A stretch of 64,000 nt of DNA, from the NCBI GenBank assembly GCA_902514805.1, contig CABXSF010000003.1, positions 28,879-92,878 of the forward strand. The letters run 5' to 3'. Source of the stretch: an uncultured Pelagibacteraceae bacterium (GTDB lineage Bacteria; Pseudomonadota; Alphaproteobacteria; Pelagibacterales; Pelagibacteraceae). The translations under genes and the position numbers were made by a program. Of the stretch, positions 1 to 64,000 are shown piece after piece; positions within the stretch are counted from its first letter, which is position 1, and each line of letters starts with the position of its first letter. Below the pieces are notes generated by a model. That model saw only the letters and a list, made by a program, of their open reading frames with translations, made no database searches and was not told the origin of the DNA.

Positions 1-894
1 CATGTAAGACAATTCTACTCCAGCTTTTTTATAAGCTTTTTCCATTGTCGTATCTAAACCAGCAGCTTCTTTAGTCATAAACTTCTCTGCTTTTTTTCCA
101 GCTTTCATTAAAGCTTTTTGTTGTTTGCTATCTAAGGCATCAAAAGATTTTTTTGACATTAAAATTGGCTCATACATAAACCATAGACCAAATTTTCCTG
201 GAGGTGTTGCGCATTTTACTTGCTCATAAATTCTGTATGAAACAAAACTTCCTGAACTAGTATTAGCACCATCTAATACACCTGTTTGCAAACCGTTATA
301 GATTTCAGAAGATGGCATTGATTGAATACCTGCTCCTGCCGCTTCTAACATTTGGTTAAATGCTTTACCTGCAGCTCTGAACGTTTGACCCTTAACAGAT
401 GCTGGATTTGAAATACAATTTTTCTTTGAAACAAATCCACCTGCAAGCCAAGCATCAGACAAAACAACTACACCTGCATCGTTGATGATTTTTTTAATTT
501 CTGTCATCATTGGAGACGCATTAACTCTTAATGCATGTTTATGGTTTTTAACCATTCCAGGCATTAAAGTAATGTCAAACTCTGGATGGAATTTAGCAGC
601 GTATGCTAATGGGAACGCTGAAATATCCAATTGACCTGTTGTCATTGGCTTCCATTGCTCTTTTGGTTTGTAAAGTGATTTTGCAGGGTAAATTCTAATA
701 TCTACTCCTACATTTGATTTTTCCATTTCATCAGCAATAATTTGAACCATTTCGTGTCTTACGTCGAAAGACCCGTCAGCTCTTGGCGTACCTGGCCATT
801 GGTGACTAGCTTTTAGAGTTACTGCAAAAGCTGATCCAATAGTTGTAGTTACGAAAACTAATGAAAGAAAATACAAAGATATTTTTTTTAACAT
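1..894 (-). CDS. TRAP transporter substrate-binding protein (DctP family), C-terminus cut off by window start
   Basis: Open minus-strand frame starting at ATG (cat at 892-894): MLKKISLYFLSLVFVTTTIGSAFAVTLKASHQWPGTPRADGS...; signal peptide and DctP-like sequence. Not in ORF track because it runs off the edge. Confidence 0.85.
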   Translation of the reverse strand, partial: MLKKISLYFLSLVFVTTTIGSAFAVTLKASHQWPGTPRADGSFDVRHEMVQIIADEMEKSNVGVDIRIYPAKSLYKPKEQWKPMTTGQLDISAFPLAYAAKFHPEFDITLMPGMVKNHKHALRVNASPMMTEIKKIINDAGVVVLSDAWLAGGFVSKKNCISNPASVKGQTFRAAGKAFNQMLEAAGAGIQSMPSSEIYNGLQTGVLDGANTSSGSFVSYRIYEQVKCATPPGKFGLWFMYEPILMSKKSFDALDSKQQKALMKAGKKAEKFMTKEAAGLDTTMEKAYKKAGVELSYM

Positions 895-986
895 TATTAT
901 TCCTCTCTTTAATTATTTTATTAGTGTATTAAATGTAACTTCTTGATAAGAGTCAATATGCTTAAAAAATACCATTAGCCTTAATT

Positions 987-2132
987 ATGAATGGACCCTT
1001 AAAAGATATACTAGTTTTAGACCTAACTAGAGTGCTGGTGGGTCCTTATTGTACAATGATTTTATCAGATTTGGGGGCAAGAGTAATTAAAGTAGAGGCA
1101 CCTGAAGTTGGGGATGACTCCAGGAAATTTGGACCTTTTATTGACGATCAGTCAGCATACTTTATGTCCCTTAATAGAGGAAAAGAAAGTATAGCTCTAA
1201 ATTTAAAAAATTCAGAGGACAAAAAAATTTTTGAACAAATACTTAAAAAAGCGGATGTGTTAGTTGAAAATTTTAAACCTGGAACATTAGAAAAATGGGG
1301 ATTTGGTTGGAAAGATTTATGTAAAAAATATCCAAAATTAATTTATGCTTCTGCTTCAGGTTTTGGTCAAACAGGTCCGTTAAGAGAGTTACCTGCATAT
1401 GATATGGTTGTTCAAGGAATGGGTGGATTAATGAGTGTAACTGGTCAACCAAATTCTGAACCTACAAGAGTTGGAACATCAATTGGTGATATTACTGCTG
1501 GTTTGTTTACGGCGATAGGTGTTAATGCAGCACTATATGACAGGAAGAAAACAAGTAAAGGAACTTACATAGATGTTTCAATGCTTGATTGCCAAATTGC
1601 AATTTTAGAAAATGCAATTGCAAGATACTTGGCAAAGAATGAAATACCTAAACCAATGGGATCACGTCATCCATCAATAGCACCTTTTGAAGCTTTTAAA
1701 ACAAAAGATAATCACATTATAATAGCGGCGGGTAACGACAAGCTTTTCGAAAAACTTTGCCAAGTTTTAAATATCAATAATATTTTAAAAGATGAAAAAT
1801 TTAAAACAAATTCATCTAGAGCTCAAAATATGGATGAACTAAAAAAAATCTTAGAAAAAGAGCTTTCAAGTAAAAATACAAGTGACTGGGTCTCATTAAT
1901 GGAAAAAGAAAAAATTCCTTGTGGTCCAATCTTTAATATCAAACAAGCTGTTGAAAATCCTCAAATCAAAGCAAGAAATATGATTGTAAATTCATATCAT
2001 AAAAAAATTGGTGAGTTTAAAACTGCTGGCAACCCAATTAAGATGTCAAATTACAAAGATGAGGAAAAAAGAGGAGATATACCAGATTTAGATGAACATA
2101 GAGAAAAAATTATTAAAGAGTTTTGTAATTAA
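987..2132 (+). CDS. CaiB/BaiF family CoA transferase
   Basis: MNGPLKDILVLDLTRVLVGPYCTMILSDLGARVIKVEAPEVGDDSR..., GxGQTGP and DxxAG motifs typical of class III CoA-transferases. Confidence 0.93.
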   Translation: MNGPLKDILVLDLTRVLVGPYCTMILSDLGARVIKVEAPEVGDDSRKFGPFIDDQSAYFMSLNRGKESIALNLKNSEDKKIFEQILKKADVLVENFKPGTLEKWGFGWKDLCKKYPKLIYASASGFGQTGPLRELPAYDMVVQGMGGLMSVTGQPNSEPTRVGTSIGDITAGLFTAIGVNAALYDRKKTSKGTYIDVSMLDCQIAILENAIARYLAKNEIPKPMGSRHPSIAPFEAFKTKDNHIIIAAGNDKLFEKLCQVLNINNILKDEKFKTNSSRAQNMDELKKILEKELSSKNTSDWVSLMEKEKIPCGPIFNIKQAVENPQIKARNMIVNSYHKKIGEFKTAGNPIKMSNYKDEEKRGDIPDLDEHREKIIKEFCN

Positions 2133-2754
2133 TTTTTTCTATCTCCTGAGACATTTTAAGTAATACTTTTTTTTTATTTAGTTTATCTGTTCTAATTAAA
2201 ATAGCATCTCTCACTTTTTTTAGTGGTGAATGTTTTCTTTTTTTATCAAGTCTAGTTCTTATACTTAAGCTTTTTTTAACCTCTTTGAGAGGAACTTTCT
2301 TCTTTAAATCTTTCCATCTTCTAATAGATGCTAAATTAAGATTACAAGAAAAATAAAAAGCTAAATCATAACGGGGATTTTTTTTTAGGATAATGCTAGC
2401 AATGTCTCTACCTTCTACACATATTCTTTTGTTTTTTTTGATAATCTTTTTTTGGAATTTTTTCATTATTTCTCTTACGTCTTTATTCTTAGCTAAATAA
2501 CCAACATGATTACTAATTTCCTGAGAGTGAAGAGATTGTTTTTTTATTTTATTGTAAGAGATGTTTTTAAATTTCTTCTTTAAAAAAGGAACTACTTTTT
2601 TAGGCTTATGTTTAATGATAATTTTACTTGCATATCTGTATAATAAACCAGAATTTATAAGAAAAAGTTTATATTTTTTTGAAACTAATTTTGCACCTGT
2701 GCTTTTACCACTAGCAGCTTCTCCATCACATGCAATTCTTAAAGACTTATTCAT
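2113..2754 (-). CDS. cmk: Cytidylate kinase
   Basis: P-loop DGEAASGKSTGAK, EGRDIAS motif; divergent but characteristic CMP kinase. Confidence 0.85.
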   Translation of the reverse strand: MNKSLRIACDGEAASGKSTGAKLVSKKYKLFLINSGLLYRYASKIIIKHKPKKVVPFLKKKFKNISYNKIKKQSLHSQEISNHVGYLAKNKDVREIMKKFQKKIIKKNKRICVEGRDIASIILKKNPRYDLAFYFSCNLNLASIRRWKDLKKKVPLKEVKKSLSIRTRLDKKRKHSPLKKVRDAILIRTDKLNKKKVLLKMSQEIEKINYKTL

Positions 2755-2801
2755 TAAAACTATGTTTAATTAAATAACTTATTTTGATTATGATTGAAAT
2801 A

Positions 2802-3329
2802 TTATTGTTCTGAATTTTCTGAGTTATCAGCTTCTTGCAGATCGTTTTCAGCTATTTCATCAAGAGAAACTTCGTTACTTTCTTCTACTCCGCCCTCTTC
2901 AGCTGGAGCATCATTTGAATGAGGGACATCAGCATTTTGTAGTTCTGCTAAGTCTTCTTTTGAAACTTGAATTTTTTCAGGAACTTTTCTTGCTCTTTTA
3001 GACGGTAAAATTGGTGTTCCACTTTTTGAGATTTCACCTTTGTATAGGTTTTCAAAATCATCTCCGATATCTTCATCTTCTTCACTTAAATCATCAACTT
3101 GTTCGATATGTTTTCTTAGTTTATAAACAGCACTATCTGTTAACTCACTTGTTTTGACATTTTCATTTGCAATTTCTCTAAGTGCGATAACAGTATTTTT
3201 ATCGTTATCTTTTTCTACACTCGGTTCAATTCCAGAATTTAATTGAGTAGCTCTTTCCTTTGCAACTAAAACTAATTCGTAAGGGCTGTCTACTTTATCG
3301 ATACAATCTTCTACAGTTACTCTAGCCAT
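2802..3329 (-). CDS. rpoZ: DNA-directed RNA polymerase omega subunit, with acidic C-terminal extension
   Basis: [33 protein letters not shown]... omega signature; long acidic tail. Confidence 0.92.
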
Positions 3330-3371
3330 GCGGAGTATTTATACTCTGAGGTCTATAAAATCAAGGTGTTT

Positions 3372-4574
3372 TTATAAAATCGTTGGATTGAGTTTGTTTT
3401 TTATTAAAAACAGCAAAATTAAAGAAATTAAAATATAGCCTCCAGAAATCATAGATATCTGCTCTATAGAAAAGTCAAAGTCTATCATTAATCCAAAAAG
3501 AGCCGTTCCAAATGCTGTTGAAAATACCATTAATGCAGTAGTTAGAGCTTTAATTGATCCTATAAACTTAACACCATATAATTCAGCCCACGTTGATGAT
3601 CCTAAAACGTTAGCAAAACCATTTGATACACCGATAAGGCCTAAAAAAAAGAATGAGGAAACTGGTGATTGAAAGTAAATTAAAATCAATAAAGAAATCA
3701 AAAAGGGGATATTCATATATATAAGTAGTTTTCTACTTGTGAATTTATCAATCAAATAACCAGCGACAAATAAAGTTAAAACTGATGCTATTGAATAAAC
3801 CATAAATGATTGAGCGATAGTATATTCTCCCCAGTTTTTTGCAGACAAAATAAATGATTGATAGACAAATATACCTGTAGCTATCCAGGGCATCGCTAAC
3901 ATATTTAATGCTATAATAATAAATCTATAATCTTTAATAACCTCAGATCTTTTCCATTGTTTTATATTTTCTTTAATAACTTCAGTATCATTCTCTCTCG
4001 ATGAAAGTTTAACCTCTTTAACTAAAAAGTAAGATGCCAAGGGGAGGAATAAAATTATCGCGACTGAAATAATAATCCATATATTTCTCCAATCCATTAT
4101 TGTAAGAGCATAAATTATTGTAACTGGCATTAAAAATTCTGCAGTAGATAAACCAAACCATCCAGTGCTTAGTGCTTTACCCCGAGTGTTAGTAAAGTAT
4201 CTAGATATTGTTGTAGAGGCAGTGTGAGACATCATCCCTTGACCAGAAAATCTCATTAACAATATTGCAACAAAAAGAAATGCTACTGAATTAATCTTTG
4301 AGAAAGTAAATGTTGAAATTGCAAGCAATGATATAACAAAAAAAGAAAATTTTAAGACATCAAAGTCATCAATTTTCTTTCCAACCCAAATTAAAATTAT
4401 ACTACTTAATAAAGTTGCTGATGCATAAATTGAGCCAAATTGTCCATGAGTAATATCTAATTCATTTCTTATACTTTCGTTGAACAATCCTAAAAAAAAA
4501 CTCTGTCCAAAGCTTGAAAAAAATGTAAATATAAATCCAAAAATAATTACTTTAATACTTAAATTTTTTAACAT
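3372..4574 (-). CDS. MFS transporter
   Basis: About 12 hydrophobic segments; MFS-like N-terminal half. Confidence 0.8.
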   Translation of the reverse strand: MLKNLSIKVIIFGFIFTFFSSFGQSFFLGLFNESIRNELDITHGQFGSIYASATLLSSIILIWVGKKIDDFDVLKFSFFVISLLAISTFTFSKINSVAFLFVAILLMRFSGQGMMSHTASTTISRYFTNTRGKALSTGWFGLSTAEFLMPVTIIYALTIMDWRNIWIIISVAIILFLPLASYFLVKEVKLSSRENDTEVIKENIKQWKRSEVIKDYRFIIIALNMLAMPWIATGIFVYQSFILSAKNWGEYTIAQSFMVYSIASVLTLFVAGYLIDKFTSRKLLIYMNIPFLISLLILIYFQSPVSSFFFLGLIGVSNGFANVLGSSTWAELYGVKFIGSIKALTTALMVFSTAFGTALFGLMIDFDFSIEQISMISGGYILISLILLFLIKNKLNPTIL

Positions 4575-4580
4575 TAAATT

Positions 4581-5450
4581 ATGTCTTGTAACGTTGCTTT
4601 CATTGGTCTTGGTGTAATGGGATATCCCATGGCTGGTTATATATCAAAAGGTGGACACAATGTAACTGTTTATAATAGAACAGGAGCTAAAGCTGATAAA
4701 TGGCTAAAAGATTTCAAAGGAAAAAAAGCTGATACACCTAAAGATGCTGCAAAAGATGCTGATTATGTTTTTACATGTGTTGGAAACGATAACGACTTAA
4801 GAGAAGTTACATTTGGAGAAAATGGAATATTTAAATCAGTTAAAAAAGGAGCAGTATATATTGATAACACAACTGCTTCTGCAACAATAGCAAGAGAAAT
4901 TTATTCACACGCAAAAAAAAATGGCTTTGGTTTTTTAGATGCACCCGTATCTGGTGGTCAAGCAGGTGCTGAGAATGGTGCGCTTACTGTAATGGTAGGT
5001 GGAGATCAAGAAGATTTTGATAAAGCATTAGATAAAATTGATTGCTATAGTAAAAAAGTAAAGTTGTTAGGTAAGTCTGGCTCGGGTCAATTAGCAAAGA
5101 TGGTTAATCAAATTTGTATTGCAGGTTTAGTACAAGGATTATCTGAAGCAATTAACTTTGGTCAAAAAGCAGGATTAAACATGGAAGATGTTATTGAAGT
5201 TATTTCAAAAGGCGCTGCTCAGTCTTGGCAAATGGAGAACCGATATAAAACAATGTTAGAAGATAAATTTGATTTTGGATTTGCTGTAGATTGGATGAGA
5301 AAAGATCTTAAAATTGCAATGGAAGAAGCAAAGAATAATGGATCTCTATTACCGATCACAGAAATAATTGATAAATATTATGCTGAAGTTCAAGACATGG
5401 GTGGTAAAAGATGGGATACTTCAAGCTTAATAAAAAGATTTAGAAAGTAA
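4581..5450 (+). CDS. NAD(P)-dependent oxidoreductase, 3-hydroxyisobutyrate dehydrogenase family
   Basis: VAFIGLGVMGYPMAGYI Rossmann start; DAPVSGGQAGAENGALTVMVGG motif. Confidence 0.92.
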   Translation: MSCNVAFIGLGVMGYPMAGYISKGGHNVTVYNRTGAKADKWLKDFKGKKADTPKDAAKDADYVFTCVGNDNDLREVTFGENGIFKSVKKGAVYIDNTTASATIAREIYSHAKKNGFGFLDAPVSGGQAGAENGALTVMVGGDQEDFDKALDKIDCYSKKVKLLGKSGSGQLAKMVNQICIAGLVQGLSEAINFGQKAGLNMEDVIEVISKGAAQSWQMENRYKTMLEDKFDFGFAVDWMRKDLKIAMEEAKNNGSLLPITEIIDKYYAEVQDMGGKRWDTSSLIKRFRK

Positions 5451-5454
5451 AAGT

Positions 5455-6054
5455 ATGCAGCCTGCGTACTATGAAGACTTCACAGAGATAAAGAAGAAAA
5501 TCTGGTCAATGCTAGATGATGCAGTGACGAATAGAAGTTCTCAATTTAGAATTCCAACTTTTATATGTGGTTATAATAACGATGTAGATGGAAGAATTGT
5601 TGTTTTAAGAAAGTCAGACCAACAAAATAACTTAGTTCAATTTCATAGTGATATTAGATCAGATAAAATAGAATTACTTAAAAATAATCCCAACGCTGCT
5701 CTTTTATTTTACGATAAGGATGAAAAAATTCAGATTCGACTTAAAGTTAACTGTATAATTAATCACAAAAACGATATTACGAAAAATTCTTGGGAAAAAA
5801 CTCAACACATAAGCCGGAAATGTTATTTGGTTGATAATGGTCCAGGAACAGAGTCTGATATTCCAACTTCAGGACTAAAACCTGAGTTAGATAATTTTGA
5901 TTATACAAAAGAACAAAGCGAAGAAGGTTATAAAAACTTCACTGTTATTCAGTGTAAAATAAAATCTATTGAGTGGTTATATCTTGCTGCTAAAGGACAT
6001 CGTAGAGCAAAATTTGACTTAGAAAGTGATAAAGATACTTGGTTAGTTCCTTAA
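5455..6054 (+). CDS. Pyridoxamine 5'-phosphate oxidase family protein
   Basis: VDGRIVVLRKSDQQNNLVQFHSDIRSDKIELLKNNPNAALLFYD; FMN-binding split-barrel like. Confidence 0.8.
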   Translation: MQPAYYEDFTEIKKKIWSMLDDAVTNRSSQFRIPTFICGYNNDVDGRIVVLRKSDQQNNLVQFHSDIRSDKIELLKNNPNAALLFYDKDEKIQIRLKVNCIINHKNDITKNSWEKTQHISRKCYLVDNGPGTESDIPTSGLKPELDNFDYTKEQSEEGYKNFTVIQCKIKSIEWLYLAAKGHRRAKFDLESDKDTWLVP

Positions 6055-6563
6055 AAAATTGATTTAGAATATTTTTTCCAATTGTCTTGATAATGTTTGG
6101 TATTTTCAAACACTGCTTTTTTTTCTTCTTCCGTTACTTGTCTAATAATTTTTCCAGGAGATCCAACAACTAAAGAGTTATCGGGTATCTCTTTATTTTC
6201 TGTAATCAAAGCCTTAGCTCCTATAATACAATTTTTTCCTATCTTTGCTTTGTTAAGGATCACTGCACCAATTCCAATTAAACTGTTGTCACCGATTGTG
6301 CATCCATGAAGCATTACTAAATGTCCAATGGTTACATTTTTTCCAACCTTTAAAGGACAACCTGGATCAGTGTGTAATACACAACCATCCTGAACGTTTG
6401 AGCCTTCACCTATATGAATATTTTCAATGTCACCTCTTAAGGTTGCATTAAACCAAACACTTGTATTTTTATCTAATGTTACATCTCCAATAATAACAGC
6501 ATTAGGAGCTACCCAATTTTCGCCAGAGTTTTTTGGTTTTTTATTTTCCAAATCGTAAAACAT
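6051..6563 (-). CDS. Gamma carbonic anhydrase family protein (left-handed beta-helix)
   Basis: NAVIIGDVTLDKNTSVWFNATLRGDIENIHIGEGSNVQDGCVLHTD hexapeptide repeats. Confidence 0.93.
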   Translation of the reverse strand: MFYDLENKKPKNSGENWVAPNAVIIGDVTLDKNTSVWFNATLRGDIENIHIGEGSNVQDGCVLHTDPGCPLKVGKNVTIGHLVMLHGCTIGDNSLIGIGAVILNKAKIGKNCIIGAKALITENKEIPDNSLVVGSPGKIIRQVTEEEKKAVFENTKHYQDNWKKYSKSIF

Positions 6564-6580
6564 AATTTATATATTCTAAC

Positions 6581-7135
6581 ATGGCACTTTTAAAAACTCC
6601 AATATGTGATTTCGGTCAGAACGCTATAGATTTTAAGCTTAAATCAATTAATGGGGAATTATTAACATTGGATAATGTCAAAGGCGATAATGGGACTTTG
6701 ATAATGTTTATTTGCAATCATTGCCCTTATGTAAAAGCTATAATAAGAGAACTTGCAAATGATTGTGCAAAACTTAAAGAAGATGGCATTAACTCAGTTG
6801 CAATAATGTCAAATGATACCAAAAACTATCCTGAAGACTCTTTTGAAAATATGAAAAAGTTTTCTGATAGATATAACTTTTCATTTCCTTATTTGATTGA
6901 TGAAACTCAAGAAATCGCAAAAAAATATGATGCCGTGTGTACACCAGACTTCTTTGGCTACAACAAAAACCTTGAGCTCAACTATAGAGGAAGAATAAGA
7001 GAATTAAATGATTTAAAGCCTGTCGGTTCGGGTGACAGTGAGTTGCTTAAATCAATGAAGTTAATTGCTAAAACCCAACAAGGTCCGAAAGAACAATATC
7101 CTAGTATGGGATGCAGTATTAAATGGTTTAAATAA
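6581..7135 (+). CDS. Thioredoxin-like/AhpC-TSA family protein
   Basis: MFICNHCPYVKAIIRELA motif, thioredoxin-like fold protein. Confidence 0.85.
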   Translation: MALLKTPICDFGQNAIDFKLKSINGELLTLDNVKGDNGTLIMFICNHCPYVKAIIRELANDCAKLKEDGINSVAIMSNDTKNYPEDSFENMKKFSDRYNFSFPYLIDETQEIAKKYDAVCTPDFFGYNKNLELNYRGRIRELNDLKPVGSGDSELLKSMKLIAKTQQGPKEQYPSMGCSIKWFK

Positions 7136-8223
7136 TGAATTTAATTATCACAAGAAATTTTCCACCTGATGTTGGGGGCATGCAAAATCTTATGTTTGGC
7201 CTTACAAAATCATTGTCAGAGCACATGATGGTTAAAGTATTTGCTGATCAACATTATCAGCAAGAAAAATTTGATGAAGACTTATCATTTTCAATTGAAA
7301 GAGTCGGTGGGCCGAAAATCTTTAGAAAATTTAGAAAAGCCTCTTTAATTAATAATTACTTACAAAAAAATACTAAAGTAAAAAATATTATCTCTGATCA
7401 TTGGAAAAGTTTAGAAAATATAAATACCAAAATAAGAAAAACATGTCTTATTCACTCTAAAGAGATAAATCATAAAAAAGATTCTTTTCTTAATAAACGA
7501 GTTGTTAGAGTGTTAAATAACTGCGATCATATCATTGCAAATTCAAACTTCACAAAAAACCTAGGTATTGAAATCGGTGTTAATGAGGAAAAAATTAAAG
7601 TTATTAACCCAGGTGTATTTCCAAGAGAAGAAGTAAACCCAAAAATAGATGAAAAAATATTAAAGAAACTTGAAGGAAAAGAGCCAAGACTAATTACTGT
7701 TGCTAGATTTGATAAAAGAAAAAATCATGAAAAAATAATTATGTCTTTGAGAAATTTGAAAGAAATTTACCCAAACATAATTTATATTTGTATTGGTCAA
7801 GGCGATACTTTGGAATCTCAGAAAAAACTTATTAAAGAATTAAAACTTGAGAGTAATGTTTTGTTTTTGAAAAATTTATCTAAAGATGAAAAAAACTCTT
7901 ACTTAAAAAATTCAAATGTTTTTGTTATGCCATCGATTTCTTATAAAAAATCTGTAGAGGGATTTGGAATTGTCTATGTTGAAGCTGCTCAATATGGAGT
8001 TCCATCAATTGGTGGAAAGGTTGGTGGTGCGTCTGACGCAATTGTCAATAATGAAACTGGCCTTCTTTGTGATGGAAACAATTTAGATGAAATCTATCAA
8101 AGTTTAGTTGATATATTGCAGAATAATAAATTCAAGGTTTTGGGAAAAAATGCAGAAGAAAATGCAAAAAAATTTCTTTGGCCAGAAATCTTAAAAAAAT
8201 ATTTAGAAATTTTAAAGATCTAA
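7135..8223 (+). CDS. Glycosyltransferase family 4
   Basis: RNFPPDVGGMQNLMFGL; C-terminal SVEGFGIVYVEAAQYGVPSIGGKVGG GT4 motif. Confidence 0.9.
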   Translation: MNLIITRNFPPDVGGMQNLMFGLTKSLSEHMMVKVFADQHYQQEKFDEDLSFSIERVGGPKIFRKFRKASLINNYLQKNTKVKNIISDHWKSLENINTKIRKTCLIHSKEINHKKDSFLNKRVVRVLNNCDHIIANSNFTKNLGIEIGVNEEKIKVINPGVFPREEVNPKIDEKILKKLEGKEPRLITVARFDKRKNHEKIIMSLRNLKEIYPNIIYICIGQGDTLESQKKLIKELKLESNVLFLKNLSKDEKNSYLKNSNVFVMPSISYKKSVEGFGIVYVEAAQYGVPSIGGKVGGASDAIVNNETGLLCDGNNLDEIYQSLVDILQNNKFKVLGKNAEENAKKFLWPEILKKYLEILKI

Positions 8224-9141
8224 TCTTTCAAAAACTTTCTGTGCACTTAGGTTTTTTAAATCACTAACTTGTATTGCTTTAAAGTTTTCTCTTTCAATAC
8301 TTACTTTATAAGCTGTCGTATGACTTCCAAACAACGACAGACCTTTAACATTCAAATGTGCTGCCATATGTGCAGGACCTGTATCGTTAGCAACAACAAA
8401 TTTACTTCTCTTTATTAAACCTGCAAGTTCCGAAATAGAAATAGCTTTATCCTCTTTTAGAATATAAACAGCATCTAACTTTTTGGCTTTTTCTATTTCA
8501 TCAGGACCAGGAGCTGTCACTATTTTTAGATTAGGATTATTTTGTTTTATAAGTTTTATTAATTGATCGTAATATGGCCATTTCTTTTGCTGTAAATGCT
8601 CAGAGCAAAATGGAAATAACAATATATAATCAGATAAATTATATTTAGAAATAATTTTATCGATATTAGAACAACTCCAAGAAAAATCTGGCTTTAAAGT
8701 GTGAAATGTTTTTAAACCAGATATCTTTAATTGGTGATCAAATCTTTCTAATACTGGTTTTTTATCAAATTCTTTTTTAGTTTCATTTGCTGGAAGAGTA
8801 GTTTCAGAAGAAGACCATTTATAAGATCCTAAATTAGGAAATAAAATTCTTTTATAAAATGAAGTCCTTGAGGAATTTTGTAGATCGTAGACCTTTGTAA
8901 ACTTATGTTGTTTAATTTTTTTCATTAAAGAAAAAAGATAGATCAAATTAAACCTGGACAATCTTTTATCGACAATTACTTCTTTTATATTAGGATTTTT
9001 TTTGAAAAGATCTGAATATACGTTAGATGTTAATAAATAAATAAAATCATTTTTATGGTTGTCATAAATATCTTGAATTGCCCCACTCGCTTGAGCTATA
9101 TCTCCTAGTGATCCGTGCTTTATGATTAATATATTAGACAT
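8212..9141 (-). CDS. Glycosyltransferase family 9 (heptosyltransferase-like)
   Basis: ILIIKHGSLGDIAQASGAI; FVVANDTGPAHMAAHLNVKGLSLFGS. Confidence 0.9.
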   Translation of the reverse strand: MSNILIIKHGSLGDIAQASGAIQDIYDNHKNDFIYLLTSNVYSDLFKKNPNIKEVIVDKRLSRFNLIYLFSLMKKIKQHKFTKVYDLQNSSRTSFYKRILFPNLGSYKWSSSETTLPANETKKEFDKKPVLERFDHQLKISGLKTFHTLKPDFSWSCSNIDKIISKYNLSDYILLFPFCSEHLQQKKWPYYDQLIKLIKQNNPNLKIVTAPGPDEIEKAKKLDAVYILKEDKAISISELAGLIKRSKFVVANDTGPAHMAAHLNVKGLSLFGSHTTAYKVSIERENFKAIQVSDLKNLSAQKVFERLDL

Positions 9142-9173
9142 ATTTTTAACAATTTATCACACTATAAAATTTT

Positions 9174-9563
9174 ATGAATAAAATATTAGTTGAAGTATCT
9201 GTTGGTGAGTTATTAGATAAATTAACTATCCTTGAAATCAAAAAAGACAAAATCAAAGACGCAGAAAAATTAAAATTCATAAATTTAGAATATGATTCTT
9301 TAAAGGAACAATATGATAAAAATGTGAAAGTTAATGAAAAGATTAAGAGTCTTTTCTCTGAATTAAAAGAAATAAATGCTAAACTGTGGGATATTGAAGA
9401 TAATAAAAGACAATGCGAAAAAGATTCTAAATTCGATGATCATTTCATTTTATTATCAAGAGAGATCCACTTCTTAAACGATAAACGAGCAAGTATTAAG
9501 TTAGAAATTAATAATCACACTGGATCTAAGATCAAAGAGATTAAAGAATATACTAAATATTAA
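9174..9563 (+). CDS. DUF6165-like small protein
   Basis: MNKILVEVSVGELLDKLTILEIKKDKIKDAEKL...; resembles DUF6165 family from memory. Confidence 0.65.
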   Translation: MNKILVEVSVGELLDKLTILEIKKDKIKDAEKLKFINLEYDSLKEQYDKNVKVNEKIKSLFSELKEINAKLWDIEDNKRQCEKDSKFDDHFILLSREIHFLNDKRASIKLEINNHTGSKIKEIKEYTKY

Positions 9564-10604
9564 TTATTTATTTAGAGAAGATGCAAAATTCCAAGAACAA
9601 TCAAAGCTTGGGATATAAACTCTATCTAATGACGTATTGCCAAAACTTTTTTCAAAAAGATTTAACCATTTATCAACTTGTTTAGGTTTTTTATCTTGGC
9701 TTCCAACTTGTGCAGTTATTGTTCCATTTGGCTTAAGAATTCTTTTTAAAGATTTGATATTTTTTGCGGCCAAATCAATACAATACTGATCATCGTTTAA
9801 GTCCACATAAATTTTATCATACTTATTATCTTCAACTGATTTAATACTTTCAAATGCATCTCCCCATACGCACTGCACATGATTTTTTGTCGTTGCTTTC
9901 TTACCTACTTTAGATAAATATTTTTCACACATTGTTACAACTTCAGGGTCTAATTCATACCAATCAATTAATTTAAAACCTTTAGATATGCATTCTCTTG
10001 CTACTCCTCCATCCCCTCCACCAATGATTGCGGTTTTATCATTTGACGGATTAAGTTTTAAACCAGAGTTAACAAAATTTGAGCTATACAAATGTTCGTC
10101 ATTTTCTGCTACTTGAAGTTCACCGTCTATAAAAAGGGATTTGCCAAACTGTTCTAAATCTAAAATTTCAATGTTTTGACCAACTTTTGATGTAAAGTTT
10201 TCTAAAACATCTTTTACCATGTAATATTTTTTTAAACCTGGGGAGCTATAAATATCATCATAATAACTTGTGGTGTCTCTATTAAACTCTTTTTTAACAA
10301 TTCTTTTATGTTTGATTTCTTTTTTTAAAATATCATAAGCAACATTAGGATTTACTTTACCGCATGTAAAAAAATCAAAACTTATAATCCCTCTCTCAGG
10401 GAAAGTATGAAAACTAATATGACTTTCGGCTAATAAAGCCACAAGAGTAAAGCCCTGTGGTTCGAATTTATACTTTGAAATTTCTAGAACAGTTACCTTT
10501 GCCTTCTTTGATATCTTGTAGACTAGTTTTTCAAAGAATTTTGGTTCGTACTCTTTTTCAGTACCTATGATATCTAAAGTGACGTGCTCCCCAACCTTCG
10601 TCAT
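9564..10604 (-). CDS. Fused S-adenosylmethionine decarboxylase - spermidine synthase
   Basis: N-term LAESHISFHTFPERGIISFDFFTCG (AdoMetDC Glu-Ser self-cleavage site); C-term EHLYSSNFVN...AIIGGGDGGVARE...YELDPEVV...DKIYVDLND (SpeE). Confidence 0.93.
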   Translation of the reverse strand: MTKVGEHVTLDIIGTEKEYEPKFFEKLVYKISKKAKVTVLEISKYKFEPQGFTLVALLAESHISFHTFPERGIISFDFFTCGKVNPNVAYDILKKEIKHKRIVKKEFNRDTTSYYDDIYSSPGLKKYYMVKDVLENFTSKVGQNIEILDLEQFGKSLFIDGELQVAENDEHLYSSNFVNSGLKLNPSNDKTAIIGGGDGGVARECISKGFKLIDWYELDPEVVTMCEKYLSKVGKKATTKNHVQCVWGDAFESIKSVEDNKYDKIYVDLNDDQYCIDLAAKNIKSLKRILKPNGTITAQVGSQDKKPKQVDKWLNLFEKSFGNTSLDRVYIPSFDCSWNFASSLNK

Positions 10605-10610
10605 AAAAAG

Positions 10611-11258
10611 TTATCCTTTTTTATAGTTTTTAACTTTTTCTAATATTACATCCATCTCGCTTGATGAAAGAATCTTAGGTTCTCCTAACTTTATTGCATT
10701 TATGTATTGATGGCAAATATTTTCAACTTCTTCTGCAAGTTCGAAAGCTGAGTTCAAGTTATCCCCATAAGCAACTTGACCGTGATTAGACATCAAGCAT
10801 GCTTTTCTATTTTTTAATGCTTCAATAATATTGTCAGATAGTTCTTGTGTTCCAAAAGTTGCATACTTTGCACACTTTATATTATCTCCTCCAGCTAAAG
10901 CTATCATGTAATGAAAAGCTGGAATGTCTTTATTGTGTGCAGATACAGCTGTTGCGTGTGGTGAGTGAGCATGAACGACTGCTTTTGCATCAGCCTTCTT
11001 TAAATAAATATCTTTATGAAATCTCCATTCCGAAGAAGGCTGCAAACCTTTTTCATCATATCTCCCTTCTAAAGATACAAAGACGATATCATCAGCTTTT
11101 AAGCTGTCGTATTTTTTGCCTGATGGAGTAATTAAAAATCCCTCTTCATTATTGTTCTGAGCTTTAAGTGAAATATTTCCCGATCTTAACGGAGATAAAT
11201 TTGTACTATTTAGTTTTTGAGCAAATTTTATTATTTCTTCTCTACTTTTAACGTCCAT
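10611..11258 (-). CDS. Class II aldolase/adducin family protein (candidate MTA-salvage aldolase or MtnB-like)
   Basis: RSGNISLKA, VVHAHSPHATAVSAHNKDIPAFHYMIALAGG, SNHGQVAYG; located with mtnA and mtnP. Confidence 0.88.
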   Translation of the reverse strand: MDVKSREEIIKFAQKLNSTNLSPLRSGNISLKAQNNNEEGFLITPSGKKYDSLKADDIVFVSLEGRYDEKGLQPSSEWRFHKDIYLKKADAKAVVHAHSPHATAVSAHNKDIPAFHYMIALAGGDNIKCAKYATFGTQELSDNIIEALKNRKACLMSNHGQVAYGDNLNSAFELAEEVENICHQYINAIKLGEPKILSSSEMDVILEKVKNYKKG

Positions 11259-11571
11259 AATTTTTCAAATATTTTAAAAATAAATATCCAAAAATTACAC
11301 CTACGCCTATTAGGATATACTGGTAAAGCTTTAATAGTAAAAACTGTGGTGGAAGCTCACTTTCATAAGGGTTCTGCATAAAAAAGTTTTTTGAACCGTC
11401 TTCATACAAATCAACAGGTCCAATAACTAAATAAATTCCATAAATTGCTATATAAATACATGGTGCTAAAGAAAAATAAATTAATGTCTTATTATTCTTA
11501 ACAATACTTAGCCAATTAGCTGAAACTCCAACTAATAAAAGACAAACAAGTGATAAAATAAGTGGGTTCAT
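11248..11571 (-). CDS. Small hypothetical membrane protein (about 3 TM segments)
   Basis: Overlaps both neighbours (operonic); hydrophobic segments. Confidence 0.7.
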   Translation of the reverse strand: MNPLILSLVCLLLVGVSANWLSIVKNNKTLIYFSLAPCIYIAIYGIYLVIGPVDLYEDGSKNFFMQNPYESELPPQFLLLKLYQYILIGVGVIFGYLFLKYLKNYGR

Positions 11572-12638
11572 TTAAATAAATTTTTTAATCCTTTTTCTGA
11601 TGCTTCGCAAATACCATTTTCTGTTATTAAACCTGTTATATATTTTGCTGGAGTAACATCAAATGCTAAATTCATAGCCTTACTTTTATTTGGATATATC
11701 TTTACTTTTTTTACCTTTCCATCTTCGTCAACACCTTCAATTTTTGACAACTCTTCTGAACTTCTTTCTTCGATAGGAATATCTTTAGAATTTTTAATTT
11801 TCCAATCGATAGTCGAACTTGGTAAAGCCACATAAAAGGGTATATTGTTATCTTTTGCAGCCAGGGCTTTTAAATAAGTTCCCACTTTATTACATACATC
11901 ACCATTTGATAATGTGCGGTCAGTTCCAACAATACACATATCAACTTGTCCTCTTTGCATCAAAATTCCACCGGTATTATCTGCAATGATTGTATTTTTG
12001 ATACCTTCCTCATTTAATTCATATGAGGTTAAATTTGCACCTTGGTTTCTGGGCCTAGTTTCGTCTGCCCAAACATGGACCGGAATACCTTTTTTATGTG
12101 CGTGATAAATTGGTGATGTGGCAGTGCCCCAATTAATTGTTGCGAGCCAACCAGCATTGCAATGAGTTAAAATATTTACTGTATCTTTTTTTTTATTATA
12201 GATTTCCTCAATAATCTTTAATCCATTTAAACCAATACTTTCACAAAACTTTATATCTTCTTCACAAATTTCCTTTGCTTCATTTAATGCAACAACTAAA
12301 ATTTTTTCGGAATTTATCCCTGAAAGTTTGTTCATCATTCTATCTACTGCCCATTTTAAATTAATTGCAGTGGGTCTTGATTTTATTAATTCCACAGCTG
12401 ATTTTTTTAAAAAAGATTGGTCATTATTTTCCAATATTGCTAATACTAAACCATATGCAGCTGTTGCACCTATTAAAGGGGCGCCTCTTACTTCCATTGA
12501 TTTAATAGCATTTATTGCTTCTTTAACTGTTTTTAAATTTTTAATTGTAAAATGATGTGGAAGCTTTGTTTGATCAATTATTTTTACTATATTATTTTCA
12601 AACCAGATCGTGCGGTATTCTTTGCCTTCAATTTTCAT
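11568..12638 (-). CDS. mtnA: S-methyl-5-thioribose-1-phosphate isomerase
   Basis: MEVRGAPLIGATAAYGL; LTHCNAGWLATINWGTATSPIYHAHKKGIPVHVWADETRPRNQGANLTSYEL. Confidence 0.95.
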   Translation of the reverse strand: MKIEGKEYRTIWFENNIVKIIDQTKLPHHFTIKNLKTVKEAINAIKSMEVRGAPLIGATAAYGLVLAILENNDQSFLKKSAVELIKSRPTAINLKWAVDRMMNKLSGINSEKILVVALNEAKEICEEDIKFCESIGLNGLKIIEEIYNKKKDTVNILTHCNAGWLATINWGTATSPIYHAHKKGIPVHVWADETRPRNQGANLTSYELNEEGIKNTIIADNTGGILMQRGQVDMCIVGTDRTLSNGDVCNKVGTYLKALAAKDNNIPFYVALPSSTIDWKIKNSKDIPIEERSSEELSKIEGVDEDGKVKKVKIYPNKSKAMNLAFDVTPAKYITGLITENGICEASEKGLKNLFK

Positions 12639-13504
12639 TTATTTAAAACCCTACCTGCAACTGTATTTAATTTATCTTTAGTTTTTTGTGTTCTTTTTTC
12701 TGGTGCCGTTATAATTGCTACATCTAAACAATTATTAGTTGGATCTTTAGGATCAATATGTCTTTCAAAATTTTCTATTAGATTTTTAATCATATTTTTT
12801 GCTTTTGCAGCATTACCTAAAAGAACTTTAATTACTTGCTGAACATCAACATTTTCATGATCTGGGTGCCAGCAATCGTAATCTGTAACCATTGAAACTG
12901 AGGCATATCTTATCTCAGCTTCTCTAGCTAATTTTGCTTCTGGCATATTAGTCATTCCAATTACATCAGCTTTCCAAGATCTATATAAGTTAGATTCCGC
13001 TAATGTTGAAAACTGAGGGCCCTCCATTACTACATAAGTGCCTCCTCTTTGATAATCAATTTTTTCCTTTTTAATTGCATCTTCACATGCATCCATTAGT
13101 CCAGTCGATGTTGGGTGTGCCATTGAAACATGGGCCACAATTTCATCTTCAAAAAAAGTTTTGTTTCTAGCAAAGGTTCTATCAATAAATTGGTCAACAA
13201 TAACAAATTTGCCTGGTGGCAAATTTTCTTTAAGAGATCCTACAGCCGAAATAGAAACAACATCAGTTACTCCAAGTTGCTTGAGCGCATCTATATTTGC
13301 TCTAAAATTTATGTATGATGGACTAATAAAGTGTCCTTTTCCATGTCGTGGTAAAAAATAAACTTCCTTATTTTTATAATTAGTTTTTAAAATTTTATCA
13401 GATGGCTTGCCCCATGGTGTTTTTAAATCTATAAGTTCTCTATCCTTAAATTCCTCAACATCATACAGACCACTTCCACCAATTATAGCTAATTTATTAA
13501 TCAT
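12635..13504 (-). CDS. mtnP: S-methyl-5'-thioadenosine phosphorylase
   Basis: LAIIGGSGLYDVEEF; YFLPRHGKGHFISPSYINFRANIDALKQLGVTDV; VVMEGPQFSTLAES. Confidence 0.95.
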   Translation of the reverse strand: MINKLAIIGGSGLYDVEEFKDRELIDLKTPWGKPSDKILKTNYKNKEVYFLPRHGKGHFISPSYINFRANIDALKQLGVTDVVSISAVGSLKENLPPGKFVIVDQFIDRTFARNKTFFEDEIVAHVSMAHPTSTGLMDACEDAIKKEKIDYQRGGTYVVMEGPQFSTLAESNLYRSWKADVIGMTNMPEAKLAREAEIRYASVSMVTDYDCWHPDHENVDVQQVIKVLLGNAAKAKNMIKNLIENFERHIDPKDPTNNCLDVAIITAPEKRTQKTKDKLNTVAGRVLNK

Positions 13505-14258
13505 AACTTTTAGTTAAAATCTTGCAACTTTCATCACCAATTGATTTTGCGTAATTAATCCAATTTGCAAATACTAATGTGTCCTTTAAAGAAAGACCAT
13601 AAGTTAGTTTCCTTTCACCAGATTTATAAACCTTTTCATTATTAGCATCAAAATTATGCTCAATTTTTTTCCACTCTTTTTTATATTCCATAATATTTTT
13701 TTCTAAGTTTCCAAATTCCGGGTATTTTTCTACAAATTCACTACAACCTCTTTTTACATGCATCTTAATATTTTTATCAATGCTAGCTTTTAAGTATTTG
13801 CCAATATAAATTTCGATTTTCCTAGCCTCCTCTAAAGTTGTACAATAAATAAATCCTTTATAATTTCCTTTTATATTTTTTCTAGCATCGATCATACATT
13901 TTCTTAAGTTTTCATTCTGAAAATACAAAATATCAAAAAGAAATTGTAACTTAATCATATCTATAACATTTTTTGGGTCTATTTGAACTTTGTAACAACT
14001 AAAACAATATTCTGGCATCACACTATAATTCTGAAAAATGTCAAATGCGCGTTCGCATTGTAAATACTCTTTTCCACCTCTTGGTATCTGGGTCATTTTC
14101 AAAAATAAATTATTTTTAAAATATTTTTTAATAATGATGTTTGATTTAATTAAAATTTTAGCGATTGACTCGTCTTTTATTTTCTCTCCCTCTTTGTAGT
14201 CAATGCTTAACAAGGAGATTTCTTTATCAGCAATTTTATAGTCTTGATTATTAATCAT
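13497..14258 (-). CDS. Uncharacterised protein, paralogous to C-terminal region of 18987-20063
   Basis: Shares CER..., P-x-(Y/F)-CFxC, KCMIDxR, KGxIY, KRGCSEFxxKYP and LSLxDxLVFxxW motifs with the TPR protein at 18987. Confidence 0.8.
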   Translation of the reverse strand: MINNQDYKIADKEISLLSIDYKEGEKIKDESIAKILIKSNIIIKKYFKNNLFLKMTQIPRGGKEYLQCERAFDIFQNYSVMPEYCFSCYKVQIDPKNVIDMIKLQFLFDILYFQNENLRKCMIDARKNIKGNYKGFIYCTTLEEARKIEIYIGKYLKASIDKNIKMHVKRGCSEFVEKYPEFGNLEKNIMEYKKEWKKIEHNFDANNEKVYKSGERKLTYGLSLKDTLVFANWINYAKSIGDESCKILTKSYD

Positions 14259-14339
14259 TCTTATTTTTTGTAAAAATTGCTAATTTATTGTTTGCCATAT
14301 TTAAAAGATAGTTTATTTAATAATATAACACAAATTTAA

Positions 14340-14867
14340 ATGGACTTAAAAAAATTTATTAGATCTATACCTGACTATCCTAAGAAAGGTATTTTGTTTA
14401 GAGACATTACAACTTTAATAAAAGATGAAAAAGCTTTTGAGGAAACAATTAATCAAATAGTTGAAAGATCCAAAAAGTTTAAATTTAACAAAATTGCAGC
14501 AATTGAGTCGAGAGGTTTTGTATTTGCGTCTGCTGTTTCATATATTCTTAAAAAACCTTTTATAATGTTAAGAAAAAAAAATAAACTACCTTCTGAAACT
14601 CACTCTATTGATTTTGAATTAGAGTATGGAACTGCAACTATTGAAGTACATAAAGACTCGGTAAATGAAAATGATACTGTTTTAATAATTGACGATTTAA
14701 TTGCTACAGGTGGAACAGCTGAAGCAGCTTCAAGACTTATTGAAATCTCAAAAGGAAAAGTTGGAGCATTTATTTTTGTTATAAACTTATTCGATCTAGG
14801 TGGATCTGATAAATTAATTAAAAAAGGCTTTAGGGTTGAAAATTTAATCAATTTTCCGGGCCATTAA
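14340..14867 (+). CDS. apt: Adenine phosphoribosyltransferase
   Basis: IPDYPKKGILFRDITTLIKD; VLIIDDLIATGGTAEAA PRPP motif. Confidence 0.96.
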   Translation: MDLKKFIRSIPDYPKKGILFRDITTLIKDEKAFEETINQIVERSKKFKFNKIAAIESRGFVFASAVSYILKKPFIMLRKKNKLPSETHSIDFELEYGTATIEVHKDSVNENDTVLIIDDLIATGGTAEAASRLIEISKGKVGAFIFVINLFDLGGSDKLIKKGFRVENLINFPGH

Positions 14868-15730
14868 TTGATTTCTGGCCTGTACCAAGATTGTTTACCT
14901 AATAGAGCGTTGATGGTGCCTGACATTCTCATTCTATAAATATTTCTTTTTTTGTTAAAGGTTAATAAGTAGATAGAATATTTTATAAAGTTTCCTAATA
15001 AACTAATTAATCCTAATAATAACGAGACGAAAATGCCTCGATGTTTTTTATTAAAATAAAATCTTGACCACATCCAATGCCAGTTTCTTGAAAGTTCTAT
15101 CTCCTCACTGTATTTATCATCAACCGCTTTGGCACCCAGGTGATGAATTTTAGAATTTGTAATAATATATAGTTTTCCACCATTTTTTTTTGCCCTTAAA
15201 CATAAGTCAACGTTTTCTAAATACATAAAAAATTTCTCATCAAAAAAAATATTATCATCAAAACAATCTTTATTAACAATCATTGAATAACCATCAATCT
15301 CTTCAACATTGCTAATTATTTTGTTATCATTTTTAATTATCTTATCAGAATTACTTCTATAATTTGGATAAAGGGGGTTATCTGATAAAGGTGACAAAAT
15401 TGAAAAATTTTCTAGTTCAGAAATTGATTTATTGATATTTAGTATAGTGTCATTTTTTAAAACTACATCTGGATTTAATACATATACATACTGTGTATTA
15501 GATTTTACAATACCAAGATTATTTCCGGCACCCATCCCTATATTCTTCGACAAAACCACCTCAGTTTTATCATAATTCTGCTCTAATTCTTTTTTTAATT
15601 CTCCATCTGATGAGTTTTCAACTATTAATTTGTTAAAATCTTTCGGTAGAGAGTTTAAACAATCGTAGATTACTTTTCTACTATTAAACGTGACTATAAC
15701 AAAGGTTAGATTATTGCTTGTAAATTCCAT
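14864..15730 (-). CDS. Glycosyltransferase family 2 (rhamnosyltransferase-like)
   Basis: LTFVIVTFNSRKVIYDCLNSLP...YVYVLNPDVVL; start trimmed from 15826 to ATG at 15730 because the track N-terminus overlaps the divergent rfbB start. Confidence 0.88.
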   Translation of the reverse strand: MEFTSNNLTFVIVTFNSRKVIYDCLNSLPKDFNKLIVENSSDGELKKELEQNYDKTEVVLSKNIGMGAGNNLGIVKSNTQYVYVLNPDVVLKNDTILNINKSISELENFSILSPLSDNPLYPNYRSNSDKIIKNDNKIISNVEEIDGYSMIVNKDCFDDNIFFDEKFFMYLENVDLCLRAKKNGGKLYIITNSKIHHLGAKAVDDKYSEEIELSRNWHWMWSRFYFNKKHRGIFVSLLLGLISLLGNFIKYSIYLLTFNKKRNIYRMRMSGTINALLGKQSWYRPEIN

Positions 15731-15779
15731 CTGAGAATGAAGTATACTTAAAATAACTATTGTTGTAAAAAAAAAAGTA

Positions 15780-16799
15780 ATGAAAAAAATTATTGTAACT
15801 GGTGGTTTAGGATTTATTGGGAGCAATCTAATAAAACTTTTGATCGAGAAAAACTATTTTGTAATAAATATTGATAAAGTCAACTATGCTTCAAATTTCT
15901 ACAATACAAAGAATTTTTCAAAAAAAAATTATAAATTTTTAAAATTAGACATTAACAATAGGTCTAAACTTAAAAAAATTTTAAATTTAAATAAACCTAT
16001 TGCTATTTTTAATCTAGCAGCAGAAACACACGTGGATAGATCAATTGATGCTCCTGCTGAGTTCATTAGAAGTAATATAGTCGGTGTATTCAATTTACTA
16101 GAAGTATTCAAAGAATTTACAAAAAAAAACAAAAAAGCTAAACTAATTCACATTTCTACTGATGAAGTTTTTGGAGATGTTATAAAAAGTAGAAGCAAAG
16201 AAACTGACCCTTACAAACCTAGCTCCCCTTATGCTGCATCAAAAGCATCATCTGATCATTTGGTATATTCTTACGTCAGGACTTATAAATTAAATGCAAT
16301 GATAACAAATTGTTCAAATAATTATGGGCCTCATCAACATCCTGAAAAACTTATTCCTAAATTAATTTACAATATAATTAATAATAAGCCTTTGCCTTTA
16401 TATGGAAAAGGAAAAAATTCCAGAGAATGGATATTTGTAGATGATCACTGCGAAGCGTTGTTTAAAGTATTTCAGAACGGGACTAAAGGAGAATTTTATA
16501 ATATTGGATCCAATGTAAATAGCAATAATTTAGATATTGCAAAACTATTGATTAATATCTCTAAAAAGAAAATAAGATTAGGCAAAAACGTGAAGATCAA
16601 ATTTGTAAAAGACAGACCTGGACATGATTTTAGGTACGCTTTAGATAGTAAAAAAGTTTTAAAAAAATTCAAATGGAAATGCAAGGTGAACCTTAAAAAA
16701 GGTTTAGAAAATACCTTTAATTGGTATTTCGAAAATATGAAATACTATACAACTTTAAAAAAAAAGGATATCACGAAGAGACTTGGAATAGTTAAATGA
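15780..16799 (+). CDS. rfbB: dTDP-glucose 4,6-dehydratase
   Basis: IIVTGGLGFIGSNLIKLLIEKNYFVINIDKVNYASN; STDEVFGD; SPYAASKASSDHLV; followed by rfbA, rfbC. Confidence 0.94.
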   Translation: MKKIIVTGGLGFIGSNLIKLLIEKNYFVINIDKVNYASNFYNTKNFSKKNYKFLKLDINNRSKLKKILNLNKPIAIFNLAAETHVDRSIDAPAEFIRSNIVGVFNLLEVFKEFTKKNKKAKLIHISTDEVFGDVIKSRSKETDPYKPSSPYAASKASSDHLVYSYVRTYKLNAMITNCSNNYGPHQHPEKLIPKLIYNIINNKPLPLYGKGKNSREWIFVDDHCEALFKVFQNGTKGEFYNIGSNVNSNNLDIAKLLINISKKKIRLGKNVKIKFVKDRPGHDFRYALDSKKVLKKFKWKCKVNLKKGLENTFNWYFENMKYYTTLKKKDITKRLGIVK

Positions 16800-17665
16800 T
16801 AAACAAAGCGATTATTTTAGCAGGTGGCATGGGTACTCGAATGAGTCCTTTAACAAAAGCTGTAAATAAACAATTGCTTCCTATTTATGACAAACCTCTA
16901 ATTTTTTATCCTCTTTCAATTATGATGTTAGCAAAAATAAAAGATGTTTTAATTATAGTTAACAAAGGTCAATTAAACCAATATAAAAAGATCTTACCAG
17001 ACGGAAAACGTTTAGGAATTAATATAGTTTATAAAGAACAGAAATATCCGAAAGGTCTCCCTGATGCATTTCTTTTGGGAGAAAAATTTATAAATAAAAA
17101 AAATGTTGCATTAATTCTAGGAGATAATTTTTTCTACGGGCAAAATTTAACCTCTAAACTGATTAATTGCACAAAGCTTAAAAATGGTGCAAAAGTAATT
17201 TTGCATAAAGTAATTAAACCTGAATTATTTGGTGTTGCGAAGACGTCGAAAAGTGGAAGAATTTTATCAATAAAAGAAAAGCCTAAAAAATATATTTCTG
17301 ATTTAGCAATCACTGGTTTATATTTTTTTGATAAAAAGGTTGTCGATTATGCGAAAAAACTTAAACCTTCATTTAGAAATGAATTGGAGATAACCGATTT
17401 ATTGAAATTTTATCTAAAGAAAAAAAAATTAACATCAGATATTTTGGGGAGAGGTGGTGCCTGGTTAGATACAGGCTCAATAGAAGATTTTTACAAAACT
17501 AGCGCCTTTGTCTCTGCAATAGAAAATAGGCAAGGTTTTAAAATTGCTTGCCTTGAGGAAATTGCTTTTAATAATAAATGGATAGGAAAAAAAGAAATAA
17601 AAGATGCAATTCAATTTTATGGTAAGTGTGACTATACAAATTATTTAAAAAAATTAATCTCATAA
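16796..17665 (+). CDS. rfbA: Glucose-1-phosphate thymidylyltransferase
   Basis: AIILAGGMGTRMSPLTKAVNKQLLPIYDKPLIFYPLS; LGDNFFYG; GGAWLDTGS. Confidence 0.96.
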   Translation: MINKAIILAGGMGTRMSPLTKAVNKQLLPIYDKPLIFYPLSIMMLAKIKDVLIIVNKGQLNQYKKILPDGKRLGINIVYKEQKYPKGLPDAFLLGEKFINKKNVALILGDNFFYGQNLTSKLINCTKLKNGAKVILHKVIKPELFGVAKTSKSGRILSIKEKPKKYISDLAITGLYFFDKKVVDYAKKLKPSFRNELEITDLLKFYLKKKKLTSDILGRGGAWLDTGSIEDFYKTSAFVSAIENRQGFKIACLEEIAFNNKWIGKKEIKDAIQFYGKCDYTNYLKKLIS

Positions 17666-18187
17666 ATGAAAAGAATAAAAACAAAGTTTAAAGACTTATT
17701 TATTGTAAATACCAGAGTCTTTAAAGATAATAGAGGTTGGTTAAAAGAAGAGTTTAAAAAAAAATTCATTAAAAAAAATTTAGTTTTTACATTGGTATCA
17801 AGTTCAAAAAGAAATGTTTTACGCGGCCTTCACATGCAAACAAAAAAACCTCAAGATAAATTTTTATCTGTGCTTAAGGGAAGAGTGCTTGATATTGCAG
17901 TTGATTTAAGAAAAAACTCTAATACATACGGAAGACATTTTAAAGTTGTCTTAAGTGAAAAAAATGGTAAACATTTATTTGTTCCAAGGGGGTTCGCGCA
18001 CGGAATCTTAGGATTAGATAAAGAAAATATCCTTCATTATGCTTGCTCAAACTATAGAGACCCTAAAAGCGAGGTTTCAATTAAATGGAACGATAAAGAT
18101 TTAAAAATAAATTGGGGAGTAAAAAAACCCATCATATCTAAAAAAGATAGACTAGCGATTTCATTTAAAGATTTTAAAAAAAAATAA
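17666..18187 (+). CDS. rfbC: dTDP-4-dehydrorhamnose 3,5-epimerase family protein
   Basis: RNVLRGLHMQTKKPQDKFLSVLKGRVLDIAVDLRKNS; LFVPRGFAHGILGL. Confidence 0.93.
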   Translation: MKRIKTKFKDLFIVNTRVFKDNRGWLKEEFKKKFIKKNLVFTLVSSSKRNVLRGLHMQTKKPQDKFLSVLKGRVLDIAVDLRKNSNTYGRHFKVVLSEKNGKHLFVPRGFAHGILGLDKENILHYACSNYRDPKSEVSIKWNDKDLKINWGVKKPIISKKDRLAISFKDFKKK

Positions 18188-18190
18188 AAA

Positions 18191-18895
18191 ATGAAGAAAA
18201 TGATATTTACCGGTGGTAGTGGAAAATTTGGCAAGGTATTTAAGAGATTAAATTTTAAAAGAAAAAATATTTATTATCCATCATCCAATATTTTTGATGT
18301 TACAAATTTAAAAAAAATGGAGAGATTCATCAAAAAAATAAAACCGAAATATATTATTCATTCTGCTGCAATTTCAAGGCCGATGCATCTTCATAAAAAA
18401 AAAATTGAAAGAAGTATTAGTACAAATATTATTGGAACATCAAATATAGTAAAACTTTGTCATAAGTATAAGATAAAGCTCATTTATTTCTCTACAAACT
18501 ATGTTTATCCTTTTAAAAAAGGTAATTACAAGGAAGATGATCCTTTGCTTCCTTTCAATAATTATGCCTGGTCAAAGTTGGGAGGGGAATGTGCGGTCCA
18601 AATGTTAAAAAATTCTTTGATTCTAAGAATATGTATGACCGAAAAACCCTTTGTACATAAATACGCATATAGTAATTTAAAAACAAATTTTATGTTTCAT
18701 GAAGATTTAGCGAAGATATTTTTAAAGCTAATAAATAAAAAAGGAATAATTAATATTGGTGGACCTGTTCAGTCTGTTTACAGCTTTGCAAAAAAAAATA
18801 ATAAAATGATAAAAAAAAAATTAATTAAAATAGGAAAAAATAACCTGCCGTTAAATTCTACTATGAATATATGGAAATTTAAAAAAATCTTATAA
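18191..18895 (+). CDS. RmlD-like NAD-dependent sugar-nucleotide reductase/epimerase (short)
   Basis: MIFTGGSGKFGKVF; FSTNYVYPF; YAWSKLGGE; position after rfbC. Confidence 0.8.
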   Translation: MKKMIFTGGSGKFGKVFKRLNFKRKNIYYPSSNIFDVTNLKKMERFIKKIKPKYIIHSAAISRPMHLHKKKIERSISTNIIGTSNIVKLCHKYKIKLIYFSTNYVYPFKKGNYKEDDPLLPFNNYAWSKLGGECAVQMLKNSLILRICMTEKPFVHKYAYSNLKTNFMFHEDLAKIFLKLINKKGIINIGGPVQSVYSFAKKNNKMIKKKLIKIGKNNLPLNSTMNIWKFKKIL

Positions 18896-18986
18896 ACATT
18901 ATTAGTTAACTATTTAGCACAAAGTTGTAGGACAGGATTTAAAGCAATTAGACACAACTTTCTATATCTGATATCTAGTATAACAA

Positions 18987-20063
18987 ATGAAAGAAAACTT
19001 AATTAACTTAGAAATTCAAAAAATAGTAACTCTTTATAAAAAACAGAATTTTAAAAAAGCTCTTTTAGAGGCAAATTTGATTAAATCAAAATATCAACAA
19101 TTAGAAAATTCAAATTTTTACTTAAACTTGGTAGGTCTGATCAATTTAGCATTAAAAGATTGGGAAAATAGCATTTACTTTTTTAATAAAGCTATTCAAT
19201 CAGATCCAAAAATTTTAGATCCATATTTTAATTTAGGTATTGCTTATTACGATACTGGAGAGTTAATGAAATCCTTAGATTTTTTTTTAAAAGTTTATAA
19301 AAGTTCAAATGATAAAAAAAGTAAGTTTGCAATTATAAAACTGTTATCGCACATTAACCCCATCAAGCATTTGAATGAAAATTTAATAGATATTAACGAC
19401 AAAATTCAAAAAATCGACACCAAAATAAATTTAAATAAAAAAATAGAAGATAAATTTATTTCAGATATAATTAAAAAATGTATTGTAGAGGCAAAGAAAA
19501 TTGACAGCTTTGAATTTAATGAAGACCAGGTTTTTAGAAGAAACGAAATAGACTTAAATTGTGAAAGACATAAACGGATTTTTTTCAAATATAATACTAT
19601 TCCTAAATTTTGTTTTAACTGTATAAAGATTGTAATTTATTTAGAGAGTCCATTTGATTTAATAAAACTCGTTCTTTTTTTTGACCAGTTTAAAAATTTA
19701 AGTTTTTTTAATAGAAAATGTATGATTGACAGAAGACAAAGAAGTTTTAAAGGCTATATTTACTTTGACAGTGTTGAGTCAGCTAAGAAATTATCAAAAG
19801 AAATAACACCTGTAATAGAAGTACTACTTGGTAAAAAATTTAAACATGAAATTAAAAGAGGTTGCTCAGAATTCGCCGTCAAATATCCTAATTATAAAGA
19901 TATAAATTATGACATGACCTATCCAAATGAATGGTCAACTAACGAAGAAAAATCTGACAATGATAATTTCAAAGATGGAGTTCCTGTAACCAGAAATACA
20001 CATAAAAGTTTATCAGGTTTAACCTTAAGTGATTTTTTGGTTTTTAAAAAATGGTTAAACTAG
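18987..20063 (+). CDS. TPR-repeat protein with C-terminal uncharacterised Cys-containing domain
   Basis: TPR units (NLVGLINLALKDWENSIYFFNKAIQSDPKILDPYFNLGIAYYDTGELMKSLDFFLKVYK); C-terminal motifs shared with 13497-14258. Confidence 0.85.
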   Translation: MKENLINLEIQKIVTLYKKQNFKKALLEANLIKSKYQQLENSNFYLNLVGLINLALKDWENSIYFFNKAIQSDPKILDPYFNLGIAYYDTGELMKSLDFFLKVYKSSNDKKSKFAIIKLLSHINPIKHLNENLIDINDKIQKIDTKINLNKKIEDKFISDIIKKCIVEAKKIDSFEFNEDQVFRRNEIDLNCERHKRIFFKYNTIPKFCFNCIKIVIYLESPFDLIKLVLFFDQFKNLSFFNRKCMIDRRQRSFKGYIYFDSVESAKKLSKEITPVIEVLLGKKFKHEIKRGCSEFAVKYPNYKDINYDMTYPNEWSTNEEKSDNDNFKDGVPVTRNTHKSLSGLTLSDFLVFKKWLN

Positions 20064-20107
20064 TTCTATTTTTCAAAATAAAATAAAGAATATTAAATTA
20101 TCTAGGT

Positions 20108-20184
20108 TGGTAGCGGGAAGTGGGATCGAACCACTGACCTCGGGCTTATGAGTCCCGCGCTCTAACCAACTGAGCTACCCCGCC
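20108..20184 (-). tRNA. tRNA with CAT anticodon (elongator tRNA-Met, or tRNA-Ile2 if lysidinylated), CCA encoded
   Basis: Minus strand GGCGGGGTAGCTCAGTTGGTTAGAGCGCGGGACTCATAAGCCCGAGGTCAGTGGTTCGATCCCACTTCCCGCTACCA; cloverleaf folds with CTCATAA anticodon loop. Confidence 0.96.
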
Positions 20185-20237
20185 ATTAAATTCAATTGAT
20201 TTATACTACTTATTTTTTTTCGTTCAAACAAGAAATA

Positions 20238-20645
20238 CTAAAGATCAATATTAAATTTAGTTGGTTTCCAGTTTTTTGGCGCTAATTCTAGATCGCTAAA
20301 TTCAAAAGCAGGCGCAACCGTACAACCTATCAAACTGTAAGATCCTGATGATTTCATTGCAAACCACGTATTTTTTTTAATATTAAAATTAAAATTATTT
20401 TTTGATCCAATTTCATTTGTCTTAAATTCATTTCCATCTTCAGAAGTATAGATTAATAATGGGCTACCTGAGTAAAAATGCAATATCTCATTTTTTGTTA
20501 TTCGATGCCAATGAGAGTGTTCATGTTGCTCTAATAAAAAATAAATATGACTCACATCTTTATTTTTAAATATTTCAATATAATGTCCACCCTCTGGGTG
20601 CGCTATCATTTTATGATGTTTAATTAGTGATTTTACAATATTCAT
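20238..20645 (-). CDS. Cupin domain protein (DUF985-like)
   Basis: MIAHPEGGHYIEIFKN...IYFLLEQHEHSHWHRITKNEILHFYSGSPLLIY. Confidence 0.85.
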   Translation of the reverse strand: MNIVKSLIKHHKMIAHPEGGHYIEIFKNKDVSHIYFLLEQHEHSHWHRITKNEILHFYSGSPLLIYTSEDGNEFKTNEIGSKNNFNFNIKKNTWFAMKSSGSYSLIGCTVAPAFEFSDLELAPKNWKPTKFNIDL

Positions 20646-20657
20646 TCAACTATTTTT

Positions 20658-20840
20658 TTATGACGCAATATATTTTATTAAGTAATATAATATACCTGTA
20701 ATTATTGTTGCATATATAAATCCTAAGGAAAAAAGTTTAATCATATCATTTTGTTTCTTATAATTAGTCTTTAGATAAATATAAATTTGAGTATATATGC
20801 CAACAATAGTAATACTTAACAATATATCTGTGGGATTCAT
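20658..20840 (-). CDS. Small hypothetical membrane protein (60 aa)
   Basis: Two hydrophobic segments; same strand and close to neighbours. Confidence 0.5.
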   Translation of the reverse strand: MNPTDILLSITIVGIYTQIYIYLKTNYKKQNDMIKLFSLGFIYATIITGILYYLIKYIAS

Positions 20841-20849
20841 TATATTGGT

Positions 20850-22169
20850 TTATATACCGCCAACAGTAATACCTTCAACTAACATTGTTGGTGAATTAGT
20901 GGAGTAATTTAATGCAAGATCATCTGCTAAAATTAAATTTTTAAATATTTCATTTAAATTTCCAGCAATTGTAATTTCACTTACAGGATACTTAAACTCT
21001 CCATTTTCTATTATTTGTCCAGATGCACCGACTGAATAATCGCCAGTTATTAAATTTGTTCCATGACCAATAGTCTCATTAATGTAAAGAATCTTTTTGC
21101 TAGAATTTATCAGTTCATTAAATGTTTTGGAGCCTTTTTTAAAAAAAAGATTTGAAGTTCCCCCACACCTACCATTAGATCTTTTGTTAATTTTTTTACC
21201 ATTATATGTATCAACTAAAAGATTTTTTAACACTCCGTTTTCAATAAGACTTAATTCATCTACCCTAACACCTTCGCTATCAAAATATTTTGATCCATTC
21301 GCTCTTTTGATATCACTTTTATCTACGATGTTGATATCTTTTTTAAATATTTGGTTATTTTCTTTCCCTTTCAAAAAAGTAGTACCTTTTGCAATGACAT
21401 TTGAAGAAATAGCATTTGCAAAAACTGATAAAATATTTTTGGATATTCTTTTATCAAATACAACTGTCATTCTTTCACTTTTAATTTTTTTAGGACTTAA
21501 TTTTCTAATTGCAAATTTTGATGCATTTTCTCCAATTTTTTTTGCACTTAATAAGTCGCTTAAAAATCTTTTGCTTGAATATTCATAATCTCTTTCCATG
21601 CTGCCGTTTTCTTTAGAAACAACCTCGCAGTAAGCTGTAAATTGTGAAGTTTCATAACCATCACTAAAACCATTAGAATTGGCCAAGACAAAGTTACTTT
21701 TTTTTTCGCTAAAACCTGATCCATTGGTGTTTACTATTTTAGGAACAGAAAAAGCTACTTCTTCAGCTTCTTTTAAATAATTAATTTTTTCTTTATTATC
21801 CAAGTGCGTTTTATCAAATAAATCTAATTCTTTTAAACCCTTAAAATGTAAATCTTTATCCGGTAAAGAATTTAATTCATCTTCTGGTGTAATTTTTGTA
21901 GCTATAAAACATTTTTTTACTAATTCATCTAAAATATCCTCTTTAAGGTTTGAACTAGTTAGAGATGATTTTTTTTTACCAAAATATGTTGTTAGTTCAG
22001 CTCCTAAATTTTCAGATCTTGTAGATCCATCAATTTTTTTGTTTCTATAACTAATATCCTCTGAAACCGAATTTGATACAACAACACTCGCATCTGTTGC
22101 TCCAAGTTTTTTTGCTTTAGTGAGAATTCTTTCTGAAATATTTAATAAATAATTTTTATCTTTAATCAT
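20850..22169 (-). CDS. pmbA: TldE/PmbA family metalloprotease subunit
   Basis: Adjacent to tldD; SVGASGQIIENGEFKYPVSEITIAGNLNEIFKNL motif. Confidence 0.9.
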   Translation of the reverse strand: MIKDKNYLLNISERILTKAKKLGATDASVVVSNSVSEDISYRNKKIDGSTRSENLGAELTTYFGKKKSSLTSSNLKEDILDELVKKCFIATKITPEDELNSLPDKDLHFKGLKELDLFDKTHLDNKEKINYLKEAEEVAFSVPKIVNTNGSGFSEKKSNFVLANSNGFSDGYETSQFTAYCEVVSKENGSMERDYEYSSKRFLSDLLSAKKIGENASKFAIRKLSPKKIKSERMTVVFDKRISKNILSVFANAISSNVIAKGTTFLKGKENNQIFKKDINIVDKSDIKRANGSKYFDSEGVRVDELSLIENGVLKNLLVDTYNGKKINKRSNGRCGGTSNLFFKKGSKTFNELINSSKKILYINETIGHGTNLITGDYSVGASGQIIENGEFKYPVSEITIAGNLNEIFKNLILADDLALNYSTNSPTMLVEGITVGGI

Positions 22170-23585
22170 TTATTTAATTTGTGTACCACCGACAGTCATT
22201 TTATTAATAAGCAAAGAGGGTTGACCAACACCAACAGGAACACCTTGACCAGCTTTACCGCACGTTCCTATACCTGGATCAAGCATCATGTCATTCCCAA
22301 CCATAGCAATTTCTTTTAAAGAGGAAGGTCCGTCTCCAATAAGAGTAGCTCCTTTAAGCGGAGCACCAATTTTTCCATTTATTATTTCATAGGCTTCGGT
22401 ACAATTAAAAACAAATTTACCTGATGTAATATCTACTTGTCCCCCTCCAAAACTTACAGCAAATATTCCTTTATCAACTGATTTAATCATTTCTTCTTGA
22501 GTATCGTTTCCTGAAAGCATGATCGTATTTCTCATTCTTGGCATAACAATATGTTTATAACTTTCTCTTCTACCATTGCCTGTAGATTTAGTTTTCATTA
22601 GTCTGGCATTTAATCTGTCTTGCATAAAATTTTTAAGAATACCATTTTCAATCAAAACTGTTTTTTCAGTTGGCGTACCTTCATCATCAATATTTAAACT
22701 TCCTCTTCTATTATCAAGTGTCCCATCGTCAATAATGGTTACACCATTACTGGCAACTTTCTTTCCAACTAAATCATGAAATGCAGAAGTTTTTTTTCTA
22801 TTAAAATCTCCCTCTAGTCCATGACCTATTGCTTCGTGAATTAATATTGCAGGCCAACCAGGACCTAACACTACCTTCATTTCACCAGCAGGAGATGGTT
22901 TACTTTGTAAATTTGTGTTTGCTATTCTAAAAGCTTCATCGCATAAACTTTTCCAATTATCGTTTTTCAAATAGTCGTCATATGATTGACGACCCCCGAT
23001 TCCATAAACTCCAGTTTCTTTTCTTCCGTTCTTCTCGAGCATTATTGATACATTCACTCTAACAAGTGGTCGTGAGTCCTTTAATAACTCACCACCCAGT
23101 CTAAGTATTTCTATATCTTTTTTTTCTCCTAAGAAATTTGCTGTTACTTGTTTTACTGAAGCATCAATTGATCTGGCATATTCGTTAATTTCATTGAGTA
23201 ATTTAATTTTAGAGTCCATAGATTTGTTATCTATGGGATCAATTTCTTTATAAAATTTTTGATTAGTTTTTTTAATTTGATTATCATAATTACCTTTGTT
23301 GCTAGATAAAGTAGATTTTAAATTCGCACTTGAATTTTTTAAAGAATTTTCAGAGATATCATTTGAGTGTGAATAAGCAACAACATCACCAGTTATTGCT
23401 CTAAATCCATAGCCTACATCAGTGGTAAAGTTTGAGCTTTTAATTTTGTTATCATCCAAAATGACTGCTTCAGATTTTGAATTTTCTAAATATAGCTCTC
23501 CATCATCACAATTATTTAATGTTGAAGAAACAATATTTTCAACCTTATTTATATTTAAATCAGTATTATCAAAAAATTTTGACAT
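22170..23585 (-). CDS. tldD: Metalloprotease TldD
   Basis: LIHEAIGHGLEGDFNRKKTSAF (HExxxH-type), FVFNCTEAYEIINGKIGAPLKGATLIG. Confidence 0.95.
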   Translation of the reverse strand: MSKFFDNTDLNINKVENIVSSTLNNCDDGELYLENSKSEAVILDDNKIKSSNFTTDVGYGFRAITGDVVAYSHSNDISENSLKNSSANLKSTLSSNKGNYDNQIKKTNQKFYKEIDPIDNKSMDSKIKLLNEINEYARSIDASVKQVTANFLGEKKDIEILRLGGELLKDSRPLVRVNVSIMLEKNGRKETGVYGIGGRQSYDDYLKNDNWKSLCDEAFRIANTNLQSKPSPAGEMKVVLGPGWPAILIHEAIGHGLEGDFNRKKTSAFHDLVGKKVASNGVTIIDDGTLDNRRGSLNIDDEGTPTEKTVLIENGILKNFMQDRLNARLMKTKSTGNGRRESYKHIVMPRMRNTIMLSGNDTQEEMIKSVDKGIFAVSFGGGQVDITSGKFVFNCTEAYEIINGKIGAPLKGATLIGDGPSSLKEIAMVGNDMMLDPGIGTCGKAGQGVPVGVGQPSLLINKMTVGGTQIK

Positions 23586-23652
23586 GTAAGGAATGTAAGG
23601 AATGTCAAATTTATATCAACTGCAAATTTGGCACATTAATTAAAAAAATCTA

Positions 23653-25023
23653 TTACTTTCCTTTTTTAAATCTTATTATTTTTAATAATTTATCTAATCC
23701 AAAACCAAAAAATATAGAAAGACATACTAAAGAAGGTGTAAAATATCTTGGGTTGCCTAACCAACTTAAGATGAAAAAAAAGTAGATAGTCGATATGAGA
23801 GTAAGTGCAAAAATTTTTTTATCTTTAGTAAATAAAACAAAAAAACCAGTTAAAGCTATTAAGTATATAATAAGAGAATAAACAATTCTAATTGGGATCC
23901 AAAATTGATGTTCTGGACTATTAAGATACCTAATCTTTCCTTTATATTCGAATTTATGAAAGTATGTTACGTGTACAGGATCTAATACTGCTGTATGTAA
24001 AGATTTTTTAAAAACTATTTTTGTAGTTTCAATTGGATTTTGAAAAATATATTTATAAGAATAATTTTGTATCATTTTGTAATATTCGAGGAGTTCATCT
24101 TCATTTTCTAATTCAAAATTTTTTTTTTCTTTAAAACTTTCTATCTCCTTATCAATTTTTTCTCTAGCCATAGCAGTTGAAATTTTTTCACTCAATGACT
24201 TAACTTTTGGCATCATGTAAATTTTAATTGCTAATTTTTGATCTGTGGGTGCTACGTAAAATATTCCAGATCTTTTTAAATTGTGAATTCCAACGAATAA
24301 AATTACTATTAGATAACTTGTTAAAAAAAAACTTATCTTTCTTAATTTTTGATCTTTGATAGAGAAATATAAAAATATTAAAATTGGAAATATATAGTAG
24401 ATTGCAGCTGAACGTTGAAGAAACATTAAACCTAGAATAAGACCTCCGACAATTAGATCTTTATTCTTCAATTCCTTTGTTAACAACATTGCAAAAAATA
24501 AAAGTTGTAAAGACATGAATATGCTTTCTGACCAAAAAGATGAATGCCATTGTAACAATGTCGGCTCTAGAGACAAAAATGATATTATTAAAAAAACCTG
24601 TATAGGTTTAATTAAATTTAATAATCTTAAAGAAAAAAAAAATAAAGATATGGAATATAAAATTGATTGAAAAAACAAAAAAACAATTTTCTTTTTGTCA
24701 GTAACGATTTTATTATTATTTTGACTTTCAACTAATTCATCACCAGTAAGGTATGAATACAATAAAAAAATTTTTGAAGGTAGATAGTTACGATCATGTA
24801 TTTCTCCGGTTTCAAAATATTTTTTACCTTGAGATAGTTGATCCTTAATTCTTTTGGCTTTTATCCAATGATTAGCATTTACACCTTTAATCATTGAATG
24901 ATAATGATTGTCATCAGTTGAAATTTCGTAAACATCAAATTTATTGATCGAATAAGCACTAAATAAAAAAGAAAAAATCAAACCAATTAAAATGACTGAT
25001 ATATTCTTTTTTATTGGGCTCAT
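23653..25023 (-). CDS. Multi-TM glycosyltransferase (GT39/ArnT-like) or related membrane protein
   Basis: About 9-11 hydrophobic segments; operonic with GT2 and sugar epimerases. Confidence 0.6.
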   Translation of the reverse strand: MSPIKKNISVILIGLIFSFLFSAYSINKFDVYEISTDDNHYHSMIKGVNANHWIKAKRIKDQLSQGKKYFETGEIHDRNYLPSKIFLLYSYLTGDELVESQNNNKIVTDKKKIVFLFFQSILYSISLFFFSLRLLNLIKPIQVFLIISFLSLEPTLLQWHSSFWSESIFMSLQLLFFAMLLTKELKNKDLIVGGLILGLMFLQRSAAIYYIFPILIFLYFSIKDQKLRKISFFLTSYLIVILFVGIHNLKRSGIFYVAPTDQKLAIKIYMMPKVKSLSEKISTAMAREKIDKEIESFKEKKNFELENEDELLEYYKMIQNYSYKYIFQNPIETTKIVFKKSLHTAVLDPVHVTYFHKFEYKGKIRYLNSPEHQFWIPIRIVYSLIIYLIALTGFFVLFTKDKKIFALTLISTIYFFFILSWLGNPRYFTPSLVCLSIFFGFGLDKLLKIIRFKKGK

Positions 25024-26144
25024 TTTTTAGCTACTAATTCTACCAAAGAAACAAGTAAAGAATTAAAAATATTAATTATAGAAAAAAATATAAAAAAAAT
25101 CGAAATAAAATTCGAATTAATCGTAAAAAAGGTTATTTGATAAAAGTAAATAATAATTCCAATAATTAATAAAACAAAACTTAGAAAAAGAGAAATTTGA
25201 AGTTTGAAATATTTTAATGGATTTTTATTTTTTTTTTGATCAACAAAACCAAGCTCGTTTGATAAATAACTTGAAAAAAGGCCAAACATAAATAATTGAT
25301 ATGATAAGAAAAAAGTAAGAATAAATTTAAAAAAATTATAAATTTTCTTTCCCTCTGACTGTACGTTTAAATTTGTCTCGGAGATAAATATTAAAGACAA
25401 AAAAAATAATAATACAGATGGTATAAAATAAATATATTTTGGACAAAAAATTAAAAGAAGTTTCAAACTTCTTAATCCATCATTTATTGTAGATAAATGA
25501 TTTTTTGTTTTTACTCTTCCATCTTTGTAAAAATTAATAGGAACTTCTTTAACATTGTCTCCAAAATTTTTTAATTTAATAAGATTTTCAATTGCGAAAA
25601 CCATCCCATCAGAAATATGTGTGCACTTAAAATATGTTTCCCTCTTAAAAGCTCTCATTCCACAAAATATATCTTTGAAAGGCAATTTATAAAATAGTCT
25701 GGCCATAAAGCTTAAAAGTGGTGTTCCAAAATATCTGTGAGAGAATGGCATCGCTCCTTTTTCAATTTTTCCTCCACCCGACTCTAATCTACAGCCTTGA
25801 ACTAAGTCGTTTCCTTTTTTAAGTTCTTCATAAAATTTATCAATTTGGTTGAAATCATAACTGTTATCAGCATCGGCAAATAAAACGTACTTCCCATTTG
25901 ATTTCTCAATTCCTGCTTTAAGTGCAGCGCCATAACCTTTATTTTTAACATTAACTATTTTTGCTCCTTTTGATTTTGCTATTGAAACTGAGTCATCAGA
26001 ACTACCATTGTCTGAAAGAATTACTTCTCCTGTGATTTTAAGTTTTTTCAAATTTGAAAATGCCTTATCAATACAAAAACCAACAGTATCCTCTTCATTA
26101 AGACAAGGTATAACTATTGATAACTCTAACTGACTATCATTCAT
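25020..26144 (-). CDS. Glycosyltransferase family 2 (dolichyl-phosphate mannosyltransferase-like) with C-terminal TM helices
   Basis: LSIVIPCLNEEDTVGFCIDKA; VNVKNKGYGAALKAGIEKSNGKYVLFADADNSYD. Confidence 0.92.
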   Translation of the reverse strand: MNDSQLELSIVIPCLNEEDTVGFCIDKAFSNLKKLKITGEVILSDNGSSDDSVSIAKSKGAKIVNVKNKGYGAALKAGIEKSNGKYVLFADADNSYDFNQIDKFYEELKKGNDLVQGCRLESGGGKIEKGAMPFSHRYFGTPLLSFMARLFYKLPFKDIFCGMRAFKRETYFKCTHISDGMVFAIENLIKLKNFGDNVKEVPINFYKDGRVKTKNHLSTINDGLRSLKLLLIFCPKYIYFIPSVLLFFLSLIFISETNLNVQSEGKKIYNFFKFILTFFLSYQLFMFGLFSSYLSNELGFVDQKKNKNPLKYFKLQISLFLSFVLLIIGIIIYFYQITFFTINSNFISIFFIFFSIINIFNSLLVSLVELVAKK

Positions 26145-26153
26145 CCTGTTAAA

Positions 26154-27095
26154 CTATTTAAAAATTTTTTGATTTCTTTTATACCATAAAATCATTTCGG
26201 GCAGTTGTTTAAATAGGTTATCTTTAGTTCTCCATCCAAGCCTTTTAATTTTACTTGATGAAATAGAATATCTGGTATCATTAAAGGGCCTATCTTTCAC
26301 GTGTTTAATTAAATTTTTTTTACCTACAATTTTTTGAATCTTTTGAGCTACTTGTATATTGCTAAATTTTTCATTCGATCCAATATTAAAAGTTCCCTTT
26401 TTTGTTTTCTTAACAATCATTACAAGACCCCTACAAAAATCATGAACTGAAAGGAAATGTCTTATATTTTTACCATTTCCATGAATTGGAATTTTTTTAT
26501 TATTAAGGGAATTGATTATGCAAGCTGGTATTAGTTTCTCTGGATGTTGTCTTGTTCCATAAATGTTGTTAGCTCTGACAATAATTATATTTTTTTTATA
26601 AACATACTTATAACTATTAATTATCATTTCGGCCGCTGCCTTTGAAGCTGAATATGGGTTGGTAGGATTTAGTTTGTCATCTTCTTTACTTGAACCTCTT
26701 ATTTTGTCTCCATAAACTTCGTCAGTACTAATATGAATAATTTTTTTTACATTATTGTTAATGCAATTTTGCAAAAAAATATGTGCACCGTATGCATTAG
26801 TTTTTGTAAAATTAATTGAGTTTAAAAACGAATTATCTACATGACTTTCAGCAGCAACATTTATTGCACATTCAATACGATTTAAGTATTTTAAGTATTT
26901 TTTACTTTCTATTATGTCGCTTTTAATAAATTTAATTCTTTTTTTTTTTAAAGGTTCACTTAAAAACTTTTTATTCCCTGCGTATGTTAATTTGTCCAAA
27001 GCATATATTTTGGCTTTAGGAAAATTTAATGAAATATGCTCACAAATATGAGAACCTATAAAACCGGCTGCACCCGTAATAAAAAATGATTTCAT
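26154..27095 (-). CDS. dTDP-glucose 4,6-dehydratase-like NAD-dependent epimerase/dehydratase (second copy)
   Basis: FFITGAAGFIGSHICEHI; HISTDEVYGDKIRG; NPYSASKAAAEMII; RQHPEKLIPACI. Confidence 0.9.
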   Translation of the reverse strand: MKSFFITGAAGFIGSHICEHISLNFPKAKIYALDKLTYAGNKKFLSEPLKKKRIKFIKSDIIESKKYLKYLNRIECAINVAAESHVDNSFLNSINFTKTNAYGAHIFLQNCINNNVKKIIHISTDEVYGDKIRGSSKEDDKLNPTNPYSASKAAAEMIINSYKYVYKKNIIIVRANNIYGTRQHPEKLIPACIINSLNNKKIPIHGNGKNIRHFLSVHDFCRGLVMIVKKTKKGTFNIGSNEKFSNIQVAQKIQKIVGKKNLIKHVKDRPFNDTRYSISSSKIKRLGWRTKDNLFKQLPEMILWYKRNQKIFK

Positions 27096-27892
27096 AAGTA
27101 CCTTTTTATATTTTTTGAATTAATTTTTTTAAAATTATAATTAATTTTAAGATCTTTAAGCAATTTTAAATTACTTAAAGTAAATGAGTCGGTGACATCT
27201 TTGCTATAAGAAATTGGTATTTTTGTATTATGTGAAATCATTTTTGCAATAGAGTGTAGATAAGTTTTTCTTCCACTAGACAAATTGTAGATACCTTTTA
27301 TTTTTTTTGTTAATATCTTGAGTAAAACTATACAAAAATCTTCAATAAAAATAAAATCTTTAAAAAAATTTTTTTCTGGTATTACAATTTTATTTTTTTT
27401 AGCATTTGATCTTACCGTGTCAAAAAATGTATTGGTTACGCTTCTTTTGTTTTTTCTTAACTTTCTTCCAATAATGTTGCTAGTTCTTAATATCACATAA
27501 TTTGTGAGGATTTTCTTTATGCCATTTTCTGACTTAAGTTTGTTTTTTCCATAATTTGTTAAAGGTCTTTTAAGTGATGTTTCTTTTAGACTGGTAGCCG
27601 ACTTGTATACTTTGCTTGTACTAAAAACAATAAATCTTATATTTGTTTCTTTAATCTTTTTAGCAATTTTCAAATCTAAATCATTATTGATAGCATATTT
27701 TTTTTTTACGAAATCTTTATTAATTGAGAAATTCAAAATTGTTTGATAGTTTTTTAACTTATTTTGATTTAATTTAATAAATTTGTTTAGACTGATCCTA
27801 AGAAATTTAATCTTTTTTTCTTTTAAAAAAAACGAAAAATTTTGTGATAAAAAACTTTTTCTTCCTACTAAAATTATTTTATTATTCAACAT
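27092..27892 (-). CDS. NAD-dependent epimerase/dehydratase (SDR) family protein
   Basis: FSTSKVYKSATSLKETSLKRPLTNYGKNKLKSE; operon context. Confidence 0.8.
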   Translation of the reverse strand: MLNNKIILVGRKSFLSQNFSFFLKEKKIKFLRISLNKFIKLNQNKLKNYQTILNFSINKDFVKKKYAINNDLDLKIAKKIKETNIRFIVFSTSKVYKSATSLKETSLKRPLTNYGKNKLKSENGIKKILTNYVILRTSNIIGRKLRKNKRSVTNTFFDTVRSNAKKNKIVIPEKNFFKDFIFIEDFCIVLLKILTKKIKGIYNLSSGRKTYLHSIAKMISHNTKIPISYSKDVTDSFTLSNLKLLKDLKINYNFKKINSKNIKRYL

Positions 27893-28551
27893 TATTTACT
27901 TATTGGTTTGAATAATCGTTTTAATCTTCTCAAATAAGGATAAAGTAATTTTATGAAAATATTATAATTCCAAATTTTTTTTATTTTATTTGGTTGAGAA
28001 CCAAATTTTTTTTTTTTGTAAATCATAGTTAAACCATTTTCATTATTATTAAAAAAAATTTTTAAAGAGCAATTTTCAGTATTGTTATAATAAAATTCTT
28101 TAATTGAATCTAAAGTAAGGTCATAAACTATGGAACCCCAAACTTTTTTTTTTAATCTAAGGGGAAAACTATCCACATCATCAACAAATATTGCACCACC
28201 TTGTTTTAAATAACTAAAATAATTAGATAAAAGTTTTTGAACGTGATCTGCTTCATGATAGCTATCAATATATATTAGATCTACCCCATTATTTTTTATC
28301 TCACTAAACTGTTCTAAAATATAGTCTAAATTTAAATCATTAGATTGTAAGAATCTCCAATTTTTCGAATTACTTACATTTGAACAATCTGTAATATCTA
28401 CACTAAAAACCACAGCGGAATTTTTTTCAGCAAACTCAATAAATTTTTTTGTCGAAGACCCTCTTTCAACTCCAAATTCTAATATTGTTGGATTTTGTTT
28501 TTTCGAGACAAAATCTATCATTAAATCAATATGATCTTCAATATTGTGCAT
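27892..28551 (-). CDS. Class I SAM-dependent methyltransferase
   Basis: ILEFGVERGSSTKKFIEF...LIYIDSYHEADHVQKLLSNYFSYLKQGGAIFVDDV. Confidence 0.85.
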   Translation of the reverse strand: MHNIEDHIDLMIDFVSKKQNPTILEFGVERGSSTKKFIEFAEKNSAVVFSVDITDCSNVSNSKNWRFLQSNDLNLDYILEQFSEIKNNGVDLIYIDSYHEADHVQKLLSNYFSYLKQGGAIFVDDVDSFPLRLKKKVWGSIVYDLTLDSIKEFYYNNTENCSLKIFFNNNENGLTMIYKKKKFGSQPNKIKKIWNYNIFIKLLYPYLRRLKRLFKPISK

Positions 28552-28571
28552 TAGGATAATTTAATAAAAAA

Positions 28572-29426
28572 TTAATTTGCGGTGATTTTATTAATATTTA
28601 TATTACCAATATAAAACATTAAAGCAACGTATTGTATCAAAGCATAAATTGCTATCGGTGTTATATATTCAATCTCATGAAATAATTGAGCGCCAACAAT
28701 AAAACCCATTGCACCATTTTGCAACATAGCCTCAATCATTATAGTTCTTTGAACCTTTAGATCTTTCAAGGTATATCTTGTTATTAAATATACTGTAGCT
28801 AATACTGAAATGATTACAACAAATGCAATGGCTCCTGCATCAGCAAAATAGCCACCTAAATTTCCTTGCTCAGTGAATATTGCTACTAATAAAATAATTA
28901 TAAACAAAGCTAAAGCTGCTCTATCAAACTTTAAGTTGTTACGTTCTGAAAATCTTCTAAAATTTCCTCTCACAAGAATTCCAACGAATGTTGGTAAAGC
29001 AATAAATAAAAACATCCTTACTGAAAATTTAAGAAGATTTAGATCGAATTCTACTGATGAAAAGAAGGCTGCATAGATCTTTAAAAATATTGGGATGGAT
29101 ATAAATGACACTAATCCACAAATTGAAGTGATAGTTATTGATAATGCTACATTTCCTTTTACAAGTTTAGTCGCGTAATTTGACATTACTGCAGAAGGCA
29201 GAATTAATAATAAGAATACACCAAGTTGAAACTCTCCCTGCATAGGAAAAAAGGAAATAATAATAATTCCGATTAATGGAAGCATTACCATTTGACATAT
29301 TAAAGCTACAATAAGATTTCTCGGTTTTTTTAATACTTCAAAGAAATCTTTATAAGATAAATTAAGACCTAAAGAAAACATGATAAAAATCATGCCAAGT
29401 GGCCCAACAGTTTTTACAAATTCCAC
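28572..29426 (-). CDS. Bile acid:sodium symporter (BASS) family protein
   Basis: MIFIMFSLGLNLSYKDFFEVLKKPRNLIVALICQMVMLPLIG; LPSAVMSNYATKLVKGNVALSITIT. Confidence 0.9.
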   Translation of the reverse strand: MEFVKTVGPLGMIFIMFSLGLNLSYKDFFEVLKKPRNLIVALICQMVMLPLIGIIIISFFPMQGEFQLGVFLLLILPSAVMSNYATKLVKGNVALSITITSICGLVSFISIPIFLKIYAAFFSSVEFDLNLLKFSVRMFLFIALPTFVGILVRGNFRRFSERNNLKFDRAALALFIIILLVAIFTEQGNLGGYFADAGAIAFVVIISVLATVYLITRYTLKDLKVQRTIMIEAMLQNGAMGFIVGAQLFHEIEYITPIAIYALIQYVALMFYIGNININKITAN

Positions 29427-29535
29427 AATTCCCTCACGAGCTTTATGAAGGAAAAAAAATAAAATTCAAGGTGTATTTGTTCATTTTGGGGTTGCTAAAT
29501 GATAAAATTTAAGGTTATTTGCATTAATAAAAAAA

Positions 29536-30540
29536 ATGTCTTTAAGAGAGTTAAAATTTTCTAATCAAATTCAAGAAGAACAAGTAAAAAGTGTCTATCA
29601 CAAAAATTTTAACTATATAATAACTGAAAGATTTTATTTTCAACAACAATGGCTGTTTAATGCTTATAATAGATTTAAAGACTTCGATAAATATTTGATC
29701 TTAATGTATTTACTTCAAAAAACTTTTAAAGCGTATGGAGATTTTCAAATTAAAAATACATACGATGAATTTTATTCTAAAGAAACATTTGAAATACCTA
29801 GAATAAATGTAATAGACTTATCAAGAGATTTATTGATTTCAAAAGAAACGGCAAGAAGAAAAATCCTAGAGCTTGAGCGAGATGGTGTAATCAAAAAAGA
29901 TAAGAAAAGAATATTGATAAATCGAAAAGGACAAGAGTATCAAAAACCAAAAGACTCTATCAAATCTATGGCTAGATTAATGTCCAGATTTACAGATTTC
30001 TTAACTAAATCAAATCTTTTAAATAAAAGAATTGAAGTTGATATTTTAGAGAAAAAAATTAAGGAAAATTTTACACAAATTTGGACTATCTTTTTTGATA
30101 ATCAAATATCAACTATTATACGATGGAAAAAGCTTTTTGGAGATATAGAGACTTGGTCTATATGGGGTCAATGTGTTTACAATCAAAATCTTGTTCTAAA
30201 TAAAAATTTTAAAGCAAACATAAGTCCTGATTTGACATCTGATAATTTTCTCGTAAAACTTAATAATGAAGGTGTTCAGGGTTTAAATGCAATGACAATA
30301 TCTGAGCTATCAGGAATACCAAGACCAACAGCTCTTAGAAAATTAAATTATTTAGTAAAAAAAAGATTGATTAAAAAAGATAACAAAAGTCTTTATCTCA
30401 TTTTTTCACAACCAAAAATAGATCCAAATGTAATTGAACAGGATGCAGTTTTAAGGGAAGTAAGGGATATAAATAAATTGAATGAAGTTTCTTTTATTAA
30501 GATGTTAACTAAAATGTTAAATAATATCGTATACGTTTAA
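29536..30540 (+). CDS. Uncharacterised putative regulator with two winged-helix-like segments
   Basis: LSRDLLISKETARRKILELERDGVIKKDKKRILI and TISELSGIPRPTALRKLNYLVKKRLIKKDNKSLYLIF both look like wHTH. Confidence 0.75.
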   Translation: MSLRELKFSNQIQEEQVKSVYHKNFNYIITERFYFQQQWLFNAYNRFKDFDKYLILMYLLQKTFKAYGDFQIKNTYDEFYSKETFEIPRINVIDLSRDLLISKETARRKILELERDGVIKKDKKRILINRKGQEYQKPKDSIKSMARLMSRFTDFLTKSNLLNKRIEVDILEKKIKENFTQIWTIFFDNQISTIIRWKKLFGDIETWSIWGQCVYNQNLVLNKNFKANISPDLTSDNFLVKLNNEGVQGLNAMTISELSGIPRPTALRKLNYLVKKRLIKKDNKSLYLIFSQPKIDPNVIEQDAVLREVRDINKLNEVSFIKMLTKMLNNIVYV

Positions 30541-30776
30541 AGAGATGCGATAATTCCAGTAATCACTATTACTGAACCAATTAGACTTAAGAATAAAAGA
30601 TTTTCTTTTCTCTCTTTCTTCTTCTCGTCTCTAACTCTTGAAAGTAAATCGTTGATATCAACTTTAATGTTTGGCGTTTTTTTTAGCTCTACTTGTTGAT
30701 CGTAACTTGATGTTTCCCCGCTCATAAAACTATTTAACACCACCCGATTCGATCTTTCAAGAAAAGAATTGTTCAA
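30537..30776 (-). CDS. Small C-terminally anchored membrane protein (start may be internal at 30725)
   Basis: C-terminal LLFLSLIGSVIVITGIIASL; convergent with preceding CDS. Confidence 0.55.
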   Translation of the reverse strand: MNNSFLERSNRVVLNSFMSGETSSYDQQVELKKTPNIKVDINDLLSRVRDEKKKERKENLLFLSLIGSVIVITGIIASL

Positions 30777-30814
30777 AATGAGTTAGAAACTTTAAAGATT
30801 TGTCCAAAATGGTC

Positions 30815-33256
30815 TTATAAGGAGATAAGCTTTTTATTGTTTAAAGGTCGACTGATCACTGAAGCTGAATATTTCTTTTTCTCTACCTCTATTTCAAAAG
30901 CTTCTTTATCTATTTGATCGCTACTTAAACCTGAGTTTATGTAACCAAAGGCTAAATTTTTGCTATAATTGAAGGAATAACAGCCAGAAGTTGTGCGTCC
31001 CACAATCTTGTCCTTCAGATAAATTGGTTCGTCATGAAGTAACAAAGGGGCACCTTCTTTAGAATTGTTCAAAATGAGCATTTTAAATTTCTTATGATCT
31101 TTTTTATCTCGTTTTTTCTCTAAAGCGGCCCTTCCAATGAAATTTATATTTTTTTTAAAACTAACAGCAAAGTTTAAACCTGCTTCGAATTGATTTTCTT
31201 CAGGAGAAATATCGTGCCCCCAATGTAAATAACCGCTTTCCATTCGCATAATATCCATTGCATGCATTCCACAAAGAGAAATTTTGTAAGTTTTTCCTTT
31301 GTTCATTAAAATATCAAAAATTTTTAAAGCATTTTCTTTTTTTACATAAAGTTCAAAGCCTAATTCCCCTACATATGAAATTCTTTGAGCCCATACTTGT
31401 ACATTATCAATTTCAATAAATTTAGCTGTAGCAAATTTAAAGTTTTCATTAGAAAAATCATCTGAACTAATTGAAGAAATCATTTCTCTACTTTTAGGAC
31501 CAAATAAACCAAGGCAACAATAATCTTCTGTTACATCAATTAATTTTACGTCTTTAGAAATATGCTTTAAAATATGAAATTTATCATGTTCCCTGTTAGC
31601 TGCAGAAGAAACAATTCTAAAATAATTCTTTTCAATACAAATAACAGTTAAATCAGTTTCAATTCCACCATCTGAATTCAACATTTGCGTATATTTAATT
31701 CTACCAGGTTCGTTTGGAATATTTGCTGTACATAAAATTTGTAATTCTTCATGCACTTTTTCACCTTTTAAATCAAATTTTGAAAAAGGTGATAATTCAA
31801 ATAAACCTACATTTGATCTTGCATTTTTTGTTTCAAACTCTGCACTTGGATACCAGTTTTGATAATTATAACTATATTTATAATCTTTATTTTTTTCATC
31901 TTTTGAAAACCACATTGGTCTTTCATATCCACCTGATACACCAAAGCATGCACCATGATCTTTTAATCTATCATGATAAGGAAGAGTAATTACATTTCTT
32001 GAAGTTTTGTGTTGTTTATACGGCCAGTGCATTCCATATAGATCACCAAGTGTTTCAGTAACTCTTTCTTTAATAAAATTAATACCAGAGTGAAATTTTT
32101 GAAATCTTTTAATGTCATAACTAAATATATCTTCATTAATATGACCATTCATCATCCATTCAGCTGTAACTTTACCAACACCTCCTGCGCTTGCTATTCC
32201 AATACTATTTAAACCACAACAAACAAAAAAGTTTTTAACTTCAGGTACTTCACCTAATAAAGTGTTTGTGTCTGGTGTAAAAGATTCTGGACCTGCAAAA
32301 AATTTTCTTATTCCTGTTTTTTCTAAAATAGGAAATCTTTTCATGCATGCATTTAAATATGGTTCAAAGTGTTCAAGATTTTCTGGAAACTCACCAAAAG
32401 AAAAATCTTCAGGAACTTTATTAGATTTATCAAATGCTGGAATAGATTTTCCTTCAAATATTCCTAAAAGTAATTTTCCTGCATCTTCTTTAAAATAAGT
32501 TCTGCTATCAAAATCTCTAATAACTGGTAAATCTTTTGGTACTTCTTTTATCGGTTCAGTAATGACATAAAAATGTTCAGCTGGATATAAAGGGATACTC
32601 ACTCCTAATTTTTCACCAATTTGTCTTGACCACATTCCAGTTGCTAAAACAATATATTCACATTCAATTTTTTCCCCGTTTACAACAACACCTTCAATTC
32701 TTTTATTTTTAACTAAAATATCTTCAACAGGTGAGTCTTCAAAAATTTTTGCACCTTCTGCTCTTGCAGCTTTTGCAAGTAATTGAGTTATTCCGGACGG
32801 ATCACCTGAGCCATCGCCTGGCATTAAAATACCACCCAACAAATCATCATTTTTAATTAACGGAACTTTTTCTTTTATTTGATCTTTATCTAAAATTTGA
32901 ACATCAACATCAAAAAGTTGAGCAGTCGTTGCTTGTCTTTTTAATTCTTGCCATCTACCCTCTTCTTGAGCAATTGACATTGCACCGTTTAAACGAAGTC
33001 CAGCAGAATGATCTACTTTCTTTTCAAGCTCTTTATATAAATCTAAAGAATATTTTCTTATTTTTGTAATTGTTGCTGACGGACCTAATTGACTGACTAA
33101 TCCTGCAGCATGCCAAGTAGTACCTGATGTTAATTTATCTCTTTCTAAAAGAATAACGTCCTTCCATCCAAATTTTGCTAAATGATAAGCGCATGAACAT
33201 CCAATAACCCCACCACCAATAACTACTACTTTTGCTGAACTAGGAATTTTTTTCAT
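30815..33256 (-). CDS. FAD-dependent oxidoreductase with GcvT domain (dimethylglycine/sarcosine dehydrogenase-like)
   Basis: VVVIGGGVIGCSCAYHLAKFGWKDVILLERDKLTSGTTWHAAGLV; C-term SYVGELGFELYV...CGMHAMDIMRMESGYLHWGHDI (GcvT). Confidence 0.94.
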   Translation of the reverse strand: MKKIPSSAKVVVIGGGVIGCSCAYHLAKFGWKDVILLERDKLTSGTTWHAAGLVSQLGPSATITKIRKYSLDLYKELEKKVDHSAGLRLNGAMSIAQEEGRWQELKRQATTAQLFDVDVQILDKDQIKEKVPLIKNDDLLGGILMPGDGSGDPSGITQLLAKAARAEGAKIFEDSPVEDILVKNKRIEGVVVNGEKIECEYIVLATGMWSRQIGEKLGVSIPLYPAEHFYVITEPIKEVPKDLPVIRDFDSRTYFKEDAGKLLLGIFEGKSIPAFDKSNKVPEDFSFGEFPENLEHFEPYLNACMKRFPILEKTGIRKFFAGPESFTPDTNTLLGEVPEVKNFFVCCGLNSIGIASAGGVGKVTAEWMMNGHINEDIFSYDIKRFQKFHSGINFIKERVTETLGDLYGMHWPYKQHKTSRNVITLPYHDRLKDHGACFGVSGGYERPMWFSKDEKNKDYKYSYNYQNWYPSAEFETKNARSNVGLFELSPFSKFDLKGEKVHEELQILCTANIPNEPGRIKYTQMLNSDGGIETDLTVICIEKNYFRIVSSAANREHDKFHILKHISKDVKLIDVTEDYCCLGLFGPKSREMISSISSDDFSNENFKFATAKFIEIDNVQVWAQRISYVGELGFELYVKKENALKIFDILMNKGKTYKISLCGMHAMDIMRMESGYLHWGHDISPEENQFEAGLNFAVSFKKNINFIGRAALEKKRDKKDHKKFKMLILNNSKEGAPLLLHDEPIYLKDKIVGRTTSGCYSFNYSKNLAFGYINSGLSSDQIDKEAFEIEVEKKKYSASVISRPLNNKKLISL

Positions 33257-33391
33257 AATTTATCATACCAGTAGAATAATTAATCACCAGCCCCTTGTCT
33301 TTTTATTTTTTAATTTTCAACAATTTTTTACAAGAATTTGTTAAAACAAAAGCAGGACAAGAGTATAAATTAATAGTACAATTTATTCTTA

Positions 33392-34096
33392 ATGATAACA
33401 ATTTTACTAACTTTTGTTCCATCAATAGTTTTATTATTATATTTTACATTATCCGATAGATTTAAAGAGCCTAGAGGAACAGTTTTGTTAATTTTTTTTC
33501 TGGGTTTTTTAATATGCTTACCTGCAGGAATTTTAAATGGTTTAAGTCATGATTTTTTTTATGATGGATCAAAATATTCAGAAAATCTAACTAGTAGTTT
33601 TTTAGGTCCTGCTTGGGCTGAAGAATTATTAAAATTTTCAATTCTTTATTTGATAGTTTTGAAAAGAAATGAATTTAATGAACCCATGGATGGCTTGGTT
33701 TATGGTGTTGTTGTTTCACTAGGTTTTGCAACTTACGAAAACTATACTTATGTATATCAGTGGGCAGAAATAATAGCCAAAGAGGAAAATGTTGACTATG
33801 CTGAGTTGTCATACTTAATAGCGTTAGGAAGATCTTATTCCGCAATACCTATGCATGGTCTTAATGGTGCTGTGATGGGTTATTACTTTGGCATGTATGC
33901 TTTTACGGGTAATAAAAAATTTTTAATTTTATCTTTGGCATTACCATACTTGTTTCATGGTTTTTATAATTTCTTAGTATGGCCAAATCCTATGATAATA
34001 ATTGGAATTTTAGTTATTATTTCCCTTTATTTACACAATGAACTTAAGGAGAAACAAAAATTAAAAAAAAAAGAAAATGAAACAAAAAAAATTTAA
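33392..34096 (+). CDS. PrsW-type intramembrane metalloprotease
   Basis: GPAWAEELLKFSILYLIVLKRNEFNEPMDGLVYGVVVSLGFATYENYTYV; AIPMHGLNGAVMGYY, HGFYNF motifs. Confidence 0.88.
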   Translation: MITILLTFVPSIVLLLYFTLSDRFKEPRGTVLLIFFLGFLICLPAGILNGLSHDFFYDGSKYSENLTSSFLGPAWAEELLKFSILYLIVLKRNEFNEPMDGLVYGVVVSLGFATYENYTYVYQWAEIIAKEENVDYAELSYLIALGRSYSAIPMHGLNGAVMGYYFGMYAFTGNKKFLILSLALPYLFHGFYNFLVWPNPMIIIGILVIISLYLHNELKEKQKLKKKENETKKI

Positions 34097-34099
34097 GCA

Positions 34100-35650
34100 A
34101 TGAGATATCTAAAATTTACATTTATTTTATCAATGTTTGTTTTGTTATTTAGTAATCAAAGTAACTCTATGGATAATAGATGCTATGAATTTATAGAAGG
34201 GCTAAAAAATTTAGAATATGATAAATTTTCATCAAATACAGAACAAAATGTTTTTCAAGATTTTGGTTTTGATTTATCAACTGATCCTATCAAAGATGTT
34301 GGTTTTGATACTGACAAAGATGCTCACAAATTAAGAAGAGATAAAGAAAATTATCCAATGATTGGAGCCTTAACAAGCATGAAAGGAATTGAAGATTTCA
34401 AGTATAAAGATGTTGTCATTTCAGTAAACGGTTTAGACCTAAGTAAATTGGAAGACGATAAAATTAGTGATTTGGTGTATTATGTTGATTTAAATAAACT
34501 ACACGAAATTGTTATTAAAAGAGATAAAAAAAAATTAATAAAGAAAATTAAGGCCCATGAGTATCAAAAAGAATATCGATATTTTCAATTTTATTTAAAT
34601 AGTATTAATAAAATTGATTTAAAAAACTCGACTGTAAAATTCTCAGCATTTATAAGTTCTGATAAAGAATACGCCGAAAGTGTTGGCTGGGCTATTGTTG
34701 AGCACGCAAAAAAAACTATCACTCGTTTTGATGAGGAAAGTCAAGAAGTTAAGACTATAGATTGTGATGAAATCCCATATGATTATGCAAAAGAAAATAG
34801 ATTACCTATATCAGGCGAAACTTTTGGTTTTTACGACTTAATTTCTGAGGACAAAGATAAAGTTTATGAAAGTGTGAGTATATATGTTTACGATGATGAG
34901 TCCACAGATGATAAAACAGATAGCTTATTAAGTATCACTTATTACTCTGAGGGAGAATGGGAAATAAAAAATGAATTTAATTTAACTTCATTTCCTTTTG
35001 ATAAACAAAAAATAATCATAAATTTAACTGATGCTGAGGATTTTGAAAAAGTTTATTTAGCCGCTCTTGACACAAATTTAAGAATGATCGACTATAATAA
35101 AAAAAATTTAAAAATACCTGGATGGAATGTTGTTGATGTAAAATTTGATACAAATAATAATTTTGATTTAGGGGGTGTAGTTTTTAATCAAGCCTCTATA
35201 ACCGTTGATATAGAAAGACAATCTTTTTATTATATTTTTAAAATTATATTACCAATAGTTCTTATTTTAATTATTTGTTGGAGCTCAGTGTGGCTAAATC
35301 CTAGAGAGGTTGAATCAAAACTCACAATTACAATTGTGTGTTTGTTGTCACTTATAGCATATAATTTTGTAATTGATAATGAATTACCAAAACTTGAATA
35401 TTTAACTATAATGGATTGGATTATTTTAGCCTCATATTTTTTTGCTGCTGCACCTAATATGTTGGCAATTATTTCATTTCAATTATCCGAAAAAATAAAA
35501 TATAGAAAATTAGGTCAAAAGGTTGATTTATTTGGTAAAAGATATGGAATTACTTCTTATATATTTATAATTTTGTTTATAATAATTATTAATGTAAGCT
35601 CAGTTCCAGAGAATACGATCAACGCATTAAGTTGGGCAATGATGAGATAA
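34100..35650 (+). CDS. Pentameric ligand-gated ion channel homologue with N-terminal PDZ-like domain
   Basis: FNLTSFPFDKQKIIINL (beta6-beta7 FPFDxQ loop); ERQSFYYIFKIILPIVLILIICWSSVWL (M1), ESKLTITIVCLLSLIAYNFVIDNELPKLEYLT (M2-M3 loop), M3 and M4; upstream IEDFKYKDVVISVNGLDLSKLEDDKISDLVYYVDLNKLHEIVIKR is PDZ-like. Confidence 0.85.
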   Translation: MRYLKFTFILSMFVLLFSNQSNSMDNRCYEFIEGLKNLEYDKFSSNTEQNVFQDFGFDLSTDPIKDVGFDTDKDAHKLRRDKENYPMIGALTSMKGIEDFKYKDVVISVNGLDLSKLEDDKISDLVYYVDLNKLHEIVIKRDKKKLIKKIKAHEYQKEYRYFQFYLNSINKIDLKNSTVKFSAFISSDKEYAESVGWAIVEHAKKTITRFDEESQEVKTIDCDEIPYDYAKENRLPISGETFGFYDLISEDKDKVYESVSIYVYDDESTDDKTDSLLSITYYSEGEWEIKNEFNLTSFPFDKQKIIINLTDAEDFEKVYLAALDTNLRMIDYNKKNLKIPGWNVVDVKFDTNNNFDLGGVVFNQASITVDIERQSFYYIFKIILPIVLILIICWSSVWLNPREVESKLTITIVCLLSLIAYNFVIDNELPKLEYLTIMDWIILASYFFAAAPNMLAIISFQLSEKIKYRKLGQKVDLFGKRYGITSYIFIILFIIIINVSSVPENTINALSWAMMR

Positions 35651-36027
35651 TTATGACTTTTAGTGAATCTGTATCCACATGTTTAAAAAAATATTTTGTC
35701 TTTGAGGGTAGAGCTAGTAGATCAGAATATTGGTGGTTTCAATTAATAGTTTCACCTTCATACTTCATTTCAACAATTCTAGAAAATGAAATTGGATATT
35801 TTTTTCTAGGAATAACGTTGTTTACCTTAATTCCAGCAATCTCTGCAGGTGTGAGAAGATTACATGATACAAATAGATCAGGATTTTTTTTATTAATAAG
35901 CTTTATTCCATTTATTGGTGGATTAGTTCTTTTATTTTTTTTAATACCTGAGGGTACAAAAGGGAAAAATCGATTTGGTCCAGATCCACTAAAAAGAGTT
36001 ACTAGAAAAAGAAATAAAAAAAGTTGA
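35632..36027 (+). CDS. DUF805 membrane protein
   Basis: YFVFEGRASRSEYWWFQL; RRLHDTNRSGFFLLISFIPFIGGLVLLFFLIPEGTKGKNRFG. Confidence 0.92.
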   Translation: MGNDEIIMTFSESVSTCLKKYFVFEGRASRSEYWWFQLIVSPSYFISTILENEIGYFFLGITLFTLIPAISAGVRRLHDTNRSGFFLLISFIPFIGGLVLLFFLIPEGTKGKNRFGPDPLKRVTRKRNKKS

Positions 36028-36029
36028 TT

Positions 36030-36536
36030 TTATAACTCTCTTTTTTTTTGACTTTTATAGTCTGTTTTCTCACCTAGATTTAATTTAAGTTTTAGTTCCG
36101 CAATTTTTTTTTCTAACTCAATAACTTCTATTGATATTTGTTCTTTTTCTTTTTCATCTACTTTATCATCATCTAGAGCTTTTCTAGTTTCCTCCATTAC
36201 ATCTCCTATTGACTCACCTAGTCTAAGTAAATTATTGATTATTTCATCGCTACTGTCATGATCTTTTCTATTTTCAATTTCTTTCTTAAGTAAAGTTTCA
36301 TAAGCTGTAAGAAAAGGAGTGCCTTTTCCAATCTTTTTGCAATGTATATCTAATTCTAATCCATCTTGAATATGAAGCTGTCGATCCTTAAAATTTGGAT
36401 TACTGATATGTTCTATAGCTTTTCTCTTTTTTTCAATAATTGTCTCAATATTTTCATAACCAATATCATCAGCCAAATCTTTTAAAACCCTCTCGAATGA
36501 ATAGGGTTTTCTTGGATAACCTTTTTTCTTATTCAT
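36030..36536 (-). CDS. Hypothetical charged/coiled-coil protein
   Basis: Long ORF, Lys/Glu-rich C-terminus; no family recognised. Confidence 0.65.
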   Translation of the reverse strand: MNKKKGYPRKPYSFERVLKDLADDIGYENIETIIEKKRKAIEHISNPNFKDRQLHIQDGLELDIHCKKIGKGTPFLTAYETLLKKEIENRKDHDSSDEIINNLLRLGESIGDVMEETRKALDDDKVDEKEKEQISIEVIELEKKIAELKLKLNLGEKTDYKSQKKREL

Positions 36537-36622
36537 TTGATTAGATTATTAGAAATTCATCCGTAGGCAAAGTTAAAAGTTAACCTACGGGTAAACAGAT
36601 TTTAAATGATTATATCTATAGT

Positions 36623-36731
36623 GTGTTTAATTTTATTGTCCTTTAAACACAAAAGATTAAGAGGAAATGAGCAAATTGATCTTTCGGGTTTTTATAGCCT
36701 CCTTTCTACAATTTGTGAATTCCTCTTAATC
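36623..36731 (+). ncRNA. Candidate structured RNA / 5' leader (two consecutive hairpins)
   Basis: Hairpin 1: GTGTTTAA (36623-36630)/TTAAACAC (36643-36650). Hairpin 2: GATTAAGAGGAA (36655-36666)/TTCCTCTTAATC (36720-36731), with inner CAAATT (36672-36677)/AATTTG (36710-36715). No RNA family recognised. Confidence 0.4.
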
Positions 36732-36755
36732 ATAAACAATAACAAAGAGGAGAAA

Positions 36756-36968
36756 ATGAAAAAAATAAAAGTAGAAGACAAGACTAATGATAATGAAATA
36801 TTTCAAATTATTGGAATACTTCTAATAGGATTTGCAGTTGTTGATTTTGCAATGTCTTGGATGGGCACTAATTTAACTGCATTCTTAGGTCCTTTATCAC
36901 AATTCACCCCACTTGCTGCAGGTTTAATTGGAGCAATGTTTTTAAACCTAGGGAATAAAAGTGAATAA
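36756..36968 (+). CDS. Small membrane protein (70 aa); probable true start inside track ORF 36606-36968
   Basis: AAAGAGGAGAAA RBS before ATG at 36756; MKKIKVEDKTNDNEIFQIIGILLIGFAVVDFAMSWMG...; the upstream part of the track ORF covers the hairpins. Confidence 0.65.
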   Translation: MKKIKVEDKTNDNEIFQIIGILLIGFAVVDFAMSWMGTNLTAFLGPLSQFTPLAAGLIGAMFLNLGNKSE

Positions 36969-36977
36969 ATCATCAAC

Positions 36978-37007
36978 AAGATCCCCTGTTAAACAACAGG
37001 GGATCTT
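36978..37007 (+). terminator. Perfect 13-bp inverted repeat, probable terminator of the 70-aa gene
   Basis: AAGATCCCCTGTT-aaac-AACAGGGGATCTT directly after the stop at 36968; weak U-tract. Confidence 0.6.
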
Positions 37008-37029
37008 ATCAAAAAATTGAAGGAGAACA

Positions 37030-37200
37030 ATGACTGACATTACAAAATATACAAATGTTTCATTAACAAAAGAAATAGCCGGAAAAATTGATACGCTTTC
37101 AGAGGAATTAATACCATATTGCCAATTAAGCAGATCAAAAGTTATTGAAATAATAGTTAATGAAAAATTATCTAATTTCAATAAATCAAAGGAAATATAA
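37030..37200 (+). CDS. Ribbon-helix-helix-like small protein (56 aa)
   Basis: GGAGAAC RBS; MTDITKYTNVSLTKEIAGKIDTLSEELIPYCQLSRSKVIEIIVNEKLSNFNKSKEI, CopG/Arc-like; below the 60-aa cut-off of the track. Confidence 0.7.
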   Translation: MTDITKYTNVSLTKEIAGKIDTLSEELIPYCQLSRSKVIEIIVNEKLSNFNKSKEI

Positions 37201-37377
37201 ATGAACCAACTAAAAATGACTTGTCCCAACTGCAACAAAACATTTTCAGCAGATGAGGCTTTACAAAAATATCTAAAGGAAAAAGAAAAAATATATCGAG
37301 AAGAAATCAAAGTTAAAGAAAAATTATTAAAAGAAAAATATAAACTTAATTTTAAGTTAACAGAAAAAAGAATATAA
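37201..37377 (+). CDS. Zinc-ribbon/coiled-coil micro-protein (58 aa)
   Basis: MNQLKMTCPNCNKTFSADEALQKYLKEKEKIYREEIKVKEKLLKEKYKLNFKLTEKRI; starts right after the preceding stop. Confidence 0.65.
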   Translation: MNQLKMTCPNCNKTFSADEALQKYLKEKEKIYREEIKVKEKLLKEKYKLNFKLTEKRI

Positions 37378-37378
37378 A

Positions 37379-38179
37379 ATGAATAAGGTAATAAAAATAG
37401 ATAAAAAACTTAAAAAAAATAAATCAATAAAAAAATCGAATATCATTGATATAATGAGTTCATTAGCTAAAATTAAAAGTAAAAAATCAAATGAAATATT
37501 AGTCTTAGCTCCCTCAGAATTAGATTATAAACCTAAAAAATGTCAAAGATGTTTTTATTTGGAAAAAAATCATAAAATTGGACCTAAGGATTTTCCTCCA
37601 CCAGTTTTCTCAAGATTTGATGTAGTTCAACAAGCTTATTATAAAGATAAAAATACATCTGACCTTACTAATGAATTGCCCTCTGGAAGAATTATGAGTA
37701 AAGATGAACTTCCAGGAAGAGTAGTCTCAGAAATATTAACAGATAATAAAGGTAGAGAATTCATTTTAGGTGGAAGACCAGATATTCTAATAAAGTTTGA
37801 TAAAAATGGTTATGGCATAATTGATTTTAAAACTACAAAAATTTCTGATGACAAATCGGAGAACTACAAATACCAATTAGAAGCTTACGCTCAAATATTC
37901 TCAAAACCTGGATCTACCAAAAGTAAAAAAACACCCTTGTTGAAACCCATCACACATATGGGAATATTGCAATTTGATCCAAGTGATATTCAAAGTCACA
38001 ATAATGATAGTTGCGATATGAGAATGAATATATCCTATTCACCATTAAAAAGAGATGAAAAAGATTTCTTTGAAAATATAACAAAGATAATAGACATTTT
38101 AAATAATCCCTCTATTCCAAGCTTCACTAAAGATTGTAATTATTGTGATTTCGTTAAAAAACAATTAAGCCATTTCTAA
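37379..38179 (+). CDS. PD-(D/E)XK nuclease family protein (RecB/Cas4-like) with CxxC pairs
   Basis: GGRPDILIKFDKNGYGIIDFKTTKISDD...YKYQLEAYA catalytic-type core; N-terminal KKCQRCFYL and C-terminal CNYCDF Cys pairs. Confidence 0.85.
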   Translation: MNKVIKIDKKLKKNKSIKKSNIIDIMSSLAKIKSKKSNEILVLAPSELDYKPKKCQRCFYLEKNHKIGPKDFPPPVFSRFDVVQQAYYKDKNTSDLTNELPSGRIMSKDELPGRVVSEILTDNKGREFILGGRPDILIKFDKNGYGIIDFKTTKISDDKSENYKYQLEAYAQIFSKPGSTKSKKTPLLKPITHMGILQFDPSDIQSHNNDSCDMRMNISYSPLKRDEKDFFENITKIIDILNNPSIPSFTKDCNYCDFVKKQLSHF

Positions 38180-38183
38180 GAAA

Positions 38184-38477
38184 ATGAAAAAAATAAATAT
38201 TAAAATAAATAATGAAATTATTAGGTGTCCCAGTTGTAATTCAAAAAATATAGATGAAAATGGGATACAGGATTTGTGTGAGCATTTAGTTTTTATAGGA
38301 ACTAGTCATTCAGATGATCCGGAAATTGATACTGAAAATTTAAATTCAAAATATGACCTAGAAAAATATGAGTTTATTACTGATTTTTTTAAAGCAGAAC
38401 TAGATGATAATTATTCATTATTTGTTGATTCAAGTACCAGACAGATAGATGTTTATTTGTTATATAAGAATTTATAA
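38184..38477 (+). CDS. Hypothetical protein with N-terminal zinc-ribbon-like CPSC knuckle
   Basis: MKKINIKINNEIIRCPSCNSKNIDENGIQDLCEH...; operonic between nuclease and hsdM. Confidence 0.65.
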   Translation: MKKINIKINNEIIRCPSCNSKNIDENGIQDLCEHLVFIGTSHSDDPEIDTENLNSKYDLEKYEFITDFFKAELDDNYSLFVDSSTRQIDVYLLYKNL

Positions 38478-38479
38478 TT

Positions 38480-39934
38480 ATGTTTGAACAAACCTTTAAA
38501 AATATTGACGATATACTTTGGAAGGATGCAGGTTGTAGTACTGAACTAGATTATGCAGAACAATCATCATGGATATTATTTCTTAAATGGTTAGATGATT
38601 ATGAAAAAGAGAAAGAAACAAAAGCATCACTAGAAAATAAGAAATTTAAGCCTGTATTAGACAAAGAATACCAATGGAGTTCTTGGGCTATTATCAAAAA
38701 AAAAGATGGAAAAGTAGATTTTAATAAAATTCTTACTGGCCCTGATTTAAAGAAGTTTGTTGATGATAAGTTATTTCCTTATCTCTCTTCATTTAGGAAT
38801 AAAGCAGAAAATTTTAATACTATTGAATATAAAATAGGTGAGATATTCTCTGAAGTTAAAAATAAACTTCAAGATGGTTACACCTTAAGAGATGTAATTA
38901 ATGAAGTTGATAATCTTGAGTTTAAAAGTAGTGAACAAAAACATGAATTAAGCGCTTTATATGAAGAAAAAATCAAGAATATGGGTAATGCTGGTCGTAA
39001 TGGTGGAGAGTACTACACTCCAAGACCTTTAATTAAATCTATAATTAAAGTAATAGACCCTAAAGTTAGAGAAACAGTTTATGATGGAGCTGTAGGTAGT
39101 GCAGGTTTTTTAGTTGAAGCATTTGAGCATATGAGTAAATCAAAATCTTTGACAGCTTCAGAACTTATAACTCTTCAAACAAAATCTTTTTATGGAGCGG
39201 AAAAGAAAACCTTAGCTTACATTATTGGTATTATGAATATGATACTTCATGGAATTGAAAGTCCTAATATTGTTCATCAAAATACATTAGAGACTAATAT
39301 TCAAGAGATACAAAACAAAGACAGAGTAGATATAATTCTTGCTAACCCACCTTTTGGTGGCAAAGAAAAAACAAACATACAAGAAAATTTTCCAATTAAA
39401 ACGGGTGAGACTGCCTACCTATTCCTTCAACATTTTATAAAAAAACTTAAAGTTGGTGGAAGATGTGGTGTTGTTATCAAAAATACTTTTTTAAGTAATA
39501 CAGATAATGCGAGTATTGCACTTAGAAAACAGCTTCTTGAAGAATGTAATTTATTCACAATACTTGATTTACCAAGTGGAGCCTTCCTTGGAACAGTAGT
39601 AAAAACAGTCGTTTTATTTTTTGAAAAAGGAAAACCAACGGAAAAAGTTTGGTACTACCAGCTTAATACTGGAAGAAGTATGGGAAAAACTAACCCACTT
39701 AATGAGAATGATTTAGTAGATTTCATAAAAACAGCTAAATCACAAAAAAACACTAACAATAGTTGGTCTATAGATTTAAAAGAAATCAATAAAGACGATT
39801 TAGATTTATCAGTCAAAAATCCAAACACTAAAGAATTAATTGATGAAAGAACTCCAGAGGAAATTGTTAATGAAATAAAAAAATTAGACAAAGAATCCTC
39901 TAAGCTTTTAAATGAAATTGAAAAACTTTTATAA
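38480..39934 (+). CDS. hsdM: Type I restriction-modification system methyltransferase subunit
   Basis: NGGEYYTPRPLIKSII; VYDGAVGSAGFLVEAF; DIILANPPFGG (NPPF motif). Confidence 0.97.
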   Translation: MFEQTFKNIDDILWKDAGCSTELDYAEQSSWILFLKWLDDYEKEKETKASLENKKFKPVLDKEYQWSSWAIIKKKDGKVDFNKILTGPDLKKFVDDKLFPYLSSFRNKAENFNTIEYKIGEIFSEVKNKLQDGYTLRDVINEVDNLEFKSSEQKHELSALYEEKIKNMGNAGRNGGEYYTPRPLIKSIIKVIDPKVRETVYDGAVGSAGFLVEAFEHMSKSKSLTASELITLQTKSFYGAEKKTLAYIIGIMNMILHGIESPNIVHQNTLETNIQEIQNKDRVDIILANPPFGGKEKTNIQENFPIKTGETAYLFLQHFIKKLKVGGRCGVVIKNTFLSNTDNASIALRKQLLEECNLFTILDLPSGAFLGTVVKTVVLFFEKGKPTEKVWYYQLNTGRSMGKTNPLNENDLVDFIKTAKSQKNTNNSWSIDLKEINKDDLDLSVKNPNTKELIDERTPEEIVNEIKKLDKESSKLLNEIEKLL

Positions 39935-41139
39935 TGTGGAAAACCGTTAAAATTTCAGATGTTTGTGAATTTCAAAGTGGATTATGGAAAGGTAAAAAAG
40001 GACCTTTTGTAAATGCAAATGTAATAAGAAATACAAATTTTAAACCAGATGGAAAACTTTCTTACGAAAATATAGCTTTCCTTGAAGTCGAAGTTAAAGA
40101 ACTTTCAAAACGACAATTAATAGATGGGGATATTATACTAGAAAAATCAGGAGGAGGAGAGAAAACTCCTGTTGGAAGAGTTTGTTTATTTAAAAATAAA
40201 GAAAGCGAAATTCCTTACAGTTTAAGTAATTTTACTTGTTTAATTAGAGTAAAGCAGCACTCAATTCTATACTACAGGTATCTTCATATATTTCTCCATT
40301 ATATGTATGCTGCTGGAAAAACTGAACCAATGCAGAGAAATTCTACTGGAATAAGAAATTTACAACTCAAAGAGTATAAAGAGATTTGTATACCTCTCCC
40401 ACCTATTGAGGAGCAAAAAGATATTGTTACTAAACTTGATGCACGTTTTAAGGAGATTGATAGTAAAATAAACCTTAATTTAAAAAAATTAATTTATATA
40501 GAAAAATTAAAAAAGTCTGTCTTAAATAAAATTTTTGGTAAAGATTTAATTAAGCTAAATGAGGCTTCAACATTAATCAAAAGAGGAATTTCACCAAAAT
40601 ATACTGAAACAGGTGGAATTGTAGTAATTAATCAAAGATGTGTCAGAAATCATATAATTAATTTTTCAAATGCAAGACGTCATAATGTAGATTTAAAAAA
40701 AGTTCCTAATGAACGGATTGTAGAAAAAGGTGATGTTCTAATTAATTCTACTGGTCAAGGGACTTTGGGAAGAGTAGCACAAGTGTTAGAAAAACCAGCG
40801 GAAAAAACAACAGTAGACTCTCACGTAACTATTGTTAGACCTAAAAAAGAATTATTTGATTTTGGTTTTTTTGGAAAAGCATTGATTAAGATTGAAGACG
40901 AGCTTAAGAAAGCTGGTGAAGGCACAAGTGGACAAACTGAATTGTCTAGGTCAAAGTTAGAAAGTAATTTTTTTATTCCTTATTTAAGATCTATTCAAGA
41001 CCAAAAAGAAGTTTCATTTAAATTAGATAAAATTTTTGAGAACACATCTGTCTCTGCTAATTTAATAAATAAAACAATTCAAAGTTTAAAAGCACTCAAA
41101 TTAAGTTTATTAAATTACGAACTAAATAAAACTGGATGA
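39934..41139 (+). CDS. hsdS: Type I restriction-modification specificity subunit (two target-recognition halves)
   Basis: LPPIEEQKDIVTKLDARFKEID conserved region; second half GDVLINSTGQGTLGRV...TTVDSHVTIVRP. Confidence 0.94.
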   Translation: MWKTVKISDVCEFQSGLWKGKKGPFVNANVIRNTNFKPDGKLSYENIAFLEVEVKELSKRQLIDGDIILEKSGGGEKTPVGRVCLFKNKESEIPYSLSNFTCLIRVKQHSILYYRYLHIFLHYMYAAGKTEPMQRNSTGIRNLQLKEYKEICIPLPPIEEQKDIVTKLDARFKEIDSKINLNLKKLIYIEKLKKSVLNKIFGKDLIKLNEASTLIKRGISPKYTETGGIVVINQRCVRNHIINFSNARRHNVDLKKVPNERIVEKGDVLINSTGQGTLGRVAQVLEKPAEKTTVDSHVTIVRPKKELFDFGFFGKALIKIEDELKKAGEGTSGQTELSRSKLESNFFIPYLRSIQDQKEVSFKLDKIFENTSVSANLINKTIQSLKALKLSLLNYELNKTG

Positions 41140-43466
41140 ATGAAGCTGACACAAGACGTGAATTAATTGACCCTAAGATTAAAGAAGCTGGCTGGGGTGA
41201 GATTGACGGAAGTTATATTAGAGCTGAATTTCAAATTACTAATGGTGAAATTAAACCTGGTGGTATTAGAGCGGGTATTATTAAAGCTGATTATGTTTTA
41301 ATTTATAAAAATAGAAAATTAGCAGTAATAGAAGCTAAAAAAGATGAACTTCCAGTTAGTGATGGTGTTGGGCAAGCTAAAGACTACGCTCAAAAGCTTA
41401 AGATTTTAACTACTTACTCTACTAACGGAAAGGAAATTTACGAAATTAATTATGCTAAAGATGAAAAAGGTAAAATGTTTATTACTTCTGAAGGCCTGGT
41501 TGATAAATTTCCTTCTCCTGAAGAATTATGGATTAAAATATTTAAAGATAAAAATGAATGGTCAAGTAAATTTGACTCAATAAATTTTGAGCCATTTAAA
41601 GGAAACAGAGAACCTAGATACTATCAAGAAATAGCAATCAATAATACTCTTGATGCTATAGCAGATAAACAACAAAGAATTCTCCTTACTCTTGCAACGG
41701 GTACAGGTAAAACAGTAATAGCATTTCACATTGCATGGAAACTATTTCAGTCTAGATGGAATATTCAAAGAGATGGAAAAAGAATTCCAAGGATATTATT
41801 CTTAACAGATAGAAATATCTTAGCTAATCAGGCTTTTAATTCTTTCGGTGCATTTGATGAAAATGCCTTAGTAAGGATAACTCCTCAAGATGTGAGAGAT
41901 AAAGGAAATGTTCCAACTAATGGCTCTGTGTTCTTTACTATATTTCAAAGTTTTATGTCAGGTCCAGAAAACAAACCTTATTTTGGTCAGTACCCTGCTG
42001 ACTTTTTTGATTTAGTAATTATCGATGAGTGTCATAGAGGTGGAGCAAAAGATGAAAGTAGATGGAGAAGTATATTGGAATATTTTTCTTCTGCAGTACA
42101 AATAGGATTAACAGCAACACCAAAAAGAAAATTTAATGCAGATACTTATGCTTACTTCGGTGAGCCTGTTTATACCTACTCACTCAAAGATGGAATTAAA
42201 GATGGTTTCTTAACACCATTTAAAGTTAAAAGAATTCAAACATCAATGGATGAATATGTTTATACGGGTGATGATGATATTTTATCTGGAGAAGAAGAAA
42301 TAAATGAGGGTGAAGTTTTTGAGGAAAAAGATTTTAATAAAAGAATTGTTATAGAGGAAAGAGAAAAGAAAAGAGTTCAATTGATGCTTGATAGTATAAA
42401 TCCAAAAGAAAAAACACTAGTGTTCTGTGCAAGTATTGCGCATGCCGGAATGGTAAGAGATTTAATTAATCAAATATCTGTTAATCCACCAGCTGATTAT
42501 TGTGTGAGGGTAACAGCTAAAGATACTAAAACAGGTGATACTCATCTAAGACAATTCCAAGATAACGAAAAAACATTACCAACAATCCTAACTACTAGTC
42601 AAAAACTTAGCACTGGTGTTGATGCACTAAATATAAGAAATATAGTTTTAATGAGACCTGTGAACAATATGATTGAATTTAAACAAATCATTGGAAGAGG
42701 AACAAGATTATTTGAAGATAAGTTTTATTTTACGATTGTTGATTTTGTTGGAGCGTCTGCAAACTTTTCAGACCCTGAATGGGATGGTGAACCTATACCT
42801 GAAGAACCACCTGAGGAAAAACCAGAAAAACCATTTGAAGCTGGTGAAGAAGGTGGAGGTGAAGAACCGCCAGAGCCAAAACCTCCTAAAGAAAAAATAG
42901 TGATTAAGCTTGCTGAGGGAAAAGAGTTGACTATTAAATCAATGTCTACTTCCCTATTCTATTTTCAAGGACAACCTGTTACCGCAGAAGAGTTTATAAA
43001 GAAACTATTTAATACTATTACCCTACCTAGTATCTTAAAAAGTGAAGAGGAATTGAGAAAACTCTGGTCGTCACCAATTACGAGAAATGAACTTTTAAAA
43101 AAATTAGAGGATAATGGTTTTACCAAACAAGATTTAAAATCTATCCAAACACTAATTGAAGCTGAAGATAGTGATATATTTGATGTGATAGAACACATAG
43201 CATATAGCAGAAAACCTATTCAAAGAGCAACAAGGGTAGCTAATGCAGAGAGTAAAATTCATAGTAATTTAGACTCTAACCTAAAGGAATTTATTGATTT
43301 TGTACTTAGCAAGTATGTTGAGGGTGGTGTTGATGAACTTGATATTAATCGTCTTAGTGATTTAGTTATTCTAAAATATAAAACTTTACATGATGGTCAA
43401 AAGGTATTGGGTGGTGCAGATAAAATTAAAAAATCATTTATAGATTTTCAAAAATATCTTTATTAA
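41136..43466 (+). CDS. hsdR: Type I restriction endonuclease/translocase subunit
   Basis: LTLATGTGKTVIAFHIAWKLF (Walker A), IDECHRGG, IGLTATPKR, QIIGRGTRL; N-terminal ADYVLIYKNRKLAVIEAKK nuclease motif. Confidence 0.96.
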   Translation: MNEADTRRELIDPKIKEAGWGEIDGSYIRAEFQITNGEIKPGGIRAGIIKADYVLIYKNRKLAVIEAKKDELPVSDGVGQAKDYAQKLKILTTYSTNGKEIYEINYAKDEKGKMFITSEGLVDKFPSPEELWIKIFKDKNEWSSKFDSINFEPFKGNREPRYYQEIAINNTLDAIADKQQRILLTLATGTGKTVIAFHIAWKLFQSRWNIQRDGKRIPRILFLTDRNILANQAFNSFGAFDENALVRITPQDVRDKGNVPTNGSVFFTIFQSFMSGPENKPYFGQYPADFFDLVIIDECHRGGAKDESRWRSILEYFSSAVQIGLTATPKRKFNADTYAYFGEPVYTYSLKDGIKDGFLTPFKVKRIQTSMDEYVYTGDDDILSGEEEINEGEVFEEKDFNKRIVIEEREKKRVQLMLDSINPKEKTLVFCASIAHAGMVRDLINQISVNPPADYCVRVTAKDTKTGDTHLRQFQDNEKTLPTILTTSQKLSTGVDALNIRNIVLMRPVNNMIEFKQIIGRGTRLFEDKFYFTIVDFVGASANFSDPEWDGEPIPEEPPEEKPEKPFEAGEEGGGEEPPEPKPPKEKIVIKLAEGKELTIKSMSTSLFYFQGQPVTAEEFIKKLFNTITLPSILKSEEELRKLWSSPITRNELLKKLEDNGFTKQDLKSIQTLIEAEDSDIFDVIEHIAYSRKPIQRATRVANAESKIHSNLDSNLKEFIDFVLSKYVEGGVDELDINRLSDLVILKYKTLHDGQKVLGGADKIKKSFIDFQKYLY

Positions 43467-43467
43467 A

Positions 43468-44586
43468 TTAGTTCTTGATTGCTTCTCCTGCACTAACATA
43501 TTCGTGACCAAAAACATCTGCAACAGCTTTATAAGTCACATGTCCTTTGTGAACGTTAAGTCCCGCTAAGAAGTTCTTATCTTCACCTAGGGCTTTTTGA
43601 TAACCTTTATTTGCTAATTTTACTAAGTATGGAAGTGTTGCTTTATTAAGTGCGAATGTAGAAGTTCTTGGAACTCCACCTGGCATATTGGCAACACAAT
43701 AGTGAACAATATCATCTACTATGTATGTTGGATCTCCGTGAGTGGTTGGTTTACTTGTTTCAACACATCCCCCTTGATCAATTGCAACATCCACAATTAC
43801 TGAGCCTCTTTTCATTAATTTTAGCATATCTTTAGTAACTAATTTAGGGGCTTCTGCACCTGGAATTAAAACACCACCCACTAACAAATCAGCTTCAGAA
43901 ACTAATTTATTTAAATCAACTTTATCACTTTGCTCTGGAATAATTTTATCACCAAACATTTTAACTAATTGTTTTAATCTTTCTTCAGACTTATCAACTA
44001 TATGCACTTTAGCTCTCATACCTGTTGCAATAATTGCAGCATTCTCTCCAACTACTCCGCCACCAAGAATTAGTACATTTGCTGGTTCTCCACCTGGTGC
44101 TCCACCTAATAATATACCTCTGCCCTTTTGATTTTTTTCTAAACAATGTGCTCCAGCTTGAACTGACATCCGACCAGCGACTGCACTCATTGGTGCGAGC
44201 AATGGAAGTCTACCATTATCATCTGTGACTGTTTCATAAGCAATATTAATACTTTTAGATTTAATCAATCCTGCTGTTAGTTCCTTTGCAGCTGCTAAAT
44301 GAAGATAAGTATAGAGAATTTGATTTTCTCTTAACATATCTACCTCAGCTTTTTGAGGCTCTTTTACTTTTACAATTATGTCTGCATCGTTAAAAATATC
44401 ACCAGCTGTTTTTACAATTTTTGCGCCAGCTTTAGTATATTGATCGTTATCAAAACCAGCTTCAAATCCACTATTATTCTCAACTAAAACCTCATGACCT
44501 TCACCTACCAAAGTTTTTACACTTTCAGGAGTTAATCCAATTCTATTTTCTTGTGGTTTTATTTCTTTGGGAACACCAATTTTCAT
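43468..44586 (-). CDS. ald: Alanine dehydrogenase
   Basis: MKIGVPKEIKPQENRIGLTPESVKTLVGEGHEVLVENNSG; GGVVGENAAIIATGM; VDVAIDQGGCVETS. Confidence 0.96.
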   Translation of the reverse strand: MKIGVPKEIKPQENRIGLTPESVKTLVGEGHEVLVENNSGFEAGFDNDQYTKAGAKIVKTAGDIFNDADIIVKVKEPQKAEVDMLRENQILYTYLHLAAAKELTAGLIKSKSINIAYETVTDDNGRLPLLAPMSAVAGRMSVQAGAHCLEKNQKGRGILLGGAPGGEPANVLILGGGVVGENAAIIATGMRAKVHIVDKSEERLKQLVKMFGDKIIPEQSDKVDLNKLVSEADLLVGGVLIPGAEAPKLVTKDMLKLMKRGSVIVDVAIDQGGCVETSKPTTHGDPTYIVDDIVHYCVANMPGGVPRTSTFALNKATLPYLVKLANKGYQKALGEDKNFLAGLNVHKGHVTYKAVADVFGHEYVSAGEAIKN

Positions 44587-44594
44587 AAAGAAAA

Positions 44595-45935
44595 TTAATT
44601 TTTTTTACTTTTACTGTAGTTAGTAATTCCAGTTCTTAATTTTTCGATTATTTCATCAATATGTTTTTTTTCACATATAAACATTGGTGCAATAATAAGC
44701 GCATCACCTGTAGCTTTGAAATTAACTCCAGCATCATAACAATGTTTGAAAGTTGCTAGTCCTGCTTTACCTGGTTTTCCATCCATTTTAATATCAATTC
44801 CACCCATCATTCCATATCCTCTTATATTTTCAACTACATCAATATCTTTTAGTGAAAATAATCCTTCTTGAAAGTATGGGCTTAATTCTTTTGCTCTTTT
44901 AAAAATGTCTTCTTTTTCAAAAATATCTTGTACTGCCAAAGCAGCAGCTACAGATACAGGAATTCCAGAATATGTATATCCATGAAATAATTCTACAGCG
45001 CCTTTAGGTGCTGCATCTACAACAGCATCGTAAATTTCTTCCTTACACGCAACAACACCAAATGGAACAATTCCATTAGTTGTAGCTTTTGCCATTGTCA
45101 TGATATCTGGAGTAACTCCAAATTCTTGAGCACCAAAAGCAGAACCTGTTCTGCCCCATCCTGTTATCACCTCATCAAAAATTAAAAGAATATTATGTTT
45201 ATCACAAAGTTCTCTTAATCTTTGTAAGTATCCAACTGGAGGAACAAGTGTTCCTGTTGAACCTGCAATGGGCTCAACAATACATGCTGCAATATTTTCT
45301 GATCCAAAGTTTGTACAAATTCTTTCTAAGTCATTTGCAATATCAGCACCAGTTTCTGGTTGACCGGATACAAATTTATGTTCGTCTAAATGTGTATGTC
45401 TCATATGCACTACACCTGGCATCAAAACACTTGCATATGCTTTAACGTTATTAATCATACCGCCAACAGAAGTAGCTCCAATATTCATACCGTGGTATGC
45501 TCTTTCTCTTCCAACAAATCTAAACCTTTGACCTTCACCTCTTGCTTTGTGATACGCTACACTAATCTTAATTGCAGTCTCTACAGCAGTAGATCCACAA
45601 ATTGTATAAAAAATTCTATTTAAATTTCCTGGAGTATGTTTTGAAATTCTAGTTGCTAATTCAAAAGATCCACCAAAACCTTGTTGAAAGGGTTGAGCAT
45701 AATCTAATGTTTTTAATTGATTTGTAATTGCATCAATAATTTCCATTCGACCATGACCAAGTGGATTACAAAAAAGTCCAGAGCTTGCATCTATTTGAGT
45801 ATTTCCTTCGTGGTTTTTAAGATAAACACCTTTAGCTTCAGTAATTAATCTCGGTCTCTCTTTAAAATCTTTGTTGGATGTAAACGGCATCCAATGTTCA
45901 TTAAGTGAATTTGGTATTGATGGTTTTTGACTCAT
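44595..45935 (-). CDS. Class III aminotransferase (taurine/omega-amino acid:pyruvate aminotransferase candidate)
   Basis: HWMPFTSNKDFKERPRLITEAKGVYLKNHEGN; LIFDEVITGWGRTGSAFGAQEFGVTPDIMTMAKATTNG; next to ald and a TauABC-like operon. Confidence 0.9.
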   Translation of the reverse strand: MSQKPSIPNSLNEHWMPFTSNKDFKERPRLITEAKGVYLKNHEGNTQIDASSGLFCNPLGHGRMEIIDAITNQLKTLDYAQPFQQGFGGSFELATRISKHTPGNLNRIFYTICGSTAVETAIKISVAYHKARGEGQRFRFVGRERAYHGMNIGATSVGGMINNVKAYASVLMPGVVHMRHTHLDEHKFVSGQPETGADIANDLERICTNFGSENIAACIVEPIAGSTGTLVPPVGYLQRLRELCDKHNILLIFDEVITGWGRTGSAFGAQEFGVTPDIMTMAKATTNGIVPFGVVACKEEIYDAVVDAAPKGAVELFHGYTYSGIPVSVAAALAVQDIFEKEDIFKRAKELSPYFQEGLFSLKDIDVVENIRGYGMMGGIDIKMDGKPGKAGLATFKHCYDAGVNFKATGDALIIAPMFICEKKHIDEIIEKLRTGITNYSKSKKN

Positions 45936-46115
45936 TTTTATTTATCCTCAATAATTAAACTAATTAATATTAATTAACTATAAAAATCTATTATACCAAT
46001 ACAACTGAAAATTGAATAGTCTATTTTGACACCCATTCCTGTTAACAACTTCATTTACTTTGGTTCTATTTTCAATTTAAATGCTGTTTATAAATTTAAA
46101 TAAGGAGAGGAATAA

Positions 46116-47057
46116 ATGAGAAAAATACTAAGTTTTATTCTTGGAAGTATATTAGCTCTTAACTTAACTATTTCAGTTGCTAATTCAGCTGCAAAAGAGG
46201 TTAGAGTTGCCTACTTTTTAGAATGGCCTAGTCCAAACCTAGAAGACATGCAGAAGAAAAATTTTGCTAAAGCTTTAGGTGTACCGGTTAAATGGACTAA
46301 CTTCACAAACGGTGGAGCAATGACTGACGCTATGTTAGCGGGAGACATCGATATTTCTTACTCACAAGGTTTAGTACCTTTCATAAACGCAGTTAAATCT
46401 AAAGCACCTATCAAGCTTGTAGACATAGCTATGGAGTATGGAATGGGTGGAACAACTTGTGTAACTTCAAATGCTTCAGGTATTACAAAAGCTAATGCTA
46501 CTGAACTTGAGGGTAAAAAAGTTGCTGTACCGCTAGGAACAATGGCTGAATACGTTTTTGATGAAAGTATGAAAGTTGTTGGCGCAGACAGAAAAAAAAT
46601 GGATATCATTCAAATGGACCCTGAGGAAGGTGCTGCTGCATTAGTAAGTGGTGATGTTGTAATGGCATGTTTATTTGGTGGTAATTCAATTAAAGCTGCA
46701 ACAGCTGTTGGAACAAGATTACTTACAGTTCAAGAAGCAAGAGACGCTGGTATCTTAGGAATAGATATTACTTCAGTAACTACTAAGTTCATGAAGGAAA
46801 ATCCTGAAATGCTAAGAACTTTTATAGAAGTTACTCATGAAGCTAATGACAGATACAGAGCTGGCAAAAGCGACATGAACTCAATGTCTAAAGCTTCTGA
46901 AATGAAAGTTGGTGATATGAAAGAAACTTTAAGTGGTTTCAAATTTTTAACACCATCAGAGACTAAGCAATCTATGACTAAAGGAAATCTTGATGCATTC
47001 TTAAAAGGAATGGGAACACCAAGAGGAAACGTGGACACTAGTTTCTTACCTTTATAA
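46116..47057 (+). CDS. ABC transporter substrate-binding protein, taurine (TauA)-like
   Basis: Signal peptide; EVRVAYFLEWPSPNLEDMQKKNFAKALGVPVKWTNFTNGGAMTDAMLAGDIDISYSQG. Confidence 0.88.
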   Translation: MRKILSFILGSILALNLTISVANSAAKEVRVAYFLEWPSPNLEDMQKKNFAKALGVPVKWTNFTNGGAMTDAMLAGDIDISYSQGLVPFINAVKSKAPIKLVDIAMEYGMGGTTCVTSNASGITKANATELEGKKVAVPLGTMAEYVFDESMKVVGADRKKMDIIQMDPEEGAAALVSGDVVMACLFGGNSIKAATAVGTRLLTVQEARDAGILGIDITSVTTKFMKENPEMLRTFIEVTHEANDRYRAGKSDMNSMSKASEMKVGDMKETLSGFKFLTPSETKQSMTKGNLDAFLKGMGTPRGNVDTSFLPL

Positions 47058-47077
47058 TCAAAAGGTTAAATAGAATT

Positions 47078-47118
47078 AAATAGGCGCCAATTTTTTTAAT
47101 TGGTGCCTATTTTTTTTA
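47078..47118 (+). terminator. Rho-independent terminator-like hairpin between tauA-like and tauB-like genes
   Basis: AAATAGGCGCCAATT (47078-47092)/AATTGGTGCCTATTT (47098-47112), followed by T-run. Confidence 0.88.
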
Positions 47119-47144
47119 TACAAATTTTAATGTAAGGTCTCTTT

Positions 47145-47942
47145 ATGAGCGATTTAGTTTCTCAAAATCTAAATATGATCTTTAAATCTCCAAAAGGAGA
47201 AACTGTTCATGCATTAAAAAATTTAAATTTCACAATCAAAAAAGGAGAACTATTAACAGTTCTTGGTCCATCAGGATGTGGAAAAACAACTTTATTAAAT
47301 ATTGCAGCTGGTTTTATTAGACCTACATCAGGAACAATTACTTTAGGTTCAAATGAAATTAATGGTCCTGGAGTTGATAGAGGGATGGTATTTCAACAAG
47401 GCGCACTGTTTGAATGGTTAACTGTTTCTGAAAATGTCAACTTTGGATTAAGAATGAAGAAAAAAGATCCTGGTGAAACTCAAAAAAAAGTTGATGAGTG
47501 GTTAGAAATAGTTGGTTTAAAAGGTTTTGGAAATACTCCTACTTATCAATTGTCAGGTGGTATGCAGCAAAGAGTTGCGCTTGCAAGATGCTTAATTAAT
47601 GATCCAGATTTAATTTTAATGGATGAACCTTTAGGTGCATTAGACGCTTTAACTAGGGAAAAAATGCAATCGCTTGTTTTAAAAATTTGGAAAGAAACTG
47701 GAAAAACAATTATTTTAATTACACACTCAGTTGAAGAAGCTTTGTTATTGGGTGAAAGATTATATGTGATGGCGCCAAGACCGGGTAGAATTCATAAAGA
47801 ATATAAACTTCCATTTGCAGAAATGGGATTAAAAGAAGACTTGAGAGAAATTAAAAAAGATAAAGAATTTTCATCAAAACGAGAAGAAATATTGTCCATG
47901 ATATGGAACATGGAAGAGGAAATAATGGGGAAAGATAATTAA
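47145..47942 (+). CDS. ABC transporter ATP-binding protein, taurine/nitrate/sulfonate type (TauB-like)
   Basis: VLGPSGCGKTTLLNIAAGFIRPTSG; LSGGMQQRVALARCL; LILMDEPLGALDALTREKMQ. Confidence 0.95.
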   Translation: MSDLVSQNLNMIFKSPKGETVHALKNLNFTIKKGELLTVLGPSGCGKTTLLNIAAGFIRPTSGTITLGSNEINGPGVDRGMVFQQGALFEWLTVSENVNFGLRMKKKDPGETQKKVDEWLEIVGLKGFGNTPTYQLSGGMQQRVALARCLINDPDLILMDEPLGALDALTREKMQSLVLKIWKETGKTIILITHSVEEALLLGERLYVMAPRPGRIHKEYKLPFAEMGLKEDLREIKKDKEFSSKREEILSMIWNMEEEIMGKDN

Positions 47943-49868
47943 ATGTTTACCCAATTTATTACAATATTAATTTTGGTATCGATTGTTGGATGTATTCTTT
48001 ACGGAAGAAGATTAATTAGAACAGAAAAAGTTGATGCTGTATTTGGTAACCCTGAGAGAGCTAAAGGCGGAACGCATTGGATAATTGTTGGAAGCAGTGC
48101 GATACTATTAATTTGGTTATATTATTCTTGGGATATAGCGAAAGGATTTTATCCTAAATCTGCTAATGAATTATGTCAGGTTGCTAAAGTAAATGAGTCT
48201 CTTTTAGGTTTAAAGTATCAATTTCCAATAGAAGAGAGAGAGTTTAAAAGTACATCAATAATTAAAATTGAAAATAAAAACCTTCAAATAATCACTAATG
48301 AAATACAAAGTTCTCCAGACTTAAGTAGTCCGCAGAAAACAGCTCTAGTTGGATTTATCAACGAGACGAGACAGTTAATTCCATTACTAACAAACGTAAA
48401 TTTAATGGAAACAGATACAAAAATTCAGATTAAAGAGATGACTGAAGAAATAAGGCTTTTAACTTCGAGCTTTAAAAATAACGATTACCCATTTGAAACT
48501 GATGAACAAAAAAATGAAAGACTTACAGCAGTATCTGAAGAAGGTGGTTGGGGTATTACAAAAGTTCAAACTGGTACTGGTTCAATAGAAAACACAATTG
48601 AAGTTCCTTTAGTCCCAGCAACTAATAAAGGTCTTAAATTTGATGCTGCTGCAAAAGAACTTGAGATAATTAACGATAAATTCTTTAAGTTGAGAAATCA
48701 TAATCCACAATTTAAAAATTCTGTTAAAGCTTTAAAGGATAAAATTAAAGAATATAGAAGTAATTTAGATGATACAGAAGAAGTAGCGTCTACCTTTGCA
48801 AAAAATATTGTTAAAATTGCAAGAAGAATAGAATATGCAAGTATCTATCCACCTAATGCACTAAATGAAATGCAAAAGGCAATTGTTGAATTCGATAATG
48901 TTCAAAAATCTGAACAAGGTGGATTACGATTTGTAGATATGTTTTTATTTCCAGCGGGTACAATTGTATCAAGTGGAACGAGTTGTTCTGAGCAAGGTTC
49001 TGGAAGATGGCTACCTAAACCATCTGATACACTTAATAAATTTATCTTAATGTCAAAACCAAGTGTCGGTTACAAAAATATACCACTACTTTGGATTGAT
49101 ATGATGGATGTAAGTAAAATAATTGGATTTATTTTACCAGATTGGATAGCTGATATTCTTCCGGGGGAATACCCTATTCACACTAAAGATGGTGTAGTGG
49201 AGCAAAACTTCAAAGGAAGAGTTCTTAAGGTTGTTACAGGAGATTTCAAATTATTTAAAATTCCTGTTCCTTATGGACATATATGGGATTCGTTTCTAAG
49301 AGTATTTTTAGGACTAATCTTTGGAATTTTAATTGGAGTTCCACTTGGATTATTTATGGGTTTAAATAGATTTGCTAAAGGTTTTTTCGATCCATTAATT
49401 GAACTTTACAGACCTGTCCCTCCATTAGCATGGGCGCCTTTAATCATTTCAGTTTTAGGTATCGATAACACTGGAAAAGTGTTTTTATTATTTATGGTCT
49501 CATTATCAATCATGATTATTTCTGCACGAGCTGGTGCATCTGGAACTCAACTTTCTAAAATTCATGCAGCTCACTCACTTGGTGCATCTAAAAAACAAAT
49601 TTTAAGGTACGTAATCTTCCCTAACTCTTTGCCTGAAATTCTTACAGGAATTAGAGTGGCGGTTGGAATGTGTTGGGGAACACTTGTTGCAGCAGAATTT
49701 TTAGCAGGTACTACAGGAATTGGATTTGTTGAAAATGTCGCAAAAAAATATTTCCAATATGAAGTTATTTGGATAACTATTTTCATTATGGGTATGCTGG
49801 GACTATTATTCGACGTTACATTAAGAAAAATAATAGATAGAACTATTCCATGGCGTGGAAAAGGTTAA
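47943..49868 (+). CDS. ABC transporter permease (TauC-like) with large N-terminal extension
   Basis: C-terminal SFLRVFLGLIFGILIGVPLGLFMGLNRF...ELYRPVPPLAWAPLIISVLGIDNTGK...LGASKKQILRYVIFPNSLPEILTGIRVAVG; about 400 aa unusual N-terminal region. Confidence 0.9.
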   Translation: MFTQFITILILVSIVGCILYGRRLIRTEKVDAVFGNPERAKGGTHWIIVGSSAILLIWLYYSWDIAKGFYPKSANELCQVAKVNESLLGLKYQFPIEEREFKSTSIIKIENKNLQIITNEIQSSPDLSSPQKTALVGFINETRQLIPLLTNVNLMETDTKIQIKEMTEEIRLLTSSFKNNDYPFETDEQKNERLTAVSEEGGWGITKVQTGTGSIENTIEVPLVPATNKGLKFDAAAKELEIINDKFFKLRNHNPQFKNSVKALKDKIKEYRSNLDDTEEVASTFAKNIVKIARRIEYASIYPPNALNEMQKAIVEFDNVQKSEQGGLRFVDMFLFPAGTIVSSGTSCSEQGSGRWLPKPSDTLNKFILMSKPSVGYKNIPLLWIDMMDVSKIIGFILPDWIADILPGEYPIHTKDGVVEQNFKGRVLKVVTGDFKLFKIPVPYGHIWDSFLRVFLGLIFGILIGVPLGLFMGLNRFAKGFFDPLIELYRPVPPLAWAPLIISVLGIDNTGKVFLLFMVSLSIMIISARAGASGTQLSKIHAAHSLGASKKQILRYVIFPNSLPEILTGIRVAVGMCWGTLVAAEFLAGTTGIGFVENVAKKYFQYEVIWITIFIMGMLGLLFDVTLRKIIDRTIPWRGKG

Positions 49869-50911
49869 TTCTATTTTTATTCATCTTTGCAGCATCATCT
49901 GAAGCAACAGAATTAAAAATAAATAAAATTGCAGATTTAGATGCTCCTTGGGGCTCAACTTTCATATCTGATAAAGAGTTATTGATTACTGAGAAGTCAG
50001 GAAAAATTAAATTAATAGAACTGAACGCTAGAAATGTTTCTGAAATAACTCATAATCTTAAAATATTAGAGGATGGTCAAGGAGGTTTGTTAGATATTTT
50101 ATATAAAGATGATATTGTTTTTGTTAGCTACTCAGAGGATCACGGAAAATTTAAATCTACTACTTCTATTGCAAGAGCAAATTTAGATAGAGGTGAATTA
50201 AAATTCGACAATATATTTGTTGCTCAACCCCCTATTAAATCAGGATATCATTTTGGTTCTAGACTAGCAGTTAAAGATGAATTTCTTTTTGCATCCGTTG
50301 GTGAAAGAGGACAAGGAATGATAGCACAAGATCCAACACAGCATCCTGGTAGTATTATAAGAATTAAATTAGATGGAAATATTCCAAAAGATAATCCAAA
50401 ATTTATTGATAAAAAAGATTGGTTGCCCGAAATATTTCAAATTGGTGTAAGAAACCCTCAAGGTTTAACAGTATCTCCTTTTGATAAAAAAGTTTATGCA
50501 AGTAATCATGGTGCAAAAGGTGGAGATTGGTTTGGAGAAATTAAGAAGAGTGAAAATTATGGATGGAAAATATTAGGTTGGGGTGGAACAAATTATAGTG
50601 GCACTAAGATAGGACCAAAATGGATGCCAGGTTACACAAAAGCTATTAAATATTGGGTTCCTTCAATTGCAACAAGTGCAATAACAATTTATAAAGGTAA
50701 TGAATTTAAAGAATGGAATGGTCAAGCTTTAGTAACATCTTTAAAAGATATGTCATTAAGAAAGCTTGATTTTTCTGACACAAAAAATGTGCAAGAAGAA
50801 ATTATATTTCAAAACCAAATTGGAAGAATTAGAGACATCCAGGTTCATCCCGTCAGTGGAAAAATTTATTTCCTTGGTCAGGACGGTCTATGGTTGATGG
50901 AAAAAAACTAA
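49850..50911 (+). CDS. PQQ-dependent sugar dehydrogenase family beta-propeller protein
   Basis: DLDAPWGSTFISDKELLITEKSGKIKLIE; GSRLAVKDEFLFASVGERG; RNPQGLTVSPFDKKVYASNHGAKGGD. Confidence 0.9.
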   Translation: MAWKRLILFLFIFAASSEATELKINKIADLDAPWGSTFISDKELLITEKSGKIKLIELNARNVSEITHNLKILEDGQGGLLDILYKDDIVFVSYSEDHGKFKSTTSIARANLDRGELKFDNIFVAQPPIKSGYHFGSRLAVKDEFLFASVGERGQGMIAQDPTQHPGSIIRIKLDGNIPKDNPKFIDKKDWLPEIFQIGVRNPQGLTVSPFDKKVYASNHGAKGGDWFGEIKKSENYGWKILGWGGTNYSGTKIGPKWMPGYTKAIKYWVPSIATSAITIYKGNEFKEWNGQALVTSLKDMSLRKLDFSDTKNVQEEIIFQNQIGRIRDIQVHPVSGKIYFLGQDGLWLMEKN

Positions 50912-51909
50912 AAAAAATTGTTATCCAGATTTTTAAAAAAAGAGGACTAAGTCTTTCTCATGCATCAATAAGTGCTGATGCTTTAATTAATGCTGAATAT
51001 GTCGGTGCATACGGTCATGGTGTATCAAGACTTAAAATGTATTGTGAAAGAATAAAAAAAAAAGTTATTAATCCAAAACCAAAAATTAAGATTAAGAAAA
51101 TATCTAATTCAATATCATTCATTGATGCTAACAATTCAATTGGGTTTATAGCTGCAGATACTGCAATTAAAACTTTAATAAAGAATACAAAAAAAACAGG
51201 TATTGGATTAGTCGGTGTAAAAAATTCAGGTCATTACGGTTTATCTGGTTATTATGTTGAACAAGCTGTTAAGAAAAATTTAATGGTTTGGTGTTTTACT
51301 AATGCACCACCTGCAATAGCACCTTATGGGGCAAAAAAAACTTTGTTTGGAACTAATCCAATTTGTTTTGGAACACCATCAGGAGGAAAAGTTCCTTTTA
51401 TTTTAGACACATCTGTTTCGATAATTAATAGAGGTATTGTTAGAGTTGCTGCTAGACTTGGTAAAAAAATTCCAGCTGGTGTTGCCCTAGATAAAAATGG
51501 CAACCCCACAATAGATGCGAAGAAAGCTTTAAAAGGAGTTCAGCTACCAATTGCAGGCTTTAGAGGATCAGGACTAGCATGGATGGTTGATATTTTAAGT
51601 GGGGTGATTACAGGGGCTGCCCACGGCGGGAAAGTTAGAGACCCTTTTGATGATTTTAGAGGACCACAAAATGTTGGACATTTATTTTTAGCTATTAAAC
51701 CTAGTATCTTTATTGGAAAAAATTATATTAAAAGAATAAAAGAAAATATAAGGATTATAAAAAAGCTTCCACGAGCTAAAGGTTTTGCCTCAATTTCTTA
51801 TCCCGGAGAAAATAAAGCAAAAAGATTTTCAAAAAACTCTAAAAAGAAAATTTATTTACCTAAAGAAATAGAAAAAGATTTAGAAAAATTAATTAGCACT
51901 TCGTCTTAA
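50890..51909 (+). CDS. Ldh family (malate/L-sulfolactate-type) oxidoreductase
   Basis: GAYGHGVSRLKMYCERIKK; GLVGVKNSGHYGLSGYYVEQAVKKNLMVWCFTNAPPAIAPYGAKKTLFGTNPICFGTP. Confidence 0.92.
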   Translation: MVDGKKLKKIVIQIFKKRGLSLSHASISADALINAEYVGAYGHGVSRLKMYCERIKKKVINPKPKIKIKKISNSISFIDANNSIGFIAADTAIKTLIKNTKKTGIGLVGVKNSGHYGLSGYYVEQAVKKNLMVWCFTNAPPAIAPYGAKKTLFGTNPICFGTPSGGKVPFILDTSVSIINRGIVRVAARLGKKIPAGVALDKNGNPTIDAKKALKGVQLPIAGFRGSGLAWMVDILSGVITGAAHGGKVRDPFDDFRGPQNVGHLFLAIKPSIFIGKNYIKRIKENIRIIKKLPRAKGFASISYPGENKAKRFSKNSKKKIYLPKEIEKDLEKLISTSS

Positions 51910-52743
51910 TAAAAATACAAAAGTAAATCCAGTTATATACATTATAAGTGCATAGGCGCCAGTTGGTATTGCATATAATATATCAGATCCAAATATTTGA
52001 GTAGAAACAAACAATGCTAAAGTTCCATTTTGTAAGCCACACTCTAAAGCAATACACTTCAGTTGTTTAACCCCAGATGCAAAAATTTTACCAAGATAAT
52101 ATGCAATGATCATCATTGTAACATTTAAGATTAAGGTAATTAGACCTGCTTGTTTCAATAAATCTATTAAGTTTTGTCTTTCTTCATAAAATGCCGCAAA
52201 GAAAAAAACTGCAAATAATACGATGTTAAGTTTATTAAATATTTCTACTTTTGAAGCTACAAAACTTTCTGCAAATTTTCTTATAATCATTCCTAATATA
52301 ACTGGCACAGTAACAACTAAAAACATTTTAAATGCGATACCAATCATTGATATGTTTTCTGCAATATTTGTAATTCCAAACAAATCTGCAGATGTAAAAA
52401 TTATAAAAGGAACTGTAATAATGCTTAATAAACTTATTATAGCTGTTAAGGAAATTGATAAAGCTACATCTCCATCAGCAAATTTAGTCATTATATTTGA
52501 AGTAACTCCTCCTGGTGCTGCTGCAATAATCATTACTCCGATTGCGATTTCAGGAGGTGTTTTTAAAATTATAATCAGTAAGTAAGCAACGAGAGGAAGA
52601 ATTATTAACTGTGAAACAAAACCAACAATAAAATCTTTAGGTGTTTTCAATACCTTTGTAAAATCTTCGAGTTTTAAACCTAATCCTAAACCCAGCATTA
52701 TTAACGCAAGGATTATCGGTGTTATTTTTGTAACAATTTCCAC
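51889..52743 (-). CDS. Bile acid:sodium symporter (BASS) family protein (second copy)
   Basis: IMLGLGLGLKLEDFTKVLKTPKDFIVGFVSQLIILPLVAYLL; AAPGGVTSNIMTKFADGDVALSISLT. Confidence 0.92.
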   Translation of the reverse strand: MEIVTKITPIILALIMLGLGLGLKLEDFTKVLKTPKDFIVGFVSQLIILPLVAYLLIIILKTPPEIAIGVMIIAAAPGGVTSNIMTKFADGDVALSISLTAIISLLSIITVPFIIFTSADLFGITNIAENISMIGIAFKMFLVVTVPVILGMIIRKFAESFVASKVEIFNKLNIVLFAVFFFAAFYEERQNLIDLLKQAGLITLILNVTMMIIAYYLGKIFASGVKQLKCIALECGLQNGTLALFVSTQIFGSDILYAIPTGAYALIMYITGFTFVFLLRRSAN

Positions 52744-52811
52744 AGTTTATATTACCACAAATATGCTCAAATTCCTTTATACTCAGTATAAAAACAAATA
52801 TAAGATTTTTA

Positions 52812-53723
52812 ATGATTTCAGATAAGCAAATAGTGTGTCCTAACAATCTTTTGGATGCAGCTAGCAAAAAGAAAGGTGTAAGCGCAGCAATTGTAAATGC
52901 AGGTAAACCTTTGCCAATGCTTTCAGTAATGGATGCAGTTAAAGAAAACTTAATCAAACCAATTTTTATTGGAGATAAACAGGAAATTCAAAAATGTGCT
53001 GAGGAAATTAAATTTGATATTTCTCAATATGAAATAATTCATGAACCAGTAGAAAATAATACAGCAATAGTGGCTGCTAAATTAGCAAAACAAGGAAAAA
53101 TCAAAATTATAGTTAAAGGTCATATTCATACAGATATATTAATGAAAGAAGTTTTAAAAAGAGAATATCAACTTTTAGGAAAAACTAGACTTAGTCATAT
53201 TTGGCATATGTCTTTAGATAAAGATGATAAGCCTTTAATCATTACAGATGGAGCTTTAAATGTTTTGCCAAATGTTAAAACTAAAATGCATATTTTAAAG
53301 AATGTAATAAATTTCTCAAAGAGAATTGGAAATAATAGACCTAAAGTTGCAGTTTTATCTGCGACAGAAGAAGTTTTAGATAGTATTCAAAGTTCAATAG
53401 AGGCAAAAGAAATAACTGAATTATCAAAAAAAGAAAATTTAGATGCAGATGTTTTTGGTCCACTAGCATTTGATAACAGTATCTCAAAAAAATCGGCTTC
53501 TATTAAAGGAATTAAAAATATTGTTGCTGGTGATGCTGATGTTTTATTAGTTCCAAGTGTAGAGGCAGGAAATGCGTTGGTTAAAATGATGATATATTTT
53601 ATGGGAGCTTGCGCCGCAGGAGTGGTTGTTGGTGGAAAAGTTCCAGTTGTTATAACTAGCAGATCAGATGAAGCGGTTGCAAGATTAGCTTCTATAGCTG
53701 CAGCAGTTGTTGCATTAGATTAA
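52812..53723 (+). CDS. Phosphate acetyl/butyryltransferase family protein
   Basis: AAIVNAGKPLPMLSVMDAVKENLIKPIFIGDK; IVKGHIHTDILMKEVL; KRIGNNRPKVAVLSATEEV. Confidence 0.9.
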   Translation: MISDKQIVCPNNLLDAASKKKGVSAAIVNAGKPLPMLSVMDAVKENLIKPIFIGDKQEIQKCAEEIKFDISQYEIIHEPVENNTAIVAAKLAKQGKIKIIVKGHIHTDILMKEVLKREYQLLGKTRLSHIWHMSLDKDDKPLIITDGALNVLPNVKTKMHILKNVINFSKRIGNNRPKVAVLSATEEVLDSIQSSIEAKEITELSKKENLDADVFGPLAFDNSISKKSASIKGIKNIVAGDADVLLVPSVEAGNALVKMMIYFMGACAAGVVVGGKVPVVITSRSDEAVARLASIAAAVVALD

Positions 53724-53746
53724 GAATGAAATATAAATTAACTTAA

Positions 53747-55033
53747 ATGACAATAAAATATTTAAAGAAGGCTAGTAAAACAGCTTCAACGGATGATACT
53801 AAAACTAAAGAAATTGTTCAAAATCTTTTAAAAGAACTCGAAAAATCAAAAGAAGAAGGTTGTAAAGAATTAACAAAAAAATTTGATAAATATGATGGAG
53901 AAATAATAGTTTCCAAAGAAAAAATTGAGGAGATTAAAAAAAAATTAGATCAAAAAACTAAAGATGATATTAAGTTTTCTTACGATAGAGTTAAAAAATT
54001 TGCTGAAGCCCAATTAAAAAATTATGGACAAGACTTTGAAGTTGAGCTTTCAAATGGATTATATGCTGGACAAAAACTAGTTCCAGTAAATACAGCTGGA
54101 TGTTATATACCTGGTGGAAGATATGCACATATTGCTTCAGCCGTTATGAGTGTTACTACAGCAAAAGTTGCTGGTGTTAAAAATATTATTGCTTGCAGTC
54201 CACCAAAACAGAATATAGGTGCCCATCCTTCTATAATTTACACAGCTGACTTGTGTGGTGCAGATGTAATTTTAAATTTAGGTGGTGTACCAGCTATAGC
54301 CGCAATGACTTATGGCTTATTTGGTAATGCACCAGCAGATATTTTAGTTGGACCAGGAAATCAATTTGTTGCTGAAGCTAAAAGAATTTTGTTTGGTAAA
54401 GTTGGTATTGATTTATTTGCTGGACCAACAGAGATTGGAATTATAGCCGATGAAACTGCAGATCCAGAAATTGTTGCTGTTGACTTAGTAGGACAAGCTG
54501 AACACGGTTATAACTCGCCTGCTTGGCTATATACTACATGTCAAAAGTTAGCTGATGCAGTTATGAAAAGAGTTCCAGAACTAATTGAAGAATTACCAGA
54601 AGTACCAAGATTAAGTGCTGAAGCAGCATGGAGAGATTATGGTGAAGTTATATTATGTGATACCAATGATGAAATGGTCAAAGTGAGTGATGACTATGCG
54701 CCAGAACATTTAGAATTACAAACTAAAAATTTAAAATGGTTCCATGAAAGATTAAAAAATTACGGCTCATTATTTATAGGTGAAGAAACTACTGTTGCTT
54801 ATGGAGATAAATGTTCTGGAACAAATCACATATTGCCTACTAAGGGAGCTGGAAAATATACTGGTGGTTTATTTGTAGGTAAATTTATTAAAACATTAAG
54901 TTTTCAAAGAATGACTAAAGAGTCTACAAAAGAAGTTGGTGCTGCAGCTGCTAGAATTTCAAGATACGAAGGAATGGAAGCTCATGCAAGAACCGGTGAT
55001 GCAAGACTTCGAAAATATGGTTATTCGAATTAG
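53747..55033 (+). CDS. Histidinol dehydrogenase-family protein (sulfopropanediol 3-dehydrogenase/HpsN-like candidate)
   Basis: MTIKYLKKASKTASTDD...VPVNTAGCYIPGGRYAHIASAVMSVTTAKVAGVKNIIACSPP; PTEIGIIADETADPEIVAVDLVGQAEHG; not in a his operon. Confidence 0.88.
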   Translation: MTIKYLKKASKTASTDDTKTKEIVQNLLKELEKSKEEGCKELTKKFDKYDGEIIVSKEKIEEIKKKLDQKTKDDIKFSYDRVKKFAEAQLKNYGQDFEVELSNGLYAGQKLVPVNTAGCYIPGGRYAHIASAVMSVTTAKVAGVKNIIACSPPKQNIGAHPSIIYTADLCGADVILNLGGVPAIAAMTYGLFGNAPADILVGPGNQFVAEAKRILFGKVGIDLFAGPTEIGIIADETADPEIVAVDLVGQAEHGYNSPAWLYTTCQKLADAVMKRVPELIEELPEVPRLSAEAAWRDYGEVILCDTNDEMVKVSDDYAPEHLELQTKNLKWFHERLKNYGSLFIGEETTVAYGDKCSGTNHILPTKGAGKYTGGLFVGKFIKTLSFQRMTKESTKEVGAAAARISRYEGMEAHARTGDARLRKYGYSN

Positions 55034-55473
55034 TGGCAAGCAATATTAAACTTTTTTAATCTCCAATAATTATAAGGCCAAGGGGTTACGAAACCTACAA
55101 TCAACATTAATGGCACTACCCACCAAGTTAATATTGCTCCACCTGTTAAAAGATAATCTGTTAGATTCATTGCAACTTCCATACTAATCATAGATATAAA
55201 ACTCATCCCTATTGCTGTATTAAATGCTTTTCTAAAATCAAAATTTTGTCTTATAAGTATAACTGTTTCCAAAATAATACTTGTAATTAATCCATTGATT
55301 ATTGCTAAAGTCATAATACCAAGAACTGGAAATGGAATTTTACTTAATTGAAAAAATAAAATTGTTCCAAAATCACCAATAGAGCATCCAAGTAAACACC
55401 AAGCTGTGTTTTTTGCACTTCTTTTCCATGTGTGTTTGCAAGACCAATTAAAGGTTAAACTCTCTGAACTCAT
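55030..55473 (-). CDS. DUF4396-like membrane protein
   Basis: WKRSAKNTAWCLLGCSIGDFGTILFFQ; TM segments; ends TPWPYNYWRLKKF. Confidence 0.8.
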   Translation of the reverse strand: MSSESLTFNWSCKHTWKRSAKNTAWCLLGCSIGDFGTILFFQLSKIPFPVLGIMTLAIINGLITSIILETVILIRQNFDFRKAFNTAIGMSFISMISMEVAMNLTDYLLTGGAILTWWVVPLMLIVGFVTPWPYNYWRLKKFNIACH

Positions 55474-55494
55474 TTAAGTAAATTTTTTATAGAG

Positions 55495-56004
55495 TTATTC
55501 TAACTCTACTTTAGCTACCATACCAATTTGATAATGGCCAGGAACATTACATGCAATTTCAATATTCATTGCATTGTCAAACTTCCAAACTAAATCACCT
55601 TTTTCATTTGGAGCTAAAAGAACACTATTGCTGTGTGAGTGTCCCATTGCCTTATCCATTTTTGCCATTTTTTTCATTTTTTCTTTATCAATCGAGTCTG
55701 CTAATAAAATTTCATTTTCAACCATTCTCTCCATCTCTGGCTGATGTTTTTTATGCATCATTGCATTAGCAATGTTAAATTCATGTACAAGGTTACCCGC
55801 GTTAACTACTTCAAATTTAATTGTCTCACCCTTTTTAATGTTAAATGATTTTGGTTCATAATAATTATCATACATCTTTACTTTAATTGTTCTATCTACT
55901 TCATTAAGTTTTCCTTTTGAACCTATCATCATATTTTTGTCTGCAAATGAAGCTGATGAAAAAATAAAAAATATAGTCAATATATATAAATAAATTTTAT
56001 TCAT
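55495..56004 (-). CDS. Periplasmic cupredoxin-like copper-binding protein
   Basis: Signal peptide; EPKSFNIKKGETIKFEVVNAGNLVHEFNIA and IEIACNVPGHYQIGMVAKVEL (His, Cys, His, Met ligand pattern). Confidence 0.88.
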   Translation of the reverse strand: MNKIYLYILTIFFIFSSASFADKNMMIGSKGKLNEVDRTIKVKMYDNYYEPKSFNIKKGETIKFEVVNAGNLVHEFNIANAMMHKKHQPEMERMVENEILLADSIDKEKMKKMAKMDKAMGHSHSNSVLLAPNEKGDLVWKFDNAMNIEIACNVPGHYQIGMVAKVELE

Positions 56005-56680
56005 AATTTCCTTTTAAATTTTCTTTTGTTGTGATTTCTTTTTTAGTTGTATTAACTTTTTCTTTTGTTTTTCTTTCGTCTATTACATCGGCAAAACTAT
56101 GATTTACATCTCTATGTCCTGCCTCATCATCTCTAATAACTTTTACAACATCTTTTAGTGTTGCATGTAATGGTAAATTCCAATAATTAATTGCAACTTC
56201 AGGAGCAGGTTGATCCTTAATTTTGCCAGTTTCTAATTCATGTAAATATTCTGTGTAACTTCTAACAGCTTCTTCCTCAAAATAACCAACAATTCTATGT
56301 GCGGTTCTTTGAGAAATTAAATAAATAATTGCATAAGTAATTATGAAAATAAATTGAGCAATCATAATAACAATTCTCTCAATAAAAGTTGGTTTCGCGA
56401 TATGAATGAATGTCATTAAGTGCATTCTTTCATTTTCAGCTTCATCTAGAAGGATTTTGATCCATCCTTTGTCATCCTCCATCTTTCTAAGAGATTTTAA
56501 ATGGATTAGCATTCCGGCAACCATACCTGGAACTGCGGCTACAGTTTCTAATACGACGGCTCTATGACCGTACCTTTTTTTGAAAAAAGTATCTGCAATG
56601 AACCTTAAAAATTTTGTGAAAGATAAGGCTACCTTATCACTTAAATTACTTGGTCTGTAATGACTTTCTAAATTGCTCAT
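55997..56680 (-). CDS. Alternative oxidase (AOX)
   Basis: HRAVVLETVAAVPGMVAGMLIHLKSLR; LLDEAENERMHLMTFIHI; FEEEAVRSYTEYL; VIRDDEAGHRDVNHSFAD di-iron motifs. Confidence 0.95.
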   Translation of the reverse strand: MSNLESHYRPSNLSDKVALSFTKFLRFIADTFFKKRYGHRAVVLETVAAVPGMVAGMLIHLKSLRKMEDDKGWIKILLDEAENERMHLMTFIHIAKPTFIERIVIMIAQFIFIITYAIIYLISQRTAHRIVGYFEEEAVRSYTEYLHELETGKIKDQPAPEVAINYWNLPLHATLKDVVKVIRDDEAGHRDVNHSFADVIDERKTKEKVNTTKKEITTKENLKGNYE

Positions 56681-56740
56681 AGGGTCTATTTAATCATTAT
56701 TTAAAAAAAACCAATGGGGCTAAATTGCATTCAAAAAACG

Positions 56741-57394
56741 TTATTTTTTCTTGTTTATTACTAGAGACAATTTTCTAGGAAAACTGCCCTCATCAAAATT
56801 TTCAATACTTATATTTATAAATCCATCTAAAAGATTCTTAATTTTGTTTTCTGAAAAATAATGAACAATAAAACCATTCATTTCATACATATCCTCTCCT
56901 CTATGGATACCTTTTTTAAAATCACCATCTGTTTGATTTCTTGCAGTGTAGATATTTATTCCATCTTTTTTTAAAATTCTCCAAATTTCTTTATTTAGAT
57001 CTTTTAAATCTTGATTAGAAAGAGCCATACAGAACAACATGTGAGAATAGCATGCTTGAAAATTTTCATTATCAAAATTAAATTTTTTCCTGATATCGTA
57101 ATTCTCAACTTTTATTAAAGCGTCTAAATTGTTTTCTTTAGATCTTTTTTTTATAATATTTGTTGCAGACAAACTGTAATCAATTGCGTGAACATGAATA
57201 TTATTTTGTGCAAAAAATATTGTGTCTCTTCCAAGACCTGCCCCAAGTTCAATAATATTTGTAATTTTATTTTTTTTAAAGGTTTCGAGAGCTTTCTTTG
57301 CTGAGTAGCTTGGATCCAATCCAAACATCTCAGGCTTACTTGAGAAATTATTTTCCCAATGCTGAGATTGTTGGTTTAAAAGTTTTTTATCCAA
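56741..57394 (-). CDS. Class I SAM-dependent methyltransferase
   Basis: NIIELGAGLGRDTIFFAQNNIHVHAIDYS. Confidence 0.87.
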   Translation of the reverse strand: MDKKLLNQQSQHWENNFSSKPEMFGLDPSYSAKKALETFKKNKITNIIELGAGLGRDTIFFAQNNIHVHAIDYSLSATNIIKKRSKENNLDALIKVENYDIRKKFNFDNENFQACYSHMLFCMALSNQDLKDLNKEIWRILKKDGINIYTARNQTDGDFKKGIHRGEDMYEMNGFIVHYFSENKIKNLLDGFINISIENFDEGSFPRKLSLVINKKK

Positions 57395-57395
57395 T

Positions 57396-58058
57396 CTATT
57401 TAGATGGATCTGGAACTTTTCTTAAATAAGGCTTAATTGCATTCCAGCCTTTAGGAAACAATTTTTTAGCTTCATCATCCTTAACAGCAGGTACAATGAT
57501 AACTTCCTCACCTTTTTTCCAATCTGCAGGTGTTGCTACTTTGTGTTTTGCAGTCAACTGCATTGAGTCTATTGATCTCAACAATTCCAAAAAGTTTCTT
57601 CCTGTTGCCATTGGATAAGTTAAGAACAAACCAATTCTTTTATCAGGTCTTATAATAAAAACTGTTCTAACTGTTTGATTGTCTACTGCAGTTCTACCCA
57701 TTGAAGTAGTTCCCGCATCACCTTCTAACATGTTATAAAGTTTTGCAATTTTAAGATCTTCATCAGCTATAATTGGATAGTCTGGTTTTTTTCCAGTCAC
57801 ATCTTTTATATCTTCTAACCACTTTACGTGATCTGATACTGGATCAACACTTAGACCTATTACCTTTACATTTCTTTTTTCAAATTCAGGTTTTAATTTT
57901 GCAAGAGAACCTAATTCTGTTGTGCAAACAGGTGTGAAGTCTTTTGGGTGCGAAAATAGGACACCCCAACTATCACCTAGCCATTCATGAAATGAAATAT
58001 CGCCAATTGTCGATTTAGCTTTAAAGTCAGGCGCTAAACTATTTATTTTTAGAGTCAT
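57396..58058 (-). CDS. Peroxiredoxin (1-Cys/Prx6-like)
   Basis: SWGVLFSHPKDFTPVCTTELGSLAKLKPEFEKRNVKVIGLSVDPVSDHVKWLEDI. Confidence 0.95.
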   Translation of the reverse strand: MTLKINSLAPDFKAKSTIGDISFHEWLGDSWGVLFSHPKDFTPVCTTELGSLAKLKPEFEKRNVKVIGLSVDPVSDHVKWLEDIKDVTGKKPDYPIIADEDLKIAKLYNMLEGDAGTTSMGRTAVDNQTVRTVFIIRPDKRIGLFLTYPMATGRNFLELLRSIDSMQLTAKHKVATPADWKKGEEVIIVPAVKDDEAKKLFPKGWNAIKPYLRKVPDPSK

Positions 58059-58133
58059 TTACATCTCCTTTTTAAAAACAAATTATATGCAAGATTGATT
58101 TGCGATGCAATTTTTTATATAATGATAATTAAC

Positions 58134-58826
58134 ATGATTTTTGAACAACTATTTGATAATAAGTCTTCAACTTATACGTACATACTGTCAAGCGGTGAAG
58201 GTCGTGAAGCTTTAATTATTGATCCTGTAATAGAGCACACTGAGGAGTACATCAAGCTTTTAGAAAAACTTAAATTAAAACTAGTTAAAGTAATTGATAC
58301 TCATATTCATGCTGATCATATTACTGGGCTAAATGAATTGAGCAAAAGAACTAATTGCACAAAAATAATGGGTGAAAATTCTAAATCTGAAGTAGTTGAT
58401 TTAAGAGTAAAAGAAAATGAAAAAATTAATTTGGATGGTATTGAATTAAAAGTTTTATACACGCCTGGACATACAGATTGTTCATATAGTTTTTTAATGA
58501 AAGACAGAGTTTTTACTGGAGATACATTATTAATAAATGGTACCGGAAGAACCGATTTTCAAAATGGAAATGCAAATCAACAATATGACTCTTTATTCAA
58601 TAAATTACTTAAACTTCCAGAGAACACAATAGTTTTTCCAGCACATGATTATAATGGAAAAAAAAATTCTACAATTGGTAACGAAATAAAGAATAATCCA
58701 AGATTACAAGTTAATTCAATAGATCAATATGTAGAGATCATGAATAATCTAAAGTTAGCTAATCCAAAAATGATGGATGTGGCTGTGCCTGCAAACGTAA
58801 AAGGACTTACTTTAAATCAAATTTAA
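58134..58826 (+). CDS. MBL-fold hydrolase, persulfide dioxygenase (ETHE1)/glyoxalase II-like; start trimmed from 58095
   Basis: MIFEQLFDNKSSTYTYILSSGEGREALIIDPVIEH; VIDTHIHADHITGLNEL; YTPGHTDCSYSFLMKDRVFTGDTLLINGTGRTDFQNGN. Confidence 0.92.
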   Translation: MIFEQLFDNKSSTYTYILSSGEGREALIIDPVIEHTEEYIKLLEKLKLKLVKVIDTHIHADHITGLNELSKRTNCTKIMGENSKSEVVDLRVKENEKINLDGIELKVLYTPGHTDCSYSFLMKDRVFTGDTLLINGTGRTDFQNGNANQQYDSLFNKLLKLPENTIVFPAHDYNGKKNSTIGNEIKNNPRLQVNSIDQYVEIMNNLKLANPKMMDVAVPANVKGLTLNQI

Positions 58827-58876
58827 AGCGACAAAATTTGGGTTGATTATTAAGTTATTAGCTCTATATATCAATT

Positions 58877-58993
58877 ATGGCTTGCGACAATTCAAAATGT
58901 ATTTGCACAAAATGCACTAACGACAAATGTGCTTGCGATGGGGATATGCAATGTAATTGCAAACCTGAAGATAATTGTTGCTGTTGCAATTAA
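58877..58993 (+). CDS. Metallothionein-like micro-protein (38 aa, 12 Cys)
   Basis: Translation MACDNSKCICTKCTNDKCACDGDMQCNCKPEDNCCCCN*; CxC and CCCC motifs; too short for the ORF track. Confidence 0.82.
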   Translation: MACDNSKCICTKCTNDKCACDGDMQCNCKPEDNCCCCN

Positions 58994-59018
58994 CAAGATA
59001 ATTTAATTTCACAAAATT

Positions 59019-59600
59019 ATGAATGAATTTTTAGAGTCGATAATTAAGAGAGATCCAGCTGCCAAATCAAAGTTAAGTATCATCTTAACTTATCCTGGTG
59101 CTAAGGCTGTTTTTTTTCACAAAATTGCAAATTTTTTTGCAATTGCAAAATTTAATTTAATTGCAAGAATAATCTCTCAGTTTTCAAGATTTTTAACTGG
59201 AATAGAAATTCACCCAAAAGCAAATATTGGAAAGAATTTATTTATTGATCATGGAATGGGTGTTGTAATTGGTGAAACTTCAGAAATTGGAGATAATGTA
59301 ACGATCTATCACATGGCAACCTTAGGAGGTATTTCACCAAGTATAAATTCTAATGAACAAAGAAATATAAAAAGACATCCTACACTTAAAGATAATGTGG
59401 TAGTTGGGTCTGGTGCACAAATACTTGGACCAGTGACTGTAGGCAAAAATGCAAAGATTGGTGCAAACGCAGTTGTCACGAAAGATGTTCCAGATAATGC
59501 AGTGATGGTTGGAATACCAGCAAAAAATGTTGTTGAAAATTCAGGTTCAGATGAGAATTTTAAACCTTATGGTATAACTACTGAAAGTGATAAAAGTTAA
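59019..59600 (+). CDS. cysE: Serine O-acetyltransferase
   Basis: [73 protein letters not shown]. Confidence 0.95.
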
Positions 59601-59601
59601 T

Positions 59602-60603
59602 ATGAAAAATGCTCAAAATAATTTTATCGAAGGTATTGGAAATACTCCATTAGTAAAATTAAGAGCAGCATCAGAAATTACTGGATGTAATATATATGGT
59701 AAAGCAGAATATTTAAATCCAGGTGGATCTGTAAAAGATAGAGCTGCTTTAGCATTAATAAAAGATGCGCAAGAAAAAAAATTAATCTCGAAGGGTGGCA
59801 CTATTGTTGAGGGTACAGCAGGTAATACTGGTATTGGTCTTTGTCTTATTGGTAATTCAATTGGATATAAAACAATCATTGTGATGAATGATAATCAAAC
59901 CCAAGAAAAAAAAGACATGTTGAAAAATATGGGTGCAGATTTAAGACTTGTTGAACCAAAACCTTTTAAAGATGATGGTAACTATGTAAAAGTAGCAGGT
60001 AGACTTGCTGATGAATTAAAGAGTAGCAATAATTATGGTGTGGTTTGGGCTAATCAATTTGATAACACCGCCAATTCTAAAGGACATTACGAGACCACCG
60101 GACCTGAAATATGGATGCAAACAGACGGAAAGGTTGATGGTTTTGTCTGCTCGTCTGGTACGGGAGGAACAATTGCTGGTGTAAGTAGTTTTTTAAAAGA
60201 AAAAAACAAAAATATTAAAATTTATTTATCAGATCCAGCCGGATCTTCACTTTATAACTATATTGAAAATGGAGAGTTGAAAGGCGAAGGTAATTCTATT
60301 ACTGAAGGGATAGGATCAAGTAGAGTTACAGCAAATTTTGCTGAGGCAAAAATTGATGGTGCTTTCTCTATTGAAGATAAAGAGTCTTTACCTGTCATTT
60401 ATGACCTTATTCAAAATGAAGGACTAAGTTTAGGTACAAGTTGTGGGGTAAATATTGCTGGTGCTATAAGACTTGGCAAAAAATTAGGACCAGGTAAAAC
60501 AATCGTTACCATTCTTTGTGACAGATCAGATAAATACAACTCCAAGCTGTTTAATAAGAAGTTTTTGCAAGAAAAAGGTCTTCCGATTCCCGCTTGGATT
60601 TAA
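59602..60603 (+). CDS. Cysteine synthase family PLP enzyme; start trimmed from 59587
   Basis: IGNTPLVKLRAASEITGCNIYGKAEYLNPGGSVKDRAALALIKDA; EGTAGNTGIGLCLIG; SSGTGGTIAG. Confidence 0.94.
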   Translation: MKNAQNNFIEGIGNTPLVKLRAASEITGCNIYGKAEYLNPGGSVKDRAALALIKDAQEKKLISKGGTIVEGTAGNTGIGLCLIGNSIGYKTIIVMNDNQTQEKKDMLKNMGADLRLVEPKPFKDDGNYVKVAGRLADELKSSNNYGVVWANQFDNTANSKGHYETTGPEIWMQTDGKVDGFVCSSGTGGTIAGVSSFLKEKNKNIKIYLSDPAGSSLYNYIENGELKGEGNSITEGIGSSRVTANFAEAKIDGAFSIEDKESLPVIYDLIQNEGLSLGTSCGVNIAGAIRLGKKLGPGKTIVTILCDRSDKYNSKLFNKKFLQEKGLPIPAWI

Positions 60604-60680
60604 TTTTTTTTAGCGCACATTTTATTAAATCTTTTACATAATAAAAATATTGTAGTTAAATAATTCTATTATTTAAGCTC

Positions 60681-61082
60681 ATGAACGAACTATTTAAAAA
60701 AAATTTTTTCTCACTTTTACTTATAATTTTGATGAGTTTATTTATTTTTTCATTGGCGTTAGCTGACCTAAACAAAAAAGATAAAGAAAAAGCTTGGGAT
60801 TGTGTTGGAATTTACATGGCTAATTACTTTTTGCCATCCGGAGAAAAATTTGAATACGGTATGAAGGAAAAATCCATGGCAGCTGTAAAAGTTTGGAAAA
60901 CATATGCAATCGAAATTGGTATTAAAGAAGCTGATTGGGACAAAGGTGTGAATAAAGCTGTCGATAAACATTACGGCTCAAAATATAATGAGAAATTAAC
61001 TAATAAGTGTCATAAATTCTTAGAAACAACTATTCCAAATGGCGAAGAGCGAGTGAAGAAAGTCGCTCAAACTCTTTATTAA
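60681..61082 (+). CDS. Exported hypothetical protein
   Basis: N-terminal signal-like hydrophobic stretch; no family recognised. Confidence 0.65.
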   Translation: MNELFKKNFFSLLLIILMSLFIFSLALADLNKKDKEKAWDCVGIYMANYFLPSGEKFEYGMKEKSMAAVKVWKTYAIEIGIKEADWDKGVNKAVDKHYGSKYNEKLTNKCHKFLETTIPNGEERVKKVAQTLY

Positions 61083-61085
61083 TAA

Positions 61086-61373
61086 ATGAGCGGATACGTA
61101 ATTGCTCAAATTAATATGACAAACAAAGAGGGCTTTAGGATTTACGCAGAACAAGTCCCGCAAACTATAAAGCACTATGGAGGGAAATATATTATTAGAG
61201 CTGGCGAATATACCTCATTGGAAGGTAAATGGGATTACACTAGAAATGTAATAATTGAATTTCCTACTTACGAAAAAGCTTTGGAGTGGTATAATTCTGA
61301 TTTATATAAACCAGTTAAAGAACTTCGCCAAAAAAATTCTGAAGGTAATTTAATTATAATTAAAGGGGTATAA
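61086..61373 (+). CDS. DUF1330 family protein
   Basis: GYVIAQINMTNKEGFRIYAEQVPQTIKHYGGKYIIRAGEYTSLEGKWD. Confidence 0.92.
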   Translation: MSGYVIAQINMTNKEGFRIYAEQVPQTIKHYGGKYIIRAGEYTSLEGKWDYTRNVIIEFPTYEKALEWYNSDLYKPVKELRQKNSEGNLIIIKGV

Positions 61374-61401
61374 TGAAACTTTTTAATGAAAAGAGAAAAA
61401 A

Positions 61402-61725
61402 ATGGCAAAATTTTATTTAATAGGCAAGATAAGTGCTGAACTAATGAAGAGAATGCAAAATGAGCCAACGGCAGATAGATTTGCTTCTACAAAAAAGGCA
61501 ACAGAAGCGGCCGGTCTAAAACTTATTTCTTACGAGTGGGTAAGAGGTAGATTTGATGTAATTTCTTGCGTTGAAGGGGAATACGAACAGGCAGTTGCAT
61601 TAAAAATAGCTTTTAAAAATTCCGGCCTTATGGATGATTTAATGGTTCATGAGGTAATTGATTATAATAAAGCTTTTAGTAATGCTGCAAATGCAGCTAA
61701 CAGCGTAATTAAACCAGGAAAATAA
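61402..61725 (+). CDS. GYD-domain-like small protein
   Basis: RFASTKKATEAAGLKLISYEWVRGRFDVISCVEGEYEQAVALKIAFKNSG. Confidence 0.7.
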   Translation: MAKFYLIGKISAELMKRMQNEPTADRFASTKKATEAAGLKLISYEWVRGRFDVISCVEGEYEQAVALKIAFKNSGLMDDLMVHEVIDYNKAFSNAANAANSVIKPGK

Positions 61726-61743
61726 TATTGAAAGGAGAAAAAA

Positions 61744-62034
61744 ATGGAAAAGGAAATGTTAGTGTATCTTAAACTTAAAGAGGCTAAATTAGAAACTTTC
61801 ATGGGTTGGATGCAATCAGATGAAGGTATGAGTGTCAGAAAAAGTGTTGCTTATCCAGAAAAAACTGTTGGGGCTATGATACCCGATAAAAGTGGGCTGT
61901 TGTTCAAAGTTAATGTTCATAATGAAGCTGGAATGAAAGAATTCGTAAATGGAAATAATCCTACAGCAAAAGCAATTTATGCTGAGTGTGTAGAGAGCGC
62001 TCAGTTATATGAACTATCTAAAATAAATCTATAA
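61744..62034 (+). CDS. Hypothetical small protein, dimeric alpha-beta barrel-like
   Basis: RBS AGGAG upstream; tandem with similar-size genes. Confidence 0.6.
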   Translation: MEKEMLVYLKLKEAKLETFMGWMQSDEGMSVRKSVAYPEKTVGAMIPDKSGLLFKVNVHNEAGMKEFVNGNNPTAKAIYAECVESAQLYELSKINL

Positions 62035-62049
62035 AATAAAGGAGAAAAT

Positions 62050-62337
62050 ATGAAAAACTATATGGTAACACACACTTTCAAATCTAAAGAGATGAAAGAG
62101 AAGTTTACTGAAACAGTAGCTTCAATGAAGGTGGAAGATATTGTTAAAAGTATGAAAAGCGATAATGCTGCTTGTCAGATGACTTGGAATACTCCAGGTG
62201 ATACAATGGAAATGTTCTGTTGGTGGAAGGGTAAAGATGAGGAAGCAATTATTAATCAATTAGGTCAAATGAACGATTTTTTTACTCCACATAAGTTTGT
62301 TGAGTGTACAGATCAAGTAATGGACTACAACTCATAG
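62050..62337 (+). CDS. Hypothetical small protein, dimeric alpha-beta barrel-like
   Basis: GGAGAAA RBS; MKNYMVTHTFKSKEMKEKFTETVAS... Confidence 0.6.
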   Translation: MKNYMVTHTFKSKEMKEKFTETVASMKVEDIVKSMKSDNAACQMTWNTPGDTMEMFCWWKGKDEEAIINQLGQMNDFFTPHKFVECTDQVMDYNS

Positions 62338-62344
62338 GATATTT

Positions 62345-62761
62345 ATGATCGATAAATTTGGAAACGCTTTTTATTTAATAATTTTTTTAGCTCACTTTAT
62401 AATAGTTGGTGCTTACGCTTACCAATTGGTCTTTGATACTAAGAAATTTCTTAAAGGTAGAGGCGTAGATAAGACAGCTACTTTGCTGACACGATTTGGT
62501 GGTGCTTTTATGGTAGCCCTTGTTTTGATGGCAATCTATATTGCTTTTGTAAGACCAGGTGGTTTAGAGGCTACTTGGGCATTTTTTAACTTAGTTTTTA
62601 TTATTAATGTTTCAATATTAGCTACAAACTTTTATTCTTTAAAAATTGATAAGACTGGATTAACCAAGAAAACTAGAAACGATGGAATATATGCTCCACT
62701 AGTTCTAGTAATTATTAGTGCGGTTCTTTGTTATGGTTTGGCTGATAAAATTTATGTGTAA
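62345..62761 (+). CDS. Hypothetical membrane protein (about 4 TM)
   Basis: Hydrophobic segments; operonic. Confidence 0.65.
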   Translation: MIDKFGNAFYLIIFLAHFIIVGAYAYQLVFDTKKFLKGRGVDKTATLLTRFGGAFMVALVLMAIYIAFVRPGGLEATWAFFNLVFIINVSILATNFYSLKIDKTGLTKKTRNDGIYAPLVLVIISAVLCYGLADKIYV

Positions 62762-62785
62762 TAATTAAACAAAAAGGAGAAGCAA

Positions 62786-63169
62786 ATGAACGCAAAAGAA
62801 AGAATACAATTAGGTTACGATCTTTTTAATAAACACGATATGGAGACTTTTTTTAAAGAGTTGGTAGATGAAAACACTACATGGACTTTCCCAGGAAAAG
62901 AAGGAGTACATCCTTTGTCAGGAGTTCACAAAGGTCCACAAGCAATGATGGGAGCATTTTCAAAAATTCCAGAAAAATGGTCAAATTTCAAAGTTGAACC
63001 TATTGAAATGATTAGCGAAGGAAATAAAGTTTTTGTAAGAGTAAAAGGGTCAGCGGATGGTATGGAAACAATGTTTGGTCATTACTTTGAAGTAAGCGAT
63101 AGTGGAAAAATGATCACCATGATGACTTTTGACGATACACTAAGCATGTTCAACGCGATGAAAAAATAA
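62786..63169 (+). CDS. SnoaL/NTF2-like (ketosteroid isomerase-related) protein
   Basis: IQLGYDLFNKHDMETFFKELVDENTTWTFPGKEGVHPLSGVHKGPQAMMGAFSKIPEKWSNFKVEPIEMI. Confidence 0.9.
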   Translation: MNAKERIQLGYDLFNKHDMETFFKELVDENTTWTFPGKEGVHPLSGVHKGPQAMMGAFSKIPEKWSNFKVEPIEMISEGNKVFVRVKGSADGMETMFGHYFEVSDSGKMITMMTFDDTLSMFNAMKK

Positions 63170-63211
63170 TTCATCAGGAAACTGGAGCTACGAAGTTACC
63201 CTAACAATTTA

Positions 63212-63433
63212 ATGTTTCCAAAAAAATATTCTAATTTATTGTTTATTTTAATCATGGGGTTTGGAATGAGCCTCATGATGACGCTGATAATCACATACAT
63301 TAATACTGGTATGGACAGTGAATACCTTAATAGATTTTTAAAAGCTTGGGTGGTAAGTCTTCCAATTGCAATCGTGGCCGCCTTGTTTGTTGGCCCAATT
63401 ACAAAAAACTTTGTGGATAAAATTACTAAATAA
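63212..63433 (+). CDS. DUF2798-like small membrane protein
   Basis: GFGMSLMMTLIITYINTG...FLKAWVVSLPIAIVAALFVGPITKNFVDKI. Confidence 0.85.
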   Translation: MFPKKYSNLLFILIMGFGMSLMMTLIITYINTGMDSEYLNRFLKAWVVSLPIAIVAALFVGPITKNFVDKITK

Positions 63434-63435
63434 AT

Positions 63436-63771
63436 TTAGTTTGTTTTGCCTAAAAAATTTACTAGTATCACGCCAATGATGATCAAAGATATTCCAATAA
63501 TTCCATACATGTTTGGAACTTGATTGTATTTTAATATTCCAAATATAGTTACAGCAGTTATAGTTAAACCTCCATATGTTGCATAGGTAAAACCAACAGG
63601 TATCGTCATCATTGCTTTTGCTAGAAAAAAAATACAGAGGACTATTGTAACTATACACATTGTAGTCGGTACCAGATTTGTAAATCCATTAGTAGTTTTT
63701 AAATAGCCATTAGAAGTAATTCCTAATATTACGGCTAACAAAAGGTATATATATCCAAAAATATTCGTCAT
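63436..63771 (-). CDS. SMR (small multidrug resistance) family transporter
   Basis: GYIYLLLAVILGITSNGYLKTTNGFTNLVPT...PVGFTYATYGGLTITAVTIFGILKYNQVPNMYGIIGISLIIIGVILVN. Confidence 0.9.
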   Translation of the reverse strand: MTNIFGYIYLLLAVILGITSNGYLKTTNGFTNLVPTTMCIVTIVLCIFFLAKAMMTIPVGFTYATYGGLTITAVTIFGILKYNQVPNMYGIIGISLIIIGVILVNFLGKTN

Positions 63772-63774
63772 AGC

Positions 63775-64000
63775 TTATTTATATATTTTATCTACTTCAA
63801 CTTGATACGCTTCAACAAGTTTATTGTTTTGATTAGCAATACCAACCACATCTATCATTTCTTTTATCATTTCATCAGTTGCACCTTTTTTTTTAGCAGC
63901 AAAAGTATGTGATCTAGTACAATAGTTGCAGCTGTTTGTAATTGATACAGCAACATAAATTAATTCTTTAGTAACAGAGTCTAACGCACCATCTTTCATA
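63775..64000 (-). CDS. Carboxymuconolactone decarboxylase/AhpD-like protein, N-terminus beyond window end
   Basis: KELIYVAVSITNSCNYCTRSHTFAAKKKGATDEMIKEMI (CxxCxxxH); probably begins outside the window. Confidence 0.87.
   Translation of the reverse strand, partial: MKDGALDSVTKELIYVAVSITNSCNYCTRSHTFAAKKKGATDEMIKEMIDVVGIANQNNKLVEAYQVEVDKIYK

Follow-up and report, generated by a model that had tools for sequence, protein, structure and literature searches.

Does the gene at positions 34100-35650 encode a Cys-loop-type ion channel that carries a PDZ domain, and what could such a channel sense in a marine bacterium? Both questions were raised by a preliminary description, made from sequence alone, of the window, i.e., the whole 64,000-nucleotide stretch of Pelagibacteraceae DNA analyzed here. 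SAR11 bacteria and their relatives are very abundant in the ocean and have small genomes, and the natural ligands and physiological roles of most bacterial pentameric ligand-gated ion channels (pLGICs) are undetermined. The open reading frame given in that description (34100-35650 on the + strand, 516 aa) held exactly, and its product was divided into the following parts.

34100..35650, + strand: gene of the very likely PDZ-pLGIC fusion, a complete open reading frame of 516 aa
34100..34168, + strand: signal-peptide-like segment (residues 1-23), a hydrophobic N-terminus read from the sequence, with helix 2-18 in the AlphaFold2 (AF2) model
34172..34213, + strand: N-terminal helix with Cys28, seen in the full-length and N-terminal domain (NTD) models and supported by conservation of Cys28
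34259..34555, + strand: very likely PDZ domain, about residues 54-152, based on NTD profiles, fold matches and homologues above the Pfam PDZ cut-off
34574..35218, + strand: pLGIC ligand-binding beta-sandwich with the FPFDKQ Pro-loop, based on phmmer (from residue 288 on), the AF2 model and Foldseek
35228..35647, + strand: four-helix transmembrane domain M1-M4, based on PF02932, phmmer and AF2 helices
about 35306-35383, + strand: M2 pore codons within the M1-M4 domain

The signal-peptide-like start suggests that the protein is exported, an inference from the sequence only. All landmarks of prokaryotic pLGICs claimed in the preliminary description were located in the remainder of the protein, namely FPFDKQ (residues 298-303), M1 with ILP (KIILPI, 381-386), M2 (ESKLTITIVCLLSLIAYNFVIDNELPK, 405-431), and the LPKxxYxT loop between M2 and M3 (LPKLEYLT, 429-436); F298, P299, D301, and Q303 are invariant among 23 sequences. 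The same ligand-binding beta-sandwich, FPFDxQ loop, four transmembrane helices, and LPKxxYxT loop characterize ELIC, GLIC, and sTeLIC. Searches against PDB chains by phmmer matched ELIC with an E-value of 4.3e-17 over about residues 288-457 and GLIC at ~3e-13, the NCBIfam model of bacterial ligand-gated channels LGIC_1 scored E 1.5e-21, and the Pfam transmembrane model PF02932 gave E 9.8e-5, under its gathering score. The Pfam model of the pLGIC ligand-binding domain (LBD) was silent genome-wide, also for the controls, and is thus uninformative. The full-length AF2 model was built on a shallow alignment of four sequences and is of low confidence (mean pLDDT 54); it contains the expected beta-rich domain followed by four helices (377-398, 401-428, 436-462, and 469-501), and its Foldseek matches are led by GLIC, ELIC, and sTeLIC (probability 1.00, TM-score to target about 0.45). 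Thus, by sequence homology and fold, the window channel is a pLGIC of the Cys-loop superfamily; its pentameric assembly and ligand-gated conductance are inferred.

The pore residues are strongly conserved. Counting E405 as position -2', the previously proposed Glu at -2', Thr at 2', and Leu at 9' were all confirmed and are retained in 22, 22, and all 23 of the 23 homologues, respectively, as are A13' (23/23), F16' (21/23), and D19' (19/23). GLIC likewise has E at -2' and T at 2'. The residues E-2', T2', and D19' are consistent with cation selectivity, as in the cation-selective bacterial pLGICs, which remains an inference without selectivity data. Computation also revealed a conserved cysteine pair: Cys28 (codon 34181-34183, conserved in 21/23) and Cys222 (codon 34763-34765, 20/23) are the only two in the window protein that lie outside its membrane helices. 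Two homologues, L019 and L021, have no Cys in either column, and in L013 a Cys lies close by, out of register. We infer that Cys28 and Cys222 likely form a disulfide pinning the N-terminal helix to the ligand-binding domain, a feature by which the window channel differs from ELIC, GLIC, and sTeLIC. A lipoprotein anchor via Cys28 was rejected, since no lipobox is seen and the two cysteines are present and absent together.

The N-terminal region was claimed to resemble a PDZ domain, and this claim held by sequence profile, by Pfam matches in homologues, and by fold. The window protein alone has no Pfam PDZ match, and its assignment therefore depends on profiles, fold matches, and evidence from homologues; its only direct hint is a faint match of residues 101-161 to SpoIVB (NCBIfam, E 0.059). 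Two homologues with the same architecture as the window channel exceed the Pfam PF00595 cut-off of 23.2 bits (L033 with 28.5 bits and L009 with 26.7 bits), and PF00595 is detected at E <= 0.1 in 7 of 23 members. A profile of eleven NTDs matched the PDZ domain of Aquifex aeolicus RseP at E 1.2e-11 in a structure search, and all 60 of its listed matches are PDZ proteins or PDZ-containing proteases. When the profile was restricted to the five NTDs nearest to the window's, without L033 and L009, almost solely PDZ chains were retrieved, the best being SpoIVB and RseP at E near 8e-4. In addition, a full-length profile of the PDZ-pLGIC proteins retrieved a genuine RseP in another alphaproteobacterium. 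The PDZ profile matched no short, PDZ-less channel, and four long homologues (L013, L014, L019, and L020) gave no convincing score against it.

The structural model points to the same fold. Joint alignment of short and long channels misplaced the NTD, and modelling was therefore performed on the long ones only. In the resulting AlphaFold model, the NTD core (pLDDT 67-89) shows the order strand-helix-strand-strand expected for PDZ, and the model is of low confidence before about residue 76. Foldseek matches of this core are led by the PDZ domains of YlbL, DegS, DegQ, HtrA, and RseP, with a probability of about 1.00 and E-values of 0.007 or worse; DegS bound to the YQF and YRF peptides is among the leading matches. 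The PDZ features assigned to the window NTD are the candidate loop DFGF, YPMIGALT, KDVVISVNGLDLSKLEDDKISDLV, and HEIVIKRDKKKLIKKIKA, and the segment originally named as PDZ-like (YKDVVISVNGLDLSKL...HEIVIKR) proved to be its best-supported part. The position required a small correction: the domain does not lie at the extreme N-terminus but between the short segment bearing Cys28 and the first LBD strand, where PDZ-less sister channels have a gap of just about 16-20 residues. ELIC, GLIC, and sTeLIC have no PDZ domain, whereas the window channel carries about 100 residues of it before the first LBD strand. Thus, PDZ is shown by computation for the family, and both the PDZ identity of the window NTD and the combined PDZ and pLGIC architecture of the window protein are very likely. 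Neither of the two outcomes that the preliminary description had set as refuting, an N-terminus without a PDZ match and a predicted structure lacking the pLGIC fold, was obtained. An NTD of the jelly-roll type, as in DeCLIC, was ruled out, since the region of about 130 residues matches PDZ only.

The tripeptide Phi-G-Phi at residues 55-57, within DFGF (54-57), resembles the carboxylate-binding loop of PDZ domains; it is a candidate only, as it falls in a low-confidence stretch of the model (pLDDT under 50) and no binding data exist. Sequence motifs also bear on the possibility that only a degenerate remnant of PDZ is left in the NTD, a passive lobe that binds no ligand and merely covers the top of the LBD or makes it stiffer. 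Such a relic would fit the low NTD identity between subfamilies (about 20%) and the loss of a PDZ score in some long channels. However, the Phi-G-Phi glycine is retained in 22/23 sequences and the G-D-x-I-x-x-I-N-G core is recognizable in most members, and we regard the relic explanation as very unlikely. Binding of peptide C-termini by a functional PDZ domain is in turn inferred, with no binding data and no ligand known.

The fusion constitutes a conserved family. A scan of genome contigs gave three loci only, and the wider relatives were obtained from a search of genome sets. The channel is present in 27 of 298 genomes of the window's order, 20 of which have the long form; PDZ-pLGIC proteins occur in two families of this order (SAR11) and in a further alphaproteobacterial family. 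Despite the small genomes, a minority of SAR11 bacteria and relatives have retained such channels, in some cases with several in one genome. At the class level, long forms were found in other families; for instance, one other alphaproteobacterial family has a channel match in 30 of 52 genomes, mostly long, and the two members checked match PDZ_2 with E-values of 0.0015 and 0.0017, below the Pfam cut-off. Among matches from a phylum sample of 399 genomes, none except the window's covered the PDZ columns, and several long proteins from this sample start like periplasmic binding proteins. In the tree of the channel core, the long or short label changes twice, with several deep forks poorly supported; NTDs of different subfamilies are as little as about 20% identical. 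A phage origin of the channel is unsupported, as no channel relative was found on viral contigs. As a separate observation, locus L044 encodes two long channels (5690-7486 and 10049-12124; 598 and 692 aa), with larger N-terminal regions that give no score against the PDZ profile.

The genes surrounding the channel in the window are as follows.

33392..34096, + strand: PrsW-family intramembrane protease (PF13367 E 1.1e-33; NF033739 E 2e-33)
35653..36027, + strand: DUF805 membrane protein (PF05656 E 2.6e-26)
36030..36536, - strand: phage-CII-like (CP76) protein in convergent orientation, presumably a regulator (PF06892 E 1.1e-5, slightly short of the cut-off)

The prsW gene ends 3 bp upstream of the channel gene on the same strand, and the ATG of DUF805 follows 3 bp after the channel stop codon. 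Because of this spacing on each side, the three genes likely form an operon. Just downstream, at 37379-43466 of the window, we noted a PD-(D/E)XK nuclease gene and then a type I restriction-modification set (HsdM, HsdS, and HsdR-like). Membership of the channel in an anti-phage defense system was considered and found no support, as PADLOC reported no defense-family match for the channel, PrsW, the CP76-like protein, or DUF805.

The linkage of the channel with proteases, which the preliminary description did not contain, is shown by computation. Of the 20 order genomes with a long channel, 13 have PrsW as its neighbor or no more than about 4 kb away; PrsW is found in 17/27 channel genomes vs 18/271 others (Fisher p 1e-11, a value uncorrected for phylogeny and overstated by kinship). 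The CP76-like protein occurs in 13/27 channel genomes vs 14/271 others and also accompanies the channel in the other alphaproteobacterial family. In the clade of L016, L019, L020, and L021, the channel of all four members adjoins not PrsW but a conserved gene pair for two exported proteases, one caspase-like (PF00656) and one trypsin-like (PF13365), and at the L009 locus PrsW and trypsin are found together. Thus, two channel lineages came to adjoin proteases of different kinds. The caspase-like and trypsin-like pairs are located at L047:3439-6612, L050:2803-5507, L051:9470-12215, and L052:3693-6433; their trypsin-like proteins end in an acidic DxDxDG-like motif, for which calcium binding is possible.

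PrsW occurs also in the same kind of island without the channel, beside other cargo such as an Hsp70/GrpE/TerB set or membrane proteins with two helices that come in pairs, and the link between the channel and PrsW may for this reason reflect a shared genomic hotspot. Three channel-less PrsW islands (L069:8452-11342, L075:5973-7513, and L078:8187-9964) encode paired uncharacterized proteins of ~255-300 aa with a TM-like stretch near both ends, which represent a different PrsW-linked system. In L065:9122-13724, the PrsW locus and DUF805 are followed by GrpE-like, Hsp70, and TerB-like genes and a gene with an HExxH-like motif.

This neighborhood permits an explanation in which PrsW cleaves or regulates the channel or a client bound to its PDZ domain, so that the channel would serve as a substrate or adaptor in regulated intramembrane proteolysis and conduction would be secondary. 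In its favor are the tight PrsW-channel linkage (3 bp in the window), the fact that the nearest PDZ relatives are proteases of intramembrane and site-1 type (RseP and SpoIVB), and the presence of the EELLK, YEN, and His motifs of the PrsW family in the window PrsW protein. However, the strong conservation of pore residues argues that conduction is under selection, PrsW is missing from the vicinity of roughly one in three PDZ channels, and it is found with unrelated cargo; we consider this explanation unlikely.

In the closest relatives, the operon goes on with a twin-arginine-type FAD amine oxidase and then a second, PDZ-less channel that is most similar to sTeLIC and ELIC (L031:6925-9478 and L032:6883-9442). 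Primary amines open ELIC (PMC3119659), and the amine oxidase and sister channel could possibly be an amine-sensing or amine-clearing pair. Both genes are cleanly absent from the window between DUF805 and the CP76-like gene (35653-36536, compared with L031:6533-9987), and no second channel was found in the window genome (completeness only about 70%). Since the PDZ channel is intact without them, it can stand alone.

The sister channel bears on another possible, though less likely, explanation, in which PDZ is a module for assembly or clustering rather than a sensor, and an ordinary small ligand (e.g., an amine) gates the LBD. The domain would then bind the periplasmic C-terminus of its own or a sister channel, or tether the channel to a partner. 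The C-terminus of pLGICs after M4 is periplasmic, and several long channels terminate in a short conserved tail whose final residues are hydrophobic (ISWMTGF, LSWIVPSF, LISWMVPY, and IFWMAGIF), which would suit a PDZ groove. Hetero-assembly is possible given the PDZ-less second channel in the operon of relatives, and the similarity of that channel to the amine-gated ELIC, together with the amine oxidase gene ahead of it, is in line with an amine ligand. On the other hand, the tails differ between channels, with the window subfamily ending in MMR, MIR, or MVR and others in WMS or LSK, and in the window the PDZ channel is retained without the amine oxidase and sister channel.

The reading that we prefer to these alternatives is a cation channel under PDZ control, with peptide C-termini tied to proteolysis or envelope stress as the sensed signal. 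According to it, the gene product would form one subunit of an inner-membrane pentamer of the ELIC/GLIC type that is probably selective for cations, with a bacterial PDZ domain of the protease type inserted in the periplasm between the Cys-bearing helix and the first LBD strand. This domain would bind periplasmic peptide C-termini, either protease products or mislocalized envelope proteins, as DegS does, and its peptide-bound state would bias channel gating, so that proteolytic or envelope-stress information is converted into cation flux. The linked proteases (PrsW, or the exported caspase-like and trypsin-like enzymes) may generate the ligand or clear it, or may act on the channel itself by processing it. 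That peptides bind, that binding is coupled to gating, and that the proteases have such a role are inferences drawn from gene linkage and from what DegS-type PDZ domains are known to do. The idea that gating responds to peptide C-termini had already been suggested and is still an inference, for which the genomic protease linkage provides new fitting evidence. Taken as a whole, the statement could as readily prove wrong as right. We lean against a bolder reading, in which the protein would be a peptide-gated bacterial member of the Cys-loop superfamily whose cation pore is opened by protease-generated or stress-exposed C-termini, so that proteolysis outside the cell would directly produce an ionic or electrical signal, the gene of the partner protease lying alongside.

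Comparison with known systems delimits what would be new. The periplasmic proteases DegS, RseP, and HtrA are the closest PDZ relatives by profile and fold, and in DegS the PDZ domain reads exposed C-termini to switch activity in envelope-stress sensing; however, their output is proteolysis, whereas that of the window protein would be an ion channel, the protease being a separate linked gene. DeCLIC (PMC9897478, PMC12664993) is likewise a multidomain bacterial pLGIC whose channel is modulated by an additional N-terminal module in the periplasm, but this module consists of two jelly-roll lobes with calcium sites. The fusions of bacterial pLGICs with PBP-I, MCP-N, and Cache domains (Tasneem et al., PMC549065), of which PBP-I-like forms were also met in our phylum sample, similarly place an N-terminal sensor domain on the channel; those domains bind small molecules, whereas PDZ domains bind peptide C-termini. 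PDZ is unmentioned in that survey of pLGIC fusions. The preliminary description had presumed the fusion uncharacterized, and in the open-licence full texts searched we found no bacterial PDZ-pLGIC, although a description unseen by us is possible and public protein databases may list the combination. Nothing in the open-licence literature searched linked SAR11 to ligand-gated channels. A domain that binds peptide tails on a channel with conserved protease neighbors provides a concrete ligand class and a pathway to examine, and if the proposed function is true, the Cys-loop superfamily would include sensors of proteostasis or envelope stress in addition to those of small molecules.
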